Of a DNA stretch of 64,000 nt, positions 1 to 64,000 are shown in pieces; within the stretch, counting starts at the first letter, position 1; each line of letters begins with the position of its first letter. Origin of the DNA: Kribbella catacumbae DSM 19601 (lineage in GTDB: Bacteria; Actinomycetota; Actinomycetes; Propionibacteriales; Kribbellaceae); NCBI RefSeq assembly GCF_000372465.1, contig NZ_AQUZ01000024.1, forward strand, positions 62,001-126,000, written 5' to 3'. Position numbers and translations under genes: made by a program. Below the pieces are notes generated by a model that was not told where the DNA came from, made no database searches, and saw only the letters and a list, made by a program, of their open reading frames with translations.

Positions 1-573
1 GAATCGACGCTCGGCGATCTGCGCGTCGAGATCCTGCACGGGCGCTTGCCGGCCGACGAGAAGGACTCGGTGATGTCCCGGTTCGCGGCCGGCGAGATCG
101 ACGTGCTGATCGCGACCACCGTGATCGAGGTCGGTGTCGACGTGCCGAATGCGTCGACGATGGTGGTGATGGACGCCGACCGGTTCGGCATCTCCCAGCT
201 GCACCAGCTGCGTGGCCGGGTCGGCCGTGGCCGGGTGCCTGGGCTCTGCCTGCTGGTCACGTACGCCTGGGGCGGATCGAAATCCATGGGGCGGTTGGAG
301 GCGGTCGCGGCGACGACGGACGGGTTCGAGCTGTCCCGGATCGACCTGGAGACAAGGCGCGAAGGCGACGTACTCGGGGTCGCGCAGTCCGGCCGCCGGA
401 GCAGTCTCAAGCTGCTCAGCGTGTTGCGTGACGAGGAGATCATCCTGACCGCGCGGCACGTCGCGAACTCGCTCATCTCGGTCGACGCGGAACTGGCCGA
501 GTACCCCGTACTGCGGTCCTTCGTGCGCAGCGCGCTGGAGTCCGAGGCGACCGACTATCTGGAGAAGACGTGA
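1..573 (+). CDS. recG: ATP-dependent DNA helicase RecG, C-terminal part (cut by window start)
   Basis: The frame is open from base 1, so the gene begins outside the window. What remains is the second RecA-like helicase lobe and the C-terminus. It shows the TTVIEVGVDVPNA block (motif V) and the QLHQLRGRVGRG block (motif VI with the arginine finger), which are hallmarks of RecG and related superfamily 2 helicases. RecG remodels stalled replication forks and Holliday junctions. The stop codon overlaps the rsmD start as GTGA, implying translational coupling. The order recG-rsmD-coaD is a standard actinobacterial arrangement and supports RecG over other SF2 helicases such as Mfd or PriA. Confidence 0.93.
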   Translation, partial: ESTLGDLRVEILHGRLPADEKDSVMSRFAAGEIDVLIATTVIEVGVDVPNASTMVVMDADRFGISQLHQLRGRVGRGRVPGLCLLVTYAWGGSKSMGRLEAVAATTDGFELSRIDLETRREGDVLGVAQSGRRSSLKLLSVLRDEEIILTARHVANSLISVDAELAEYPVLRSFVRSALESEATDYLEKT

Positions 574-1133
574 CGCGCATCGTCGGGGGAGTGGCGGGTG
601 GCCGGCGGATCGCCGTACCGGCCGGCAGTGGGACCAGGCCGACCGCCGATCGGGTCCGGGAGGCACTTTTCTCTTCCCTGGAAGCCGAATTCGGCAGTTT
701 CGACGGCCTGCAGGTGCTCGACCTGTACTCCGGTTCGGGTGCGGTCGGGCTGGAAGCCCTGTCGCGCGGGGCGAAGCGGGTCGTGCTGGTCGAGGCGGAT
801 CGCCGGGCCGCCGACGTGATCGCCGCGAACATCAAGGCGGTGGGGCTGCCGGGCGCGACGCTGCTCACCAGGCCGGTCGAGAAGGTTGCCCAGGGCGACA
901 ATTCGGGCGGGCCCATCGATCTGGTCTTCGCCGACCCGCCGTACCAGCTGGAAACCGTCGAACTGCAGGGGGTGCTGACCTCGCTGGCTTCGGGTGGGTG
1001 GCTCGCCGAGGATGCGGTGGTGGTCGTCGAGCGGGCCAAGCGGGAGCCGTGGGAGTGGCCCGAGGGGTTCGCCGCGTTGCGGGATCGCAAGTACGGCGAG
1101 GCCCGGCTTTGGTACGGTCACCGCCATGAGTAG
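570..1133 (+). CDS. rsmD: 16S rRNA (guanine966-N2)-methyltransferase RsmD
   Basis: This 187-aa protein matches the usual RsmD length. The N-terminus has the family block RIVGGVAGGRRI, followed by a SAM-binding loop LDLYSGSGAVGLEALSRGA and the catalytic DPPY motif (in VFADPPY). The enzyme methylates G966 of 16S rRNA during 30S assembly. The GTG start lies inside the recG stop and is favoured because no better in-frame start exists. The 3' end overlaps coaD by 8 bp, so rsmD and coaD are almost certainly co-transcribed. Confidence 0.95.
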   Translation: MTRIVGGVAGGRRIAVPAGSGTRPTADRVREALFSSLEAEFGSFDGLQVLDLYSGSGAVGLEALSRGAKRVVLVEADRRAADVIAANIKAVGLPGATLLTRPVEKVAQGDNSGGPIDLVFADPPYQLETVELQGVLTSLASGGWLAEDAVVVVERAKREPWEWPEGFAALRDRKYGEARLWYGHRHE

Positions 1134-1596
1134 GGCTGTGTTTCCCGGCACCTTCGATCCACCCACCAACGGGCATCTGGACGTGATCGCCAGGGCGTCC
1201 GCCGCCTTCGACGAGGTGATCGTCGCGACCGGGGTGAACAAGTCCAAGCAGCGGCTGTTCAGCGTCGAGGACCGAATCGCGATGCTGACCGAGATCGTGG
1301 CGCCGTACGGCAACGTCCGGGTCGGCACCTTCGACGGGCTGCTGGTCGACTACTGCCGGGCCGAGGACGCCCAGGTGATCGTCAAAGGGCTGCGCTCGGG
1401 CGGTGACTACGACTACGAGCTGCAGATGGCCCAGATGAACCGGAAGCTGTCCGGCGTCGACACCGTCTTCCTGCCGACCGCGCCGGAGAACGCTTACATC
1501 TCCTCCAGCCTGGTCAAGGAGATCGCGAAACTCGGAGGCCCGGTGGAAGATTTCCTGCCCCCCGCAGTCCATGCCCGGCTGCTCGCCGCGCTGTGA
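1126..1596 (+). CDS. coaD: Phosphopantetheine adenylyltransferase (coenzyme A biosynthesis)
   Basis: This 156-aa protein starts MSRAVFPGTFDPPTNGH, which holds the nucleotidyltransferase T/HxGH signature (TNGH). The C-terminal half carries ISSSLVKEIAKLGG, typical of CoaD. It transfers AMP from ATP to 4'-phosphopantetheine, the penultimate step of CoA synthesis, in the cytoplasm. The ATG at 1126 is chosen because the family N-terminus begins exactly there, although the frame stays open further upstream inside rsmD. It overlaps rsmD by 8 bp. Confidence 0.96.
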   Translation: MSRAVFPGTFDPPTNGHLDVIARASAAFDEVIVATGVNKSKQRLFSVEDRIAMLTEIVAPYGNVRVGTFDGLLVDYCRAEDAQVIVKGLRSGGDYDYELQMAQMNRKLSGVDTVFLPTAPENAYISSSLVKEIAKLGGPVEDFLPPAVHARLLAAL

Positions 1597-1704
1597 GCCT
1601 GCCCCGAATTGGGCGAGACGGTGGGAACTTGGTAATGTTGTCCACTGGTCTTGTTGAGACCGAGATTCAGCCTGCCCACGCCTGAAAGGTATGTCCTGAG
1701 CGCC

Positions 1705-2238
1705 TTGGACCCGCGGTCCCCACTCGTGATCGATACGCACGAGCTGTCACGCCGCGCCGGGTCCCAGCGCGAAGTCTCCTTCACGGCCAACGCACCGGCA
1801 GATCTCGGAATCGACGTGATCGGCGTCCCCGAAGGCGACCCGATCCAGTTCGATCTGCGACTGGAAGCGGTAGTCGAGGGGGTGCTCGTGACCGGATCGG
1901 CCAGTGGCCGGCTGGTCGGGGAGTGCGCGCGGTGCCTGGTCGATATCGAGGACGAGTTCCTCGCTGACGTCCAGGAGCTGTACGTCTACCCGGAGAGCGA
2001 CGCCGAGCCGGACGAGGCCAGCCGGATGGAGGGCGATCTGATCGACCTCGAGCCGGCGTTGAGGGACCAGGTGGTGCTCGCACTGCCGTTCCAGCCGTTG
2101 TGCAAGGACGACTGTCCGGGTCTGTGCCCCGAGTGTGGGGTACGCCTGGCGGACGAGCCCGGCCATCAGCACGAGAACGGCGTCGACTCCCGCTGGTCCG
2201 CTCTGCAGGGCCTGCTCCCGCAGGATGAACGACCGTAG
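1705..2238 (+). CDS. DUF177 (YceD-like) protein, linked to rpmF and 23S rRNA metabolism
   Basis: This protein of about 177 aa has the DUF177 layout: an N-terminal RSPLVIDTHELSRRAG block, a middle beta-rich region with ECARCLVDI, and a C-terminal zinc-binding-like cluster, CKDDCPGLCPECG. DUF177 proteins sit immediately upstream of rpmF in most bacteria and are implicated in 23S rRNA accumulation. The start is uncertain: TTG at 1705 fits the family N-terminus, while an in-frame TTG at 1651 would add 18 residues. A rather AT-rich stretch just upstream (around 1629-1655) could hold the promoter for a DUF177-rpmF-rnc-mutM unit. Confidence 0.85.
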   Translation: MDPRSPLVIDTHELSRRAGSQREVSFTANAPADLGIDVIGVPEGDPIQFDLRLEAVVEGVLVTGSASGRLVGECARCLVDIEDEFLADVQELYVYPESDAEPDEASRMEGDLIDLEPALRDQVVLALPFQPLCKDDCPGLCPECGVRLADEPGHQHENGVDSRWSALQGLLPQDERP

Positions 2239-2314
2239 TACCTGAAGCAGTTCGTCAAGTCACCAGCCAGCCGGCCGGGTCGCAAGCCCCCGGCCGAACC
2301 GAGGAGTCATAACC

Positions 2315-2506
2315 GTGGCCGTTCCGAAGCGGAAGATGTCGCGCAGCAACACCCGGAGCCGCCGGGCTCAGTGGAAGGCCACTGCGCCTGCCCTGGTCAC
2401 CTGCGTGAACCCCGCCTGCCGCGCGAAGCACCTGCAGCACACCGTTTGCCCCACCTGCGGCCAGTACGGCGCCAAGGGCGAGCGTCGCCAGGTCGTCGAG
2501 AGCTAA
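2315..2506 (+). CDS. rpmF: 50S ribosomal protein L32
   Basis: The product is 63 aa, basic, with the L32 N-terminus [20 protein letters not shown] and a four-cysteine zinc ribbon (CVNPAC then CPTC). It is therefore the zinc-binding (C+) form of L32. The GTG start at 2315 has a GAGGAG Shine-Dalgarno at 2301-2306. It lies between the DUF177 gene and rnc, as in other actinobacteria. Confidence 0.97.
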
Positions 2507-2520
2507 ACGGCACCATCCCA

Positions 2521-3252
2521 GTGAACTCTGCCAACGAATCGGGGCTCTACGCCGAGCTGAACCAGCGGCTCGGCGTATCGCTGGCTGACAATTTACTGGA
2601 GCACGCCTTCACCCACCGTTCGTTCGCGTACGAGAACGGTGGGTTGCCGACCAATGAGCGACTGGAGTTCCTCGGGGACTCCGTGCTCGGCGTCATCGTC
2701 ACGGAGTCGTTGTTCCGCAACCATCCGGACCTCTCCGAGGGCCGGCTCGCCAAGCTGCGCGCTGCTGTCGTCAACATGCGCGCGCTGGCGGGGGTCGCAC
2801 GCGAGCTGAAGCTGGGTAAGTACCTTCGGCTCGGCCGCGGCGAGGAAGCCACTGGCGGCCGGGACAAGTCGTCGATCCTGGCCGACTGCGTCGAGGCACT
2901 GATCGGCGCCGTCTACCTGGACCGTGGCTTCGAGACCGCGGGCCGGGTCGTGCACACGCTGTTCGACGAGCTGATGGAGTCGTCGGCGCGGCTGGGTGCC
3001 GGCCTGGACTGGAAGACCAGCCTGCAAGAGCTGGTAGCGCAGCTGGGCGTCGGCGTACCGGAGTACGTGATCGCCGAGTCCGGTCCTGACCACGCCAAGA
3101 CCTTCGAGGCGCGGGTGCGGATCGGTTCGGACACCTACGGTCACGGCATCGGCCGCAGCAAGAAGGAAGCCGAGCAGCAAGCCGCCGAGACCGCCTGGAA
3201 GGCGCTCAGGGCAGCCCACCCAGACAGCACAGACCCATCTCAGCAGCCCTGA
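2521..3252 (+). CDS. rnc: Ribonuclease III
   Basis: This 243-aa protein has an endonuclease domain with the signature [12 protein letters not shown], a second acidic cluster [13 protein letters not shown], and a C-terminal double-stranded RNA-binding domain (about residues 165-235, ending in [13 protein letters not shown]). It processes rRNA precursors and structured mRNAs. The GTG start at 2521, 14 bp after rpmF, matches the family N-terminus ([17 protein letters not shown]). An upstream in-frame ATG at 2371 lies wholly inside rpmF and is rejected. The Shine-Dalgarno is weak, which suggests coupling to rpmF translation. mutM begins 1 bp after the stop. Confidence 0.95.
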
Positions 3253-3253
3253 G

Positions 3254-4108
3254 GTGCCTGAGCTTCCAGAGGTAGAGGTCGTCCGCCGCGGACTCGCGGA
3301 TTTCACCACCGGGCGGACGATCGACGCCGTCGAGGTGCTGCACCCCCGGCCGGTACGCCGTCATCTGGCCGGGCCGGACGATTTCGTCGCCCTGCTCAAG
3401 GGGCAGACGTTCGCTGTCCCCGCCCGGCGCGGGAAGTACCTGTGGCTGCCGCTGGAGTCCGGGGACGCCGTCCTGGCGCACCTGGGCATGAGCGGGCAGT
3501 TCCGGGTTCAGCCGGTCGGCGCGCCGGACGAGAAGCACCTGCGGGTCCGGTTCAGGTTCGCCGACGACGGCGGAGAGGTCCGTTTTACGGACCAGCGGAT
3601 GTTCGGTGGTCTGTCGTACTCCGAGGGTGGCGCTGAGTTACCTTCGGAGATTGCGCACATAGCCCGGGACCCGTTCGATCCTTTGTTCGACGAGACCCTT
3701 TTCGTGTCTGGTCTGCGTCGCCGTAAAACTGGTTTGAAGCGGGCGTTGCTCGACCAGACGCTGGTCAGCGGAGTCGGGAATATCTATGCCGACGAGGCTT
3801 TGTGGCGCGCCAAGCTGCATTACGCGAAGGCGACCGAGACGATGAAACCCTTGCAGGCAAGGGAAATCCTCGGTCATGCCCGGGCGGTGATGGGTGAGGC
3901 CCTGGACGTCGGCGGGACCAGCTTCGATGCCCTGTATGTCAACGTGAACGGGGAATCCGGCTATTTCGAGCGGGGCCTGGCGGTCTACGGCCAGGAAGGA
4001 TCGCCGTGCCCGCGCGATGGCCGGCCGATCCGTCGCGAGCCGTTCATGAACCGTTCCTCGTTCCGCTGCCCGAAGTGCCAGCCGGCGCCACGACACGCCC
4101 GGTGGTGA
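3254..4108 (+). CDS. mutM: Formamidopyrimidine-DNA glycosylase (MutM/Fpg)
   Basis: The protein has 284 aa. It begins [14 protein letters not shown], giving the catalytic Pro2-Glu3 pair once Met is removed, and has the conserved lysine in [10 protein letters not shown]. It excises 8-oxoguanine and formamidopyrimidines. The helix-two-turn-helix region ([20 protein letters not shown]) is intact. The C-terminal zinc finger is unusual: Cys252 is followed by Asp255, where the family normally has the second cysteine, and then Cys272 and Cys275. The finger would therefore be Cys-Asp-Cys-Cys. The GTG start at 3254 almost abuts rnc. Confidence 0.94.
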
Positions 4109-4242
4109 GCGAGATATCGTTAATTCAAGTAGCTCAGGTTGACCCTTGGCGTAGGCGGTGTCACCCTGAAAGACGGCACACAATTCTGCGCTCCGCGGAC
4201 CAGGGGCGCCAAACTGCCAGAACCCTTCCGGAGGACAGCACA

Positions 4243-4443
4243 ATGGCCAAGGCTCTTTTAGGGCACCTTGGAGGCACTGACCCGCGCATGCTCGAGCAGG
4301 TACGTCTGCTCAACCGGCGTGTCGCCGATCTGGAGGCGCACGTCATGCGCCTGCAGGCAGAGAACGACCATCTCGTCGCAGCCGTACACGACGGACGCCT
4401 GCTCACGGTAGACGAGGCTCTGCGCGCCCCCGCTTCGGTCTGA
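4243..4443 (+). CDS. Small conserved coiled-coil protein (66 aa), function unknown
   Basis: The ATG at 4243 follows a clear GGAGGA Shine-Dalgarno (about 4230). The product starts MAKALLGHLGG and contains one predicted amphipathic coiled coil (about residues 16-45, RMLEQVRLLNRRVADLEAHV then LQAEND), followed by a short acidic tail. I recall similar short proteins upstream of smc in actinobacteria but cannot assign a function. It lacks a signal peptide or membrane segment. The frame is open upstream to 4006 inside mutM, but the ribosome-binding site fixes the start. About 130 bp separate it from mutM, so it may have its own promoter. Confidence 0.7.
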   Translation: MAKALLGHLGGTDPRMLEQVRLLNRRVADLEAHVMRLQAENDHLVAAVHDGRLLTVDEALRAPASV

Positions 4444-4670
4444 ACCACCGAAGCCGCACCACATCACCGACCGCACCACCCACGGCGGCGGCCCCCGTCC
4501 GGGCCTCCGCCGCGTTTCTTGCCGGTACTGCCTGTGTGCCTTGGGTACAGTGATCGGCGGAACTACTTCCCCCGGGTAGCGGCACTGTCACCGCGCGTGC
4601 GGTGGCCGATGGCAGTTATGACGGTTCCTTTCGGTATCGTCTGTCCTTTCACGGGTTGGGAGCTATCGCT

Positions 4671-7600
4671 TTGTACCTGAAGAGCATGACGCTCCGGGGT
4701 TTCAAGTCATTCGCGTCGGCCACGACGATGAACTTCGAACCAGGTATCACCTGCATCGTCGGCCCCAACGGTTCCGGCAAGTCCAATGTCGTCGACGGTC
4801 TCGCCTGGGTGATGGGTGAGCAGGGCGTCAAGTCGCTGCGTGGCGGCAAGATGGAAGACGTCATCTTCGCCGGTACGTCGGGCCGCGCCCCGCTGGGCCG
4901 CGCCGAGGTCGTCCTGACCATCGACAACACCGACGGCGCGCTCCCGATCGAGTACGCCGAGGTGACGATCTCGCGGACGATGTTCCGCAACGGCGGCTCC
5001 GACTACCAGATCAACGGCCAGAACTGCCGGCTGCTCGACGTCCAGGAGTTGCTCAGCGACTCCGGGATCGGCCGCGAGATGCACGTCATCGTCGGCCAGG
5101 GCCAGCTCGACTCGATCCTGCGCGCGACTCCCGAGGGCCGCCGTGGCTTCGTCGAGGAGGCGGCCGGCGTACTGAAGCACCGCAAGCGCAAGGAGAAGGC
5201 GCTGCGGAAGCTCGAGTCCACCGAGGGCAACGTGCACCGCCTCGGGGACCTGATCGCAGAGATCCGTCGCCAGCTGAAGCCGCTCGGACGCCAGGCAGAA
5301 GTTGCACGGCGCGCGGTGACGATCCAGGCCGAGGTCCGCGACGGCCGGTCCCGGCTGCTCGCCGACGACATCGTGCAGGCTCAGTCCTCGCTGGAGGCCG
5401 AGCTCAAGGACGAGGCGGCACTGACCGAGAAGCGCACCCAGATCGAGGCCGCGTTGCGGGAGGCGCGGGATCTCGAGGCCGAGCTGGAAGACGCGCTCCG
5501 GACCGACGCGCCGGCGCTGCAGGCCGCGCAGGACACCTGGTACGCGCTGTCCGGATTCGGCGAGAAGATCAAGGGCACCGCCCGGATCGCCGCGGACCGG
5601 ATCCGTTCGCTCAGCGACGAGGCCGAGGAGTCCCGCAGCGGGCGCGACCCCGAGGAGCTCGAGCTGGAGGCTGCCCGGGTCCGCGAGAGCGAGGCGCAGA
5701 TCGAGGCCGAGGTCGAGGCGCACTCCGAGCTGCTCGCGCAGGCGATCGAGCACCGGCAGCAGCTCGAGGCGGAGCACGCCGAGGAGGAGCGTCGGATCGC
5801 GTCGCTGATCCGGGCCGCCGCGGACCGTCGCGAGGGTATGGCCCGGCTGACCGGCCAGGTGAACGCGCTGAAGAGCCGTGCGGCCGCCGCCGAGTCCGAG
5901 ATCGGCCGTCTGGCCAGCAACCAGCGCGAGGCCGAGGCGCGGGCTGCCAAGGCCCAACACGACTTCACCGCTCTAGAGACCCAGGTCGCCGGCCTCGACG
6001 CCGGCGAACGCGGCCTGGACGAGGAGTACGAGGCAGCCCAGAGCGTCCTGGACGAGCTGGAGGAGCGCCTCACCAAGCTCCGCGCCGAGGAGCGCGACGC
6101 CGAGCGGGAGCGGGCCGGCCTGACTGCCCGCAAGGACGCCCTGGAGATGGGCCTCAACCGCAAGGACGGCGCCGGCGCCCTGCTGGCCGCCTCCGAGCAG
6201 GTGAACGGCCTGATGGGCTCTATCGCCGCGCTGCTGAGCGTCCGACCCGGCTATGAGACGGCGATCGCCGCCGCGCTGGGCGAGGCCGCTGATGCCGTCG
6301 CCGTGACGCACACCCAGGCCGCACTGAACGCGGTCGGGCACCTCAAGGAGCACGACCTCGGCCGAGCCGGGATGCTCCTCGGAGACGCCCCGGCCGACGA
6401 CTTCTCCAGCTGGCCACAGTTGCCGTACGGCGCGACGTACGCGGTCGAGGTGGTGGAGTGCCCCGAGACGCTGCGCCCGGCCCTTCGCCGGCTGCTCCGC
6501 AAGGTCGCCGTGGTCGACGACGTCCCCGCGGCGCGCTCGCTGATCCAGCACCTGCCCGAGGTCACCACGGCCACCCGGGCGGGCGACGTACTGGGTGCGC
6601 ACTTCGCGTACGGCGGCTCTGACGCGGCGCCGAGCCTGATCGAGGTGCAGTCTGCCGTCGACGAGGCCGCCGAGAAGCTGACCGAGGCCACCGCCCGGAG
6701 TGAGCGGCTGCGGTTCGAGCTGGCCGCGATGGAGCGCGAGCGGGAGGGCCAGAAGCAGTCGGTCGAGATCGCGCTGGCCCGGTTGCACGAGTCGGATGCG
6801 TCGATGGCGGCCGTGGCCGAGCAGCTGGCCCAGTTCGGGTCGCTTGCGAAGGCGTCCCGCGGTGAGGCCCAGCGGATGGCCGAGGCGATCGCCGCGGCCG
6901 AGGAGGAGCGCGACCGGAACCTGTCCGGCCTCGCCGAACTCGAGCAGCGGCTCAGCGACGTCGAGCAGTACGGCGACGAAGAGGGTGACGACCCCGACCC
7001 GACCGAGCGTGACCGGCTCGCCGAGGCCGCCAAGGCAGGCCGAGCGGCCGAGATGGAAGCACGGCTCTCCCTGCGGACCACTGAAGAGCGTGCGCGGGCC
7101 CTGTCCGGCCGGGCTGACTCGCTGGAGCGTGCGGCGCGCCAGGAGCGGGAGGCCCGCGCTAGGGCTATCGCCCGGGCGACGCGTCGGGCACGGCAGTCCG
7201 AGGCCGCGCAGGCGGTGCACCTGGCGGCAGGACACGTCCTGGCCCGGCTGGAGCACTCACTGCAGCTCGCGGCCTCTGAGCGGTCGGCGATCCAGGCTCA
7301 GCGCGCCGAGCGCGAGCAGGCGCTGGCCCAGGCCCGCTCCACGACTCGCAACCTCAGCAGCGAGCTGGAGCAGCTCACTAACACCGTGCACCGCGACGCG
7401 CTGGCCAGGGCCGAGCAGAAGATGCGCTTGGAGGCCCTGTACGAGCGGGCGCTGGGCGAGCTGGGCACCGAGGTGGACGCGCTGGTCGCGGAGTACGGGC
7501 CGGATCAGCTGGTCCCGCCGCTGCCCAAGGACGGTGACGAGGACACGCTCGAACTCGAGGGCGAGCCGTTCGACCGGGCCAAGGTGCAGAAGCGGCTCAA

Positions 7601-8234
7601 GCAGGCCGAGCGGGCGCTGAACCAGCTGGGGCGGATCAACCCGCTCGCGCTGGAGGAGTTCGACGCGATGGAGGAGCGGCACCGCTTCCTCGCCGAGCAG
7701 CTCGAGGACCTGAAGAAGTCGCGGCGCGACCTGATGGACATCGTCAAGGAGGTCGACGACCGCGTCGAACAGGTCTTCACCGAGGCCTACCGCGACGTCG
7801 AGGTCGCCTTCGAACACGTCTTCAGCCGGCTGTTCCCCGGCGGTGAAGGCCGGCTCGTGCTGACCGATCCGTCCGACATGCTCAACACCGGCATCGACGT
7901 CGAGGCCCGCCCACCGGGCAAGAAGGTGAAGCGGCTGTCGCTGCTGTCCGGTGGCGAGCGCTCACTGGTCGCGGTCGCCTTCCTGGTCGCCCTCTTCAAG
8001 GCCCGCCCGTCGCCGTTCTACATCCTCGACGAGGTCGAGGCGGCGCTGGACGACACCAACCTGGGCCGCCTGCTGGAGATCTACGAGGAACTCCGCGAGA
8101 ACAGCCAGCTCCTGGTCATCACCCACCAGAAGCGCACGATGGAGGTCGCCGACGCCCTGTACGGCGTCACCATGCGCGGCGACGGCGTCTCCGCCGTCAT
8201 CAGCCAACGCATCCGCGAATCCGAACCCGCCTGA
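4671..8234 (+). CDS. smc: Chromosome partition protein SMC
   Basis: The product is 1187 aa. The N-terminal ATPase half has Walker A GPNGSGKS at residues 31-38. Long coiled-coil arms (about 165-500 and 660-1000) flank a hinge domain (about 510-650, GLMGSIAALL...). The C-terminal half has the ABC signature LSGGERSL (about residue 1090) and Walker B FYILDEVEAALDD (about 1115). SMC with ScpAB condenses and aligns chromosome arms. The TTG start at 4671 is preferred because it gives the family N-terminus YLKSMTLRGFKSF and has a GGGAG Shine-Dalgarno about 8 bases upstream. A longer frame back to 4602 is not supported. ftsY, usually next door, is 12.6 kb away. Confidence 0.96.
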   Translation: MYLKSMTLRGFKSFASATTMNFEPGITCIVGPNGSGKSNVVDGLAWVMGEQGVKSLRGGKMEDVIFAGTSGRAPLGRAEVVLTIDNTDGALPIEYAEVTISRTMFRNGGSDYQINGQNCRLLDVQELLSDSGIGREMHVIVGQGQLDSILRATPEGRRGFVEEAAGVLKHRKRKEKALRKLESTEGNVHRLGDLIAEIRRQLKPLGRQAEVARRAVTIQAEVRDGRSRLLADDIVQAQSSLEAELKDEAALTEKRTQIEAALREARDLEAELEDALRTDAPALQAAQDTWYALSGFGEKIKGTARIAADRIRSLSDEAEESRSGRDPEELELEAARVRESEAQIEAEVEAHSELLAQAIEHRQQLEAEHAEEERRIASLIRAAADRREGMARLTGQVNALKSRAAAAESEIGRLASNQREAEARAAKAQHDFTALETQVAGLDAGERGLDEEYEAAQSVLDELEERLTKLRAEERDAERERAGLTARKDALEMGLNRKDGAGALLAASEQVNGLMGSIAALLSVRPGYETAIAAALGEAADAVAVTHTQAALNAVGHLKEHDLGRAGMLLGDAPADDFSSWPQLPYGATYAVEVVECPETLRPALRRLLRKVAVVDDVPAARSLIQHLPEVTTATRAGDVLGAHFAYGGSDAAPSLIEVQSAVDEAAEKLTEATARSERLRFELAAMEREREGQKQSVEIALARLHESDASMAAVAEQLAQFGSLAKASRGEAQRMAEAIAAAEEERDRNLSGLAELEQRLSDVEQYGDEEGDDPDPTERDRLAEAAKAGRAAEMEARLSLRTTEERARALSGRADSLERAARQEREARARAIARATRRARQSEAAQAVHLAAGHVLARLEHSLQLAASERSAIQAQRAEREQALAQARSTTRNLSSELEQLTNTVHRDALARAEQKMRLEALYERALGELGTEVDALVAEYGPDQLVPPLPKDGDEDTLELEGEPFDRAKVQKRLKQAERALNQLGRINPLALEEFDAMEERHRFLAEQLEDLKKSRRDLMDIVKEVDDRVEQVFTEAYRDVEVAFEHVFSRLFPGGEGRLVLTDPSDMLNTGIDVEARPPGKKVKRLSLLSGGERSLVAVAFLVALFKARPSPFYILDEVEAALDDTNLGRLLEIYEELRENSQLLVITHQKRTMEVADALYGVTMRGDGVSAVISQRIRESEPA

Positions 8235-8264
8235 CGTCTTGACTGGTTGAGGATCATCGCTCCC

Positions 8265-8428
8265 ATGGAGTCCCGGCGGCGACGGCTGACTGCTGAGGAG
8301 TTGGTCGCCCGGCACCGGGGCTGCCGCGACTAGATGCTGCCCAGCTGATCCAGGAGGCCGACGACTTCTTCGGCACCGACGACCGACTCGCCGACGACCC
8401 GACCAGCGATGACGGCACCAGGTACTGA
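8265..8428 (+). pseudogene. Frameshifted small antitoxin-like gene remnant
   Basis: The ATG at 8265 opens MESRRRRLTAEELVARHRG and stops after 22 codons. A frame change near 8320 restores a sensible continuation, LPRLDAAQLIQEADDFF, ending at the TGA at 8426. The rejoined peptide of about 54 aa has the look of small VapB/prevent-host-death-type antitoxins (basic N-terminus, amphipathic helix, acidic tail), but this is a resemblance only. No toxin partner is present. Either it is a decayed gene or there is a single-base sequencing error. Confidence 0.35.
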
Positions 8429-8580
8429 TGCCGAGCACCCGGCCCGGTCGCCCGGCGAGCGGCGGTCCGGTCGCTAGCCCCTCGGCCAACCGATGGCCCG
8501 CTACAGGGCGCCGTCGGCACCAGAACCGGCCATCGGCAACCACAACCCGACGTACCCGGCGTGGCTGGGATGATTCCTGG

Positions 8581-8616
8581 CCCGCCCGCCCGCCCGCCCG
8601 CCCGCCCGCCCGTCCG
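8581..8616. repeat. CCCG tetranucleotide tandem repeat (8 perfect copies plus a TCCG variant)
   Basis: Eight consecutive CCCG units occupy 8581-8612 and are followed by TCCG. A tract of this kind is prone to slippage. It ends two bases before a 22-bp perfect palindrome. Confidence 0.9.
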
Positions 8617-8617
8617 C

Positions 8618-8710
8618 CGGTCCGGCGTACGCCGGACCGCCGCTGCGGCGTACGCCGGCAGTTGAGCTGCGGCCCTGGCAGTGGCTCGGCCCGCCGCGTC
8701 GGCGTACGCC
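8618..8710. repeat. Cluster of three GGCGTACGCC palindromes
   Basis: GGCGTACGCC occurs at 8624-8633, 8647-8656 and 8701-8710. The first copy is the centre of a longer 22-bp perfect palindrome (8618-8639). Regularly repeated palindromes may be protein-binding sites or extragenic repeat units. Confidence 0.75.
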
Positions 8711-8751
8711 GGGAGGGGCCGGACGCCCACGCATACCCGTCTCCGGCCAGC

Positions 8752-8919
8752 AAGCGCTTGCCTCGGCGTGTCGGGGCATCGGCATGAGGTCGTGCGTGCG
8801 CCGAGGTACATGCTCGCCTCCCGCGGCCCTGTCTGAGGTTCGTTGCCGAGGCCTGCCGGTAGGGGCCGGGCGGCCACCACTGTCAAACCTCGCGAGTAAG
8901 CGCTTGCCTCGGCGTGTCG
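8752..8919. repeat. 22-bp direct repeat pair
   Basis: An identical 22-bp sequence beginning AAGCGCTTGCC is present at 8752-8773 and 8898-8919, 146 bp apart. The surrounding sequence is only loosely similar, so this may be the trace of a small duplication or a deletion-prone pair. Confidence 0.7.
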
Positions 8920-9230
8920 AGGGTGTCAGGACGGGGTTTGGTAGTGGTGGCGGTCCGCAACCGGTCGTCCCCGGTCGGAGTCGAAGTCGCTCACACCGCG
9001 GTACGGCGGATCGGTTGCGTGGGCCCAGGTCTTGGGTGCCTGGGTTGGGTGTGGTTACCCGTGGTCCGGAGGGGTTCGCTTCTCGGCGTGGGGTTAGCCC
9101 CTTGCTCTGCCAGTAGGTGATGCCTTCCGGGCGGGGCGGAGTACACCGATTGGTCGCTGGACAACCCCACCAGCGAATCCCTTCACCCGGCGTGTCCCCG
9201 GTGGCCGCCCGCGGCCGTTCAGTCCACGCA

Positions 9231-9365
9231 CCACTTTGAGCACCCGCAGGTCGTCGATCCGGCGACCGGGCGTCCGGGCGGTGCTCAAAGTGGCAGGTCG
9301 CGACGACTTTGGGCATGGGGCAGTTGTCGATCCGGTCGGCCGATGGCTGGGTGGTGCTCAAAGTG
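9231..9365. repeat. 14-bp inverted repeat with a third, directly repeated copy
   Basis: CCACTTTGAGCACC at 9231-9244 is perfectly complementary to GGTGCTCAAAGTGG at 9280-9293. A 13-base copy recurs at 9353-9365. The 46-bp segment ending at 9293 is itself imperfectly repeated at about 9320-9365, sharing GTCGATCCGG and the motif above. This is a nested repeat with hairpin potential. Confidence 0.75.
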
Positions 9366-9405
9366 CTGGCGTGGTGGGCTAGTGGGCAGGTCAGGCTCGC
9401 GCGGT

Positions 9406-9567
9406 CTGTGGATCGTGAACTGGCTGCACAACTCAACGCCGCAGCAGATCGCGATGACGCACGCCGAGCTGGCCGAAGTCGTTGCTCAGGGCATGCTTCG
9501 CGCGGAGAGCGAGGCGACCTACCCGGTGGCGAGTTCCGCAAGGCGCTCGACCATGCGCGGTGGCTGA
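9406..9567 (+). pseudogene. Decayed coding fragment of unknown origin
   Basis: Unlike its surroundings, this stretch reads as ordinary protein: VNWLHNSTPQQIAMTHAELA, then EVVAQGMLRAESEATYP. It has no start codon with a ribosome-binding site. After TYP the frame degenerates, while a second frame gives GEFRKALDHARW. I do not recognise the parent family. The fragment is best read as the remnant of a lost gene. Confidence 0.3.
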
Positions 9568-9654
9568 GTTGCGCGAGGCGCTCGGCCATGCGCGGCAGCC
9601 GGGCCGCTCGGGCAAAATCGGCGGGCCGGGCTGCTCGGGCGAGATCTTCTTCCG

Positions 9655-9900
9655 GTCGTGATCGTCATCGACGCGATCTGACCGTCCTGTGCGTCGAACG
9701 TGAAGTGCGACGGCCCGTTGAAGCCATCGCCACCGACCTGGGTGGCGACGGTGACCGGGTTGCCCGGCGTCGGCACCTGGGTCGCGGTGAAGGTGACCCG
9801 CTTGCCGATGAACTCGCTGTCGCTCCAGGGCAGCCAGGGCCTTCTCCTTGAACCGTTCCACCCATTTGGCCGTGTGGGTGGTGTCGAACGGCAAACCCAA
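9655..9900 (-). pseudogene. Frameshifted remnant of a SnoaL/NTF2-like protein gene
   Basis: Reading the minus strand from about 9900, the translation begins FDTTHTAKWVERFKEKALAA. At about 9827 it must shift by one base to continue as SDSEFIGKRVTFTATQVPTP, then VATQVGGDGFNGPSHFTFDA and QIASMTITT. The combined fragment resembles the C-terminal part of SnoaL-like or nuclear-transport-factor-2-like small proteins (an alpha helix followed by antiparallel strands ending in ITIT). The family call is tentative. The lack of a start or proper ends marks it as a pseudogene or relic. Confidence 0.45.
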
Positions 9901-9912
9901 AGGAGTAGAACC

Positions 9913-10416
9913 ATGAAGCGCTTCGCCATCGTCGTCGGAACGGCCGTCGTCGGCCTTTCCGCCCTCACGGCCTGCGGTGGCGACGACCAGCCGGCCGCCC
10001 CGCAGAACACCACCAGCCAGTCGTCGGAGGCCAAGCTGGCCACCGCGGACGACGCCGACTTCGGCAAGATCGTTGTCGACGGCACCGGCCGGACCCTGTA
10101 CGTGTTCGACAAGGACACCGCGAGCCCGTCGAAGTCGAACTGCGACGGCGACTGCGCGGCGAAGTGGCCGCCGCTGCTGGCCGGCTCCGGTACTCCGCAG
10201 GTCGACGGGGTGGACGCGGCCCTGGTCGGCACCGTGACGCGTACCGACGGCAGCAAGCAGGTCACGTTGGCCGGCTTGCCGGTCTACCAGTTCGCCCAGG
10301 ACTCCAAGGCCGGCGAAGCCAAGGGCCAGGCGGTCGGCGGGGTCTGGTGGGTCGTCGGTCCGGACGGCAAGAAGATCACCAAGCAGGCCTCGTCGGACTC
10401 CGGCTACGGGTACTGA
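9913..10416 (+). CDS. Secreted lipoprotein with repeated COG4315-type domain
   Basis: The product is 167 aa with a lipoprotein signal peptide ending in the lipobox LTAC (Cys19), so it should be anchored to the outer face of the membrane. The mature part has two copies of the 'secreted repeat' (PF03640-like): a first one around RTLYVFDKDT with CDGDCAAKWPPLL, and a second around GLPVYQFAQD ending in WWVVGPDGKKI. Function is unknown, though the family often accompanies ECF sigma factor operons. The ATG at 9913 has an AGGAG Shine-Dalgarno at 9901. It lies just upstream of a sigma/anti-sigma pair and may belong to the same regulon. Confidence 0.85.
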   Translation: MKRFAIVVGTAVVGLSALTACGGDDQPAAPQNTTSQSSEAKLATADDADFGKIVVDGTGRTLYVFDKDTASPSKSNCDGDCAAKWPPLLAGSGTPQVDGVDAALVGTVTRTDGSKQVTLAGLPVYQFAQDSKAGEAKGQAVGGVWWVVGPDGKKITKQASSDSGYGY

Positions 10417-10530
10417 CCGATCGAGGCTGGCCCGATGTCATCCACCGTCTTGCCGCGCCCCGCATGGTGCCCTGCGGTCCGATCCCCTATCGTACGATCG
10501 ACCGCGACGGACAAGGCCGGGAGGACTGCG

Positions 10531-11064
10531 GTGGGTGACACGGACCGCCGTCCGGACACGGCCGAGGCGCTGATCCGCTCGCTGTACGCCGAACACGGCC
10601 GCAGCTTGCTCGCCTATGCGACCCGGTTGACGGGTGATCGGGCAGCCGCGGAGGACGTCGTACAGGAGACTCTGGTCCGGGCGTGGAAGCATGCCGACGA
10701 TCTGGTCGAGGGCAAGGGATCGGTACGCGGTTGGTTGCTGACGGTCGCGCGCAACATCGTCACCGACCGGGCCCGGGCGCGTGCTGTCCGGCCCGCCGAG
10801 GTGGCAGAGGTGGCCGACCGTCCTCCGGTGGAGGGTGATCACTCCGAGTCGGTGGTGAACACGATGGTGGTGCTCGACGCGCTCGACCAGGTGTCGCCGG
10901 AGCATCGCGAGGTTCTGGTGCAGTTGTACTACCGCGGCCGGACCGTGACGGAGGCCGCGAAGGAGCTGGGCGTCCCGCCCGGTACGGTGAAATCGAGATC
11001 GTATTACGCCCTCCGAGCGCTCCGCGCGGTGATGGCCGGACCGGAAGCGGAGGTGGCCCGATGA
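10531..11064 (+). CDS. ECF RNA polymerase sigma factor
   Basis: This 177-aa protein has sigma-70 region 2 (AAAEDVVQETLVRAWKHADD, then WLLTVARNIVTDRARAR) and region 4 (SPEHREVLVQLYYRGRTVTE, then LGVPPGTVKSR helix-turn-helix). The combination of a linked anti-sigma gene and an adjacent lipoprotein recalls the SigL/SigK-type groups of mycobacteria (inference). The GTG at 10531 is chosen because a GGGAGGA Shine-Dalgarno lies at about 10519; a longer frame from 10435 lacks one. The stop overlaps the anti-sigma start as ATGA. A short ATCGTACGAT palindrome lies about 30 bp upstream. Confidence 0.92.
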   Translation: MGDTDRRPDTAEALIRSLYAEHGRSLLAYATRLTGDRAAAEDVVQETLVRAWKHADDLVEGKGSVRGWLLTVARNIVTDRARARAVRPAEVAEVADRPPVEGDHSESVVNTMVVLDALDQVSPEHREVLVQLYYRGRTVTEAAKELGVPPGTVKSRSYYALRALRAVMAGPEAEVAR

Positions 11065-11741
11065 GCGAGCACGATCACACTCAGCTGGGCGCCTACGTGC
11101 TCGGTTCGCTGGCGCCGGACGAGGTCCGCGCGCTGGATGAGCATCTGGCCGGTTGCGCCGAAGCGCGCGAGGAGCTGGCCGAGCTCGAGGAGATGAAGGA
11201 GTTCCTCGGCGAGGTACCGCCGGAGGCGTTCCTGGACGGGCCGCCGGAGGATGGCGACCTACTGCTGCAGCGCACACTGCGAGAGGTCCGGGCTGCTACT
11301 CCCGCCGACGCCCCCAAGCGTCGCCGTCCGTGGTTGCTGGTCGCCGCTGCCGCCGTGGTGGTCGCCGGGGCGCTAGGTGGCGGCGTAGTGATCGGTCGCC
11401 AGTCGGTCGACGAAGTAGCCAGTACTCCGCCCGCCGGCTCCAAGCACGTGACCGCGACGGATGCCACCTCCAAGGTGACGATGGCGACCACAGTGGAGCC
11501 GCGGGCCGGGTGGAGCTGGATCAACGTCAACGTCACCAACCTCAAGCCCGGTGCCGAGTGCGAGATGGTCGTCACCGACAAGGCGGGCAAGACCTACGTC
11601 GCCGGCAGCTGGGTGATCTCGCCGAAGGCCGCACGCGAAGGCAGCCGCTTCGGCGGTGGAGTGCTGGTGCCGGTCGACCAGGTGAAGTCGGTGGAGATCA
11701 GAACCGTGCAGGGTGAGCACGTCGTGACCACGCCGGTCTGA
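11061..11741 (+). CDS. Membrane-anchored anti-sigma factor
   Basis: The product is 226 aa. The N-terminal cytoplasmic part (about 1-90) has the layout of a zinc-binding anti-sigma domain with EHLAGC, a single membrane helix follows at about residues 95-115 (after KRRRP), and the extracytoplasmic C-terminal domain is about 110 residues (RskA-like). It would hold the adjacent ECF sigma factor at the membrane until released. The classical HxxxCxxC zinc site is incomplete: the second cysteine is alanine (HLAGCAEA). Start and stop fit tight coupling with the sigma gene. Confidence 0.9.
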   Translation: MSEHDHTQLGAYVLGSLAPDEVRALDEHLAGCAEAREELAELEEMKEFLGEVPPEAFLDGPPEDGDLLLQRTLREVRAATPADAPKRRRPWLLVAAAAVVVAGALGGGVVIGRQSVDEVASTPPAGSKHVTATDATSKVTMATTVEPRAGWSWINVNVTNLKPGAECEMVVTDKAGKTYVAGSWVISPKAAREGSRFGGGVLVPVDQVKSVEIRTVQGEHVVTTPV

Positions 11742-11771
11742 AACCGGTTGCCTCGCCGAGGAGGATGGTTC

Positions 11772-11935
11772 GGGCGTGCCTCCTTGTCTCGTGCGTGCTG
11801 CGCGGCACTCGGCACGGCACCTCGGCGCACTGGAGCAAAGGCCACGATGGAATAACATCGAGGCCTTCACTCCAGCACGCCGAGCTACCGCACCGAGCAC
11901 CTGCTCGCGACTGCACGAGACAAGGAGGCACGCCC
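11772..11935. promoter_or_regulatory. 164-bp near-continuous inverted repeat covering the ribosome-binding site of the next gene
   Basis: The outer arms 11772-11794 and 11913-11935 are 23 bp and perfectly complementary. Inside, 11804-11843 pairs with 11862-11901 around a six-base loop (11850-11855) with 9 A-C type oppositions and 1 true mismatch. The right arm contains AAGGAGG (11922-11928), the Shine-Dalgarno of the gene starting at 11940, and the left arm contains its complement CCTCCTT (11779-11785). A plus-strand transcript covering both arms would hide the ribosome-binding site. In a minus-strand transcript all nine A-C oppositions become G-U pairs. It may instead be a terminator or a miniature mobile element; no target duplication was seen. 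Confidence 0.8.
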
Positions 11936-11939
11936 TAGC

Positions 11940-13043
11940 GTGAACTACGCGATTACCGAGGCATCCGCAGACCTCCGTTCTCGGCGCAAGGCTGCGGCCG
12001 CGGACTGCACTCGCTGGCTGTCCGGTCGGAGAGCGCCGGCGGCGGACGTGCTGCGAGCGCTCGCTGATGCGGTGACGGAGGACGAGCGCGATGGCTACGG
12101 CAGTGGCGGCGAGGTCGAGCTGATCGAGCAGGAGGTTGCTGAGCTGCTCGGCAAGCCGGCTGCGGTCTTCCTGCCCAGTGGGATCCTCGCCCAGCAGAGC
12201 GTGCTTCGCGTCTTCGCGGATCGCGCCGGGACGCAACGCGTCGCAGTACATGGGTTGTCTCATCTGTTGGTGCACGAGCTGAATGCTCTGGAAGAGGTAC
12301 ACCACCTGCGGATCGAGCGGATGACGTCGGAGCCGCGTCAGCCTCGGCCGGATGAGCTTGCTGCCATCCCGGGGAAGCTGGCTGCTGTGACGGTGGAGTT
12401 GCCGCTGCGCGACGGTGGGTTCGTACTGCCGAGCTGGGACGAGCTGGTGGTGTTTGCTGCGGCTTGTGAAGCCCGTGGCGTCCCGCTGCACCTGGATGGC
12501 GCTCGCCTGTGGGAGAGCACGCCGTACTTGGAACACAGCCTGGCGGAGATCGCTGCGCTCGCGTCTACGGTCTACGTGTCGTTCTACAAGGGCCTCGGTG
12601 GGCTCAGTGGAGCTGCACTGGCCGGGCCCGAGGACGTGATCGCTGAGGTACGCCGGTGGCAGCGCAGACTCGGCGGCAACCTCTACACACTCTTCCCGTA
12701 CGCCGTGTCCGCGCGCGAGGGGCTGCGTACCGTACTGCCGCTGATGGGCGAGCTCCACCAACGTGCTGTCGAGTTGGCCGGCGCCTTGCAGAGCACGGGA
12801 TTCCGGGTCTTTCCCGAGCCGCCGCACACGAACTCGTTTCGGGTCTACGCGCCGCGGCCGGCAGAGGAGATCGAGCTGGCCGCAGTACGCCGGATGGAGG
12901 CGACGCGGGAGTCGATCTCGTACACGTGGCAAGCGGCCGACGTACCGGGCTGGTCGTGGGTCGAGCTGGTCGTGACGCCCGGGACGTTGCAGTGGCGGGT
13001 CGACGAAGTAGCCAAGGCTTTTGGGGAACTTCTCGACGGGTGA
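11940..13043 (+). CDS. Threonine aldolase-family PLP-dependent beta-eliminating lyase
   Basis: The product is 367 aa and has the fold-type I PLP enzyme pattern of low-specificity threonine aldolases. It shows a glycine-rich phosphate-binding region (FLPSGILAQQ), the aspartate that contacts the pyridine nitrogen in HLDGARLWE, and the PLP lysine in SFYKGLGGLSGA. It probably cleaves beta-hydroxy amino acids to glycine and an aldehyde; substrate is not determinable here. The GTG start at 11940 is 11 bases after AAGGAGG, which lies inside the large inverted repeat upstream, so expression may be gated by RNA structure. Confidence 0.88.
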   Translation: MNYAITEASADLRSRRKAAAADCTRWLSGRRAPAADVLRALADAVTEDERDGYGSGGEVELIEQEVAELLGKPAAVFLPSGILAQQSVLRVFADRAGTQRVAVHGLSHLLVHELNALEEVHHLRIERMTSEPRQPRPDELAAIPGKLAAVTVELPLRDGGFVLPSWDELVVFAAACEARGVPLHLDGARLWESTPYLEHSLAEIAALASTVYVSFYKGLGGLSGAALAGPEDVIAEVRRWQRRLGGNLYTLFPYAVSAREGLRTVLPLMGELHQRAVELAGALQSTGFRVFPEPPHTNSFRVYAPRPAEEIELAAVRRMEATRESISYTWQAADVPGWSWVELVVTPGTLQWRVDEVAKAFGELLDG

Positions 13044-13101
13044 GTTCGTCGCACTGGCTGTGGGGTTCTTTGTACGGCAACAACTCGGGGAGAAGTAACT
13101 A

Positions 13102-13200
13102 GTGCTGACGTTCGTCATCACCATGGTCGTCCTGCTGGTCCTGTCAGGACTCGTTCTACTCGCAGTAGCAAGAGGTGAAGGAAAAGGAATCGGCCACTAG
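13102..13200 (+). CDS. Predicted 32-aa single-pass membrane peptide
   Basis: The GTG at 13102 follows a GGGGAGAAG Shine-Dalgarno (13087-13095). The 32 codons encode a hydrophobic helix of about 22 residues (VITMVVLLVLSGLVLLAVA) and a short basic tail RGEGKGIGH, ending in TAG at 13198. The architecture matches bacterial small membrane proteins. It is too short to be certain, but the ribosome-binding site and clean hydrophobic profile in an otherwise GC-rich gap support it. The next gene begins 10 bp downstream. Confidence 0.5.
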   Translation: MLTFVITMVVLLVLSGLVLLAVARGEGKGIGH

Positions 13201-13210
13201 ATTGGCCTAG

Positions 13211-13753
13211 ATGAGACGACTCATCTTCCAGGAATTCGTGACCCTCGACGGGTATGCCGCCGGGCCGGACGACTCGCTCGACTTCTTCGCCACCATCACC
13301 GATCAGGATGACCGCGACAATCTCGAGCTGCTCGAGCACGTCGACACCATGCTTCTCGGCGCGACGACGTACCGGTTGTTCGCCGATTACTGGCCGACGG
13401 CAACGGATTCGTTCGCGCCGCACCTGAACGCGCTGCGCAAAGTGGTCGTCTCGTCGACCCTGACCAGCGCGCCCTGGGGCGACTGGGAGCCGGGCGAGAT
13501 CATCACCGACGCGGTGGCCGATGTCGCGGCGCTCAAGGCCGAGGACGCCAAGGACATCATCCTGTGGGGGAGCATCTCGCTCTTCCACTCGCTGCTGACG
13601 GCCGGGCTGGTCGACGAGGTGCAGCTGCGGGTCTGCCCGGCTGTCATCGGTGCGGGCAAGAGCGTGTTCCCCAGCGGCCAGTTCTCGCTGGAGCTGATCG
13701 AAGCCCGCCCGATGGCCACCAACGGCGCCCTGCTCCGGTACAGGACTAGCTGA
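13211..13753 (+). CDS. Dihydrofolate reductase-like (RibD C-terminal domain) protein
   Basis: The product is 180 aa with the RibD_C/DHFR-like reductase fold pattern: the N-terminal strand RLIFQEFVTLDGYAAGPDDS, MLLGATTYRLFADYWP in the nucleotide-binding part, and IILWGSISLFHSLL followed by DEVQLRVCPAVIGAGKSVF. Family members are NADPH-dependent reductases of unknown substrates in actinobacteria. Its last 8 bp overlap the end of the convergent M56 peptidase gene. Confidence 0.88.
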   Translation: MRRLIFQEFVTLDGYAAGPDDSLDFFATITDQDDRDNLELLEHVDTMLLGATTYRLFADYWPTATDSFAPHLNALRKVVVSSTLTSAPWGDWEPGEIITDAVADVAALKAEDAKDIILWGSISLFHSLLTAGLVDEVQLRVCPAVIGAGKSVFPSGQFSLELIEARPMATNGALLRYRTS

Positions 13754-14651
13754 CCGCGTTGACGACGGCCTTCACGATCGGGGCGGCGACAGTGAACGTG
13801 GGCACGACCAGGAGGAGTACGGCGGCGGTGTAGGCGGCTGCTGCGAGCAGGGTCGAGTTGGGCTCAGGGTCGGCCAAGCGCTGGACTCTGAGCACAGTGG
13901 AGGACTTGGCGGCGGCAAGGCCGGCCTCTGGCGCCGGTGAACCCGCCAGGGCGACGAGCGCGCGGGCAAGCGGCAGAGGTCCGTTGCGGCGCCGGGCGTC
14001 GTCGTCGGCCAGCAGCTCTACCAGTGTGCGCGCCTGGTCCAGTGCCACGTCGCTGCGCACGAAGCGGGGGAAGGCCTTGTGCAGTGCTGTGAAGGCCTCC
14101 AGCACCAGGTCATGCCGCGCGCGCAAGTGGGCCTGCTCGTGAGCCAGTACTGCGCGCAGCTCCCCGTCGTCGAGCCTGTCGAGCGCCCCAACCGACACAA
14201 CCACCCGGGAACCGCGCAGGGCGGGCAGGCAGTACGCCAGCGGCGTCTCTTCCGCCAGCACCCGCAGCCCCGGGATCAGCCCGTCCGGTGTCGCCAGTAC
14301 GTCGACCAGGTCGCGGTGACGCTTCCGGCGGGCCCTAGTTCCGACAGCAACGCGCCCAGCAGCCCAGAGCAGCCGCACACCGACCAGAGCAGTCAGTGCA
14401 AGTACTGCGGCCGCTGCCAGGTCCCGAGCCGAGGACGGGTCGAACCGCGGCTCACCAGGTTGCCCGGCCGTCGAGTACGACAGCGAGATCCCCGCCCCAA
14501 AGGCAGCCAGTACTGCGGCCAGCGCGATCGCCTGCCACAGGGCGACCGCAGCCCGGGGAATCCGGTACGGCCAGGCGGCGCGAGCCATGAGCGCCGGAGC
14601 CGGCCCGGCGAGTACCAGGGCCAGAGCAGCCAGCAGGATGGGGGTGATCAC
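13746..14651 (-). CDS. M56-family membrane metallopeptidase (BlaR1-like)
   Basis: The product is 301 aa with several membrane helices (about residues 1-20, 37-58, 78-100 and a C-terminal one near 270-292) and the zinc metallopeptidase motif HEQAH in LAHEQAHLRARHD. It lacks an extracellular penicillin-binding domain, so it is an M56 protease only, not a full BlaR1. M56 proteases paired with BlaI-type repressors are thought to inactivate the repressor on a signal. Its GTG start overlaps the blaI stop, so the two are one operon. The 3' end overlaps the DHFR-like gene. Confidence 0.88.
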   Translation of the reverse strand: MITPILLAALALVLAGPAPALMARAAWPYRIPRAAVALWQAIALAAVLAAFGAGISLSYSTAGQPGEPRFDPSSARDLAAAAVLALTALVGVRLLWAAGRVAVGTRARRKRHRDLVDVLATPDGLIPGLRVLAEETPLAYCLPALRGSRVVVSVGALDRLDDGELRAVLAHEQAHLRARHDLVLEAFTALHKAFPRFVRSDVALDQARTLVELLADDDARRRNGPLPLARALVALAGSPAPEAGLAAAKSSTVLRVQRLADPEPNSTLLAAAAYTAAVLLLVVPTFTVAAPIVKAVVNAVS

Positions 14652-15034
14652 CCCTCCCGCTCCTCCAGCCGGGCCAGCGCATCCCGCAGCAGCGCGGCTT
14701 CCTCGTCGCTGACCTGCCCGACGAACCGGACAAGTGCCTCCCGGCGATCGCCGGACCGGTCGAGCGCGTCACGCATCAAGTCCGCGGCCAGTTCCTCGCG
14801 CGGGGCGGCGGCCTTGTAGCGCCAGGCCTTGCCGTCTCGCTCGCGCTCGGTCAGCTGCTTCTTCGCCAGCCGGTCCAGCACGGTCATCACGGTGGTGTAG
14901 GCGAGCTCCCGGGTCCCGGAGAGCCGTGCGTGCACCTCGCGCACGGTCAGCGCGCCGTCGGCTGCCCAGAGCTGTTCCATCACCAGCCGCTCGAGGTCTC
15001 CTAGCCGGCGGGGCGCCTTCTCGTCGGTGGTCAC
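14648..15034 (-). CDS. blaI: BlaI/MecI-family transcriptional repressor
   Basis: The product is 128 aa with the penicillinase-repressor winged helix: LGDLERLVMEQLWAADGALT, then REVHARL, and the recognition region ELAYTTVMTVLDRLAKKQL followed by RYKAA. Such proteins bind as dimers to TAC/GTA-containing dyads. The gene starts with GTG at 15034 and is transcribed away from cydA. The 80-bp gap contains a cluster of CTAC/GTAG half-sites, so it probably controls itself and cydABDC. Confidence 0.92.
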   Translation of the reverse strand: MTTDEKAPRRLGDLERLVMEQLWAADGALTVREVHARLSGTRELAYTTVMTVLDRLAKKQLTERERDGKAWRYKAAAPREELAADLMRDALDRSGDRREALVRFVGQVSDEEAALLRDALARLEEREG

Positions 15035-15047
15035 GTGACCAGTATAA

Positions 15048-15096
15048 CTACGCGTTGTAGTAGATCTACGGTAGCGTCTACTACGTAACGTCGTAG
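15048..15096. promoter_or_regulatory. Candidate BlaI operator cluster between blaI and cydA
   Basis: Dyads of CTAC and GTAG half-sites are packed in 49 bp: CTAC 15048-15051 with GTAG 15057-15060; the perfect palindrome GTAGATCTAC at 15060-15069; GTAG at 15071-15074; overlapping CTACTAC at 15078-15084; and GTAG at 15093-15096. BlaI-family operators are built on TAC...GTA dyads. The placement allows simultaneous repression in both directions. Confidence 0.65.
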
Positions 15097-15114
15097 ATCG
15101 CCCGGGAGGGCACG

Positions 15115-16530
15115 ATGGACACGCTGGACCTGGCTCGGTGGCAGTTCGCGATCACCACCGTCTACCACTTCTTCTTCGTCCCGGTGACGCTGTCGCTGGT
15201 CGCCGTCACGGCCGGCCTGCAGACCGCGTGGTACCGGACCGGCAAGGACAAATACCTGCGGCTGACCAAGTTCTACGGCAAGTTGTTCCTGATCAACATC
15301 GCGATGGGCGTGGTCACCGGACTGGTCCAGGAGTTCCAGTTCGGGATGAACTGGAGCGACTACTCGCGCTTCGTCGGCGACGTCTTCGGTGCCCCGCTCG
15401 CGCTGGAGGGGCTGCTCGCGTTCTTCCTCGAGTCGACCTTCATCGGGCTGTGGATCTTCGGCTGGGACCGGCTGCCGAAGAAGGTGCACCTGGCCTGCAT
15501 CTGGATGGTGGTGCTCGGCACCCAACTGTCGGCGTACTTCATCCTGGCGGCCAACTCCTGGATGCAGAACCCGGTCGGCTTCCGCTACAACGCCGAGCGC
15601 GGCCGCGCCGAGCTGACCGACATCTGGTCGGTGCTGACCAACAAGGTCGTCCTGGTCACCTATCCGCACACGATCTTCGCGGCCTTCATGGTCGGCGGCG
15701 CGTTCGTCGCGGCGGTGGCGATCTGGCACCTGGTCCGCCGGCCCGGCGTCGACACCGGTGCCTTCCGGACGGCGTTGCGCCTCGGCGCGGTGATGGTGAT
15801 CGTGGCCGGCGCGGGGGTCGCGCTGAGCGGCGACCAGCAGGGCAAGGTGATGACCGAAGTACAGCCGATGAAGATGGCCGCGGCCGAGGCTCTGTACGAA
15901 TCGGAGAAGCCGGCGTCGTTCTCGATCTTCACCGTCGGCACGCTCGACGGGTCGCGCGAGCTTTACTCGGTCAAGGTTCCTTACCTGCTGTCCTTCCTCG
16001 CCACCGGCAGTTTCGACAGTGAGGTGCAGGGGATCAACAACCTGCAGCAGGCGTACGAGAAGATCTACGGCCCTGGCTCGTACAAGCCGAACGTCCCGCT
16101 CACCTACTGGACCTTCCGGCTGATGATCGGGGTCGGGATGTCGGCCGCCGCGCTCGCCGTTTTGTTGCTCTGGGCAACAAGAAAAGGACGAGCGCCGCAT
16201 CGGATGCTGGTCTGGCTGGCGGTGCCGCTACCGCTGCTGCCGTTGCTGGCGAACGTCTTCGGCTGGGTCTTCACCGAGACGGGCCGGCAGCCGTGGCTGG
16301 TGTTCGGCCTGCTGCCGACCGCGTCCGGCGTCTCGCCCGGCACCACGATGACCGAGTTACTGATCTCGCTGATCGGTTTCACGCTTCTGTACGGCTTACT
16401 GGCGGTGGTCGAGGTCAAGCTGATGCTCAAGTCGATCCGGGCCGGGCTCGCGGGTGCCTCGCCGTTGCCGGGGGATCCCCCCGACGATGCACCGGACGAA
16501 GCCGCCAAACCGCTCTCCTTCGCCTACTAG
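15115..16530 (+). CDS. cydA: Cytochrome bd ubiquinol/menaquinol oxidase subunit I
   Basis: The product is 471 aa with about nine membrane helices, His18 (in TTVYHFFF) as the expected heme d/b595-region ligand, and the GRQPW motif near residue 390. The Q-loop is short, as in Gram-positive bd oxidases. CydAB reduces O2 with quinol under low oxygen or stress and does not pump protons. The ATG at 15115 has a GGGAGGG Shine-Dalgarno. It leads the cydABDC operon and is divergent from blaI. Confidence 0.96.
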   Translation: MDTLDLARWQFAITTVYHFFFVPVTLSLVAVTAGLQTAWYRTGKDKYLRLTKFYGKLFLINIAMGVVTGLVQEFQFGMNWSDYSRFVGDVFGAPLALEGLLAFFLESTFIGLWIFGWDRLPKKVHLACIWMVVLGTQLSAYFILAANSWMQNPVGFRYNAERGRAELTDIWSVLTNKVVLVTYPHTIFAAFMVGGAFVAAVAIWHLVRRPGVDTGAFRTALRLGAVMVIVAGAGVALSGDQQGKVMTEVQPMKMAAAEALYESEKPASFSIFTVGTLDGSRELYSVKVPYLLSFLATGSFDSEVQGINNLQQAYEKIYGPGSYKPNVPLTYWTFRLMIGVGMSAAALAVLLLWATRKGRAPHRMLVWLAVPLPLLPLLANVFGWVFTETGRQPWLVFGLLPTASGVSPGTTMTELLISLIGFTLLYGLLAVVEVKLMLKSIRAGLAGASPLPGDPPDDAPDEAAKPLSFAY

Positions 16531-16541
16531 GGGTGGTCTGA

Positions 16542-17588
16542 ATGGAACTCACGACAATCTGGTTCGTCGTCATCGCGGGGTTGTGGATCGGGTACTTCGT
16601 GCTGGAGGGGTTCGACTTCGGGGTCGGCATCCTGCTGCGCGTGCTCGGCCGGGACGAGCCGGAGCGGCGCGCGGTGATCACCACGATCGGTCCGGTCTGG
16701 GACGGCAACGAGGTGTGGCTGATCGTCGCGGGCGCGATGACGTTCGCGGCCTTCCCGGAGTGGTACGCGACGCTCTTCAGCGGTTTCTATCTGCCGCTGT
16801 TCGCGATCCTGGTGTCGCTGATCCTGCGCGGGGTGGCGCTGGAGTACCGCGGCAAGCGCGACGACCTACCGTGGCGAAGCCGGATGGACACCCTGATCAC
16901 GATCGGCTCGCTGGTCCCGGCCCTGCTGTGGGGCATCACCTTCGCCAACCTCGTCCGCGGCCTACCACTGGACGCCTCCCACGAGTTCGTAGGAAACCTG
17001 GGGACGCTGCTCAACCCCTTCGCCCTACTCGGCGGAGTCGCCTTCACAGCCCTCTTCGTAGCTCACGGCGCAATCTTCCTGACCCTGCGAACAACTGACG
17101 ACCTACGCCACCGCGCCAACCGCCTCGCGTCGGTGACTGGCCTGGCTGCGGCCGCGCTGGTCGTCGGGTTCCTTGTGTGGGCACACGCGATACGCGGCAA
17201 CGCCGCGTCGGTTGTACTCGCCGCGCTGGCAGCTGCAGCCCTACTGGCAGGCCTCGCAGCCAACAAGCCGAGCGGAGCGAAGGCCTCGGGGGCGGTCGGC
17301 TCCTCCCACTCCAGCACCGCCCGGGAGGGTTGGGCCTTTGCTGGGACCGCCTTGGCTATTGCGTTGGGTGTGGCTTCGCTCTTCGTGGCGATGTTTCCGG
17401 CGGTGTTGCCGTCGACGCTTGATCCCGCGTGGGGCCTGACGGTCACCAACGCAGCCTCCTCGGCGTACACGTTGAAGGTGTTGACGGTGATTGCGGCGAT
17501 CTTCACGCCGTTGGTGATGCTCTACCAGGGGTGGACCTACTGGGTGTTCCGCAAGCGCGTCACCGTCGAGCCGGTCGCGGTCTCGTGA
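16542..17588 (+). CDS. cydB: Cytochrome bd oxidase subunit II
   Basis: The product is 348 aa, strongly hydrophobic with eight or nine helices. It starts MELTTIWFVVIAGLWIGYFV and has the CydB block GFDFGVGILLR and WDGNEVWLIVAGAMTFAAFP. It partners CydA. It begins 11 bp after cydA, and its stop overlaps the cydD GTG start (GTGA). Confidence 0.96.
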   Translation: MELTTIWFVVIAGLWIGYFVLEGFDFGVGILLRVLGRDEPERRAVITTIGPVWDGNEVWLIVAGAMTFAAFPEWYATLFSGFYLPLFAILVSLILRGVALEYRGKRDDLPWRSRMDTLITIGSLVPALLWGITFANLVRGLPLDASHEFVGNLGTLLNPFALLGGVAFTALFVAHGAIFLTLRTTDDLRHRANRLASVTGLAAAALVVGFLVWAHAIRGNAASVVLAALAAAALLAGLAANKPSGAKASGAVGSSHSSTAREGWAFAGTALAIALGVASLFVAMFPAVLPSTLDPAWGLTVTNAASSAYTLKVLTVIAAIFTPLVMLYQGWTYWVFRKRVTVEPVAVS

Positions 17589-19237
17589 AGCCGCTTGATC
17601 CGCGGTTGCTGCGGAGGGCCAAGGCTGCCCGGGGCTTCCTGGTCGGCTCTGTGCTCATCGGCGTCGCCACCGGGCTCCTGATCATCGTGCAGGCTGTGCT
17701 GCTGGCCCACGGCATCACACAGGTCGTGTTGCACGGCGCCGCGGTCGGTCAGGTGGCGTGGTTGCTGGCAGCGGTGCTGTTGGCGCGCGCCGTGCTGGTC
17801 TGGGTGCAGGAGGTGGTGGCGCAGCGCGCGGCGGCTGCGGTGAAGTCGACATTGCGCAGGCAGGTGCTGGAGCACTCGCTGAAGCTCGGGCCGGCTTGGC
17901 TCAGTGGCGAGCGGAGCAGTGCACTGACAACCCTGCTCACCAAGGGCCTCGACGACCTAGACCCGTACTTCGCTCGCTACCTGCCGCAACTCGTGCTTGC
18001 GGCGACAGTCCCGGCCGGTGTGGTGGGCTGGATGGCCACTGGAGACCTGATCGCCGCCGGGACCGTGGCGGTGACACTGCCGCTGATCCCGGTCTTCATG
18101 GCGCTGGTCGGCTGGGCTACCCAGGCGCACAGCCGTCGGCGGCAGCATGCGCTCGCAGTACTGGCTCATCACTTCTCCGACGTGGTGGCCGGACTGCCGA
18201 CGCTGAAGCTGTTCGGCCGGGCGAAGGGGCAAGTGACCGCAGTACGCGAGGTGACCGACCGGCACCGGGTGGCGTCGATGAAGAGTCTGCGGCTGGCGTT
18301 CCTGTCGTCGTTCGTACTGGAACTGCTCGCGAGCATCTCGGTGGCGCTCGTCGCGGTCGGTGTCGGGCTGCGGCTCATCGACGGCAAGCTCGGGCTGGAG
18401 ACGGCGTTGCTGGTCCTGATCCTGGCGCCGGAGGCCTACCTGCCACTGCGGCAGGTCGGTGCGCACTTCCACGCGAGTGCGGACGGCGTTGCTGCCAGCG
18501 AAGAGGTCTTCCGAGTACTGGAGACGCCACTACCGCAGCGAGGCGAGCGGACCGACGTACCGGACCTGCGGGTGACGCCGCTGCATCTGCATGACGTGAC
18601 TGTGCTGTACCCCGGTCGAGACGAGCCGGCGCTGGAGGGGTGCGACCTGGACCTCTGGCCGGGAGAGGTGGTCGCTCTCGCTGGCCCTAGTGGTGCTGGG
18701 AAGTCCACAGTGCTCGCCGCGGTGCTCGGCTTCGTCGTACCTGAGCGCGGGGTAGTGGTGGCTGGTGCGAGCGCTGCTGATGAGTTCGCTCCGGAGCGGT
18801 GGCGGGCGCAGTTCGCGTGGGTGCCGCAGCGGCCGGGGCTTCGGACGGGCACTATCGCCGACAACATCCGCCTCGGTCGACCTGCGGCCACTGACACCCA
18901 GGTACTGCGCGCGCTGGCCCAGGCAGGCGCGTCGGAGCTCGATCCAGCTCAGCAGGTTGGCGAAGGCGGCCAATTGCTCTCGGGAGGCCAGCGGCGGCGG
19001 GTAGCACTCGCCCGAGCGCTGGTGACGGAGGCACCCGTGCTCTTGCTCGACGAGCCAACCGCCGGGCTAGACGCAGAGGCAGAGGCAGCAGTAGTCGCCC
19101 ACCTACGCGCCTCCGGCCGCACAGTCCTGCTGGTAGCCCATCGCCCAGCCCTCCTCGCGGCCGCGGACCGAGTCGTCACCGTCGGGTCGCCCAAGTCGCT
19201 CGACGCAGCATTGACTGGATCGGTGGTGGTGAGGTGA
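17585..19237 (+). CDS. cydD: CydD subunit of the thiol-exporting ABC transporter for cytochrome bd assembly
   Basis: This 550-aa protein fuses an N-terminal six-helix export domain (about 1-310) to an ATPase domain with Walker A GPSGAGKST, signature LSGGQRRR and Walker B VLLLDEPT. In Escherichia coli CydDC exports cysteine and glutathione and is needed for bd oxidase assembly; in mycothiol-using actinobacteria the substrate is unknown. The GTG at 17585 inside the cydB stop is preferred over a longer frame from 17429 that overlaps cydB. Confidence 0.94.
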   Translation: MKPLDPRLLRRAKAARGFLVGSVLIGVATGLLIIVQAVLLAHGITQVVLHGAAVGQVAWLLAAVLLARAVLVWVQEVVAQRAAAAVKSTLRRQVLEHSLKLGPAWLSGERSSALTTLLTKGLDDLDPYFARYLPQLVLAATVPAGVVGWMATGDLIAAGTVAVTLPLIPVFMALVGWATQAHSRRRQHALAVLAHHFSDVVAGLPTLKLFGRAKGQVTAVREVTDRHRVASMKSLRLAFLSSFVLELLASISVALVAVGVGLRLIDGKLGLETALLVLILAPEAYLPLRQVGAHFHASADGVAASEEVFRVLETPLPQRGERTDVPDLRVTPLHLHDVTVLYPGRDEPALEGCDLDLWPGEVVALAGPSGAGKSTVLAAVLGFVVPERGVVVAGASAADEFAPERWRAQFAWVPQRPGLRTGTIADNIRLGRPAATDTQVLRALAQAGASELDPAQQVGEGGQLLSGGQRRRVALARALVTEAPVLLLDEPTAGLDAEAEAAVVAHLRASGRTVLLVAHRPALLAAADRVVTVGSPKSLDAALTGSVVVR

Positions 19238-20853
19238 GCGGCTTGGTGGGGTTGGTGATGCCGGAGCGGATTGTTTGGCCGCGGCTTGTTTTGGCTGTGT
19301 TGGCGGGTGTGCTGGCTTCTGGGGCTGCTGTTGGGCTGCTTGCGACCTCTGCGTGGTTGATTACGACAGCGGCTGCGCAGCCTCCGGTGTTGACGTTGCT
19401 GGTGGCGATTGTGGCGGTGCGGGCGTTCGGGGTCGGGCGTGGGTTCTTCCGGTACGTCGAGCGGCTGGCCGCGCACGACGCGGCGTACCGGGTGTTGGGG
19501 GAGACGCGGTCGCGGATCACTGGGCGGTTGGAGGAGTTGGCGCCGGCCGGGCTGGGGTCCGTGCGGAGCGGGGACCTGCTGGCGCGTCTACTGCTCGACG
19601 TGGATGCAGTACTTGACCTGTGGCTGCGGGTGATTCTTCCCGTGTTGGTGGCGAGCGTGACAGCCCTCGCGACGGTCGCCTTGCTAGTGGTATTGCTGCC
19701 TGCGGCCGGAGCTGCGGTGGCGGTCGCAGTAGCACTCGCCTGCACGGTGGTGCCGTGGCTGACGGCCCACAGCGCCCGGTGTGCTGAGCGGGCGATCGCA
19801 GGCCACCGGGGAGAGGTCGCAGCGGGTGCGACGGAGACACTCCTGACTGCTGCCGACGTGGTGGCCTTCAACGCGACGGACGCAGTACTGGCTTCCTTCA
19901 GTGCAGCGGATGCGCGGCTGGCGGCTGCTGAGCGACGATCGGCATGGAGCGCAGGACTGGGCAACGCGTTGCTAGTGCTCTGCGTCGGCGGAGCCAGCGT
20001 GGCCGGACTAGTACTAGGCAGCAGCGCCGACATCTCCGGCCCTGTGTTCGCCGTGCTCGTCCTCACCCCGCTGGCACTCGCAGACGCGCTCGGTGGCATC
20101 CCAGCCACGGCCCAGGTCGCCATGCGGGTGAAGTCCTCGCTGACAAGAGTGCAGGACCTGCTAAGCGCACCAACCCCGGTAGCGGAGCCCGCCAAACCTC
20201 ACAAGCTGCCGGTCGGCCGTGACCTCGTGATCAGCCACTTGAGCGCGGGCTACGACGGCCGTGACGTACTACGGGACGTCGGGCTAACTGTGGCAGCCGG
20301 GAGCCGAGTAGTGGTGACTGGGCCGAGTGGCTCAGGGAAGAGCACGCTGGCATCCGTGCTACTGCGTTTCCTGGAGCCGAGCGCCGGTGAAGTCGCATTG
20401 GGCGGTGTCAGCCTCACCGACCTCTCGGGTGACGACGTGCGCTCAGCGATCGGGCTGCTGACGCAGGAGAGCCACGTGTTCGACACGAGCATCCGGGAGA
20501 ACCTGCTGCTCGCCAAACCCGGTACCAGCGACCTGCAGCTCTGGCGGGCCCTGTACCGCGCCCGGCTGGGAGACTTCGTGCTCAGCCTGCCGAACGGGCT
20601 CGGCACCATGGTGGGCGAGCACGGGGCGAGACTGTCCGGCGGTGAGCGGCAGCGGCTCGCGTTCGCCCGCTTGCTGCTCGCGGACCACGACGTACTGGTG
20701 CTGGACGAGCCCACCGAGCACCTGGACGAGGAGACCGGCCGGGCGCTCCTTGCAGACCTGTTCGCCGCGGCAGGCAGCCGCACCGTCGTACTGCTGACCC
20801 ACCGTCCGGAACTGGCTCCTCACACAACGCAACCGGCCCTCGTCCTGCCGTGA
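19234..20853 (+). CDS. cydC: CydC subunit of the thiol-exporting ABC transporter for cytochrome bd assembly
   Basis: The product is 539 aa: a transmembrane domain, then an ATPase domain with Walker A GPSGSGKST, signature LSGGERQRLAFARLLL and Walker B VLVLDEPTEHLD. It forms a heterodimer with CydD. Its GTG start overlaps the cydD stop. This is the last gene of cydABDC; ftsY starts about 40 bp later and may be read through. Confidence 0.94.
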   Translation: MSGLVGLVMPERIVWPRLVLAVLAGVLASGAAVGLLATSAWLITTAAAQPPVLTLLVAIVAVRAFGVGRGFFRYVERLAAHDAAYRVLGETRSRITGRLEELAPAGLGSVRSGDLLARLLLDVDAVLDLWLRVILPVLVASVTALATVALLVVLLPAAGAAVAVAVALACTVVPWLTAHSARCAERAIAGHRGEVAAGATETLLTAADVVAFNATDAVLASFSAADARLAAAERRSAWSAGLGNALLVLCVGGASVAGLVLGSSADISGPVFAVLVLTPLALADALGGIPATAQVAMRVKSSLTRVQDLLSAPTPVAEPAKPHKLPVGRDLVISHLSAGYDGRDVLRDVGLTVAAGSRVVVTGPSGSGKSTLASVLLRFLEPSAGEVALGGVSLTDLSGDDVRSAIGLLTQESHVFDTSIRENLLLAKPGTSDLQLWRALYRARLGDFVLSLPNGLGTMVGEHGARLSGGERQRLAFARLLLADHDVLVLDEPTEHLDEETGRALLADLFAAAGSRTVVLLTHRPELAPHTTQPALVLP

Positions 20854-20890
20854 GTGCTGCCGGACGCGGTCCGGGCGTCTGCGAAGATGG

Positions 20891-22084
20891 GTGATCGTGT
20901 CGACCCCTCAGCTTGTCACCATGCTCACCGACCAGGCCCTGATCGCGATCATCGCGGTGATTGCCGTCGTACTGGTCGCCGGTACGGCCGGTCTGGTTGT
21001 CTCCAGGCGCCGTAGGGCGGAGCTGCCCGCTACCCAACCGGCCCCGGAGCTGACCGAGCCCAAGGTCGGCGACGACGCCGAGGAGCCGCGGGACACGCCG
21101 ACCCGGACGCTCGAGGACACCGAGCTGCCCGAGCCCGCCACCGGCACGGTGACGGTGGAGAAGCCCGAGTCCGCGCAGGGTCGACTGGTCCGGCTCCGGG
21201 CCCGGCTGGCGCGCTCCCAGGGCTCGCTGGGCAAGGGACTGCTCGCGCTGCTGTCGCGGGACAAGCTGGACGACGAGGCGTGGGAGGACATCGAGACCAC
21301 GCTGATCACGGCCGACGTGGGCGTCGCGCCGACGCAGGAACTGGTCGAGAAGCTGCGCACTCGGGTCCGGATCGAAGGAGTCACCGGCGACCAGGCGCGG
21401 ACCATCCTGCGAGAGGAACTGATCGCGCTGGTCGACCCCACGCTGGACCGCTCGCTGAAGGTCGAGCGCACGGACGGCCAGCCCGCAGTAGTCCTGGTCG
21501 TGGGCGTCAACGGCACCGGCAAGACCACCACGGTCGGCAAGCTGGCCCGGGTACTGGTCGCCGAGGACAAGCAGGTCCTGCTCGGCGCTGCCGACACGTT
21601 CCGGGCCGCGGCGGCCGACCAGTTGCAGACGTGGGGTGAGCGGGTCGGCGTGAAGACCGTCCGCGGGCCCGAGGGTGGCGACCCGGCCAGCATCGCGTTC
21701 GACGCGGTCAAGCAGGGCATCGCCGAGCAGGCCGACGTCGTCCTGGTCGACACGGCCGGCCGGCTGCACACCAAGACCGGCCTGATGGACGAGCTCGGCA
21801 AGGTCAAGCGGGTGATCGAGAAGACCGCTGAGGTGGACGAGGTACTGCTCGTCATCGACGCCACAACCGGCCAGAACGGCCTCACCCAGGCGCGCGTTTT
21901 CGCCGAGGTGATCAACGTGACCGGCCTGGTGCTGACCAAGCTGGACGGTACGGCGAAGGGCGGCATCGTGATCGCCGTCCAGCGCGAGCTCGGCGTGCCG
22001 GTGAAGCTGGTCGGCCTCGGCGAAGGCGCCGACGACCTGGCCCCCTTCGACGCCGAGCAGTTCGTCGACGCCCTGCTCGACTAG
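20891..22084 (+). CDS. ftsY: Signal recognition particle receptor FtsY
   Basis: The product is up to 397 aa. An N-terminal membrane helix (about residues 16-37) is typical of actinobacterial FtsY, followed by an acidic linker, the four-helix N domain and the GTPase G domain with GVNGTGKTTTVGKL (P-loop), DTFRAAAADQL, VLVDTAGR and TKLDGTAKGG. It docks Ffh-ribosome complexes at the membrane. GTG codons at 20891 and 20897 are both possible starts. It normally sits beside smc; here the cyd locus and others intervene. Confidence 0.96.
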   Translation: MIVSTPQLVTMLTDQALIAIIAVIAVVLVAGTAGLVVSRRRRAELPATQPAPELTEPKVGDDAEEPRDTPTRTLEDTELPEPATGTVTVEKPESAQGRLVRLRARLARSQGSLGKGLLALLSRDKLDDEAWEDIETTLITADVGVAPTQELVEKLRTRVRIEGVTGDQARTILREELIALVDPTLDRSLKVERTDGQPAVVLVVGVNGTGKTTTVGKLARVLVAEDKQVLLGAADTFRAAAADQLQTWGERVGVKTVRGPEGGDPASIAFDAVKQGIAEQADVVLVDTAGRLHTKTGLMDELGKVKRVIEKTAEVDEVLLVIDATTGQNGLTQARVFAEVINVTGLVLTKLDGTAKGGIVIAVQRELGVPVKLVGLGEGADDLAPFDAEQFVDALLD

Positions 22085-22088
22085 GAAA

Positions 22089-22838
22089 CTAGACCCGCTT
22101 GGCCAGGTGGAGCTTGGTCGCGATCTCGAGCGTGACGGGGTCGGGCAGGACGTCTCGCAGCTTGTCGAGGAGCTCGTCGCGGTCCTCGTCCTCGAGCATC
22201 CGGTACGCCGACACGGTGCTCAGGTTGGCGAGGTAGTCGTCCATCGGCAGGGTGCGCTCCCATCGGTAGAGCTCCCACCGGAACTCCGCGAACTCAGGCC
22301 GCGCTGCCAGCTCCGGATCGGGCTGAAGCTGGTCGGACTCAGGCCAATCGCTCCATACCTGCAGCTCATACTCGTTCAGAACCTCGGCGACCCCTGCCCG
22401 TACTGCGGCGTCCGGCAGGCGCTCCATGTTCCAGAACAAGGCCAGCGAGCCGCCCGGGCGCAGGGCAGCCGCAGTACGGGTCCAGCGTGTCTCCGGGGCG
22501 GTCCAGTGGAACGCCTGGGCGCTGTAGACGAGGTCGACCGGCTCCTCCGGCTCGTACGACTCCAGTGAAGCTATGGCGATGTTCACCGCGAGTCCGGCCA
22601 CGCGCTGCCGCAGTACGAGCGCCATGGCTGGGTCCGGCTCGAGCGCCGTGATCTGTACGCCGCTGGAGGCGACTGCGAAGGTCGCCTTGCCTGTTCCGGC
22701 GCCGACATCCAGAGCCGTTGTCGGCGACGAGTAGCTGAGCATGTCCTCGATCAGCGCGGGCGGATAGCCCGGCCGGACCCGGTCGTACTCCTCAGCAACC
22801 TCACCGAACACGAGCGCGCGTACTTTGTCCCCAGCCAT
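22089..22838 (-). CDS. Class I SAM-dependent methyltransferase
   Basis: The product is 249 aa with motif I ALDVGAGTGKATFAVA, an acidic residue after strand 2 (ALEPDPAM), and motif IV-like DLVYSAQAFHW. It resembles the methyltransferase-11/25 group acting on small molecules. Substrate is unknown. It is convergent with ftsY with a gap of 4 bp, leaving no room for a conventional terminator, and divergent from the ECF42 gene. Confidence 0.85.
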   Translation of the reverse strand: MAGDKVRALVFGEVAEEYDRVRPGYPPALIEDMLSYSSPTTALDVGAGTGKATFAVASSGVQITALEPDPAMALVLRQRVAGLAVNIAIASLESYEPEEPVDLVYSAQAFHWTAPETRWTRTAAALRPGGSLALFWNMERLPDAAVRAGVAEVLNEYELQVWSDWPESDQLQPDPELAARPEFAEFRWELYRWERTLPMDDYLANLSTVSAYRMLEDEDRDELLDKLRDVLPDPVTLEIATKLHLAKRV

Positions 22839-22888
22839 GGCATGAGCTTATCCGGACGTGTCGGCCCACTATCTGAAAGGATCCGTCC

Positions 22889-24109
22889 GTGGCGAAGGTG
22901 GAGGGGACCAGGCTCGAGGATCTGCTGCGCGAGTTGACGCCACAGGTGCTCGGCGCGGTGGTACGGCGTACCGGAGACTTCACGGCGGCCGAGGATGCCG
23001 TGCAGGAGGCCCTGATCGCCGCGGCGAAGACGTGGCCGCGTGACGGGGTGCCGGACAACCCGCGGGGCTGGCTGATCCAGGCCGCGTTGCGCCGGTTCAT
23101 CGACGAGGTCCGCCAGGAACAGGCGCGGCGGCGGCGTGAGGAGTTGGCGGCGCATCGCGAGGTGCCGGCCGAGGAGGTCGAGGAGCACGACGACACGCTG
23201 CGGTTGCTGTTCTTGTGCTGCCACCCGGCGCTCACCGCGGCCTCGGCGATCGCCTTGACGCTGCGGGCGGTCGGCGGGCTGACGACGGCCGAGATCGCCA
23301 CGGCGTACTTGGTGCCTGAGGCAACGATGGCGCAGCGGATCAGCCGGGCCAAGCAGAAGCTCAAGGGACTGCCGTTCGAGTTGTCACAGGACGAGGAGCG
23401 CTTGGCGCAGGTGCTGCACGTGCTCTATCTGTTGTTCAATGAGGGCTATGCGAGCAGCACGGGCGCTGAGCTTCAGCGTGCCGACTTGTCCGCCGAGGCG
23501 ATCCGGCTGACCCGGATGGTGCACCGGTTGCTGCCCGAGAACGGCCAGGTCACCGGGCTGCTGGCGTTGATGCTGCTCAACGACGCGCGGCGGCTGGCGC
23601 GGACCGGCTCAGCGGGTGAGTTGATTCCGCTGGCGGAGCAGGACCGGTCGTTGTGGAACAAGGAGTTCATCGACGAAGGGGTCGCGCTCGCGGTGGATGC
23701 CTTCAAGCGACCGCCGCTGGGGGAGTACCAGTTGCAGGCCGCGATCGCCGCGCTGCACGACGAGGCGGCCCGGCCGGAGGACACCGACTGGCCGCAGATC
23801 GTCGGGCTCTACGGACTGCTGGAGGGGCTGTCGGGCAATCCGATGGTGACGCTGAACCGTGCGATCGCCCAGGCGATGCTCGACGGGCCGCAGGCGGGGT
23901 TGGAGCTGCTGCGACCGCTGGACGAGAAGCTTGCGGGGCACTACCGGCTGGACGCGGTACGGGGGCATCTTTACGAGATGCTCGGAGAGTTCGAGACCGC
24001 CGCGAAGCATTTCAGCGCGGCGGCCCGGCGTACCACCAGCCTGCCGGAGCAGAACTATCTGACCACCAAGGCGGCCGAGGTCAGTGATGCTGAGCGAAGG
24101 CGGCGTTGA
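22889..24109 (+). CDS. ECF42-type sigma factor with C-terminal TPR-like extension
   Basis: The product is 406 aa. Sigma-70 region 2 (FTAAEDAVQEALIAAAKTWP, NPRGWLIQAALRRFIDEVRQ) and region 4 (LTTAEIATAYLVPEATMAQR) are followed by a helical domain of about 200 residues with VLYLLFNEGY, a hallmark of ECF42/COG4941 proteins; that extension is needed for activity in characterised members. Such genes usually neighbour a DGPF/YCII-like gene, but none is present here. The GTG at 22889 has a GAAAGG Shine-Dalgarno. Its 3' end overlaps the convergent asparaginase gene by 29 bp. Confidence 0.9.
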   Translation: MAKVEGTRLEDLLRELTPQVLGAVVRRTGDFTAAEDAVQEALIAAAKTWPRDGVPDNPRGWLIQAALRRFIDEVRQEQARRRREELAAHREVPAEEVEEHDDTLRLLFLCCHPALTAASAIALTLRAVGGLTTAEIATAYLVPEATMAQRISRAKQKLKGLPFELSQDEERLAQVLHVLYLLFNEGYASSTGAELQRADLSAEAIRLTRMVHRLLPENGQVTGLLALMLLNDARRLARTGSAGELIPLAEQDRSLWNKEFIDEGVALAVDAFKRPPLGEYQLQAAIAALHDEAARPEDTDWPQIVGLYGLLEGLSGNPMVTLNRAIAQAMLDGPQAGLELLRPLDEKLAGHYRLDAVRGHLYEMLGEFETAAKHFSAAARRTTSLPEQNYLTTKAAEVSDAERRRR

Positions 24110-25049
24110 TCTCGTCCCGCCCCTCACCTGTTGCCAAGAGCAACCTTAGGAGCACACGCGCCTTGTAGGGGTCGAGGAAGCCGCCGGCGATGAGTCCGCG
24201 AGCGAGAAGGTCGGACTCGGAGCCAGGCGAGCGGTAGGTGTTGCGGAGGACGGATCCGCTGCCGGTCCGCGAGGTCAGCACGACCGGGATGCGCTCGGCC
24301 AGCTCCCCTAGTACTGGCGCCAGCACCGCGGGCACGTGCCCCACGCCGTACCCGGCCACGATCAGCCCTTGATGAGTGTCGGCCAGCCCTGCCAGCAGTA
24401 CTCCGTCGTCGTCGAGCGTGACGGTGTAGAGCGCGACCCGCGCCGCTTCGAGGTCAGAAGGCTCAGCCCGACCCGGTACGCCGTCCTGCCGGCTGGGGCG
24501 GGCCAGTATCCGGACCTGGCCCTCCACGAGTTGGCCGATCGGTCCGGCGTTCGGGGACGCGAATGTCGCAGTACTGGTGCTGTGCGTCTTGCGGACCCAG
24601 CGGGCTGCGTGGATCTGGTCGTTGAAGACGACGACTGCGCCGAGGTCGCGGGCGGCGGGGGAGCAGGCGACGCGGGCAGCGGCGAGCAGGTTCGCCGGGC
24701 CATCGGGGCCGGCCAGGGTCGGGTTGCGCATCGCGCCGGTGAGGACGAACGGCTGCGAGTGCGGCCAGACCTGGTCGACCAGGAAGGCCGTCTCCTCCAA
24801 GGTGTCCGTGCCCTGGGTGACGACGATGCCGGTCGCACCGTTGCTGATCGCCTTCGAAGCGGCGTCCACGACGTCGAGCATCTTGGCCAGCGTGAGATTC
24901 GCGCTCGGCATCGCCTCCACGTCCTGGATCTCCAGGGGCACCGGCAGGTCAGCCAGGCCCGGTACTGCGGCGGTCAGGTCGGCGCCGGTCAGCCGGGCTC
25001 CGCCGGTCACCGAGATAGTGCCGCCGAGGGTGAACAACGCAACGCTCAC
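24081..25049 (-). CDS. Type II-like L-asparaginase
   Basis: The protein is about 322 aa. It has the N-terminal threonine motif FTLGGTISV and the second motif VTQGTDTLEET, which carry the catalytic Thr, Thr-Asp and Lys network of bacterial asparaginases. It hydrolyses L-asparagine to aspartate and ammonia. No signal peptide is visible, so a cytoplasmic location is likely. The GTG at 25049 is well spaced from AGGAGAGG upstream; a TTG two codons earlier is too close. Its end overlaps the ECF42 gene. Confidence 0.9.
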   Translation of the reverse strand: MSVALFTLGGTISVTGGARLTGADLTAAVPGLADLPVPLEIQDVEAMPSANLTLAKMLDVVDAASKAISNGATGIVVTQGTDTLEETAFLVDQVWPHSQPFVLTGAMRNPTLAGPDGPANLLAAARVACSPAARDLGAVVVFNDQIHAARWVRKTHSTSTATFASPNAGPIGQLVEGQVRILARPSRQDGVPGRAEPSDLEAARVALYTVTLDDDGVLLAGLADTHQGLIVAGYGVGHVPAVLAPVLGELAERIPVVLTSRTGSGSVLRNTYRSPGSESDLLARGLIAGGFLDPYKARVLLRLLLATGEGRDEINAAFAQHH

Positions 25050-25091
25050 GGACAAAGTCCTCTCCTGGAGTGACGACCGCGGGGAAGAGTA

Positions 25092-25670
25092 CTACTTCGA
25101 GCGGGCGCGGACGTGCATCCGCTCGCCCTGGGGGCCGAACAGGCAGAGCATCTCCGCGGGGCCCGGTCCGGGGTTGCCGAACCAGTGCGGGATGTGGGTG
25201 TCGAACTCCGCCACCTCGCTCTCGGCCAGGATGAAATCCTGGTCGCCGAGCACCAGCCGGATCCGGCCGGACAGCACGTAGACCCAGTCATAGCCCTCGT
25301 GCACCTTCTGCTGCACCTCGCCGCCCGGCCAGCCCGCCGGCACGATCTGCTTGAACGCCTGGACGCCGCCCGGCCGCCGGGTGAGCGGGATCATCGTCGA
25401 GCCACCGCGTTTGAACGGCTTGGCGTGCACGCGGGGGTCGCCGGTCGGTGGTGCGTCGACCAGTTCGTCGAGCTGGACCTGATGGGCGCGGGCCAGCGGC
25501 AGCAGCAGTTCCAGCGTCGGCCGGCGCTGGCCGGACTCGAGCCGCGACAGCGTGCTGACCGAGATGCCGGTCGCCTCCGAGAGCTGGGTGAGGGTGGTGT
25601 CGCGTTCCAGGCGGAGCGCTCGCAGGCGCGGGCCGACTGCTTCGATGACGTCGTCGAGATCAGGTTCCAT
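25092..25670 (-). CDS. XRE-family regulator with C-terminal cupin domain
   Basis: The protein has 192 aa. The N-terminal helix-turn-helix (about 12-67, LRALRLERDTTLTQLSEATG then STLSRLESGQRRPTLELLL) is joined to a cupin domain (about 110-185, HEGYDWVYVLSGRIRLVLGD, HIPHWFGNPG). The family regulates metabolism or stress genes in response to small molecules. It is divergent from a thioredoxin-reductase-like gene and is the probable regulator of it. The ATG at 25670 gives the family start MEPDLDDVIEAVG; longer upstream frames run into the neighbouring gene. Confidence 0.9.
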   Translation of the reverse strand: MEPDLDDVIEAVGPRLRALRLERDTTLTQLSEATGISVSTLSRLESGQRRPTLELLLPLARAHQVQLDELVDAPPTGDPRVHAKPFKRGGSTMIPLTRRPGGVQAFKQIVPAGWPGGEVQQKVHEGYDWVYVLSGRIRLVLGDQDFILAESEVAEFDTHIPHWFGNPGPGPAEMLCLFGPQGERMHVRARSK

Positions 25671-25671
25671 C

Positions 25672-25686
25672 TTGCCATTCTGGCAA
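25672..25686. promoter_or_regulatory. Candidate operator TTGCCA-N3-TGGCAA
   Basis: A perfect 6-bp inverted repeat with a 3-bp spacer sits immediately upstream of the XRE-cupin start and about 90 bp before the flavoprotein start. Its position and symmetry fit a dimeric HTH binding site, most simply autoregulation. It lies in an AT-richer stretch (GATATTTGTCATTTTC follows) that probably contains the promoters. Confidence 0.5.
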
Positions 25687-25772
25687 AGATATTTGTCATT
25701 TTCGAGAAGGCACCTCATGGTTTCAGAGAAGGCGCCAGCTGGTCGGACCAGGATCGACAACGAAGGAGTTCG

Positions 25773-26753
25773 ATGATGAAGCGGTACGACGTGGTGGTGA
25801 TCGGCGGGGGAGCTGCCGGGCTGAGTGGTGCGCTGGCGCTGGTCCGGGCGCGCAGGTCGGTGCTGGTGGTCGACAACGGCACGCCGCGCAACGCCCCGGC
25901 GGAGCACGTGCACAACTACCTGACCCGGGATGGCGTCCCGCCGTCCGAGCTCTACGCCATCGGGCGGGCCGAGGTCAGCGGGTACGGCGGGGACGTGGTG
26001 ATCGACACCGTCACCAGGGTGCGGCCAGGCGGATCGGAGTACGGGTTCGTGGTGGAGCTGGCTGGGCGTGAGGCGGTGGAGGCTCGGCGGTTGCTGGTGA
26101 CGACTGGGGTTGTCGACCAGTTGCCCGCAGTACCGGGGGTGGCTGAGCGGTTCGGGCGGGACGTGCTGCACTGCCCGTACTGCCACGGGTGGGAGGTGCG
26201 CGACCAGGCGATCGGCGTACTGGCTACTGGTGCGATGGCTGGGCATCAGACGCTGCTGTTCCGCCAGTGGAGCGATGACGTGACGCTGTTCCTCAATGAC
26301 ACGTTGGAGCCGACGGAGGAGGAGTGGGAGCAGTTCGCTGCTCGCGGGATCTCTGTGGTGCAAGGAAAGGTCGAGTCGGTGGAGGTGGCTGACGACAAGC
26401 TCACTGGCGTTCGCCTGGAGGGTGGCAGGGTCATCCCGCGACAGGCGCTGGTCGTCCAGACGCAGCTTGAGGCTCGCGCGGACTTCCTGACCGACCTGGG
26501 CCTCAAGGCGGTGGTCCGCGAGGCACGTGGAGTCGTAGTGGGCACGGCGATCGACTCAGATGCCACTGGAGCCACGGAGGTCCCGGGCGTCTGGGTGGCA
26601 GGCAACGTCACGGACCCGATGGTCCAGGTGATCACCTCAGCCGCCGCAGGTCTCGCGGCAGGCGCCGCCATCAACGCGGATCTGGTCGCTGACGACACCC
26701 GCCGGGCAGTAGAGACCTACCGTGCCGGCGTCACGGTGTCTGGAGCCGTCTAG
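25773..26753 (+). CDS. Thioredoxin reductase-like FAD-dependent oxidoreductase
   Basis: The protein is 326 aa. The N-terminal FAD site is YDVVVIGGGAAGLSGALAL, a CPYC dithiol lies in LHCPYCHGWEVRD, and there is a C-terminal FAD site VWVAGNVTDP. The CPYCHG active site marks the thioredoxin-reductase-like subgroup found near regulators, distinct from TrxB (CATCDG). It may use NADPH to reduce an unknown disulfide. ATG codons at 25773 and 25776 follow AAGGAG at 25763. The XRE-cupin gene is divergent. Its 3' end overlaps the convergent CGNR gene by 23 bp. Confidence 0.9.
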   Translation: MMKRYDVVVIGGGAAGLSGALALVRARRSVLVVDNGTPRNAPAEHVHNYLTRDGVPPSELYAIGRAEVSGYGGDVVIDTVTRVRPGGSEYGFVVELAGREAVEARRLLVTTGVVDQLPAVPGVAERFGRDVLHCPYCHGWEVRDQAIGVLATGAMAGHQTLLFRQWSDDVTLFLNDTLEPTEEEWEQFAARGISVVQGKVESVEVADDKLTGVRLEGGRVIPRQALVVQTQLEARADFLTDLGLKAVVREARGVVVGTAIDSDATGATEVPGVWVAGNVTDPMVQVITSAAAGLAAGAAINADLVADDTRRAVETYRAGVTVSGAV

Positions 26754-27309
26754 CTCGATGGGCGGCCGCTTTGACGCGGCTCTGGCATTGAGGTGAGCAG
26801 AACCGCCGGGCGCTGTTGCGGGAGGCGTCGACGAACACCCGGTCGCAGGCCGGCGCGGAGCAGACGCCTAGCCGGCCTGCCAGGTCACTGCCGAGGGCCA
26901 TGGCCAGCCCTGCCGCGCAGCCGGCGGCCCAGCCGTTCGCCAGGGTGTCGTCGGCGCCGTGGAAGTGAAGGTTCCAGCCCGGCGAGCCGGTTCGGTCGAG
27001 CTGCGGCCGTGCGTTGGTGTCGAGCAGTAAGGCGTTGACCTCCACCGCAGCTCGGTCCATGTCCCCGCTGTGCGCCGCCTCGAAGACGACTCGCATCCGG
27101 TTCGCCACCGCGGCCAGGTACTTCGCATCGCCGGTGCTCACCTCCGGCCTCGGGCGGCCGTCGTCGCCGAGCGCGTCCGCAGTCGCTATGGCGAGCTCGT
27201 CGCCCTTGGGGCCTTCGAAGGCCGAGCCGCCGGACTGTCCGGGGGTCAGCCGGTTGACCAGTGCCATGGCGGCGGTCAGCACGGTGAGGATGTGACTATC
27301 GAAGTTCAC
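26731..27309 (-). CDS. CGNR zinc-finger/ABATE-domain protein
   Basis: The protein is about 192 aa. It has an N-terminal ABATE-like alpha domain (FDSHILTVLTAAMALVNRLT) and a C-terminal CGNR-type zinc finger with cysteines in GVCSAPACDRVFVDASRN and RFCSPQCQSRVKAAAHR. Such proteins are considered DNA-binding regulators, often beside a transporter or detoxification gene, as here with the divergent MFS gene. GTG at 27309 matches the family N-terminus (VNFDSH); the open frame extends to a TTG at 27354 that would overlap the MFS start. Confidence 0.85.
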   Translation of the reverse strand: MNFDSHILTVLTAAMALVNRLTPGQSGGSAFEGPKGDELAIATADALGDDGRPRPEVSTGDAKYLAAVANRMRVVFEAAHSGDMDRAAVEVNALLLDTNARPQLDRTGSPGWNLHFHGADDTLANGWAAGCAAGLAMALGSDLAGRLGVCSAPACDRVFVDASRNSARRFCSPQCQSRVKAAAHRARRLQTP

Positions 27310-27346
27310 TTGACCGGTCACTCCGGACTTCGTAGGGTGCACTGTC

Positions 27347-28528
27347 GTGACCAACCATACCGAGTTAGCTAGTCACCGCAGGTTGCCTGCGGCCGTGTGG
27401 GTGCTGGTGGTTGCCCGGGGAGTGAATCGGCTGGGCGCTTTCACGCTGCCGTTTCTCGCGGTGGTGCTCACGGTCGAGCTGGGGGCGAGTGTCGCCGAGG
27501 CGGGGCTGGTGTTGACGGTGTTCGGCGCCGCGACGTTGCCGTCCCGGGTGTTCGGCGGGCTGCTTGCTGATCGGCTGGGGCGGCGGTTGACCATCGTGCT
27601 CGGGCTGGTCGGGTGTGCAGTGGGGCAGTTGTGGATCGCGGCTTCGGGGAGCTTGTGGTCCGCAGTACCGGCTGTGGTGGTGCTGGGGTTGACGTTCGAG
27701 ATCTATGAGCCGCCCAGCCAGGCGATCATCGCGGACGTGACAGAGCCCGCCGACAGGCCGGCGGCGTACGGGTTGCTGGGTGCGGTGATGGCGGTGGCGG
27801 CGGTTGTCGCCGGGCTGTTTGCTGCGTGGCTCGGGCAGTGGGACCTGCGCTGGCTGTTCGTCGCTGACGCCATCACCTGCGTGGCCTGTGCTGTCCTGGT
27901 TGCCATCGCGCTGCCGGGTGGAGTTAAGGCGGCACCGGCTGCAGCAGCGGTCTGGAGGGATCGGCGGCTGCTGTGGGTGCTCGGGTCCGGCACTGTCTTT
28001 GCAGTACTCGCCATGGTGATCGTGTTCGGGCTTCCACTCACTCTGCTTGACCGTGGTGTGTCCGCGTCGGGCGTCGGCCTCATCCTGGCCGTCTCGGCGA
28101 TCGCACAAGTCGCAGTACAGCCCGTACTGCGAACCCGTCGGCTGCAGGCGCTCGATGACTTCCAGGCCATGACACTGGGGTACGTGTTGCTAGGCGCCGG
28201 CCTGATCGCCAACGGCTTCTCCCAGAGCTTGCCGGCGTTCCTGGCCGCTGCTGTCGTCTGGAGCCTCGGGGATCTGGTGCTGATTGGCAGAGCGCTTTCG
28301 GTGGTCGCCGAGCTCGCTCCAGAGCATGCACGCGGTCGCTACCTCGCTACGTACGGGCTCAGCTGGGGAGTAGCCACCGCTGTCGCGCCACTGGTCGGTA
28401 CGCAGGTCTACGCGGCGGTCGGCCCGCTAGGTCTCTGGGGTGGATGCGGTGTGCTCGCATTGGTCCTGGCTGTCTTCCAGCCAACACTGCGGCGACTCGT
28501 ACGGTCAGGGGCATGCCCTTTTGGGTAG
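27347..28528 (+). CDS. Major facilitator superfamily transporter, drug-efflux type
   Basis: The product is 393 aa with about 12 membrane helices. Loop 2-3 has the MFS motif A variant GGLLADRLGRRLTIV, and RPAAYGLLGAVMAVAA follows in helix 5. It resembles proton-driven exporters of small molecules. Substrate is unknown. The GTG at 27347 is 37 bp from the divergent CGNR gene, which probably regulates it. Confidence 0.88.
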   Translation: MTNHTELASHRRLPAAVWVLVVARGVNRLGAFTLPFLAVVLTVELGASVAEAGLVLTVFGAATLPSRVFGGLLADRLGRRLTIVLGLVGCAVGQLWIAASGSLWSAVPAVVVLGLTFEIYEPPSQAIIADVTEPADRPAAYGLLGAVMAVAAVVAGLFAAWLGQWDLRWLFVADAITCVACAVLVAIALPGGVKAAPAAAAVWRDRRLLWVLGSGTVFAVLAMVIVFGLPLTLLDRGVSASGVGLILAVSAIAQVAVQPVLRTRRLQALDDFQAMTLGYVLLGAGLIANGFSQSLPAFLAAAVVWSLGDLVLIGRALSVVAELAPEHARGRYLATYGLSWGVATAVAPLVGTQVYAAVGPLGLWGGCGVLALVLAVFQPTLRRLVRSGACPFG

Positions 28529-28579
28529 TTGAGAGGTTGAATGGCTCCACGCACGGCAAGGCATGTCTGGGAGGGGTGG

Positions 28580-29038
28580 ATGCGCGACACTGTCGACCCA
28601 GAGTTCGCCGCGTACGTCGATGCGCGGCAGGGTAGGTGGCTCCGGACGGCGTACCTCGTGTACGGCGATCTGGAGCGGGCTGGGGAGCAACTCCTGCATG
28701 CCTTCACGCGGTTGTCGTTGCGGTGGGGCAAGGTCGACGACCCGGACGCCTACGTGCTCGGGATCCTCTACCAGGCGGCGTTGTCGCGCTGGTCGCGGGC
28801 CAAGGTCTTCGAGGGCGAGGAGGATCCGGTCAAGACCGCATTGGCCGCTCTCAGCCCGCAGCAGCGCGCAGTACTGGTGCTCTTGCACTTCGAGGAGCTC
28901 ACGGAGTTCGAGACCGCCGACGCACTGGGGATGTCCCACTCGGCCGTGCACACGAACGGGATGACCGCCCTCAGCCGGTTTCGCCTGGAGCTCGGTACCA
29001 AGGACTGGCGCGACGTCACCAGGGGAGACTCGCGATGA
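28580..29038 (+). CDS. SigE-family ECF-like sigma factor
   Basis: The protein is about 152 aa with region 2 (FAAYVDARQGRWLRTAYLVY, RAGEQLLHAFTRLSLRW) and region 4 (LSPQQRAVLVLLHFEELTEF, ALGMSHSAVHTNGMTAL) of the SigE-family ECF group common in actinomycetes. The ATG at 28580 follows a strong GGGAGGGG Shine-Dalgarno and is preferred over an ATG at 28541. Its stop overlaps the next gene's start (ATGA), so the two are coupled. Confidence 0.85.
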   Translation: MRDTVDPEFAAYVDARQGRWLRTAYLVYGDLERAGEQLLHAFTRLSLRWGKVDDPDAYVLGILYQAALSRWSRAKVFEGEEDPVKTALAALSPQQRAVLVLLHFEELTEFETADALGMSHSAVHTNGMTALSRFRLELGTKDWRDVTRGDSR

Positions 29039-30285
29039 GACGGCAGGAGGTCCCTGTCCTGCTGAACCAGGCGTCCGACCGGCTGCCCGAGCCCGACCTC
29101 GCCGACGCCGCCTGGGAGGGCGGCCTCGCGTACCGCCGCAGGCAGCGGCGCAGTGTCATCGCCGGGCTGATCGCCATGCTGCTGGGAGTGGTGATCGGTG
29201 TTCTCGTGATGACGCTCGGCGGTGGCAAGAACGCGTTCACGCCGCCCGACACCACGCCGAGCCTGCCCGGCTCGATTCCGCCGGCCGGTCAGATCTCGGG
29301 GATCAACTACTGGAACGCGCCGCCCGCGGGCAGTGAGCGCTTCCTCGATCGAGTCTCCACGCCGCTGGGCGACCTGCTGCGGATCCCGGACGACGCCGGG
29401 GATCTCAAGGACAACCCGATGGATCGCGTCGCCGCCGTGATCCTGAGCTCGCAAGAGGGCAACTACGTGCCGCTCTTCCTCAGCTCCGACTCGCACTGGG
29501 CGCAGGCCGCGACCGAGCTCCGGCCGATCGCGACCGGCCAGCCGCTCAGCTCCGGAGCGATCGCGCCGAACGGGAAGCTCGTCGCGTTCCCGCAGCCCGG
29601 TGGGGTGTTCGTGATCGACGTGAGTACGGCGGACGTCCGGTCGATCCGGTTGCCGTCGCAGGACCTCCGCAGCGTCTCCTGGCTGGAGAACAGCACCCGG
29701 TTGATCATCAGCGGGCCAGGTTCGGCGTACCGGATCGATGTCGATCTGGAGAGCGCTCAGCAGCCGGTCGTCGGTGCTGTTGCCGTGAGCAACGATGCTG
29801 AGGACGCGACAGCGCCGTACCGGCTGGACGGTACGGCGGGGCAGGTGGCGCTGCGCCAGTACGCCGGGGGCAACGGCTGGGTCGAGGTGAGCAACCCGCG
29901 GTTGCCGGTGAGCCGCTGGGTGGGACAAACGTTTGCTGGCAGCAACTTGGTTGCGAGGGTCTTCGTCGCGAACCCGCTGCCGCAGGTGCCGACCGTCGCG
30001 TCGCGAGCCCAGGTGGTCGCGGCGATCTCGGCGCTCGAGCCGCTGGAGGACCGGCTGCTGGTGCTGGGCGAGACCCCGGCGGCGACGCCGACTCCCGGCC
30101 GGACCTCACCGGACCGGATCCGCGAACCGGGCTGCTGTTCCCTGCTCGGCTGGTACGACAGCCAGACCGCCTTGTTCCAGGTCACCGACTGGCTGCTGGC
30201 CTGGAACCTGCAGTCGGGCCAGGTCCGCCGCGTCACCGAGCTCGAGGTCGACGGCGTCGCCATCGGGCCCGGCATCCGCGGCTGA
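29035..30285 (+). CDS. Single-pass membrane protein partnered with SigE-family sigma, beta-propeller-like extracellular part
   Basis: The protein is 416 aa. The cytoplasmic N-terminus is about 43 residues, a transmembrane helix follows (about 44-65), then a linker and a beta-rich extracytoplasmic domain with repeated strands resembling WD40/TolB blades (for example KLVAFPQPGGVFVIDVSTAD, SVSWLENSTRLIISG). Its pairing with an upstream sigma factor by overlapping codons is typical of actinomycetes, and it probably acts as an anti-sigma or sensor. No conserved zinc site is seen. It ends one base before the convergent TetR gene. Confidence 0.78.
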   Translation: MRRQEVPVLLNQASDRLPEPDLADAAWEGGLAYRRRQRRSVIAGLIAMLLGVVIGVLVMTLGGGKNAFTPPDTTPSLPGSIPPAGQISGINYWNAPPAGSERFLDRVSTPLGDLLRIPDDAGDLKDNPMDRVAAVILSSQEGNYVPLFLSSDSHWAQAATELRPIATGQPLSSGAIAPNGKLVAFPQPGGVFVIDVSTADVRSIRLPSQDLRSVSWLENSTRLIISGPGSAYRIDVDLESAQQPVVGAVAVSNDAEDATAPYRLDGTAGQVALRQYAGGNGWVEVSNPRLPVSRWVGQTFAGSNLVARVFVANPLPQVPTVASRAQVVAAISALEPLEDRLLVLGETPAATPTPGRTSPDRIREPGCCSLLGWYDSQTALFQVTDWLLAWNLQSGQVRRVTELEVDGVAIGPGIRG

Positions 30286-30882
30286 CTACGGCGTGACGCT
30301 CTTCATGGTCATCGCGACCAGACGATCGGCATCTTCGACAGCCGGCATCTCCTCACCCGTCAGGGCACGGAGGATCAGTACGCCGGCCAGCCACTGGACC
30401 ATCAGCACCGGATCCGCGTCGGGCCGGATCGGCTCACCGCGCTTGCGGGCCCGCTCCAGCGCCGCCTCGGTCATGGCGATCCGGCGCTGCAGGAAGTTCC
30501 GGTAGAACACGGTGAACTGCTCGTCCCGATTGATCTCGGTCACGGCGAGCCTGATCAGCGCGACACCTTCCTTGGTGTTCACGAAGGCCAGGGCGTCGCG
30601 GTAGACTTGGCGCAGGTCACCCGCGATCGACCCGGTGTCGGCATCCGGGATCTCGATGTCGAACATCTCGGCCATCGCGTCGCCGGCCAGCAGTTCCTTG
30701 CTCGCCCACCGCCGGTAGATCGTTGCCTTGCCGACGCCGGCCGCCTCGGCCACGTCGTCGACGGTCATCCCGTCGAATCCGCGCTCCAGCAGCAGCTGGA
30801 CGGCGTACCGGCGGATCCTCGGCTCTGCGTCCGGGTCCCGTGGCCTGCCGCGGCGCGGCTTCTCCCCGCTGTTGTGCCCCAT
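30286..30882 (-). CDS. TetR-family transcriptional regulator
   Basis: The product is 198 aa with an N-terminal HTH (GFDGMTVDDVAEAAGVGKAT, YRRWASKELL) and a C-terminal ligand domain typical of the TetR_C group. The ATG at 30882 (MGHNSGEK) follows GGGGAAACTGAG and is preferred to a longer frame from 30951. It is divergent from amt; its target is not visible, but the divergent intergenic region is dominated by GlnR-type sites, so TetR may control a distant gene or itself. Confidence 0.88.
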   Translation of the reverse strand: MGHNSGEKPRRGRPRDPDAEPRIRRYAVQLLLERGFDGMTVDDVAEAAGVGKATIYRRWASKELLAGDAMAEMFDIEIPDADTGSIAGDLRQVYRDALAFVNTKEGVALIRLAVTEINRDEQFTVFYRNFLQRRIAMTEAALERARKRGEPIRPDADPVLMVQWLAGVLILRALTGEEMPAVEDADRLVAMTMKSVTP

Positions 30883-30962
30883 CTCAGTTTCCCCAGCTCG
30901 GACGGTCGCAGTGGCGCGGCTGCGGCCCGTGTGGTCTAGCCAGAGTGTCACAACTGGGCGAT

Positions 30963-31009
30963 GTCACGCCGATGTCACTTAACGAGGTGCTTTGTCACAT
31001 GCCTGAAAC
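30963..31009. promoter_or_regulatory. GlnR-type nitrogen control boxes upstream of amt
   Basis: GTCAC occurs at 30963-30967, 30974-30978 and 30994-30998, followed by GAAAC at 31005-31009. Spacing between half-sites is 11, 20 and 11 bases start to start, so the last pair is exactly GTnAC-N6-GAAAC. This is the consensus half-site arrangement of GlnR in Streptomyces and mycobacteria. A further GTCAC is at 30947-30951. It fits nitrogen-limited activation of amt-glnB-glnD. Confidence 0.72.
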
Positions 31010-31143
31010 ATGAGGACCGATCGGTTGAAACGGCGCGCCGACACCGTTTGCGGAGTGGGCGTGCGTGGGTTCCCCGGCGTTGCGGAACTGTCCCGACTGA
31101 GGACGCACGGCCCACCCCCCGATCGATCGAAGGGATGACGTTG

Positions 31144-32813
<1,670 letters not shown>

Positions 32814-35081
32814 ATGGTGGATCGAGCAGCACAGCGGCGCGCTCGTGCCGAAGAGGCCGACGCGCTGCTGTATCTGCTCCTCTCGAAAGCCTGCGACGCC
32901 CTCGGTGTTCCCACCGAGGGCGTCGCGCTGGTCGCCGTCGGCGGCTACGGCCGGGAGGAGCTCTCGCCGTACAGCGATCTCGACGTGATGCTCCTGCACA
33001 CCGAGGGGTACCCGCAGATCGACGAATTGGCCGCCCAGATCTGGTACCCGCTGTGGGACTCGCGGACCAAGCTCGACCACAGCGTCCGCACGGTTGCTGA
33101 GGCGTCGGCAGCTGCGGCGGACGACGTACGGGTTGCCTTGGGGCTACTGGACGCTCGGCATGTGGCAGGCGACTCACACCTCACACTGCAGTTGCGGTCG
33201 GTGCTGATGGCCGACTGGCGCCGTACTGCGAAGACACGGCTGCCCGCGCTGGCCGAGGCGTGCCGGGACCGGGCCAACACGGTCGGGGAGCTCGCGCACT
33301 TGGCAGAGCCGGACCTCAAGGAGGCGTACGGCGGACTGCGGGATGCTGTTGTACTGCGGGCCTTGGTGGCCTCGTGGTTGATCGACGTACCGCACCCGGT
33401 GGTCGAGCGGGCGCGGTTGGACCTGCTGAACATCAGGGATGAGCTGCACTCCGTCGCCGGCCGTGCAACCGACCGAGTGATCGCAGACGTGGCCGCAGAG
33501 GTCGCTGCCGGACTTGGCCTGCCGGACCGCGATGCCTTGCTGCGACACATCTATTCGACCGGCAGGACGTTGGCGCACGTGTGTGACGTGTCGTGGCGGC
33601 GGATCGAGAGCCTGACGGCCCGGCCGCCTCGCTCGCGACGCCGTAACCGCACTGGTGGGCCACTGCTGCTGGCACTGGACGAGGGCGTTGGGCAGCACGA
33701 GGGTGAAGTAGTCCTGATGCCGGATGCCCGTCCGGAGCGGGATGCTTCGCTGGGGCTGCGTGCGGCGGCTGTAGCCGCGGACAGGGATCTGGTGTTGTCT
33801 CCGGCCGTCTGTGCTCGGCTGGCGAACTCTGCTGCTCTGCTGCCGGAGCCCTGGCCTGCTGAGGCTCGACGGTTGCTCTGCGCGCTGCTCGGAGCTGGCT
33901 CGGGTCTCCTGGAAGTCTGGGAGGCGCTGGACCAGGCCGGGTACATCGCGCGGATCCTCCCGGAGTGGGACCTGGTCCGCTTCCGCCCGCCGCAGTCGGC
34001 AGTGCATCGCTACACGGTCGACCGGCATCTGCTGGAGACCTGTGTCGAGGCGTCGACGATGGTCCGCGACGTACGGCGTCCAGACCTGTTGCTGGTTGCC
34101 GCTTTGATCCATGACCTCGGCAAGGGTGTTGAGGGCGACCACAGTGTCACCGGGGCTGGCATAGCGACTGGCATTGCTCGCCGGTTGGGTTTTGCCGAGC
34201 CCGACGTCGACACGATCGCGCTGCTCGTCCGGCAGCACCTGGTGCTGGCGCAGATTGCCACCAGGCGCGACCTGGATGACCCGATGACCGTTGACCTCGT
34301 CGCGGGCATCGTGCGCGATACCGAGACGCTGGACCTGCTGGAAGCTCTCACGTACGCCGATGCGCGCGCTGCAGGCCCTGCGGCTGCTTCGCCGTGGCGC
34401 ATCCGCCTGGTGGGTGAGCTCGCCCGGCGCGTCCGTGGCGAGTTGTCCGGGGGAGGGGCCGGGCTGTGGACCGAGGCTCCGCCGATCCCGGTGCCGGAGT
34501 TGCACCAGGTGGTCGGTGTCGGGCGGCTTGGCGTGACGGTGTCGGAGCACCGGGGTGATGTACGCGTCAATGTGGCCGTGCCTGACCAGGTCGGAACGCT
34601 GTCGACGGTGGCCGGAGTACTGGCGGTGGAGCGGCTCGCAGTACGGGCTGCTGTTGTTACCTCGGTTGATGGGCTGGGGATCTCGCAGTGGTCGGTTGCT
34701 GGCTCGCCTCCGGACCCGGTGAGGTTGCGGGATCGGCTAGCGGTCGCATTGCGCGACGACAGTGATCTCGTACGCCGGTTGGCCGCGCGGGACCAGTCGG
34801 CTTCGCGGGGGAAGAGTGCTGCCAGCCGGGTCGACTTGTTGCCTGGGGCATCCGAGACGGCCACGGTGCTTCAGGTGCGGGCCCATGACCGGCCGGGACT
34901 GCTCTATGACGTCGCTGCCGCGATTGCCGCGACAGGGGCGGATGTGAGGTCGGCACACGTGAGCACGCTCGGTGCGGAGTGTGTGGACGTCTTCTACCTG
35001 ACTGACCGCAACGGGTCGCCTCTGGAAGAGGAAGACGCGCGGACGACCGCCAAGTCAATACTGGATCGCCTGACCTTCTAG
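32814..35081 (+). CDS. glnD: PII adenylyl/uridylyltransferase GlnD
   Basis: The product is 755 aa: an N-terminal nucleotidyltransferase domain with GGYGREELSPYSDLDVMLL, an HD phosphohydrolase domain with HDLGKGVEGDHSVTG, and two C-terminal ACT domains (about 600-680 and 690-755, HDRPGLLYDVAAAIAATGAD). In actinobacteria the enzyme adenylylates rather than uridylylates PII (established for Corynebacterium and Streptomyces). It starts immediately after the glnB stop. The N-terminus is shorter than in enterobacterial GlnD, as expected in the phylum. Confidence 0.94.
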   Translation: MVDRAAQRRARAEEADALLYLLLSKACDALGVPTEGVALVAVGGYGREELSPYSDLDVMLLHTEGYPQIDELAAQIWYPLWDSRTKLDHSVRTVAEASAAAADDVRVALGLLDARHVAGDSHLTLQLRSVLMADWRRTAKTRLPALAEACRDRANTVGELAHLAEPDLKEAYGGLRDAVVLRALVASWLIDVPHPVVERARLDLLNIRDELHSVAGRATDRVIADVAAEVAAGLGLPDRDALLRHIYSTGRTLAHVCDVSWRRIESLTARPPRSRRRNRTGGPLLLALDEGVGQHEGEVVLMPDARPERDASLGLRAAAVAADRDLVLSPAVCARLANSAALLPEPWPAEARRLLCALLGAGSGLLEVWEALDQAGYIARILPEWDLVRFRPPQSAVHRYTVDRHLLETCVEASTMVRDVRRPDLLLVAALIHDLGKGVEGDHSVTGAGIATGIARRLGFAEPDVDTIALLVRQHLVLAQIATRRDLDDPMTVDLVAGIVRDTETLDLLEALTYADARAAGPAAASPWRIRLVGELARRVRGELSGGGAGLWTEAPPIPVPELHQVVGVGRLGVTVSEHRGDVRVNVAVPDQVGTLSTVAGVLAVERLAVRAAVVTSVDGLGISQWSVAGSPPDPVRLRDRLAVALRDDSDLVRRLAARDQSASRGKSAASRVDLLPGASETATVLQVRAHDRPGLLYDVAAAIAATGADVRSAHVSTLGAECVDVFYLTDRNGSPLEEEDARTTAKSILDRLTF

Positions 35082-35091
35082 TGTCGTTCGG

Positions 35092-36132
35092 GTGGATCTA
35101 GTACAGACATTCCAGCGGCAGGCAGGGGCTTGCGAAGACCTGGGCTCACCTATGTACGCCGACCTGTTGCGGCGGCTTGTGGACGACTACGAGCTGGGTG
35201 GTGCGTCCACAACCGTGTTGGCCGGCTTCGAGTCGTACCCGGCCGATGCGCTGATCGGGCTGCGGCTACTGGGATCCGTACACCGGCTGGTGTTGTCAGG
35301 GCGCGCGCCTGAGCTGGCGGCGTTCTACCCGAGCGTCGGTGGCGAGTGGGACGCAGTACTCGGCTGGGAGGCGTTCGAGCAGGTACTGGCCGCGCGTGGA
35401 CCCGAGCTGCGGAGCCTGCTGACCCAGGCACCTCAGACGAATGAGGTCGGCCGCTCTATCGCCCTGTACGGCGGGCTGCTGCGGCTTGCCGAGTCTGTGC
35501 CGCTGCCGGTGCGTCTGTTCGAGATCGGTGCGAGTGGTGGGCTCAACCTGCGTGCTGACCAGTACCGCTACAACCTGGCCGACGGGACCGGCTACGGACC
35601 CGCTGACAGCCCGGTGGTGCTGGAAGGGGCTTGGTCTGGTCGCGAGCTCACACCGGCCGCCTTGCGGATCGCCGAGCGGGTCGGCAGCGACATCGCTCCC
35701 GTGAACCCTCTGAGCGAGGAGGGGGCGCTCACGCTGACGTCGTACGTGTGGCCGGACATGACAGCGCGGCTGAAGCGTCTCCGCGGAGCACTGGAGGTCG
35801 TGCGGAAGGTGCCGGCCGACGTACGGCGTGAGGACGCGCTGTCCTTCCTGCGCAACGTGGAACTGGCCGAGGGGCATGTGACTGTCGTCTGGCACTCGGT
35901 GATGTGGCAGTACCTCTCACCGGAGGAGCAGGCAGCCGGGGATGAGCTGATCGCCGCTCTGGGGGCCGGGGCGACTCCGACGGCTCCACTGGCGCGCCTG
36001 TGTCTGGAGCCGATGCGCCGTACGCCGGAGGCCGAGCCGGAGTTCCTCATCGCGCTGCAGGTCTGGCCTGGGGGAGTGAGGCGCATCCTCGGCCGCGCGG
36101 ACCCGCACGGGCTGCCGGCGTACTGGGAATGA
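35092..36132 (+). CDS. DUF2332 protein
   Basis: The protein is 346 aa with the DUF2332 pattern (FQRQAGACEDLGSPMYADLL; LFEIGASGGLNLRADQYRY; VVWHSVMWQYL). The GASGGLNL segment recalls a nucleotide- or SAM-binding loop, but function is unknown. The GTG start is 11 bp after glnD, so it may ride on that operon. No signal peptide or membrane helix is visible. Confidence 0.8.
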   Translation: MDLVQTFQRQAGACEDLGSPMYADLLRRLVDDYELGGASTTVLAGFESYPADALIGLRLLGSVHRLVLSGRAPELAAFYPSVGGEWDAVLGWEAFEQVLAARGPELRSLLTQAPQTNEVGRSIALYGGLLRLAESVPLPVRLFEIGASGGLNLRADQYRYNLADGTGYGPADSPVVLEGAWSGRELTPAALRIAERVGSDIAPVNPLSEEGALTLTSYVWPDMTARLKRLRGALEVVRKVPADVRREDALSFLRNVELAEGHVTVVWHSVMWQYLSPEEQAAGDELIAALGAGATPTAPLARLCLEPMRRTPEAEPEFLIALQVWPGGVRRILGRADPHGLPAYWE

Positions 36133-36152
36133 GACCGGACTTCCCTTCTGAC

Positions 36153-36198
36153 TTAGGTAACCCTTAGTCTGGGCTTCGAAGTTAGGCAACCCTAACTT
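36153..36198. promoter_or_regulatory. Two iron-box (IdeR/DmdR-like) dyads
   Basis: A perfect 8-bp inverted repeat with a 4-bp spacer, AAGTTAGG-CAAC-CCTAACTT, lies at 36179-36198. A second, weaker dyad TTAGGTAACCCTTAG lies at 36153-36167. Both follow the TTAGGnnnnnCCTAA theme of actinobacterial iron-dependent DtxR-type repressors. They are immediately upstream of a secreted protein gene. Confidence 0.65.
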
Positions 36199-36226
36199 CA
36201 GCCATCTAGAGAGGATCTCCGCCCAG

Positions 36227-36739
36227 ATGACAAAGCTTCGCCGGATCGTCCTGACCGTCGCCGCCGCTACCGCGCTGGCCGTCGGCCTGGTCACCCCTGC
36301 CTCTGCCGCACCGGGCAGCGCGAGCAACCTCGGCAAGACCCTGAATGCTTCCAACGCGACCGGCCTGGCTGCCGCCGGCGAGACGATCACCGTGACCGGC
36401 AGCGGCTACGACCCGGCCAAGGGGTACTACGTGGCGCTGTGCGCCGTGCCCTCCGACTACAGCTACGGCACCAAGCCCAGCCCGTGCGCCGGGGGAGACG
36501 GCCAGGGTGGTACGACGGTCGGCCCGTCGGCCTGGGTGACCAACAGTCCGCTCGGCGGCAGCGCGGCGTACCCGATCGCCGCCAACGGCACCTTCACCGC
36601 GCAGATCCGCATCGCTGAGGTGAACTCCGGCCTTGACTGCAGCAACCCGGACATCACCTGCGCGATCGTCAGCCGCCGCGACCACTTCGCCGCCAGCGAC
36701 CGTACTGGCGACGTCTACATCCCGGTCTCGTTCAGCTGA
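36227..36739 (+). CDS. Secreted small beta-sandwich protein, iron-box controlled
   Basis: The protein is 170 aa with a signal peptide cleaved after TPASA (about residue 27). The mature part starts with an Ig-like/neocarzinostatin-like strand pattern (GETITVTGSGYDPAKGYYVA) and contains paired cysteines (LCAV and SPCAG; LDCSN and ITCAIV) that probably form disulfides. I recall similar secreted proteins beside HtaA-type heme-binding proteins in actinobacteria; the upstream iron boxes fit a role in iron or heme acquisition, but this is inference. Confidence 0.72.
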   Translation: MTKLRRIVLTVAAATALAVGLVTPASAAPGSASNLGKTLNASNATGLAAAGETITVTGSGYDPAKGYYVALCAVPSDYSYGTKPSPCAGGDGQGGTTVGPSAWVTNSPLGGSAAYPIAANGTFTAQIRIAEVNSGLDCSNPDITCAIVSRRDHFAASDRTGDVYIPVSFS

Positions 36740-36743
36740 TCGT

Positions 36744-37664
36744 CTAGGCCTCGGGCACCCTCGTCGGGGTGTCCGAGGTCAGTACTGCGACCAGCGTGTC
36801 CGTGAGTTCGGCGGCATAGCGGCCGTCGGGGTCGAGGTCCGGGTCGAAGATGCCGATGTTGAAGCCGACGCACCCGGGTGAGGCGAGAAGCGGCTTCAGG
36901 AGTTCGCGAAGGTGCTCGTGCTGCAGGCCGCCCGGGTCCGGGCTGTCCACGGCCGGCATCACCTCGGCATCGAGGATGTCCACGTCGAGGTGCACCCAGA
37001 ACCCATCCAGTTCGTCCCGCTCCAGATGCTTCAGTACTCCGGCCGCCGCGGCCTCAGGACCGTCGATGACAGCGAGCGCCGACCAGTCGGGGATGCCGGC
37101 CTCGCGAAGGGTGTCGAGGTAGGCCTCGTCCTCGCGATAACCGAGCATCACGGCATCGGTATCGCGAACGTAGGGCTTGAGGCCTCCCAGATCGGTGAGG
37201 TCGTCCTGCCCGCGACCAGTCACCAGCGCCAACGCCTCACCACCGGCAGCACCGACGTACTCGTCGTTGTCGACAGTGCGCATGTCCGAGTGCCCGTCGA
37301 GATACACCACCCCGTACCGCCCACGCCGCCTCAGCGCGAGCGCCGGCCCGAGCAGATTGCTGCACTCCCCACCCAGCAACACCACGAACTGGCCGTCATC
37401 AAGCAACTTGCCAACCCGATCGGCCAACTGAACGGTGTACGCCGCCATCGCCTCGGCGTTGAACACCCCATCCCCAGGCTCCCAATCCCCCCGGTCATAC
37501 CGAGGCGGCGTCACGCACCCCGCATCACCGGCCCCGATGCGCCCCACAAACCCTTGATCCCTTAGGGCCCCAGCCAACTTGTAACACCCCGGCACGGTCC
37601 CCGGCGCCGGCGGCCGCAACCCCAAATTGGACGGCCCATCCACCACAACCCTGCTCTTCCCCAC
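36744..37664 (-). CDS. Arginase/agmatinase-family ureohydrolase-like protein
   Basis: The protein is about 306 aa. It keeps the metal motifs VYLDGHSDM and VHLDVDILDAEVMPAVDS of the ureohydrolase superfamily. The first metal-binding position, usually GGDHS or GGEHS, is GGECSN, so one ligand may be Cys. It may be an arginase-like hydrolase or a paralogue with altered substrate. GTG at 37664 follows AGGGG; the open frame continues to a TTG at 37691. It is convergent with the secreted-protein gene with only a few bases between. Confidence 0.8.
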   Translation of the reverse strand: MGKSRVVVDGPSNLGLRPPAPGTVPGCYKLAGALRDQGFVGRIGAGDAGCVTPPRYDRGDWEPGDGVFNAEAMAAYTVQLADRVGKLLDDGQFVVLLGGECSNLLGPALALRRRGRYGVVYLDGHSDMRTVDNDEYVGAAGGEALALVTGRGQDDLTDLGGLKPYVRDTDAVMLGYREDEAYLDTLREAGIPDWSALAVIDGPEAAAAGVLKHLERDELDGFWVHLDVDILDAEVMPAVDSPDPGGLQHEHLRELLKPLLASPGCVGFNIGIFDPDLDPDGRYAAELTDTLVAVLTSDTPTRVPEA

Positions 37665-38045
37665 AACCCAACCCCTAACCGTTAACCCCAAAAATCCCGG
37701 TTAGCCGATCCTAGCCCCACCCCGGCCCAGACGAACCGCGCGAGATGCACAAAGGCGTGGGGAGGGAGGGGCCCCGGACCGCCGCCACTCACAAACGTCG
37801 CCCGACCAGCCCTGGCCAGGCGTGCATGAGCGTGCTGTGGGCTTCGCAGAGCAGGTTTGTGAGTGGCGGCGGTCCGGGCCGCAATTCGCGCTACCCCCGG
37901 CGGAGGCGGTGTCGAGGTCCGCCTCGGCCGCGAGTCTCGCTGTCCGCAGGAAGCCGGGACGGGTGCGGGGGAACGGGGGCCGGTAGACTCGTCGGGTTGC
38001 CGGGTTCCTGGCTCTGCTCCATCGAAAGAAACGGACTGTTCTCTC
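37665..38045. other. 381-bp gap upstream of ffh
   Basis: No gene is supported here. The gap holds a large inverted repeat (37773-37878), described separately, and C/G-rich sequence. The ffh promoter probably lies in the last 100 bases, but I see no convincing -10/-35 pair. Confidence 0.5.
37773..37878. repeat. 24-bp perfect inverted repeat with 58-bp loop
   Basis: 37773-37796 is perfectly complementary to 37855-37878. The loop contains its own 10-bp palindrome, CCTGGCCAGG (37811-37820). The structure would form a very stable stem in RNA or single-stranded DNA. There is no T-tract, so it is not a classical terminator. Confidence 0.85.
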
Positions 38046-39605
38046 GTGTTCGACACGCTTTCTGATCGCCTGTCCGCTGCCTTCAAGAATCTGCGCGGTA
38101 AGGGCAAGCTGACCGACGCCGACATCGACGCGACCGCCCGGGAGATCCGGATCGCGTTGCTGGAGGCCGATGTCGCGTTGCCGGTGGTGAAGGACTTCAT
38201 CGCCGCGGTCAAGGAACGCGCGAGTGGTGCCGACGTGCGCGGCGGGCTGAACCCGGCGCAGCAGGTGATCAAGATCGTGAACGAGGAACTCGTCACGATC
38301 CTCGGTGGCGAGACGCGTGAGCTGCGGATGGCCAAGCGGCCGCCGACGGTGATCATGCTCGCGGGTCTGCAGGGTGCCGGTAAGACGACGTTGGCCGGCA
38401 AGCTCGCGAAGTGGCTGAAGGAGAGCAAGCACCAGACCCCGATGCTGGTCGCCGCCGACCTGCAGCGGCCGAACGCGGTCACCCAGCTCCAGGTGGTCGG
38501 CGAGCGAGCCGGGGTACCGGTCTTCGCGCCGGAGCCCGGCAACGGTGTCGGCGACCCCGTCGACGTCGCCCGGCAGGCGATGGACGAGGCGCGGACCAAG
38601 CAGTACAGCGTGGTCATCGTCGACACGGCCGGCCGGCTGGGCGTCGACGAGGAGCTGATGAAACAGGCCGCGGACATCCGCGACGCGGTCACCCCGGACG
38701 AGATCCTGTTCGTCGTCGACGCGATGATCGGCCAGGACGCGGTGAACACCGCGCAGGCCTTCCTGGACGGCGTCGGCTTCGACGGCGTGGTGCTGTCCAA
38801 GCTCGACGGTGACGCCCGTGGTGGTGCCGCGCTGTCGATCGCCAAGGTCACCGGCCGGCAGGTGATGTTCGCCTCGAACGGCGAGAAGCTCGAGGACTTC
38901 GACGTCTTCCACCCCGACCGGATGGCTTCGCGCATCCTCGGCATGGGCGACGTGATGAGCCTGATCGAGAAGGCGGAGCAGTCGTTCGACGCCGAGGATG
39001 CGGCCAAGACCGCCGCCAAGCTGCAAAAGAAGGGTGGCAAGGAGTTCACCCTGGACGACTTCCTCGCCCAGATGCAGTCGGTCCGCAAGATGGGCCCGCT
39101 GACCAAGATCTTCGGCATGCTGCCCGGCGCGGCCCAGTTCAAGGACCAGCTGGAGAACTTCGACGAGCGCGAGATCGACCGGATCGAGGCGGTCATCCAC
39201 TCGATGACGCCGGCCGAGCGCACCGATCCGAACATCATCAACGGCTCCCGCCGGCTCCGGATCGCGAACGGTTCGGGGACCGAGGTGGCCACCGTCAGCG
39301 GGCTCGTGGAGCGCTTCTTCGAGGCGCGCAAGATGATGTCCGCGATGGCTTCGGGCAAGGGGATGCCGGGGATGCCCGGGATGCCTGGAATGCCGGGCAT
39401 GGGTGGCGGGAAGAAGGCCAAGCAGCAGGCGAAGAAGAGCAAGCCCAAGCGCGGCTCGGGCAACCCGGCCAAGCGGGCGAACCAGGGCACGAGCGAGCCG
39501 GCCGCACCTTCGCCGGGTCAACTTCCGGCCGCCTTCGGTGGTGGGGGCGCCGGTGGGGACTTCGAGCTGCCGGAGGACCTGAAGAAGATGCTCGGCGACA
39601 AGTGA
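38046..39605 (+). CDS. ffh: Signal recognition particle protein Ffh (SRP54)
   Basis: The product is 519 aa: the N domain, then a GTPase with GLQGAGKTTLAGKLAKWL, VVIVDTAGR and SKLDGDARGGAA, then a methionine-rich M domain (KMGPLTKIFGMLPG). The C-terminus adds a GMPGMPGMPGMPGM run and a basic tail (KKAKQQAKKSKPK), which may aid RNA or membrane contact. It binds signal peptides and SRP RNA. The GTG at 38046 gives the family start VFDTLSDRLSAAFKNL; the longer frame from 37863 runs through the inverted-repeat region. Confidence 0.96.
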   Translation: MFDTLSDRLSAAFKNLRGKGKLTDADIDATAREIRIALLEADVALPVVKDFIAAVKERASGADVRGGLNPAQQVIKIVNEELVTILGGETRELRMAKRPPTVIMLAGLQGAGKTTLAGKLAKWLKESKHQTPMLVAADLQRPNAVTQLQVVGERAGVPVFAPEPGNGVGDPVDVARQAMDEARTKQYSVVIVDTAGRLGVDEELMKQAADIRDAVTPDEILFVVDAMIGQDAVNTAQAFLDGVGFDGVVLSKLDGDARGGAALSIAKVTGRQVMFASNGEKLEDFDVFHPDRMASRILGMGDVMSLIEKAEQSFDAEDAAKTAAKLQKKGGKEFTLDDFLAQMQSVRKMGPLTKIFGMLPGAAQFKDQLENFDEREIDRIEAVIHSMTPAERTDPNIINGSRRLRIANGSGTEVATVSGLVERFFEARKMMSAMASGKGMPGMPGMPGMPGMGGGKKAKQQAKKSKPKRGSGNPAKRANQGTSEPAAPSPGQLPAAFGGGGAGGDFELPEDLKKMLGDK

Positions 39606-39803
39606 CTCAGCGGCCGCAAAGCGCTGGATCAACGCTCTGTAGTCGGTAGCACTCAATAACACGGAGCTGGTGCAGGGCGCAAGTCCTCCATCGGGCAAGA
39701 ACAACGGCCCGCTGGGAGACGTTGCCCGAACCTGGCCGGCGGTTAAGATCGTCACAACGCCCGAAGCATGCAGGTACCGCGAAACGTTGTGGGGACGGTT
39801 CGG
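39606..39803. other. Leader region between ffh and a transglycosylase gene, with hairpin
   Basis: No gene. CGGGCAA at 39692-39698 can pair with TTGCCCG at 39722-39728, with an inner CGGGC/GCCCG alternative. The sequence does not match the ydaO (cyclic di-AMP) consensus often found before actinobacterial cell-wall hydrolases. It may be an untranslated leader. Confidence 0.35.
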
Positions 39804-41156
39804 ATGAGGCAGCAGTTCAGGAACCTGGACACGTGGCGAGGCAAGCTGACCGCCGTCTGGGTCTGCGTTGCGCCGCCGACGGCCATGGTTGTCGTGTTCG
39901 TGGCCGGTGGGGTCACCTCGAACACATTCATCGTCGATGCCCATGCCCTGAGCCAGCCGCGCCAGGACTCGGTCTTCGACGACCTGGCCGACGACCTCCC
40001 GTCCGGCCCCGGCGTCGACGGTAGCGTCGCCACCGAGCAGAAGTCCCAGATCGCGGTACCGGTCACCGGAGCTCTCGACAGCACCCAGCAGCCCGGGACC
40101 GGGATCATCGGCGACGCCTCGGGCATCGCGGGCACCGTACTGGCGGCGTACCAGAAGGCAGCGAACGACCTGGCCCTGGCGCAGCCCAACTGTGGGATCA
40201 CCTGGCCGCTGCTGGCCGGGATCGGCAAGGTCGAGTCCGCTCACGCGAGCGGCGGCCGGGTCGACCAGGCCGGCCTGACCCGCGGCAAGATCCTCGGTCC
40301 GGTGCTCGACGGCGGTCCGGGGATGGCGGCGATCTCCGACACCGACCAGGGTGTGTACGACGGCGACACCAAGTGGGATCGGGCGGTCGGCCCGATGCAG
40401 TTCATCCCGGGTACCTGGAAGTCCTTCGGCGCCGACGGCAACGGTGACGGCGTCAAGGACCCGCACAACATCTTCGACGCGGCCCGTGCGGCCGGCGACT
40501 ACCTCTGCTCCGGCGGCGCGAACCTCAAGGACCCGCAGGGCCTCGTCCAGGCCGTACTGCGGTACAACCACTCGATGGACTACGTGTCCACCGTGCTGCG
40601 CTGGATGCAGACGTACAGCAAGACGACCGTGACCATTCCGGACTCGACCGACCCGATCAGCCCGCCGTCCGACGACACCGGGAACGTCCAGGACGACCCG
40701 ACGACGCCGCCTGCGACGACGCCGACCACGCCTGTGCCGACGACGCCTGTGCCGACCACGCCTGTGCCGACCACGCCTGTGCCCACCACGCCGACGCCGC
40801 CGAAGACGCCGCTGACCACGCCGCCGACGAGTCCGCCGACGAGCCGGCCGACGACGGTGCCGACGAAGCCGACACCGACACCTACACCGACGCCGACCCC
40901 CACGCCGACTCCGACGCCGACCCCTACACCGACGCCGACCCCCACACCGACGCCAACCCCGACGCCGACCTCGACGCCGACCCCGACGCCCACCCCGACC
41001 CCGACGCCGTGCCTCCCGAACGAGACGCCGCCGCCGACCGACCCGCCGGTGCCGAACCCGACCTGCACGGTGCCGCCCACGCCGACCCCCGCCCCGGAGA
41101 ACACGACGCCGACCCCGGCGAGCACTCCGGTGGCCTCGGAATCCACCCCGGCCTGA
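39804..41156 (+). CDS. Secreted lytic murein transglycosylase with Pro/Thr-rich tail (first paralogue)
   Basis: The protein is about 450 aa. An N-terminal membrane segment (about 18-40) is followed by a transglycosylase domain (about 95-280) with the catalytic-site context [16 protein letters not shown], then [20 protein letters not shown] and [14 protein letters not shown]. The C-terminal 150 residues are PTTPV repeats then a (PT)n stretch, a flexible wall-spanning linker. It should cleave peptidoglycan glycan strands. ATG at 39804 follows GGGGAC; an upstream start at 39768 is less likely. A paralogue follows at 41353. Confidence 0.88.
40726..41010. repeat. In-gene tandem repeats encoding the Pro/Thr linker
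   Basis: Four near-identical 15-bp units encoding PTTPV span about 40730-40787, followed by a long run of CCGACG/CCCACG hexamers (about 40860-41010) encoding alternating Pro and Thr. The opposite strand reads as an artefactual Gly-Val polymer. Copy number is likely to vary between strains. Confidence 0.85.
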
Positions 41157-41165
41157 GGCCTGACA

Positions 41166-41181
41166 GGCCCGAAATCGGGCC
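41166..41181 (+). terminator. Hairpin after the first transglycosylase gene
   Basis: GGCCCGA-AA-TCGGGCC forms a perfect 7-bp stem just after the stop codon. The following sequence is not a strong U-tract but becomes AT-rich (AAGATTTTCC). Confidence 0.6.
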
Positions 41182-41296
41182 CTGAACGTTAAGATTTTCC
41201 ATCTCCGGCCGGTTCGGCGGAGTAGCGCGGAAGCGCTCGCTGAGCGTAGTACGGGACCGTTCGGCGCAGTTTCGGGACCGTTGGGCTATCGGCTCA

Positions 41297-41326
41297 GGTA
41301 ACTTTCCGTCGCTCATCGGTAACTTT
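41297..41326. promoter_or_regulatory. Pair of GGTAACTTT direct repeats upstream of the second transglycosylase
   Basis: GGTAACTTT occurs at 41297-41305 and 41318-41326, 21 bp apart (two helical turns), each preceded by GCTCA. Two GGGACCGTT copies lie further upstream. Helically phased repeats near a promoter suggest a regulator site. Confidence 0.4.
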
Positions 41327-41352
41327 ATGGCGCATCGGTCGTTGGGGGAACT

Positions 41353-42564
41353 ATGCGCCTAACCCGTAGTGGAAACCGTCGGGTCAAAATAATCATCGCT
41401 TCGCTGTGCACGGCCCCCCTCCTGGTGGGAGCCATCGTCACAGTCGCCTCGGGTGGAGCCGGTGCCTCCGGCCAGCTCGCGGCGGACAGTCCGGTCGCCC
41501 CTTCGCCTGGAGCCGGACTGAACAGCGGTGAATTCGACGAACTGACCATGATCGTCCCGCAGCGTCCTGGAGTGGACGGCCGGATCGGATCTGACAAACC
41601 CGCCCGGGCCGACGTGCCCGTGCAGGGTGCGACCGACGGCCGGTCCGTAGTCCGGCCGGGACGACCCGGTGCCGTCAACGGCATCCCTCGTGGGGTCTTC
41701 CCCGCCTATCGCCGTGCCACCGCGAATCTCGCCGTGGTCCGCCCCAACTGTGGGCTCACCTGGCCGCTGCTGGCCGGGATCGGCAAGGTCGAGTCCGATC
41801 ACGCCGCCGGTGGCAAGGTCGACGTGGCCGGCACCACCCGGGGCAAGCTCCTCGGCCCGGTGCTGAACGGCCGGAGCGGCACCAGCCGGATCAAGGACTC
41901 CGACAAGGGCCGGTACGACGCCGACCTGGTCTGGGACCGCGCGGTCGGCCCGATGCAGATCATCCCGGGCGTCTGGAACGAGTTCGGCGCCGACGGCAAC
42001 GGTGACGGCTACCGCAACCCGAACAACGTGTACGACGCGGTCACCACGGTCGCTGTCTACCTGTGTTCCGAGGGTGACGACCTGAAGCGCCCGCGCGACC
42101 TGGTCGCCTCCCTGCTGCGGTACCAGCACTCCAAGGACTTCGTCGCGACCGTACTGCGCTGGATGCGCGTCTACAGCAAGAGCGCCGTCCTGGTGCCGAA
42201 CGCGACCGGCAAGCTGGCCACGCCGAAGTCGACCGGCAACGTCGAGACCAAGGTCGACCCGCGCGACGTACCGGACGTGCCGGACGACCCGGCCACGGTG
42301 GCGCCGACCGCGAAGCCGACCGTCCCGGGCACGACCACCAAGCCGTCGATCCCGGACCCGATCGACGTGCCGACCACCCGGCCGACACGTCCGACCCACA
42401 CGCCGACCGGCAAGCCGACCCAGACGCCGACACCCACGCCGACGCCGACCCCCACGCCGACGCCGACCGTGACCCCGACCCCGAGCGAGACCCCGTCCGG
42501 CTCGCCCTGCGCCGCCGAGACAAACCCCACTCCCTGCACCCAGGGCAGCGGCTCGCACGGCTGA
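41353..42564 (+). CDS. Secreted lytic murein transglycosylase with Pro/Thr-rich tail (second paralogue)
   Basis: The protein is 403 aa with a signal/anchor segment (residues 11-32), a catalytic domain closely related to that of the upstream gene ([56 protein letters not shown]), and a C-terminal tail that becomes a (PT)n run, shorter than in the first. The pair looks like a tandem duplication that kept the catalytic domain and diverged in the linker. It has its own terminator-separated promoter region. Confidence 0.88.
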   Translation: MRLTRSGNRRVKIIIASLCTAPLLVGAIVTVASGGAGASGQLAADSPVAPSPGAGLNSGEFDELTMIVPQRPGVDGRIGSDKPARADVPVQGATDGRSVVRPGRPGAVNGIPRGVFPAYRRATANLAVVRPNCGLTWPLLAGIGKVESDHAAGGKVDVAGTTRGKLLGPVLNGRSGTSRIKDSDKGRYDADLVWDRAVGPMQIIPGVWNEFGADGNGDGYRNPNNVYDAVTTVAVYLCSEGDDLKRPRDLVASLLRYQHSKDFVATVLRWMRVYSKSAVLVPNATGKLATPKSTGNVETKVDPRDVPDVPDDPATVAPTAKPTVPGTTTKPSIPDPIDVPTTRPTRPTHTPTGKPTQTPTPTPTPTPTPTPTVTPTPSETPSGSPCAAETNPTPCTQGSGSHG

Positions 42565-42589
42565 TGCAGTTCCGGTTACGGTCGGCGGT

Positions 42590-43681
42590 ATGACCGAAAC
42601 CGGTGTACTACGGCTCGCCGGCACGGTTCTGCCGGCCGGTGAGCAGCAGGAGCTCTACCTCAGTGGCGGGCTGGTCGTCGACCGGCCCGCCAGAGCTGAC
42701 GTCACCACCGTCAGCACGGGCGGCTGGATCGTGCCCGGCCTGGTGGACGCGCACTGCCACATCGGCCTGGATCAGCACGGCGCTGTCGACCGGGATGTCC
42801 AGGAGCAGCAGGCGATCGCTGACCGCGACGCCGGAGCGCTGCTGGTCCGCGACGCCGGCTCTGCCGCCGACACTCGCTGGATCGACCAGCGGGACGACCT
42901 GCCGAAGATCATCCGGGCGGGCAGGCACATCGCGCGCTCCAAGCGCTACATCCGCAACTACGGCTGGGAGATCGAGCCGGACGAACTGGTCGCGTACGTC
43001 GAACAGGAGGCCCGCCGCGGCGACGGCTGGGTCAAGCTGGTGGGGGACTGGATCGATCGCGACGCCGGCGACCTGACGCCCTGCTGGCCACTAGAGGCAC
43101 TGACCGCCGCCATCACTAGGGCCCACGAACTCGGCGCCCGGGTCACCGCGCACGTCTTCGGCGAACATGCCCTGCCCGACCTACTGGCCGCCGGCATCGA
43201 CTGCATCGAGCACGGCACCGGCCTGCTGCCGGACATGCTCGACCAGATGGCCGCACACGGCGTCGCAGTCGTCCCGACCATCATCCAGCTCGAGAACTTC
43301 CCCCAGTACGCCGACCAGGCGGCCGCCAAGTTCCCCGTGTACGCCGACCACATGCGCGACCTCTACACCGGCCGGCTCGACACGCTGCGCTCCGCCTTCG
43401 AGGCCGGAGTACCGGTGTATGCGGGGACGGATGCGGGCGGTGTGCTCGGGCACGGCCTGGTCGCCGAGGAGATCCAGGCGCTCACCAGCATCGGCATGAC
43501 CGGCGAACAGGCCCTGGCCGCCGGCTCCTGGGCCGCCCGCGACTGGCTAGGCGCCCCCGCCGACCTCGCCCCGGGCAACCCAGCCGATCTGGTCGTCTAC
43601 GCAGAGGACCCACGGGCCAATCCGGCCGTCCTCACCCATCCCGAGTTCATCGTCCTCCGCGGCCGTGTCTACAAGCCCTGA
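42590..43681 (+). CDS. Amidohydrolase-family metal-dependent hydrolase
   Basis: The product is 363 aa with the amidohydrolase pattern: GLVDAHCHIGLDQ (metal-binding HxH), VTAHVFGEHA, CIEHGTGL and AGTDAGG (the metal aspartate), and a C-terminal GNPADLVVYAEDP beta domain. It is closest to imidazolonepropionase- or Xaa-Pro dipeptidase-like members. Substrate is not determinable. It starts 25 bp after the transglycosylase gene. Confidence 0.9.
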   Translation: MTETGVLRLAGTVLPAGEQQELYLSGGLVVDRPARADVTTVSTGGWIVPGLVDAHCHIGLDQHGAVDRDVQEQQAIADRDAGALLVRDAGSAADTRWIDQRDDLPKIIRAGRHIARSKRYIRNYGWEIEPDELVAYVEQEARRGDGWVKLVGDWIDRDAGDLTPCWPLEALTAAITRAHELGARVTAHVFGEHALPDLLAAGIDCIEHGTGLLPDMLDQMAAHGVAVVPTIIQLENFPQYADQAAAKFPVYADHMRDLYTGRLDTLRSAFEAGVPVYAGTDAGGVLGHGLVAEEIQALTSIGMTGEQALAAGSWAARDWLGAPADLAPGNPADLVVYAEDPRANPAVLTHPEFIVLRGRVYKP

Positions 43682-43693
43682 TCCGGCACTCCT

Positions 43694-43746
43694 GCACGGC
43701 GTGAAGGACTGTTGCCGCGCCGTGGCAATAATCCTTCACGCGGTGC
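43694..43746. terminator. Bidirectional hairpin between convergent genes
   Basis: The arms 43694-43716 and 43724-43746 are 23 bp and match at 20 positions, with a 7-bp loop. It sits between the convergent amidohydrolase and AbiEi-like genes and could terminate in both directions. No run of T is present on either side. Confidence 0.65.
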
Positions 43747-43752
43747 AAGGAC

Positions 43753-44706
43753 TTAGCGGACTGGGCAGAGTCGATTGCATCGCTTGCCGGCTAGGTCGGG
43801 AACCGCGCGGCGCAGTACCGCCAGCACCTGTACGGCTGCTTCACACGCGCGGGCGTCGACGTCGTTCCAGCCGTAGCGGAGTGTCGCTTCGGCGCGAAGG
43901 GTGGCGCGGTTGTCGCGGGCAAGGTCCCTCCATCGTCGGTCTGGCCGTAGATGGAATCGTCCGTCCAGTTCGACGATCAGGCCGAAACCCTCGTAGGCGA
44001 CATCTGTGAACTCGCCGTCGACGCCGCGTTGCCGCGTGCCGGCCGGAAGTCCGTCGCGGCGCTCGACGTTGCGCAAGTAGCGGAGTTCCAGCAGCGAGTG
44101 CGATCCTGCCGCAGAATCGTCCAGGACCGGGCGCAGCGCCCGCCGGTTGCGCAGTCCCACTCGTTCCGCGAGCGCGGCGGCGATCGCGGCCGCACTGATC
44201 CGGCCGCTTTGGCAAGCCTCGGCGATGATTGCTCCGGCGTCGTCGACCGATGCCGAGATGTCGACGATGTCCAGGACGGAATGGACACCCGCGCTGCGCG
44301 GTGGGATCACCTTGTCCAACCGGGCGTTCCAGTGTTTGGTACGGCGAATGACGAGGCCGGGTTGAGCCGCGACCACCCGGTACGACGGGATGGTCAGATA
44401 GACGGGTCGCCGTTCATCGATCCGGATGAGACCGAGTTGCTCGGCTGCCGTGTAGTGGCTCCAACTCGCCTCGGGGCCGGCGTAGAGCAGAGCCGCGAGA
44501 ATGCGCGCGTCGTACCCGATCGGACCGGTATGGGTCGCGTAGACGCCCGGATGGACGGTCTGCCAGTTGCGGCGGCGAAGTCGACGGCGGATCTCGGTCT
44601 GGGACCAGCCCGCGGCTAGTAACTGGGGACGCGAGACGATCCGGTCCTGGTCGTGGATCAGAACGTCGAGGCCCTCGGCATCGAGTTCGTCCTGCCACCA
44701 GGTCAT
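43753..44706 (-). CDS. AbiEi-type winged-helix protein with nuclease-like C-terminal domain
   Basis: The protein is 317 aa. The N-terminal 60 residues look like the AbiEi antitoxin winged helix (QDRIVSRPQLLAAGWSQTEI, RRLRRRNWQTVHPGVYATHT). The C-terminal part has the DUF559/Vsr-like pattern (GLIVELDGRFHLRPDRRWRD; LRYGWNDVDARACEAAVQVL), a very short patch/PD-(D/E)xK-like fold. No AbiEii nucleotidyltransferase toxin is adjacent. ATG at 44706 (MTWWQDELDAEG) is favoured over longer frames. Function unknown. Confidence 0.72.
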   Translation of the reverse strand: MTWWQDELDAEGLDVLIHDQDRIVSRPQLLAAGWSQTEIRRRLRRRNWQTVHPGVYATHTGPIGYDARILAALLYAGPEASWSHYTAAEQLGLIRIDERRPVYLTIPSYRVVAAQPGLVIRRTKHWNARLDKVIPPRSAGVHSVLDIVDISASVDDAGAIIAEACQSGRISAAAIAAALAERVGLRNRRALRPVLDDSAAGSHSLLELRYLRNVERRDGLPAGTRQRGVDGEFTDVAYEGFGLIVELDGRFHLRPDRRWRDLARDNRATLRAEATLRYGWNDVDARACEAAVQVLAVLRRAVPDLAGKRCNRLCPVR

Positions 44707-44990
44707 CTGACCAGCTTGATCGAAATCGGCGGCGCGCGTCGGCAGGCCTGTGGACAAAGTTGAACCTGGCCGCGGTGCGGGGCGACAAGCCTTGACCCTG
44801 CGAACTGGCAGGATTCGCGGCGAATCAACTGAGTAGTTGAACAAATTCGGGGTGTTACGGGAAATAATCACGTAACTACTGGTCGGGGCGGAAGTTTTTG
44901 CCCTACCGTGAGTCGCACCCGCCGACGCCCCTCGGTGGGACGGACGTCGCGGGAGGCGCGGCGGACGTCGCAAGGGAAGGAACAACCCCG
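44707..44990. other. Divergent promoter region between the AbiEi-like and amidase genes
   Basis: No gene. AT-richer sequence (44815-44885) contains CAACT-GAGT-AGTTG (44826-44839) and GTTAC...GTAAC (44854-44858 / 44872-44876) inverted repeats, plausible operators for the divergent promoters. Confidence 0.4.
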
Positions 44991-46373
44991 ATGGGTAAGA
45001 CCGCCCGAGTGCCCAGACTGACCGCGCTGCTCGCCGCAGCCGCCGCCGGAGCGATCGCCTTGAGCGGCGCTCTCCCCGGCAACGCCGCGCCAGCGCCCGA
45101 AACGACCAACCCGGCCGTGCCAGGTGACCTGGCCAAGGCCTTCGAGACCGCCGCCGCCAAGTACGACGTACCGCATGAGGTGCTCGTCAGCCTCGGCTAC
45201 GCCGAATCCCATCTCGACGGCCATGACGGCCAGCCCAGCCAGAGCAACGGCTACGGCCTGATGCACCTGGTCAGCAACCCGCACAACCCGACGATGTCCG
45301 AGGCAGCCAAGCTGACCGGCCTGCCGGTCGAGAAGCTCGCCAAGGACTCGACCGCCAACATCGCCGGCGCCGCCGCCGTCCTCGACTCGTACGCAGACGA
45401 GGCCGGACTGAGCGGTCAGGCTCGCAAGGACCTGGCCAAGTGGTACCCGGTGATCGCGAAGTACTCGCACTCCGCCGATGCCCCGACCGGCCGGCTCTAC
45501 ACCGACGAGGTCTACCGGATCATCGGTGCGGGCGTCGGTACCGCAGGCGTCCGCACGGAACCCAAGCGGGTCACTCCTGACCGTGGCGCCTACGCCAAGG
45601 TGGCTCCGCTCGGCACCCGCACGCCGGCCTCCATCCAAGCGGTCGACTACCCGGGCGCGATCTGGAACGCGGCCAGCACCAGCAACTACCGAGTCGGCCG
45701 GACCGCCGCGATCAGCACCATCGTCATCCACGTGACGCAGGGCTCGTACGCCGGCACGATCAGCTGGTTCAAGAACCCGTCGTCCCAGGTCAGCGCGCAC
45801 TATGTACTCCGGTCCAGCGACGGCCAGGTGACTCAGATGGTGGCCGAGAAGGACACCGCCTGGCACGTCCGCAGCGCCAACCCGTACACGATCGGCCTCG
45901 AGCACGAGGGCTTCGTGGACAACCCGTCCTGGTTCACCGACGCGATGTACCGCTCGTCGGCCGCGGTGACCAAGAACATCGCCGAGCGGCGAGGCATCCC
46001 GAAGGACCGGGCCCACATCAAGGGCCATAACGAGATGCCGAACAACGACCACACCGATCCGGGTCCGCACTGGAACTGGACCTACTACATGTCGCTCGTC
46101 AACGGCGGCACGAACCCGCCGACGTACAACTTCACCACGTACGGCAGCGGCGTCCGCGTTCGCTCGGCACCGAAGCTGACCGCCTCGATCATCACCGAAC
46201 TCCCCGGCCCGACCCAGGTCTTCGTCACCTGCCAGGTGCAGGGCGACATGGTCACCGCCGAGGGCACCAGCAACAACTGGTGGGCCAAGCTCCGCGACCA
46301 GGGCGGCTACATGACCAACATCTACATCCAGGACCCGAACCCGAAGCTCCCCGGCGTCCCAGTCTGTCCCTAG
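44991..46373 (+). CDS. Secreted N-acetylmuramoyl-L-alanine amidase (Amidase_2) with C-terminal SH3-like domain
   Basis: The protein is 460 aa. A signal peptide ends about residue 33 (GNAAPA). A domain of about 130 residues with a lysozyme/SLT-like ESHLDGHDGQPSQSNGYGLM pattern precedes the Amidase_2 domain (ISTIVIHVTQGSYAG; LEHEGF; IKGHNEMPNNDHTDPGPHW, with the zinc-binding residues). The last 75 residues form an SH3-like wall-binding domain (GSGVRVRSAPKLTASIITEL) nearly identical in layout to that of the M23 peptidase at 49774. It cleaves the amide between MurNAc and L-Ala. ATG at 44991 follows AAGGGAAGG. Confidence 0.9.
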   Translation: MGKTARVPRLTALLAAAAAGAIALSGALPGNAAPAPETTNPAVPGDLAKAFETAAAKYDVPHEVLVSLGYAESHLDGHDGQPSQSNGYGLMHLVSNPHNPTMSEAAKLTGLPVEKLAKDSTANIAGAAAVLDSYADEAGLSGQARKDLAKWYPVIAKYSHSADAPTGRLYTDEVYRIIGAGVGTAGVRTEPKRVTPDRGAYAKVAPLGTRTPASIQAVDYPGAIWNAASTSNYRVGRTAAISTIVIHVTQGSYAGTISWFKNPSSQVSAHYVLRSSDGQVTQMVAEKDTAWHVRSANPYTIGLEHEGFVDNPSWFTDAMYRSSAAVTKNIAERRGIPKDRAHIKGHNEMPNNDHTDPGPHWNWTYYMSLVNGGTNPPTYNFTTYGSGVRVRSAPKLTASIITELPGPTQVFVTCQVQGDMVTAEGTSNNWWAKLRDQGGYMTNIYIQDPNPKLPGVPVCP

Positions 46374-46377
46374 CACC

Positions 46378-46410
46378 AGCGGGTCCGGGGCCGCAGTCCT
46401 CGGACCCGCT
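46378..46410 (+). terminator. Hairpin downstream of the amidase gene
   Basis: AGCGGGTCCG (46378-46387) pairs with CGGACCCGCT (46401-46410), a 10-bp stem followed by TCGTCTTACC. It lies 5 bp after the amidase stop. Confidence 0.65.
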
Positions 46411-46431
46411 TCGTCTTACCAGCGCTCGAGA

Positions 46432-46462
46432 CCTCCACTAGCTCGATACGATCTAGTGGAGG
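46432..46462. promoter_or_regulatory. 10-bp perfect inverted repeat upstream of the sensor kinase gene
   Basis: CCTCCACTAG (46432-46441) and CTAGTGGAGG (46453-46462) are separated by 11 bp. It could be a response-regulator operator or a second terminator for the amidase transcript. The kinase gene starts at 46551. Confidence 0.45.
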
Positions 46463-46550
46463 CCCGGGTGAAGAGTAGAGCCTGCTGTACCGACCAGCGC
46501 CGCCCTGTTGCTTCAGGATCGATGCTGACGACAACGGAGAGGTTCCTGCG

Positions 46551-47783
46551 ATGCTCACGAAGATCCTGCGCCGAGGGTGGCCGGCCTGTAAGTACCTGAT
46601 CGTGCGGTTCTTCATGGGGGTCTCGCTGCTGGCGGTGATGCCCATCATCTTGCTGTTCGGCTGGGCGAGCCCCAACATCACCTCGACCCTGGTGCGGCTG
46701 GCCAACCGGGAGCAGCAGGAGGCGTCGAAGTACCTCGGCCTGCCGGAGCAGCCGGCGCTGCCGTCGGCGGCTCCGCGGCGGGCGGGCAACGTCGTCGCGC
46801 TGTTCCGGGACAAGGCCTTCCGTCGCAGCGTCCAGGTCCTGCTGATGCCGATCGTGATGATCCCCGAGCTCTTCGTGGCGGTGCTCGCCCTGGCGGCGGT
46901 GCCCTCAGCGCTCGCCAGCATGGTGCTGTGGCCGCTCGATCCCGGCAACTTCAACCTGGTCGCCGTTCCGATCGACAGCTGGTGGAAGTCGCTGCTCTTC
47001 GGTCCGCTCCAGATCCTGCTCGGCCTCGGCCTCCTCGGCTGGGCTGCTCCTGCAGTGGCTGGAACTCATGCACGAGCCGTACGTCGCCAGCTTGCTCCGA
47101 GCGCGGCCGAGCTGGAGACCGCCCGCCTGGCCGAGCGAGTGGAAGAGCTGACTCGGACAAGGGCCGGCGCGGTCGACTCCCACGGCGCCGAGCTGCGCCG
47201 GATCGAGCGGGACCTCCACGACGGTACCCAGGCCCAGCTGGTCTCCCTGGCGATGCGGATCGGCATTGCCAAGCAGGCGATGGCCGAGGACCCGGAGAAG
47301 GCGGCCAAGATCCTCGACGACGCCAGGGACGGTGCAGAGCAGGCAATGACCGAGCTGCGCGGCGTACTGCGAACCATGTACCCGCCGATCCTCGCTGACC
47401 GTGGACTGGCCGGTGCTGTCTCCGCCCTGTGCGCCCGCAGCCCGATCCCGGTAGAGCTCCGAGTCGGCGAGCTTGGCGCAGTGCCGGCCTCGGTGGAGGC
47501 TGCTGCGTACTTCGTAGTCGCCGAATCCCTCACCAACATCACCAAGCACTCGGCGGCCGGCCACGTCGACGTACGGCTGGAGCGGCGAGGTCCGGAGCTC
47601 TACCTGGCCATCACGGACGACGGCATCGGTGGCGCCCGGGTCAACGAACATGCGGACTCGCTGGGCCGGGGGAGCGGCCTGCATGGCATGGTGCACCGGG
47701 TGGAAGCGATCGACGGTCAGATGGAACTGCAGAGCCCGATCGGTGGGCCGACGACGGTCGAGGTGATCCTTCCGTGCGAGTAG
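46551..47783 (+). CDS. Two-component sensor histidine kinase (HisKA_3, NarL/LuxR-type)
   Basis: The protein is 410 aa with several N-terminal membrane helices (about 15-40, 100-140, 165-180) and no obvious ligand domain. The dimerisation/phosphoacceptor helix has RIERDLHDGTQAQLVSLAMR (phosphorylated His in DLHDGTQAQ), then HATPase_c with SLTNITKHSAAGHVDVR and ITDDGIGGA. The long intramembrane N-terminus suggests envelope sensing. Its end overlaps the response regulator by 10 bp. Confidence 0.93.
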   Translation: MLTKILRRGWPACKYLIVRFFMGVSLLAVMPIILLFGWASPNITSTLVRLANREQQEASKYLGLPEQPALPSAAPRRAGNVVALFRDKAFRRSVQVLLMPIVMIPELFVAVLALAAVPSALASMVLWPLDPGNFNLVAVPIDSWWKSLLFGPLQILLGLGLLGWAAPAVAGTHARAVRRQLAPSAAELETARLAERVEELTRTRAGAVDSHGAELRRIERDLHDGTQAQLVSLAMRIGIAKQAMAEDPEKAAKILDDARDGAEQAMTELRGVLRTMYPPILADRGLAGAVSALCARSPIPVELRVGELGAVPASVEAAAYFVVAESLTNITKHSAAGHVDVRLERRGPELYLAITDDGIGGARVNEHADSLGRGSGLHGMVHRVEAIDGQMELQSPIGGPTTVEVILPCE

Positions 47784-48412
47784 TGATCCTCGAGGACAAC
47801 CCGATCCTCGCCGAGGGACTCGGCCTGCTCCTGGGCAACTCCGGGTTCGAGGTGGCCGCCGTCGCTGGTGACGCGGCCGAGTTCGCCAAGGCGGTGGCGG
47901 AGCACAACCCGGACATCGCAGTGGTCGACGTGCGGCTGCCACCCACCTACACCGACGAGGGGCTACGCGCCGCGATCGAGGCCCGCCGGGTGCGGCCGGG
48001 CTTCCCGGTGCTGGTCTTCTCGCAGTACGTCGAGGAGGTGTACGCCGCCGAGCTTCTTGCGGCCGGGAGCGAGGGGGTCGGCTACCTGCTCAAGGATCGC
48101 GTCTCCCGGGTGGACGAGTTCATGGAGGCCGTACGCCGGGTGGCGGCCGGCGGCACCGTCCTGGACCCCGAGGTCGTCAGCCAGTTGATGGTGAAGCGCA
48201 GCGACCCACTGGATCGCCTGACGCCCAGGGAACGCGAGGTGCTCGCCCTGATGGCCGAGGGCCTGGGCAACCTGTCGATCGCTCAGAAACTGGTGATCAG
48301 CGAGGGCGCCGTCCACAAGCACGTCGGCAACGTGTTCCTCAAGCTCGACCTGCCGCCGACCGATTCCGGCCACCGCCGTGTGCTCGCCGTGCTGGCTCAC
48401 CTCGGTCTCTGA
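47774..48412 (+). CDS. NarL/LuxR-family response regulator
   Basis: The protein is 212 aa with an N-terminal receiver (VVILEDNPILAEGLGLLL; phospho-acceptor Asp in DIAVVDVRLPP; VLVFSQYVE; GYLLKDRVS) and a C-terminal LuxR-type HTH (LTPREREVLALMAEGLGNLS, HKHVGNVFLKLDL). The GTG start overlaps the kinase. The pair may control neighbouring wall-degrading enzymes; this is inferred only from proximity. Confidence 0.95.
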   Translation: MRVVILEDNPILAEGLGLLLGNSGFEVAAVAGDAAEFAKAVAEHNPDIAVVDVRLPPTYTDEGLRAAIEARRVRPGFPVLVFSQYVEEVYAAELLAAGSEGVGYLLKDRVSRVDEFMEAVRRVAAGGTVLDPEVVSQLMVKRSDPLDRLTPREREVLALMAEGLGNLSIAQKLVISEGAVHKHVGNVFLKLDLPPTDSGHRRVLAVLAHLGL

Positions 48413-48511
48413 CCGTTTCCGGACGCCGCTGGGCGGGGATAGCGGTTACCCGCTGACAACGTCGGCCACCAGCCCTTGACGACCTGTGCTCAGCACGCCA
48501 CTCTCAGTCCA

Positions 48512-48523
48512 GAGAGCGCTCTC
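48512..48523. promoter_or_regulatory. LacI-family-like operator GAGAGCGCTCTC
   Basis: A 12-bp perfect palindrome with central CG lies about 35 bp upstream of the protease start, at a typical promoter position. It resembles LacI-family operators such as CebR sites in Streptomyces. No LacI gene is present nearby. Confidence 0.45.
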
Positions 48524-48558
48524 ACCGCACCGAACCGCCCCTAGGTGAGGAGAGTCCA

Positions 48559-49722
48559 ATGAAGCTGATAGCTGCCGCCGTGCTCGTCGCGAGCGCGGTA
48601 GCCGTCCCGACCCAGGCCGTGGCCGCAGCGCCCGACCACCAAGCAGCGCCCGTCCAGCAAGCAGGGCCCGACCAGCAACTCGCAGTACCGCAGCAGGCGA
48701 CCGCCATGCAGACGGACCTTGGCCTGACCGAGCAGCAGGTCAAGGAACGCCTCAAGGCCGAGTCTGCTGCTTCCAAGCTCGTCCCGATCGCCCAGCGCGC
48801 TGCCGGAGCTGCCTTCGGCGGTGTCTGGTACGACGCCGCCCGGGAACGGCTGGTCGTCGGTGTGACCAACCCGGCCGCTGCGGCCGCAGTACGGGCTACT
48901 GGCGCCGAGGCGGCCGTAGTACCGGCGACTGCGAAGCAGCTTGATCAGCGCAAGGCTGCTGTCGACAAGCTGGCTGGGAAGGCTGTGCCGGCCGCAGTGA
49001 GTGGCTGGACCGCCGACCCTCGTACAGGCAGCGTTGTCGTGAATGTCCAAGCAGGTAAGCGTTCCCAGGCCGTCGACGCCTTCGTAGCCAAGGTCTCCAA
49101 GGCCGGAGCGGTCACGGTCCGAGAGGTGGCCACCCAGGCGCCACGGACCTTCGCCGCCGGCACTGTCGGGGGAGACCCTTACTACACCGGCAACGTCCGC
49201 TGCTCGATCGGCTTCTCCGTGCACGGCGGGTACGTCACGGCCGGCCACTGCTCGGGCGCAGGCGCCAGGACGCGAGGCTGGGACGGTTCGGCTCAAGGAG
49301 TCTTCCGTGGCTCGTCCTTCCCCGGCAATGACTACGCCTGGGTCCAGATCGACAGTGGCTGGTGGACAGTGCCCGTAGTGCTCGGCTGGGGCCAGACCAG
49401 CGACCGGCTCGTCCGCGGCTCGTGGGAAGCCCCAGTCGGTACGTCGGTCTGCCGCAGCGGGTCGACCACCCACTGGCACTGCGGCACGATCCTGGCCAAG
49501 AACGAGACCGTGAACTACGGCAACGGCCGGCTGTTCTACGGCGCCACCAAGACCAACGTGTGCGCTGAGGGCGGCGACTCGGGTGGTTCCTTCATCACCG
49601 GCGACCAGGCGCAGGGCGTGACGTCCGGCGGCTGGGGCAACTGCAGCAGCGGTGGCGAGACGTGGTTCCAGCCGGTCAACGAGATCCTGGGCGCCTATGG
49701 GCTGACCCTGCACACCGCGTAG
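48559..49722 (+). CDS. Secreted S1-family serine protease with pro-domain (alpha-lytic/streptogrisin type)
   Basis: The protein is 387 aa: a signal peptide (1-23), an alpha-lytic-type pro-domain (about 45-190, GVWYDAARERLVVGVTNP, QLDQRKAAVDKLAG), then a mature protease beginning about residue 205. The triad is visible as His in YVTAGHCSGAG, Asp in GNDYAWVQID, and Ser in EGGDSGGSF. Disulfide cysteines surround CSIGF/GHC and CRSG/HCG. It is autoprocessed and secreted. ATG at 48559 follows GAGGAG. Confidence 0.93.
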   Translation: MKLIAAAVLVASAVAVPTQAVAAAPDHQAAPVQQAGPDQQLAVPQQATAMQTDLGLTEQQVKERLKAESAASKLVPIAQRAAGAAFGGVWYDAARERLVVGVTNPAAAAAVRATGAEAAVVPATAKQLDQRKAAVDKLAGKAVPAAVSGWTADPRTGSVVVNVQAGKRSQAVDAFVAKVSKAGAVTVREVATQAPRTFAAGTVGGDPYYTGNVRCSIGFSVHGGYVTAGHCSGAGARTRGWDGSAQGVFRGSSFPGNDYAWVQIDSGWWTVPVVLGWGQTSDRLVRGSWEAPVGTSVCRSGSTTHWHCGTILAKNETVNYGNGRLFYGATKTNVCAEGGDSGGSFITGDQAQGVTSGGWGNCSSGGETWFQPVNEILGAYGLTLHTA

Positions 49723-49725
49723 AAG

Positions 49726-49760
49726 AAGGCCGGGTCCGCCCCCAGGGCGGGCCCGGCCTT
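49726..49760. terminator. Strong hairpin terminator between convergent protease and M23 genes
   Basis: A 16-bp stem (49726-49741 with 49745-49760, one U-G pair, 3-base loop) starts 4 bp after the protease stop. It is followed by TTCGTC on the plus strand and preceded on the other by A-rich sequence. It could serve both directions. Confidence 0.85.
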
Positions 49761-49773
49761 TCGTCTGGTCAGG

Positions 49774-50556
49774 TCAACAGACAGGTACGCCTGGCAGGAA
49801 CGCGTTCGGGTCGTCGATGTAGATGTTGGTCATGTAGCCGGCCGGACTGGCCAGCTTGGCCCACCAGTTGTTGGTGTAGCCCTCAGCTGTCACGGTGTCT
49901 CCTTGCTTCTGGCAAAGGACTCGGACCGAGGTGGGGCCGCCCAGCGTGGCGACGGTCGCTGCGCTCAGGTACGCATCGGCGCGGACTCGCACGCCGGAAC
50001 CCCAAGTCATGAAGGGCTTGCCAGGCTGACTGCCGCAGCCGTTGTCGCTGGTCAGGAAGTACTGGTTGTACGAGCCCGGGTAGGCGAGCCCGGAGCCGTT
50101 GATGACGATGTTCTGGCCGACACCGTTGTACAGCTGCTCGTAGTGGATGTGCGGACCACTGGAGTTGCCGGTACTCCCCGTCGTCCCGATCTGCTGGCCC
50201 TGGCCGACTTGCGCGCCGTTGGCAACGGAGTACGTACCGAGATGGAAGTAGTAGGTCTTCCAGCCGCCACCGTGGTCGATGGCGATGTAGTTGCCGGCGC
50301 CACTGGGCTGCGAGTACCGGTACGCCGTACCGCCGGCTGAAGCCAGTACTGGCGTTCCGTTGGTGGTTCCGTCGGTGCGGATGAAGTCGAGAGCCCGGCG
50401 GACCTCGGCCGAGTGGTGGCTGTACGTCCAGCGCTGACCACAGGGGTACGGGGCCTTGAAGTTCGGTGCGGCCTGGGCCTCGGTCGGTACCGCCACCAAA
50501 GTGGCGGCACCGACCAGCAGGGATGCCAGGACTGCGAGCAATCGTCGGAAGGGCAC
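49774..50556 (-). CDS. Secreted M23-family peptidase with C-terminal SH3-like domain
   Basis: The protein is about 260 aa. A signal peptide is cleaved after TEAQA (about residue 29). The M23 domain has RRALDFI (first metal region) and SSGPHIHYEQ (HxH). The last 75 residues form an SH3-like domain matching that of the amidase at 44991 (WGSGVRVRADAYLSAATVAT, YMTNIYIDDPNAFLPGVPVC). It is a peptidoglycan endopeptidase. The GTG at 50556 has AAGGACT upstream; a longer frame to 50628 includes the palindromic leader. Confidence 0.88.
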   Translation of the reverse strand: MPFRRLLAVLASLLVGAATLVAVPTEAQAAPNFKAPYPCGQRWTYSHHSAEVRRALDFIRTDGTTNGTPVLASAGGTAYRYSQPSGAGNYIAIDHGGGWKTYYFHLGTYSVANGAQVGQGQQIGTTGSTGNSSGPHIHYEQLYNGVGQNIVINGSGLAYPGSYNQYFLTSDNGCGSQPGKPFMTWGSGVRVRADAYLSAATVATLGGPTSVRVLCQKQGDTVTAEGYTNNWWAKLASPAGYMTNIYIDDPNAFLPGVPVC

Positions 50557-50582
50557 AGTGATCAGTCCTTTGGGGCGACCGG

Positions 50583-50604
50583 CCACGGATCGTGAGATCC
50601 GTGG
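50583..50604. promoter_or_regulatory. Palindrome in the 5' region of the M23 gene
   Basis: CCACGGATC (50583-50591) and GATCCGTGG (50596-50604) form a perfect 9-bp dyad about 30 bp upstream of the M23 start. It may be an operator or leader hairpin. Confidence 0.45.
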
Positions 50605-50674
50605 CGCTTGGAGTGATGTGCACTTCAAGCTAGCGCAGCATTCGTGACTTAGGAACTGATCAGCCCAGTGAAGC

Positions 50675-50687
50675 GTTAATGATTAAC
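50675..50687. promoter_or_regulatory. GTTAAT-G-ATTAAC palindrome
   Basis: A 13-bp AT-rich odd palindrome in a GC-rich genome, between the flotillin stop (50704) and the M23 promoter. It probably serves as a regulator site for M23 expression. Confidence 0.4.
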
Positions 50688-50703
50688 CTGTGGTCGAAAG
50701 GTG

Positions 50704-52056
50704 TCAGGCCGGGGTGTTCTCGTCCGGGACCGCCTCGAGCGTCGGCGGCTTGCCGTTGCTGGACAGCGACTCGATCAGCTGCTTGGCCAGCGCGAAGCCG
50801 GAGCCGCCCATCGTGATGGTCTTCACCAGGGTGTCCTCGATGCCCTGGGCACCGTTCAGGACGACCATGTTGCCGACCTTCTCGAACGAGCTCGCCGCGG
50901 CGCGGACGATCTCCGGGTAGGCCTCGGCCAACTGCTGCGCGACGACCGCATCGGTGTTGGTGGCCAGCGCCTCGGCGCGGGCCTTGATACCGGCCGCCTC
51001 GGCCATCGCCTTCGCCTGCACGGCGAGCGCCTCGGCCTTACCGTTCAGCTCGGTCGCCTTCGCCTGCGCCTCACCGCGCAGGGTGACCTCGCGAGCGTTC
51101 GCCTCGGCAGAGGCGATCTGTGCGTCGCGGGCGGCGTTGGCCAGCGTGCGCTGCTTGTACGCCTCGGCGTCGGCCGGCTTGAGCACACTCGACTCGAGCT
51201 GCTTCTCGGCCAGGTCGGCGTTCAGCTTCGCCGTCTCGGTCTCGGCCACGACAACCTGCTGGCGAGCCAGCGCCTCGGCCAGCGGACCGGACTGCGACGC
51301 CTTCGAGTTCGCCTGATCGACCTCGGCCTGGTACCCGGCCTGGGCGATCGAGCTCTGCCGTACTGCGGCTGCCTTCGCGGCGTTGGCGACCTGCTCGCGC
51401 TCGGTGGCTTCCCGGTCCCGCTCGGCCTGCGCGATCCGGGCAGCGGCCTCGACGGCGGCGGCCTGCGGGCGGCCCAGGTTCTTGATGTAGCCGGACTCGT
51501 CGTCGATCTCCTGGATCTGCAGCGAGTCGACCACCAGGCCGAGCTTCTCCATGTCGCCGGCCAGCGAGCCGCGGATGTTGGTAGTCAGCGTCTCCCGGTC
51601 GTGCAGCATCTCCTCGACCGTGGTCGAACCGACGATCGCGCGCAGGTGACCCGCGAACAGTTCGTGGATCGTGTTCATCACCTGCTCGTCGCTCTGCTCC
51701 AGGAAGCGCCGCGCCGCGTTCGCGATCGAGCCGTAGTCGTCACCGACCTTGTACGCCGTGACGCCCTTGATGTGCAGCGGGATTCCCTGGCTCGAGACGC
51801 AGGTGACGGTCAGCGGCGTGGCCCGGATGTCGAGCGGCAGCCGGCGGACCGTCTGGAAGCCGGGCAGCACGGCGGTGCCGCGGCCGACGACGATCTTGAA
51901 GCCGAGCGTCTCGTTGATCTGCTCCGTACTCGAGTGCGCGCCGAGACCGGAGATGATCAGCGCCTCGTTCGGCTCCGCCACCCGCCAGACCATCCGGAAC
52001 AGGAGCAGGAGGACCACCAGCGCGATGGCGCCGGCGATCAGGTAGGTCCAGAACAT
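50704..52056 (-). CDS. Flotillin-like protein (SPFH/band 7)
   Basis: The product is 450 aa: an N-terminal membrane hairpin or helix (about 4-22), an SPFH domain (about 25-220), then a long Ala/Glu/Lys/Gln-rich coiled coil (about 220-380) with repeated AEA-type heptads. Flotillins form membrane microdomains that recruit envelope and signalling proteins. Its typical partner, a small NfeD-like protein, is encoded just upstream (52100-52294). This pair is divergent from the EACC1-caspase operon. Confidence 0.92.
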   Translation of the reverse strand: MFWTYLIAGAIALVVLLLLFRMVWRVAEPNEALIISGLGAHSSTEQINETLGFKIVVGRGTAVLPGFQTVRRLPLDIRATPLTVTCVSSQGIPLHIKGVTAYKVGDDYGSIANAARRFLEQSDEQVMNTIHELFAGHLRAIVGSTTVEEMLHDRETLTTNIRGSLAGDMEKLGLVVDSLQIQEIDDESGYIKNLGRPQAAAVEAAARIAQAERDREATEREQVANAAKAAAVRQSSIAQAGYQAEVDQANSKASQSGPLAEALARQQVVVAETETAKLNADLAEKQLESSVLKPADAEAYKQRTLANAARDAQIASAEANAREVTLRGEAQAKATELNGKAEALAVQAKAMAEAAGIKARAEALATNTDAVVAQQLAEAYPEIVRAAASSFEKVGNMVVLNGAQGIEDTLVKTITMGGSGFALAKQLIESLSSNGKPPTLEAVPDENTPA

Positions 52057-52099
52057 TTCCCCTCCAGGACTGCGTGGAATTTCAAATGACGAGAAAGTT

Positions 52100-52294
52100 T
52101 CAGATGGCGCGGGCGACGTAGACCGTGCGCGGTGGGTCGAACTCGACCACCACCACCGGAGTACCGACCTCGATCACCTCGTCGGCCGCGGGGTAAGCGT
52201 AGAAGGCCTCGGTGGCACCACGGACCGGCAGCATCACCTCGCCGACGATTCCCGGTGCGATCCGGCCGATCACGCGTCCTCGCTTGCCAACCAT
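52100..52294 (-). CDS. NfeD-like OB-fold protein, flotillin partner
   Basis: The protein is 64 aa with the compact OB-fold pattern of the NfeD C-terminal domain: MVGKRGRVIGRIAPGIVGEV, TPVVVVEFDPPRTVYVARAI. It lacks a membrane segment, so it is shorter than YuaF. ATG at 52294 follows GGAGGGG. It lies 43 bp upstream of the flotillin gene on the same strand and should be co-transcribed with it. Confidence 0.7.
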   Translation of the reverse strand: MVGKRGRVIGRIAPGIVGEVMLPVRGATEAFYAYPAADEVIEVGTPVVVVEFDPPRTVYVARAI

Positions 52295-52424
52295 GACGCC
52301 CCTCCGACGTTCGTCCTGCCCCACTGGGTTCCCGAAGCTTAGTTGCCTCCTGCGTCACGCCTTGTGGTCGAGTCGCGCCGAGCGCATGGTGGAGGTGTCG
52401 GACCGGGGGGGTGGGGGAGGGGCG

Positions 52425-52808
52425 ATGGGAGCTGAGATACGAGTCGGGGTCATCGAGGAAGGGGCCGACGAGGCCCGGCTGGAGGAGCTGGCGTTGTTGT
52501 TGCGCCAGGAACTTCTGACCCTCGACGTCCGATCGGTCGAGCCTGTCCGCGAGGGAGACGCGCCGCCGGGGACGCGGGGTGGTCTGGCAGCGATCGCGGG
52601 TCTGCTGAGTGTCTCGCTCGCGCCTGGCCTGCAGGTCGTCGGCGCGGTTGTCGCCGTCGTACGGGACTGGCTGCGCCGATCCGGTGGTGGGCACACGGTC
52701 AAGATCGCGATCGACGGCGACACGATCGAGCTGACCGGGGCGAGCGACGAGATCCAGCAGCGGCTCGTGGACGCGTGGGTGCGCAAGCATTCGGGGATGG
52801 GCGGATGA
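52425..52808 (+). CDS. EACC1-type protein (effector-associated constant component 1)
   Basis: The protein is 127 aa. It has the EACC1 features: a leading strand, a LRQELLTLDVRSVEPVREGD segment, PPGTRG, a central hydrophobic region with a probable membrane-associated helix (about 52-75), then WLRRS and a beta strand pair HTVKIAIDGDTIELTGASDE with QQRLVDAWVRKH. EACC1 is the constant partner of conflict systems that swap effector domains. A GGGGGAGGGG Shine-Dalgarno precedes ATG at 52425. The caspase gene starts 1 bp after its stop. Confidence 0.8.
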   Translation: MGAEIRVGVIEEGADEARLEELALLLRQELLTLDVRSVEPVREGDAPPGTRGGLAAIAGLLSVSLAPGLQVVGAVVAVVRDWLRRSGGGHTVKIAIDGDTIELTGASDEIQQRLVDAWVRKHSGMGG

Positions 52809-52809
52809 G

Positions 52810-54912
52810 ATGGACGGATCTCGGGTCGCGCTGGTCATAGCCAACGAGGTGTACGCCGATCCGGGGCTGAGCCGCTTGCTGGCGCCGGCGCGGGATGCGG
52901 TGGCGCTGGCGGAGGTACTGGGCGACCCGGCCGTCGGCGGCTTCGACGTACGGGTCCTGCAGAACGAGTCGGCGCAGACGATCCGGTACGCCGTCGAGGA
53001 CTTCTTCTCGGATCGATCTCCGGAAGACCTGCTGTTGCTGCATTTCTCGTGCCATGGGTTGAAGAACGCTGCCGGTGAACTGTTCCTGGCCGTCGCGGAC
53101 ACCAAGCCGACGCGGCTCGCGTCGACGGCCGTGGCCGCGGACTTCGTCAATCGGCAGATGGCAGACAGCCGCGCGCAGCGGATCGCGCTGTTCCTCGATT
53201 GTTGCTACGGCGGTGCTTTTCCGCGCGGGCTGGTAGTCCGCGCGGCGGGGGAGGCGCAGGTGCGGGATGCCTTCGCGGGGCAGGACGGGGTCGGCGGTGG
53301 GCGCGGGCGGGTGGTGGTGACGGCGTCGAGCGCGATGGAGTACGCCTTCGAGGGCGGGAGGTTGGCATCCGGTACGTCGAAGCCGTCCGTGTTCACCAGT
53401 GCGGTGGTGGACGGCCTGACGTCCGGCGATGCCGACAAGGACGGCGATGGCTGGGTGGGTCTCACCGAACTCGTCGGCTACGTCACCGACCGGGTCCACC
53501 GGGTGACCCCGAACCAGAACCCACAGATGTGGACCTTCGGCTCACAGGGCGAACTGCTGATCGCCCGCAGCCGAGTCCGCCGGATCACCCCGGCGGCACT
53601 CGCACCCGAACTCCTCGAAGCAATGGGAAGCCCACTGTCGGCAAGCCGCTTCGGTGTAGTCGACTACCTGCGCGAGCGCTTGCATGATGCGGATCTAGGC
53701 CTCGCGTACGCCGCCTGGCAGGCACTCCAGAAGATGGCAGACGACGACAGCCGCAAGGTCTCCGAAGCCGCCCACCGAGCTCTGAAGGAAGCCGTCCCCC
53801 AAGCAACCCGCACCGAACTCGACCTAGGCTCAACCCCCCACGCCGAGCTCCACCTCTCCGGCCCACCAATCGCCCAAACCGCCCTTGCCGCACCTGGCGC
53901 TCCATGGATCGAGCTGAGCCAACAGGGCCCACTGATCCAAGTCCACGCCACCCCACCAACCCCCGGGCCCCACGAATCCACAATCACCCTCACAGCCCTC
54001 ACCGGCACCACCACAATTCCAGTAACAGCCAGCGCCCCAACCCCCACACAGACGCAGCCACTGGCGGAGGCCGAGCGCGAGTCGGCACCGGTGGCGGAAG
54101 CGCCTGCGCCCGAGCCTGTAGCCGCCCTCCGACCTGCAGTGGCGCCTGCGGCTGCGACTGTCGTGGTTCCGTGGTGGGTGGTTGGGGTGTTGGGGGTTGG
54201 GGCATTTCTGCTGGTGCTGGCCAATCTTCCTGGGAGTGTTGATTCGCGCCGGCTCTGGTCGGATGACTCGAACACCGGATGGCGGGTCTACCGGAGTTGG
54301 TCCGATCCGGAGATTCTGGCTTCGCTCGCCGGGCTGGCGGCGAGCCTCGTCGCGCGCTGGGCGGGGCGGCGGGTGCTCGTCGCGCTGGGGATCGCGCTGG
54401 GGTGTTTCGCCTCCGTCGGGATGGACGGGTTTCTGTTCCTCGCCGGTGGCATGGCCGCGGAGGAGACCACCGCATGGGTCTTCGCGAGCCTGATCGCTCT
54501 CGCGCTGACGGTCATCATCCTGGTCACGCTGAAACCAGCGTGCTGGCGACTGTGGCCGGTTCAGTTGCCCGCCGCGGCACTGGTTGTTGCCGGTGGCATC
54601 GTGTTGCTGATCGGTACGACCATCGAGCACACCGACGGCGTCTCCTTCGTCACCGTCAGCAAGCTCGTCGTGCTGGAGCCGATCGCCCTCGTCGCCATCG
54701 CCTGGCTCGCCTTGGCCGCGACAGAGTCGACAGCCAAGCAGTGGTTGACCGTCACCGCGGTGATCTGCGCAGTGCTCAACATGGTCGGCACGGGGCCGGC
54801 ACTGACCGAGGGTGCGTCCGTCGGAGACTTCCTCGCCGGCATGGTGGGCAGCGTGCTGGTCGCCGCCGGCGTCGTCATTGCCGCCCGCCGATCACAGACT
54901 CTCCCGACGTAG
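52810..54912 (+). CDS. Caspase-like protease with EF-hand motif, beta domain and about 8 membrane helices
   Basis: The protein is 700 aa. Caspase domain, about 1-250: catalytic His82 in HFSCHG and Cys132 in LFLDCCYGGAF. An EF-hand loop (Asp209, Asp211, Asp213, Gly214, Glu220) lies inside the domain, followed by QNPQMWTFGSQGELLIARS. Residues 255-335 are helical repeat-like, 336-405 look like a beta-sandwich, 405-450 are a Pro/Ala-rich linker, and 452-692 hold about eight membrane helices. It is probably an effector protease at the membrane, activated through EACC1. GC bias and codons resemble neighbours. Confidence 0.88.
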   Translation: MDGSRVALVIANEVYADPGLSRLLAPARDAVALAEVLGDPAVGGFDVRVLQNESAQTIRYAVEDFFSDRSPEDLLLLHFSCHGLKNAAGELFLAVADTKPTRLASTAVAADFVNRQMADSRAQRIALFLDCCYGGAFPRGLVVRAAGEAQVRDAFAGQDGVGGGRGRVVVTASSAMEYAFEGGRLASGTSKPSVFTSAVVDGLTSGDADKDGDGWVGLTELVGYVTDRVHRVTPNQNPQMWTFGSQGELLIARSRVRRITPAALAPELLEAMGSPLSASRFGVVDYLRERLHDADLGLAYAAWQALQKMADDDSRKVSEAAHRALKEAVPQATRTELDLGSTPHAELHLSGPPIAQTALAAPGAPWIELSQQGPLIQVHATPPTPGPHESTITLTALTGTTTIPVTASAPTPTQTQPLAEAERESAPVAEAPAPEPVAALRPAVAPAAATVVVPWWVVGVLGVGAFLLVLANLPGSVDSRRLWSDDSNTGWRVYRSWSDPEILASLAGLAASLVARWAGRRVLVALGIALGCFASVGMDGFLFLAGGMAAEETTAWVFASLIALALTVIILVTLKPACWRLWPVQLPAAALVVAGGIVLLIGTTIEHTDGVSFVTVSKLVVLEPIALVAIAWLALAATESTAKQWLTVTAVICAVLNMVGTGPALTEGASVGDFLAGMVGSVLVAAGVVIAARRSQTLPT

Positions 54913-54936
54913 AGCGCGAGCTGTCACACTCCAGTC

Positions 54937-55584
54937 ATGACCGAGCTGCCCGAGCTGATCCGAACCGAACGCCTGGCGCTGATCGACTTCCTGGAGACCA
55001 TCGGGCCGGTCGAGTGGGCGACACCTTCGCTGTGCGGTGAGTGGACGGTGCAGGACGTCGCCGCGCACCTCGCCTGGGCGCCGGTGCTGAAGCCGCTGAA
55101 GCAGCTGGTGCCGTTGGCAAAGTCAGGCTTCCGGATCAACAAGGCAAGTACCGACATGGCCAAGGTCTGGGCGCAGCGGGGGCCTGAGGAGATCATTGCT
55201 CAACTGCGCTCGAACGCTGCCTCCGGCGCCAAGCCGCCCGGCGTCCCCGAGATCGCTGCCCTGGTGGACGCGGTGATCCACGCGATCGACATCAGACGGC
55301 CGCTGAACAGCCCGCGCGCGGTCCCGCCCGAGGCCTTCGCCGAGGTGGCCGCCTTCTCGGTCGGCGCGAAATGGCCGATGACGATCTCCGTCGGCGGCAG
55401 CGCCCGCAAACGGCTGACCGGCGTACAACTAGTTGCCGACGACTACGACTGGTCCTCCGGCGAAGGCCCCCAGGTCCGAGCCTCGGGGGAGTGTGTACTA
55501 CGAATCCTCAACGGCCGCGGTGCAACGAGAGACGAACTGACCGGTGACGGCGCCGATCAGCTCGCCGCCCGGCTCACCCCCTGA
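54937..55584 (+). CDS. DinB/maleylpyruvate isomerase-family (TIGR03083-like) protein
   Basis: The protein is 215 aa with the mycothiol-dependent maleylpyruvate isomerase N-terminal pattern: WATPSLCGEWTVQDVAAHLA, then VDAVIHAIDIRRPL, with conserved histidines for a divalent metal. Members use mycothiol or related thiols. It starts 24 bp after the caspase gene on the same strand and may be co-transcribed. Its last 11 bp overlap the convergent sugar permease gene. Confidence 0.8.
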   Translation: MTELPELIRTERLALIDFLETIGPVEWATPSLCGEWTVQDVAAHLAWAPVLKPLKQLVPLAKSGFRINKASTDMAKVWAQRGPEEIIAQLRSNAASGAKPPGVPEIAALVDAVIHAIDIRRPLNSPRAVPPEAFAEVAAFSVGAKWPMTISVGGSARKRLTGVQLVADDYDWSSGEGPQVRASGECVLRILNGRGATRDELTGDGADQLAARLTP

Positions 55585-56392
55585 TCGCGCCCTCTGTTGC
55601 TCCCTTGATGAACTGGCGGGCGAAGATCGTGAAGACGATGATCAGCGGGACCATGGCCATCAGGGCGCCCGTCATCACCATGCTGTAGTCGACGCCGTGG
55701 CTGCGGTTCAGTGAGGACAGCGCCACCTGCAGGGTCAGGTGATCGGGATTCGTCAGCACGATCAGTGGCCAGAAGTAGTCGTTCCACGAAGCCACGAAGG
55801 TGAAGATGCCGAGGAACGCCAGCGCCGGCCGCGCCGACGGCAGCGCCACATGCCGATAGACACCGAGGAATCCACAGCCGTCCAACGTCGCCGCCTCGAC
55901 CAGTTCGTCGTGGATCGAGTTCTGGAAGTACTGCCGCAACCAGAAGATCCCGAACGCGTTCGCCGCCGCCGGGATGATCAGTGCCTTCAGCGATCCGACC
56001 CAGCCGAACGCCGCCATCGTCTGGAACTGCGGTACCGCGCCCAGCTGGGCCGGCAGCAGCATCGTCGCCAGCAGGATCACGAACAGCACGTTCCGGCCCG
56101 GGAACCGGAACTTCGCGAAGGTGAACGCGGCCAGCGAGTCGAAGAACAGCACCAGCGCGGTGGTCGAGACGGCCACCACCAAGGTGTTGCCCATCGACTG
56201 GAAGAACGCCACGTTCTCCAGCACCGCGCGGACGTTGTCGTCGAACTGCGACCCGAAGGTGAACTTCGGCGGGAACCGGTAGATGTCGGACGTCGAGTTG
56301 GTCGCCATCACCAGCGTCCAGTAGAACGGGAACAGGCAGAGGATGCCGGCGATCGCCAGCAGTCCGTGCAGAACCAGCCCACGCCATCTCAT
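55574..56392 (-). CDS. ABC sugar transporter permease, MalG type
   Basis: The protein is about 272 aa with six membrane helices and the EAA-like loop ELVEAATLDGCGFLGVYRHV. It is the second permease of a carbohydrate importer with MalF-like and lipoprotein partners upstream. ATG at 56392 overlaps the MalF stop (ATGA). No ATPase gene is in the locus, so it probably shares a MsiK-type ATPase encoded elsewhere. Confidence 0.93.
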   Translation of the reverse strand: MRWRGLVLHGLLAIAGILCLFPFYWTLVMATNSTSDIYRFPPKFTFGSQFDDNVRAVLENVAFFQSMGNTLVVAVSTTALVLFFDSLAAFTFAKFRFPGRNVLFVILLATMLLPAQLGAVPQFQTMAAFGWVGSLKALIIPAAANAFGIFWLRQYFQNSIHDELVEAATLDGCGFLGVYRHVALPSARPALAFLGIFTFVASWNDYFWPLIVLTNPDHLTLQVALSSLNRSHGVDYSMVMTGALMAMVPLIIVFTIFARQFIKGATEGAIRG

Positions 56393-57324
56393 GACCGGCC
56401 CCTTCCGCCGAGCAGCTTCCAGTTGATCGCCGTGAAGAGCAGCACGAGCACGAAGATGCTCAACGCGATGGCTCCGGCGTACCCGTAGTCGTTGTTGAAG
56501 AAGGCCTGGTTGTAGAAGTACATGACCACCGTCATGCCGCTCTGCCCGGTGCCTCCGTTGTTGCCGACCATCACCTGTGGCTCGGTGAAGGTCTGCAGGC
56601 CGCCGATCGTCGACATGATCACGGTGAACAGCACCACCGGCCGCAGTTGCGGCAGTGTGATCGAGAAGAACGTGCGCAGCGGGCCGGCGCCGTCCATCTT
56701 GGCCGCCTCGTACTGCTCGGTCGGGATCGCCTGCAGTCCGGCCAGGTAGATGATCGTGTTGTAGCCGGTCCATTGCCACACGATCATCGTGGAGATCGCG
56801 ATCTTGATCCCCCACGGTTCACCGAGCCAGTCCTCGGTCGGCAGCCCGAGCCCGCGCAGGGCGGCGTTGATCAGCCCGAAGTTGGTGCTGAAGACAGCGG
56901 CGAAGAAGATCGCCGCCGCCACCAGCGAGGTGATGTTCGGGATGAAGTACGCGATCCGGTAGACGCCCTTGAGCCGTACCGCGGAGTGCAGCATCACCGC
57001 GAGCGCCATGGCGATCGCCAGCGTCGGCATGGTCGACATGAAGAACAGCACGATCGTGTTCCACAGCGCGAGCCAGAAGGTGCTGTCCTCGATCAGGAAG
57101 CCGAAGTTCTGGAACCCGACCATCGTGCGAGGTCCGAGCCCGTCCCACTTCTGGAAGGCGAGCAGGATCGTCGACGCGACCGGGTACAGCCCGAAGACGA
57201 GGAAGATCAGGTAGAACGGCGACAGCGCCAGGTAGAACCGCCAGTACGACCAGATGCTCCGCCGGCGCCCCGCGTTCGCAGTACGGGGCGCCTGCTTCGG
57301 AGGTGCGGCGGCGGTCAGTGTCAC
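56389..57324 (-). CDS. ABC sugar transporter permease, MalF type
   Basis: The protein is 311 aa, with six helices after a basic N-terminus and the EAA loop EQYEAAKMDGAGPLRTFFSI. The GTG start overlaps the lipoprotein stop by 4 bp, and its stop overlaps malG. The operon order is pfkB, binding protein, malF, malG. Confidence 0.93.
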   Translation of the reverse strand: MTLTAAAPPKQAPRTANAGRRRSIWSYWRFYLALSPFYLIFLVFGLYPVASTILLAFQKWDGLGPRTMVGFQNFGFLIEDSTFWLALWNTIVLFFMSTMPTLAIAMALAVMLHSAVRLKGVYRIAYFIPNITSLVAAAIFFAAVFSTNFGLINAALRGLGLPTEDWLGEPWGIKIAISTMIVWQWTGYNTIIYLAGLQAIPTEQYEAAKMDGAGPLRTFFSITLPQLRPVVLFTVIMSTIGGLQTFTEPQVMVGNNGGTGQSGMTVVMYFYNQAFFNNDYGYAGAIALSIFVLVLLFTAINWKLLGGRGRS

Positions 57325-58610
57325 TGCACGCCCTGACGCTTGCCGATCTGCTTCGCCTTCGAGACCGCCTCTGCCCAGGCCGCGTCCGAGGTCTTCTTGC
57401 CCGCCTGGACCAGCTTCAGGCCGTCCGAGAACGGTACGGCGACCGCGCCGTCCAGCGGAGCCTCGTACGCGATCGGGATGGACTTCGCGGCCGGGCCGAA
57501 GACCTCGATCGGCACCTGGCCGCCGAAGAACGGGTCAGCCGCCTTCAGTTGCGGCTTGTCGTAGGCGGCCGGTGCGGACGGGAAGATCTGTGCGTCCGCG
57601 AACGCCTTGGCCTGGTTGTCGGCGCTGAGCATGTACTTGATCACCTCGAGCGCGGCGGCCGGATCGGCGGCGCTCTTGGTGATGGTCAGGAACGAGCCGC
57701 CGAAGTTCGCCGGGCCGCTCGGGGTCGGCGCGACCCGCCACTTGCCGACGCTGGTCTTGCACGCGGCCTTGATGTCCAGCGCGACCCAGGCCGCGCCGGT
57801 GACCGTGGGCACCGTGCCCTGGTCGAGACCGGCGTTCCAGTCCGGCGAACCGCCCAGGGTCTTGCCGTCGACCTTGGTGGTGATCGCCTTCACCGCGATG
57901 TCCCAGGCCTTGCGGATGTGGTCCTGGTCGCCGACGAACTTGTTGTCCTTGTCGATGTAGCGCGAGGTGCCCTGGCTGATGATGGTCCCGTACAGATCGA
58001 CGGCGTCGGCCACGATCGGCGCCTTCGGGTTCGCCTTCCTCAGCTCCAGTCCGGCGGCCAGGAAGTCGTCCCAGGTCTTCAGTTGCTCGGCCACCTTGGC
58101 GGGATCGCCGGGCAGCCCGCCGGCGGTGAAGATGTCCTCGCGGTAGAACAGCGCGGTCGGGCCGATGTCGATCGGGATCCCGATCACCTTGCCGTCCAGC
58201 GTGGTGGCCTGCTTGACCTTCCACTCCAGGTAGTCGCCCAGGATCGAGTCGGCGCCGATCGTCTTCAGGTCGACGAACCGATTGGTTGCCTGCGGCAACA
58301 GTGAGGCGATGTCCTCACCCTTGACGCCGGTGATGTCGGGGATCGAGGTCCCGCCGTTGAAGGTGGTGAGCAGCTTCTGCTTGAAGTCGCCGCCGATCTC
58401 GGAGTACTTGATGTGCTGGTCGGGGAAGTGCGCGATCGTGTCGTCCAGGACGGACTTGCCGAGGCCGCCCGGCCAGCACCAGAGCGCGATGTTGCCTCCT
58501 GCATTCTTCTTGGTCGACCCGGTGTCCATGCTGGACGAACAGCCGACGACCGTTCCGCCGAGCATGGCGGCGAAGCCCCCGGCGAGCAGCGTCCGACGTG
58601 AGAGCTCCAT
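57321..58610 (-). CDS. Carbohydrate ABC transporter substrate-binding lipoprotein
   Basis: The protein is 429 aa. The N-terminus MELSRRTLLAGGFAAMLGG ends in the lipobox VVGC (Cys24), and the twin-arginine pair suggests Tat export. The mature part is a family 1 (MalE-like) binding protein with many aromatic residues (NIALWCWPGGLG; AWVALDIKAACK). It captures an oligosaccharide for the two permeases. ATG at 58610 is 4 bp from the pfkB stop, with GGAAGG as Shine-Dalgarno. Confidence 0.92.
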   Translation of the reverse strand: MELSRRTLLAGGFAAMLGGTVVGCSSSMDTGSTKKNAGGNIALWCWPGGLGKSVLDDTIAHFPDQHIKYSEIGGDFKQKLLTTFNGGTSIPDITGVKGEDIASLLPQATNRFVDLKTIGADSILGDYLEWKVKQATTLDGKVIGIPIDIGPTALFYREDIFTAGGLPGDPAKVAEQLKTWDDFLAAGLELRKANPKAPIVADAVDLYGTIISQGTSRYIDKDNKFVGDQDHIRKAWDIAVKAITTKVDGKTLGGSPDWNAGLDQGTVPTVTGAAWVALDIKAACKTSVGKWRVAPTPSGPANFGGSFLTITKSAADPAAALEVIKYMLSADNQAKAFADAQIFPSAPAAYDKPQLKAADPFFGGQVPIEVFGPAAKSIPIAYEAPLDGAVAVPFSDGLKLVQAGKKTSDAAWAEAVSKAKQIGKRQGVQ

Positions 58611-58614
58611 GGTT

Positions 58615-59595
58615 CTACCTTCCTGACTGGTCGCGCAGGGGTGCGCTTCCGGAGTGCGCGCTGATCAGCGCGGCAAGGGATTGGTCTGCTTCGGGGTGCT
58701 GCAGGTGCCAGGCCGTCAGTTCAGTCCAGGTCGGCGCGGCGTCGGCACCACCTAGCCGGGTCACGGACAGCGCCGCTGTCAGTGCGGCGAACCGCACCCG
58801 CTCAGCGAGTGGGAGCTCCCACAGCGTCGCTGCGATGAACCCGGCGGCGAACACATCACCCGCCCCGGTGGTGTCCGCCGCCGAGACCTGCACGGCCGGT
58901 ACTGCGACCCGCTCGCCGGAGCCGGCGTCGAGCGCCAGTGCTCCGTTCGCGCCGTCCGAGACGACGACTACGGGTACCTTCTCGGCCAGCCGCTCGAGCG
59001 CCTCGTCCGGCGTACTCGTGCGGGTGTAGCTCATCGCCTCGCCGGCGTTCGGCAGGAACACGTCGCAGTGCTCCAGCTGATCGAGTACTGCGGGGTCCCA
59101 TCGCTCGGAGGGGTCCCAGCCCACGTCGGCGAAGACCACGCTGCCGGCCGCCCGGGCCTTGGCGAGCCACTCGTTCGGCCAGGGACCGATGTGAGCGGCG
59201 ACGGCCCGGGCGGCCGGCGGCGTGGTGAGAAGCTCGTCGGCTGACAGCGGAGGAGGGGTACCCCTCGTGACCAGTGCCCGGTCATCCGCATAGGCAAGGG
59301 CCACCGTGAGGGGCGTCTGCCAGCCTTCGAGCTTGCGGGAGAAAGTCAGATCGATGCCCTCGCCCTTCGACAGCCGCTCCCACAGCCGGTCGCCGAGGTC
59401 GTCGGCCCCGAAGGTCGCGGCCAGGCCGGTACGCAGCCCGAGCCGGGCCAGCGCGACGGCGAAGTTGGCGATCCCGCCCGGGCTCTCGGCGGAATCCACC
59501 GCCCAGACCTCGGTACCGGGGCGCGGCGCGGAGGGCAGGCCGAGGACGAGGTCGTGGAAGACCAGGCCGGACACCACCACATCCAGCTCACTCAT
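58615..59595 (-). CDS. PfkB-family carbohydrate kinase
   Basis: The protein is 326 aa. PfkB motif 1 is SPGGIANFAVALARLGL; motif 2 is DTTGAGDVFAAGFIA with the catalytic Asp. It probably phosphorylates the sugar or sugar derivative released from the imported substrate; the exact sugar is unknown. It is the first gene of the transporter operon. ATG at 59595 (MSELDVVVSG) is preferred over an upstream frame to 59634. Confidence 0.9.
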   Translation of the reverse strand: MSELDVVVSGLVFHDLVLGLPSAPRPGTEVWAVDSAESPGGIANFAVALARLGLRTGLAATFGADDLGDRLWERLSKGEGIDLTFSRKLEGWQTPLTVALAYADDRALVTRGTPPPLSADELLTTPPAARAVAAHIGPWPNEWLAKARAAGSVVFADVGWDPSERWDPAVLDQLEHCDVFLPNAGEAMSYTRTSTPDEALERLAEKVPVVVVSDGANGALALDAGSGERVAVPAVQVSAADTTGAGDVFAAGFIAATLWELPLAERVRFAALTAALSVTRLGGADAAPTWTELTAWHLQHPEADQSLAALISAHSGSAPLRDQSGR

Positions 59596-59620
59596 TCTCA
59601 GCACACTCCTGCAGGGTCGC

Positions 59621-59659
59621 TCAAACTCGTGCATGCAGTTTGAATCTTCTGATCAGATT
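59621..59659. promoter_or_regulatory. Candidate DeoR operator region
   Basis: TCAAACT (59621-59627) and AGTTTGA (59637-59643) are a perfect dyad with a 9-bp spacer. AATCT (59643-59647) with AGATT (59655-59659) forms a second one. Both lie in the AT-rich gap between pfkB and the DeoR gene, where the DeoR regulator could block both promoters. Confidence 0.5.
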
Positions 59660-59719
59660 GCGCAAGACCTTGCAACTGGATGAGTGAGTATGACGGAGTT
59701 TGCGTGATACGGTCTCTGT

Positions 59720-60472
59720 GTGTTGCCAAAGCAGCGGCAGGATCAGATCGTTCGTGCGCTTCGGGCCGATGGGGCCGGAGGTGTGAAGGTGCTGGCCGCC
59801 CAACTTGGGGTCAGCGAAGCGACCATCCGGCGCGACCTCGAGCAGTTACATGAGCAGGGTCGACTGACCCGCGTCTACGGCGGCGCGCTCGCGGTGGACG
59901 GCGGCGACGAACCCTTCGCCGAGGTCAGCGCGATGCATGCGGACGAGAAGGACCGGATCGCCCGGCGCGCGGCCTCGCTGGTCAGCGACGGACAGTCGGT
60001 GCTGCTGGACATCGGTACGACGGCGTTGCGCGTCGCCCAGCACTTGCACGGGCGCTCGCTGACCGTGGTGACGAGCAACCTCGCGGTCCTGGAGGAGTTG
60101 CAGAACGACGAGCAGATCGAGCTGATCATCCTGGGCGGCTTCGTCCGGCGCAGCTACCGGTCACTGGTCGGCTACCTGACCGAGGACTCGCTGCGCCAGA
60201 TCCACGTCGACTGGCTGTTCCTCGGCACCAGCGGGGTCCGCCCCGACGGACGGGTGATGGACAGCACGATGATCGAAGTACCGGTGAAGCGGGCGATGAT
60301 CAAGGCCGCCGACCGGGTGGTGCTGCTGGCCGACGCGACGAAGTTCCCCGGTCACGGCGTCGCCAGGGTCTGCGAGCCGGCCGAACTTTTCATGGTGGTG
60401 ACCGAGCCCGGCGCCGACGAGGCAACCCGGGCCCAGTTGACGGAGGCAGGGGTACAGGTGGTGTTGTCGTGA
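59720..60472 (+). CDS. DeoR-family sugar-responsive repressor
   Basis: The protein is 250 aa: an N-terminal HTH (RQDQIVRALRADGAGGVKVL, LGVSEATIRRDLEQLHEQGR) and a sugar-phosphate-sensing domain (LLDIGTTALRVAQHL, VVTSNLAVLEEL, LGGFVRRSYRSLVG). It probably responds to a phosphorylated intermediate made by the PfkB kinase. No Shine-Dalgarno precedes the GTG at 59720, and a TATGAC/TGATAC-rich stretch lies just upstream, so a leaderless transcript is possible. It overlaps the GH4 start. Confidence 0.9.
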   Translation: MLPKQRQDQIVRALRADGAGGVKVLAAQLGVSEATIRRDLEQLHEQGRLTRVYGGALAVDGGDEPFAEVSAMHADEKDRIARRAASLVSDGQSVLLDIGTTALRVAQHLHGRSLTVVTSNLAVLEELQNDEQIELIILGGFVRRSYRSLVGYLTEDSLRQIHVDWLFLGTSGVRPDGRVMDSTMIEVPVKRAMIKAADRVVLLADATKFPGHGVARVCEPAELFMVVTEPGADEATRAQLTEAGVQVVLS

Positions 60473-61812
60473 GGCTGACCATTCTCGGGGGTGGCGGGTT
60501 CCGGGTTCCGCTTGTTTACCAGGCGTTGCTGGGTGATCGCGGGGACGGCCGGATCACTTCCGTCGTGCTCTATGACACCGATCGCTCCAGGCTGGCGTCG
60601 GTCGGGTCCGTACTGCGCCAGCAGGCGTTGCCGTACTCCGATGCGCCGGTGGTCACCGAGACGACCGATCTCGACGAGGCCCTGCGGGGTGCCGATTTCG
60701 TCTTCTCGGCGATTCGTGTCGGCGGGCTCGAAGGGCGCACGGTCGACGAACGCGTCGCGCTCGATCTCGGCGTACTGGGTCAGGAGACGGTCGGTGCCGG
60801 CGGGATCGCGTATGCGCTGAGAACGTTGCCGGTGGCAACCGCCATCGCGGAACGGGTCGCCGCGCTCGCGCCCCAGGCCTGGGTCATCAACTTCACCAAC
60901 CCGGCCGGGATGGTCACCGAGGCGATGATCCCCTACCTGGGTGACCGCGTGATCGGTATCTGCGACTCGCCGTCCGGGCTCGGCCGCCGGGCCGCGCTGG
61001 CCTTGGGGCTGGATGCTTCGTCGGTCTTCTACGACTACGCCGGGCTGAATCACCTCGGCTGGCTGCGCGGTCTGCAGTCGGGTGGGGTCGACCATCTGCC
61101 GGCGCTGCTGGCGGATCCCGCTGCGCTCGGGGATTTCGAGGAGGGGCGGCTCTTCGGGGTCGAGTGGTTGCGGTCGTTGGGGTCGATCCCGAACGAGTAC
61201 CTGCACTATTACTACTTCGCTCGCGAGACGCTGGCCGCAGTACAGGCGGTGGAGCAGACTCGGGGGACGTTCTTGCTGGAGCAGCAGTCGGCCTTCTACG
61301 CGGAGACCGCGCGGCAGCCGTCGGACGCGTTGGAGTTGTGGCAGAAGACGCGGGCCGAGCGCGAATCGACGTACATGGTCGAGAGTCGCGCGGTGGCCGA
61401 CGCGGGGGAGCGGGACGAGCGGGACATGTCGGCCGGTGGGTACGAGCAGGTCGCGCTGTCGCTGATGCGGGCGATCGCCCACAACGAGCGGGCCTCGCTG
61501 ATCCTCAACGTCCGCAACCGCGGCACGCTGCGGCACCTGGACGACGACGCGGTGGTGGAGATCCCGTGCACGGTCGACGCCAATGGCGCCCGGCCGGTCA
61601 CCGTGTCGCAGTTCACCGACCATCAGGCCGGCCTGGTCTGCGCCGTGAAGGCGGTCGAACGGTCGACGATCGAGGCTGCCGCATCAGGCTCGCGCTCGGC
61701 CGCCATCCGGGCCTTCGCCTGGCACCCGCTGGTCGACTCGGTCACCGCCGCGCACCAGCTCCTCGACGGCTACGTCGCGCAGTTGCCCGAACTCACCGCC
61801 TTCCGCGCCTGA
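60469..61812 (+). CDS. Glycoside hydrolase family 4 protein (6-phospho-glycosidase or related)
   Basis: The protein is 447 aa with the family 4 pattern: an N-terminal NAD-binding loop LTILGGGGFRVPLVYQALL, INFTNPAGMVTEAMI, GICDSPSGLGRRAALALGL with the metal-binding Cys, and NHLGWLRG with the metal-binding His. Family 4 uses NAD and Mn2+ in an oxidation-elimination mechanism on phosphorylated or uronic sugars. Linked to a kinase and ABC importer rather than a PTS, it may act on a sugar phosphorylated by PfkB or on an unphosphorylated glycoside. Confidence 0.9.
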   Translation: MRLTILGGGGFRVPLVYQALLGDRGDGRITSVVLYDTDRSRLASVGSVLRQQALPYSDAPVVTETTDLDEALRGADFVFSAIRVGGLEGRTVDERVALDLGVLGQETVGAGGIAYALRTLPVATAIAERVAALAPQAWVINFTNPAGMVTEAMIPYLGDRVIGICDSPSGLGRRAALALGLDASSVFYDYAGLNHLGWLRGLQSGGVDHLPALLADPAALGDFEEGRLFGVEWLRSLGSIPNEYLHYYYFARETLAAVQAVEQTRGTFLLEQQSAFYAETARQPSDALELWQKTRAERESTYMVESRAVADAGERDERDMSAGGYEQVALSLMRAIAHNERASLILNVRNRGTLRHLDDDAVVEIPCTVDANGARPVTVSQFTDHQAGLVCAVKAVERSTIEAAASGSRSAAIRAFAWHPLVDSVTAAHQLLDGYVAQLPELTAFRA

Positions 61813-62105
61813 GACCCCCCATCCGTTGTGATCATTCGCCCCCTTTTCACCCTCAGTTCGGCGGTTGAGTGGAGGTCGGTGATCTTGGAGGGTGAAAAGG
61901 GGGCGAATGATCACTGGAGGTGGAGGGGCCCGGCGGATTGGTCCGGGGCGGGGGGATCTGGCAGAATGTTGGGCTGAGTCCGTCCGGATCACGTGCAGCC
62001 CTCTAACTCCACGTCCCGGCCGGCCCATTCGAGCGGTCACTCGTTGTCCCCACGACGCCGGTACCGCTCAACCAGTCATGAAATCCCGAGGGAGACCCCA
62101 CAAAC
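61813..62105. other. 293-bp gap between the GH4 gene and rpsP
   Basis: No gene. It holds a 27-bp perfect inverted repeat (61828-61914) and, further on, the rpsP leader. The rpsP promoter probably lies in 61940-62080. I see no clear -10/-35 pair. Confidence 0.5.
61828..61914. repeat. 27-bp perfect inverted repeat with 33-bp loop
   Basis: 61828-61854 is exactly complementary to 61888-61914. The stem begins GTGATCATTCGCC and includes a run of C then TTTTCACC. It is 15 bp after the GH4 stop codon. It may act as a terminator, but the length and perfection exceed a usual one. Confidence 0.9.
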
Positions 62106-62657
62106 GTGGCAGTCAAGATCCGTTTGAAGCGCATCGGCAAGAAGCGTGCGCCGCACTACCGCATCGTCGTGATGGACGCCCGCACCAAGCGTGACGGCCG
62201 CGCCATCGAGGAGATCGGCAAGTACAACCCGAAGACCGAGCCGTCGTTCATCCACGTCGAGTCGGACCGGGCGCAGTACTGGCTGGGCGTCGGCGCGCAG
62301 CCGACCGAGGCCGTCGAGGCGATCTTCAAGGCCAGCGGTGACTGGCAGAAGTTCAAGGGCCTGGACGCCCCGGCGCCGCTGCGGGTCAAGGAGCCGAAGC
62401 GTGACAAGCAGGAGATCTTCAACGAGGCCCTCGCCGAGGCGCACGGCACGCTGAAGACCGAGGCCGTCACCAAGAAGGCCGCTGCCAAGAAGGCGGAGCC
62501 GAAGGCTGACAAGGCCGAGAAGTTGGCCGAGGCGAAGGCTGACGACGCCAAGGCCGAGGCGAAGGCTGACGACGCCAAGGCCGAGGTCAAGGCTGACGAG
62601 GCGCCGGCCGCCGAGGCTGCTGCCGCCGAGGCACCGGCCGACGACGCCAAGGCCTGA
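62106..62657 (+). CDS. rpsP: 30S ribosomal protein S16 with long acidic/basic tail
   Basis: The first 80 residues are S16 ([26 protein letters not shown]-type region as [19 protein letters not shown]). About 60 extra C-terminal residues repeat AEAKADDAK units, Ala/Lys/Asp-rich, making 183 aa against about 80-150 usually seen. The tail is likely disordered. It begins rpsP-khpA-rimM-trmD. Confidence 0.96.
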
Positions 62658-62659
62658 CG

Positions 62660-62914
62660 ATGATGGAGACCGAGGCGCTCGAGCACCTGGTCCGAGGCAT
62701 CGTGGACAACCCTGACGACGTCAGCGTCCGGTCCCGCAACCTGCGGCGCGGACGCACCCTCGAGGTGCACGTGCACCCCGACGACATCGGCAAGGTGATC
62801 GGCCGCAACGGCCGGACGGCGACCGCGATCCGTACCGTGGTCGGAGCGCTCAGCTCCGAGCAGTCGGTCCGCATCGACTTCGTCGACGAGTTCAACCGGC
62901 GCCCGCGCCGCTGA
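62660..62914 (+). CDS. khpA: KH-domain RNA-binding protein KhpA
   Basis: The protein is 84 aa (or 83 from the second ATG at 62663). It has the KH GXXG loop in DDIGKVIGRNGRTATAIRTV and the acidic N-terminus EALEHLVRGIVDNPDDV. KhpA binds RNA with KhpB/Jag in envelope and division control. It lies between rpsP and rimM, as in other actinobacteria and Firmicutes, 2 bp after rpsP. Confidence 0.94.
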   Translation: MMETEALEHLVRGIVDNPDDVSVRSRNLRRGRTLEVHVHPDDIGKVIGRNGRTATAIRTVVGALSSEQSVRIDFVDEFNRRPRR

Positions 62915-62929
62915 TCTCGAACAGTCCCC

Positions 62930-62960
62930 GAAGGGCCGTACCCACTGGGTGCGGCCCTTC
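62930..62960 (+). terminator. Intra-operon hairpin between khpA and rimM
   Basis: GAAGGGCCGTACCC (62930-62943) pairs with GGGTGCGGCCCTTC (62947-62960), a 14-bp stem with one U-G pair and an ACT loop. TCTGCTCTTCTGG follows. It sits between khpA and rimM and could reduce rimM-trmD expression. Confidence 0.7.
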
Positions 62961-62990
62961 TCTGCTCTTCTGGTGAAAGTAGGAATCGCG

Positions 62991-63539
62991 GTGCTGGTGA
63001 TCGTCGGCCGGATCGGCCGGGCGCATGGGATCAAGGGCGAGGTCGGCATGATCGTCCGGACGGACGACCCGGACCTGCGGTTCGCCGACGGCGCTCGGCT
63101 GGTGACCGTGACGACGCCGCCGCGGACGCTGACCGTGGAGTCCAGCCGCTGGCACAGCGGGCGGTTGCTGGTGAAGTTCGCCGGCTCCCCGGACCGGACC
63201 GCGGCCGAAGAGTTGCGCAACCTCGAAGTCCAGGCCGAGATCGGCGAGGACGAGCGCCCCGAGGACCCCGAGGAGTACTACGACCGCGAGCTGATCGGGC
63301 TCAAGGTGCGCACCACCGACGGCGTGGAGGCCGGCGAGGTCATCGACGTGGTGCATCTGCCGTCGCAGGACCTGCTGGAGATCCGCCGCCCGGCCGGCAA
63401 CGCAGTACTGGTGCCGCTGGTTGAGGAGCTGGTGCCGGAGATCGACCTGGGAGCCAAGTACGTCACCGTGGCCGACCGACCGGGTCTACTCGACCCGGAG
63501 GGCGCCGAGGTGGTTCCGACGGAGCCCGGAGGCAGCTGA
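62991..63539 (+). CDS. rimM: Ribosome maturation factor RimM
   Basis: The protein is about 182 aa with [20 protein letters not shown] at the N-terminus and the C-terminal PRC-barrel ([40 protein letters not shown]). It helps 30S subunit assembly. GTG at 62991 matches the family start and has AAAGTAGGA upstream; the frame is open back to 62949, through the terminator. It overlaps trmD by 1 bp. Confidence 0.94.
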
Positions 63540-64000
63540 TGAGGCTGGACGTCTTCTCGATCTTCCCGGAGTACCTGGCGGCCCTGGACGTCTCGCTGGT
63601 CGGCAAGGCGGCCAAGAGCGGCCTGCTGGACGTCCGGGTGCACGACCTGCGCGACTGGACCCACGACCGGCATCGCACTGTCGACGACACCCCGTACGGC
63701 GGGGGCGCGGGCATGGTGATGAAGCCTCAGCCCTGGGGGGAAGCGTTTGACGAAGTACTGCCGGCTGACGGGCCGTCCCAGCCGCGGCTGATCGTGCCGA
63801 CGCCTGCTGGCCGGCCATTCAGCCAGGAGCTGGCCTACGAGCTTGCTGCCGAGCCGTGGCTGGCCTTCGCCTGCGGCCGGTACGAGGGGATCGACGCACG
63901 GGTCGCGGCGCACGCTAGCGAGCGGATGCGGGTCGATGAGGTCTCCATCGGCGACTACGTGCTGAATGGCGGCGAGGTCGCAGTACTGGTCATGGTGGAG
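63539..64000 (+). CDS. trmD: tRNA (guanine37-N1)-methyltransferase TrmD, N-terminal part (cut by window end)
   Basis: 154 codons are visible. It begins [16 protein letters not shown] and has the knot/SAM site residues [31 protein letters not shown] and [17 protein letters not shown]. TrmD methylates G37 of tRNA to prevent frameshifting. ATG at 63539 shares its first base with the rimM stop. Confidence 0.95.

Follow-up and report, generated by a model that had tools for sequence, protein, structure and literature searches.

The intergenic region in front of a beta-eliminating lyase family gene of Kribbella catacumbae DSM 19601 contains a long inverted repeat that pairs better in one strand than in the other, which raises the question of whether it serves that gene or has a biology of its own. 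The preliminary description of the locus, based on the 64,000 nucleotides of contig NZ_AQUZ01000024.1 that constitute the window, considered two possibilities, a plus-strand translational switch and a highly structured minus-strand RNA. Comparison with related sequences points elsewhere: the repeat is a recent insertion of a dispersed, gene-less Kribbella hairpin element.

The inverted repeat is real, and its outer arms (11772-11794 and 11913-11935, 23 nt) are 100% complementary, as originally described; its true extent is 11771-11936, however, or 166 bp and not 164 bp. This is a complete element of what we call family A, with the plus orientation set by the core and the minus strand being the better-pairing one. 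The element consists of a left variable arm of 24 bp (11771..11794, plus strand), a conserved core (11795..11912), and a right variable arm of 24 bp (11913..11936), which pairs with the left arm of its own copy. Pairing typically stops at 24 bp across 96 copies; most other copies have a closing A-T pair at the end of the 24-bp arms, while the outermost left base in the window copy is C. All nine core mismatches are A opposite C in the plus strand and G-U in the minus-strand fold, as had been noticed at the outset, and eight of them make up four tandem CA/CA (UG/GU) steps. The centre of the core, GGCCACGATG...CATCGAGGCC, is common to family A and to a second family, B (see below).

The fold of the repeat far exceeds chance. 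The minus-strand RNA of 11771-11936 forms 64 Watson-Crick and nine G-U pairs with an energy of -152.3 kcal/mol (z -15.9), and the plus-strand RNA folds at -124.8 kcal/mol (z -10.7); none of 200 shuffles was as low in either case. With DNA parameters, the minus hairpin is at -83.1 and the plus hairpin at -72.7 kcal/mol. An Rfam search over 11500-12200 gave nothing above threshold, with MIR1437 the only hit, at 28.1 bits where the gathering score is 168. The window has other hairpins as well. At 61828-61914, just past the ORF end at 61812, perfect 27-bp arms enclose a 33-nt loop, and this inverted repeat folds at about -59 kcal/mol as plus-strand RNA and is possibly a terminator-like hairpin; a nearly perfect 29-nt inverted repeat lies in an ORF region at 59135-59226; and a long hairpin at 37773-37878, with 24-bp perfect arms and a 58-nt loop, is found inside long minus-strand ORFs and bears no sign of membership in the element family.

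The gene downstream of the element (11940..13043, plus strand) matches PF01212 with E 1.2e-29. The upstream gene (11061..11741, plus strand) encodes an anti-sigma-like protein with a zf-HC2 domain and adjoins a sigma-70 family gene (10435-11064). The sequence AAGGAGG at 11922..11928 of the plus strand was reported to be hidden in the plus-strand stem, and it is indeed there, in the right arm, separated by an 11-nt spacer from the GTG at 11940, of which it is now the sole nearby Shine-Dalgarno-like sequence. We compared twenty loci with the downstream gene, one of them our own and 19 from relatives. The element is absent from all 19 related loci, in 18 of which the upstream gene is matched too (the exception is L064), and a Shine-Dalgarno sequence is found 9 nt before the start codon in relatives (GGAGG in L059, AGAGG in L060). 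The empty site in genomes G036 and G024 reads GAGGATGGATAGC, then GTG, and the filled site in the window reads GAGGATGGTT, the 166 bp element, AGC, then GTG. The window copy is a recent arrival, and it parted the native Shine-Dalgarno of the lyase gene, GGAGG at 11760..11764 (plus strand), from its start codon. The AAGGAGG that took its place looks like an accident of arm sequence, because five near-same arms elsewhere (L010, L019, L020, L022 and L029) have AAGGAGA instead and, as judged by eye, neither ATG nor GTG in the roughly 15 nt that follow the right arm.

These comparisons give the local translational switch no support. A switch acting in cis on the gene at 11940, or an antisense RNA to it, would account for the pairing of AAGGAGG in the plus stem, but the 19 related loci do without the element, the nearest relatives have a plain Shine-Dalgarno, and the same element adjoins many different genes; we consider a local regulatory role hardly credible, and a conserved one is contradicted. 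Pairing is kept in relatives, but in dispersed copies and not in orthologous leaders. The insertion may have a strain-specific effect on the expression of the gene at 11940, and any such effect would be a by-product.

The element is widespread within Kribbella, a genus of soil bacteria. In its own genome (9.63 Mb, 151 contigs), BLAST finds ten places with a near-full core at 94-100% identity, in addition to partial copies. All 36 same-genus relatives searched have matches, and among order-level relatives 2 of 21 have a match, each single and weak. Family B elements are about 172 bp long, with other arms and the same centre. A scan with the centre pattern found strong folds at 67 of 113 loci among the matches listed, 65 of the 67 being from Kribbella; the non-Kribbella matches listed, other than L180 and L186, have weak folds, and five from Nonomuraea read as one conserved stretch and not as a hairpin. 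L186, from Streptomyces sp. SID13031, bears a family B copy, and we suspect that it is a mislabelled Kribbella. L180, from an Acidobacteria MAG, was rejected: at -106 it barely passes the energy cut-off, and its fold differs from this hairpin. Phages and plasmids contain no match to the element at E 0.001, and none of the four viral contigs that match the centre pattern folds as the element does. Many similar copies at different sites, empty related sites, and a length that leaves no room for a transposase gene mark this as a dispersed non-autonomous mobile element. Flanks that look alike by eye (L051 and L055; L039, L046 and L052) suggest insertions common to several species, so a few insertions may predate species splits.

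Mismatches in one direction were initially taken as a sign of selection on RNA structure. In the minus-strand reading of 96 family A copies, the 24 arm pairs (2,304 cells) include 2,172 Watson-Crick, 63 G-U and 6 A-C pairs, 58 other mismatches (24 of them in one column pair) and 5 gapped cells, and the 48 core pairs (4,608 cells) include 3,582 Watson-Crick, 947 G-U and 27 A-C pairs (22 of the latter in one column pair), 51 others and 1 gapped. Family B is similar, with 1,499 Watson-Crick, 207 G-U, 31 A-C (27 of them in three neighbouring pairs) and 39 other combinations among 1,776 cells of 24 copies, after exclusion of three family A sequences caught by the family B search. The minus strand folds lower than the plus strand in 96 of 96 family A copies, in 24 of 24 family B copies, and in all 119 elements of the one-contig-genome set described below. 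In an alignment of 40 sequences, 98.1% of cells pair, and both partners have changed at 22 of the 25 pairs of the outer helix; none of 500 shuffles reached any of the five measures applied, with slid controls somewhat favouring the fold because that alignment had also supplied the structure. Next to the loop, the G-U positions of the core are retained in almost every copy; one pair, for instance, is U-G in 40 of 40 sequences.

A structure-free alignment of left against right arms in 202 distinct elements gave 125 A-C and 29 G-T mismatches (plus strand), along with 152 other mismatches and 33 gaps; copies are related, so the p-value of the 125 versus 29 comparison is only indicative, and the ratio is weak in some genomes (5 to 3 in G034, 4 to 2 in G004). 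In the arms, mismatches other than wobbles occur as often as wobbles do, with 58 versus 63 in the 96 copies and 152 versus 125 in the 202 elements. Among 21 recently diverged copies from the same genome there is no asymmetry, 9 versus 8, which is what fresh neutral mutations would look like. This comparison drew on 34 parsed elements out of the 119, and a few copies with indels, L271 foremost, have their arm frame shifted by at least one base; these slips blur the 9 versus 8 count and inflate the arm figure of 27%. We rejected replication-linked mutation bias as an explanation of the A-C excess: the typical bias of the leading strand, an excess of C-to-T, would give the opposite sign, and the skew measured in G034 is weak and has its normal sign. 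The data support the view that in families A and B one-directional mismatches reflect pairing kept on the minus strand, in line with the original suggestion of selection on structure.

The arms diverge more quickly than the core. Arm sequences are distinct in 88 of 96 family A copies; the 5' arm has a mean identity of 0.63 and the core one of 0.88 (96 copies), and among pairs of copies whose cores are at least 0.97 identical the arm mean is still 0.69. In G034, five copies with nearly the same core (0-2 differences over 118 bases) nevertheless have altered arms, with some changes mirrored on the other arm. Our reading is that the core is constrained in its sequence and the arms in their pairing, through numerous cycles of movement; alternatively, the contrast may stem from gene conversion in the core or from genuine hypermutation in the arms. 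Shortened copies, inspected by eye, are mostly internal deletions that retain both tips (5 of 5 in G000, 9 of 10 in G034). Arms-only palindromes with other cargo were not found among 20 single-end pattern matches, where the recognisable cases are deletion scars and the rest are chance-like. Two tiny scars, L246 (G034:1208866) and L255 (G034:5913410), including TAGGGCGTGTCGATCACCACGCCCTAG, resemble near-complete internal deletions in which the tips alone are left.

The strongest regularity concerns replication. In 11 one-contig genomes the centre pattern CACGATG N3-9 CATCGAG occurs 179 times, and 140 of these matches, from nine genomes, were examined (left out were 29 that comprise all those of G002 and G013 and 5 of G016, and 10 others). 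Elements were called by a minus-fold energy cut-off of our choice, -105; the energies split into 119 matches at -128 or lower, the elements, and 21 at -89 or higher, the non-elements, with a gap between these values. Taking dnaA as the origin and its antipode as the terminus, with the skew checked in G034 alone, we find that the plus strand points away from the origin in 118 of the 119 elements and in 11 of the 21 non-element controls. The GC skew of 20 sampled 20-kb segments of G034 (+0.021 in the right replichore, -0.026 in the left) agrees with this polarity. The orientation of the element is almost absolutely tied to fork direction in nine genomes, and with the plus strand pointing away from the origin, plus is the lagging-strand template and minus the leading-strand template. 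A comparison of short flanks detected one probable shared site, so the 119 sites may not all be independent. Shortened copies in G034 are concordant with the fork in 10 of 10 unique cases, as are four scars examined by hand (L247, L249, L254 and L258), which favours biased insertion over later loss. Neighbouring tandem gene pairs, called by our own ORF heuristic, are plus-sense in 34 cases versus minus-sense in 12, an excess expected from fork-tied orientation. The lone element against its replichore, L371 (G028:5255504), lies about 0.5 Mb from dnaA and could mark a local inversion.

The insertion junctions are equally telling. Joined flanks of 87 copies were compared with the loci, and eight alignments were printed; four filled/empty pairs (L161/L085, L121/L004, L130/L129 and L040/L175) have an ungapped junction without target duplication, and the rest of the eight are gapped or doubtful. 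Many flanks have TA on both sides, where duplication and its absence look alike; the window site is of this kind, and the four informative pairs are not. The 87 copies prefer T or C at position -2 (69/87), T at -1 (41/87), A at +1 (47/87) and G at +2 (46/87), and the closing A...T pair behaves as a part of the element. In the four informative copies, insertion is at a YT^AG-like plus-strand site and leaves no target-site duplication. With the ORF heuristic, which placed 84 of the 123 copies listed (short or gene-less flanks dropped, L139 counted twice), elements sit near stop codons, at a median of 7.5 bp from a stop-facing gene end versus 58.5 bp from one that faces with its start.

Our preferred explanation, which we hold to be probable with due reserve, is that the gene-less hairpin moves as one folded strand that would be joined into DNA at the replication fork, by an enzyme supplied in trans. 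Fork-locked orientation and zero duplication suggest single-strand insertion at the fork, as is known for the IS200/IS605 family, where orientation follows replication (portions of PMC5371812 and PMC6006769). The enzyme would most likely be an HUH/Y1 transposase (RAYT or IS200/IS605-like), and recognition may proceed through the folded minus-strand shape together with the conserved core, which would leave arm sequence free to drift while pairing is retained. The transposed strand of IS608 is the lagging-strand template, according to the same portion of PMC5371812; in our element that is plus, the worse-pairing strand, so a simple copy of IS608 misfits. We infer that minus is the recognised strand, and its preserved fold, opposite to the IS608 expectation, keeps a folded-RNA intermediate among the possibilities.

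In that scheme, to which we give second place behind insertion of single-stranded DNA and which is on the whole unlikely, a minus transcript would fold, and a reverse transcriptase supplied in trans would copy it into the nascent leading strand, after the fashion of group II introns that enter the leading-strand template independently of an endonuclease, or of a bacterial SINE. Wobble pairs are kept on the would-be RNA strand, 118 of 119 copies have that strand as the leading-strand template, and the lack of target duplication in the four informative pairs is compatible as well. Group II introns can insert into the leading-strand template, where the nascent leading strand can prime reverse transcription (as part of PMC5894124 relates), and the placement of our element suits such priming. 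It is ranked second because shortened copies mostly keep both tips, unlike the one-ended losses of target-primed reverse transcription, and both the reverse transcriptase and the transcript are putative; besides, G-T wobbles stabilise single-stranded DNA too, as seen in the DNA-parameter folds, and Rfam has no family at threshold in 11500-12200. Its more specific SINE-like version, a shape-recognised, gene-less minus RNA hairpin of 166 nt inserted into the leading-strand template with the nascent strand as primer, is a little more doubtful still; if true, it would leave the terminal 24 bp free to diverge while paired.

The other contenders give up the folded strand as the thing that moves or is selected. 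A conventional double-strand MITE (IS630/IS5-like, with TA target) would owe its bias to beta-clamp targeting or to later selection, and we find it improbable. Small intergenic palindromes with TA are typical of MITEs (PMC2229807, in the part on such repeats), and orientation bias is also seen in beta-clamp-targeted double-stranded DNA transposons (PMC5371812, in part), so the many flanks with TA on both sides, the window site among them, could be read this way. What speaks against it is the zero duplication in the four filled/empty pairs able to show one, and a double-strand mechanism gives no reason for strand-specific wobble. Inverted pairs of TAGGGCRTGTC ends at IS spacing, inspected by eye, are likewise missing from five genomes, a weak test since the ends of the element vary, and a DUF4096 gene was found in neither of the two genomes searched. 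Random insertion followed by loss of copies with the strong-folding minus strand on the lagging-strand template (palindrome instability), in which plus A-C mismatches are tolerated as they weaken the hairpin there, has in its favour the frequency of deletion derivatives and the weaker plus hairpin under DNA parameters too (-72.7 versus -83.1 kcal/mol); but wrong-way remnants would be expected, yet 10 of 10 shortened G034 copies are concordant, and as the plus hairpin is still very strong, 118:1 is hard to reach by a difference in stability. We regard such differential loss as quite improbable. Less probable again is that arm complementarity is upheld by DNA template-switch (quasi-palindrome) correction and not by selection on a folded strand: it would explain fast yet coordinated change of the arms, but correction should act first next to the loop, where the core keeps G-U, and it predicts no A-C/G-T bias, against 125 versus 29 observed (though 9 versus 8 in the 21 recent copies).

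What is new here is the near-absolute fork-relative orientation, in 118 of 119 elements versus 11 of 21 controls. About 118 insertion sites in nine genomes record this polarity together with selection on the fold of one strand, and they raise a testable question, namely whether the mobile form is single-stranded DNA or RNA, and which strand of the fork receives the hairpin. The element can be used as a marker of replichore orientation. It also cautions that A-C mismatches on one side only, next to a gene, can stem from the biology of a mobile element and not from the regulation of that gene. A literature search among open-licence PMC articles found no description of this Kribbella element, though one may be in print.

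Several known systems share some of these properties. REPIN/REP sequences (RAYT, TnpA-REP Y1) are also small, intergenic, gene-less hairpins with compensatory changes and proposed movement as single-stranded DNA (PMC3116915, in part), and TnpA-REP cleaves at CT dinucleotides, as a section of PMC8266576 has it, which is compatible with the CT^AG-like ends in Kribbella. The architecture is reversed, however: REPINs have conserved ends and a variable spacer, whereas the Kribbella element has variable ends and a conserved middle. It is also about 166 bp long, with strand-specific wobble pairs, and the REP/REPIN foot tag GTAG (or CGTC) is inconsistent in it, the ends being AGGGCG...CGCCCT and the internal GTAG alternating with GTCG. 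IS608 is not known to duplicate its target, and our element leaves no duplication in the four informative pairs. The IS200/IS605 family (IS608, ISDra2) further resembles it in that orientation follows replication, but the transposed strand of IS608 is the lagging-strand template (PMC5371812, in part), and the better-pairing Kribbella strand is the leading-strand template; the ends of IS608 form separate subterminal hairpins (PMC6006769, in part), whereas the Kribbella element is one whole hairpin. ERIC, Correia/NEMIS and RUP elements are, like ours, palindromes of 100-200 bp, mostly intergenic, often with TA ends and with strongly folding transcripts; target duplications are listed for them, against none seen in our four informative pairs, and the portion of PMC2229807 that describes them mentions neither covarying hypervariable arms nor replichore-locked orientation. 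In comparison with group II introns, the Kribbella element is a gene-less, unbranched hairpin of 166 nt, and no Rfam intron matches 11500-12200. Group II introns, like our element, are not known to leave a target duplication. They also combine structured RNA with a bias for one strand of the fork, as part of PMC5894124 documents, and in this combination the Kribbella element resembles them.
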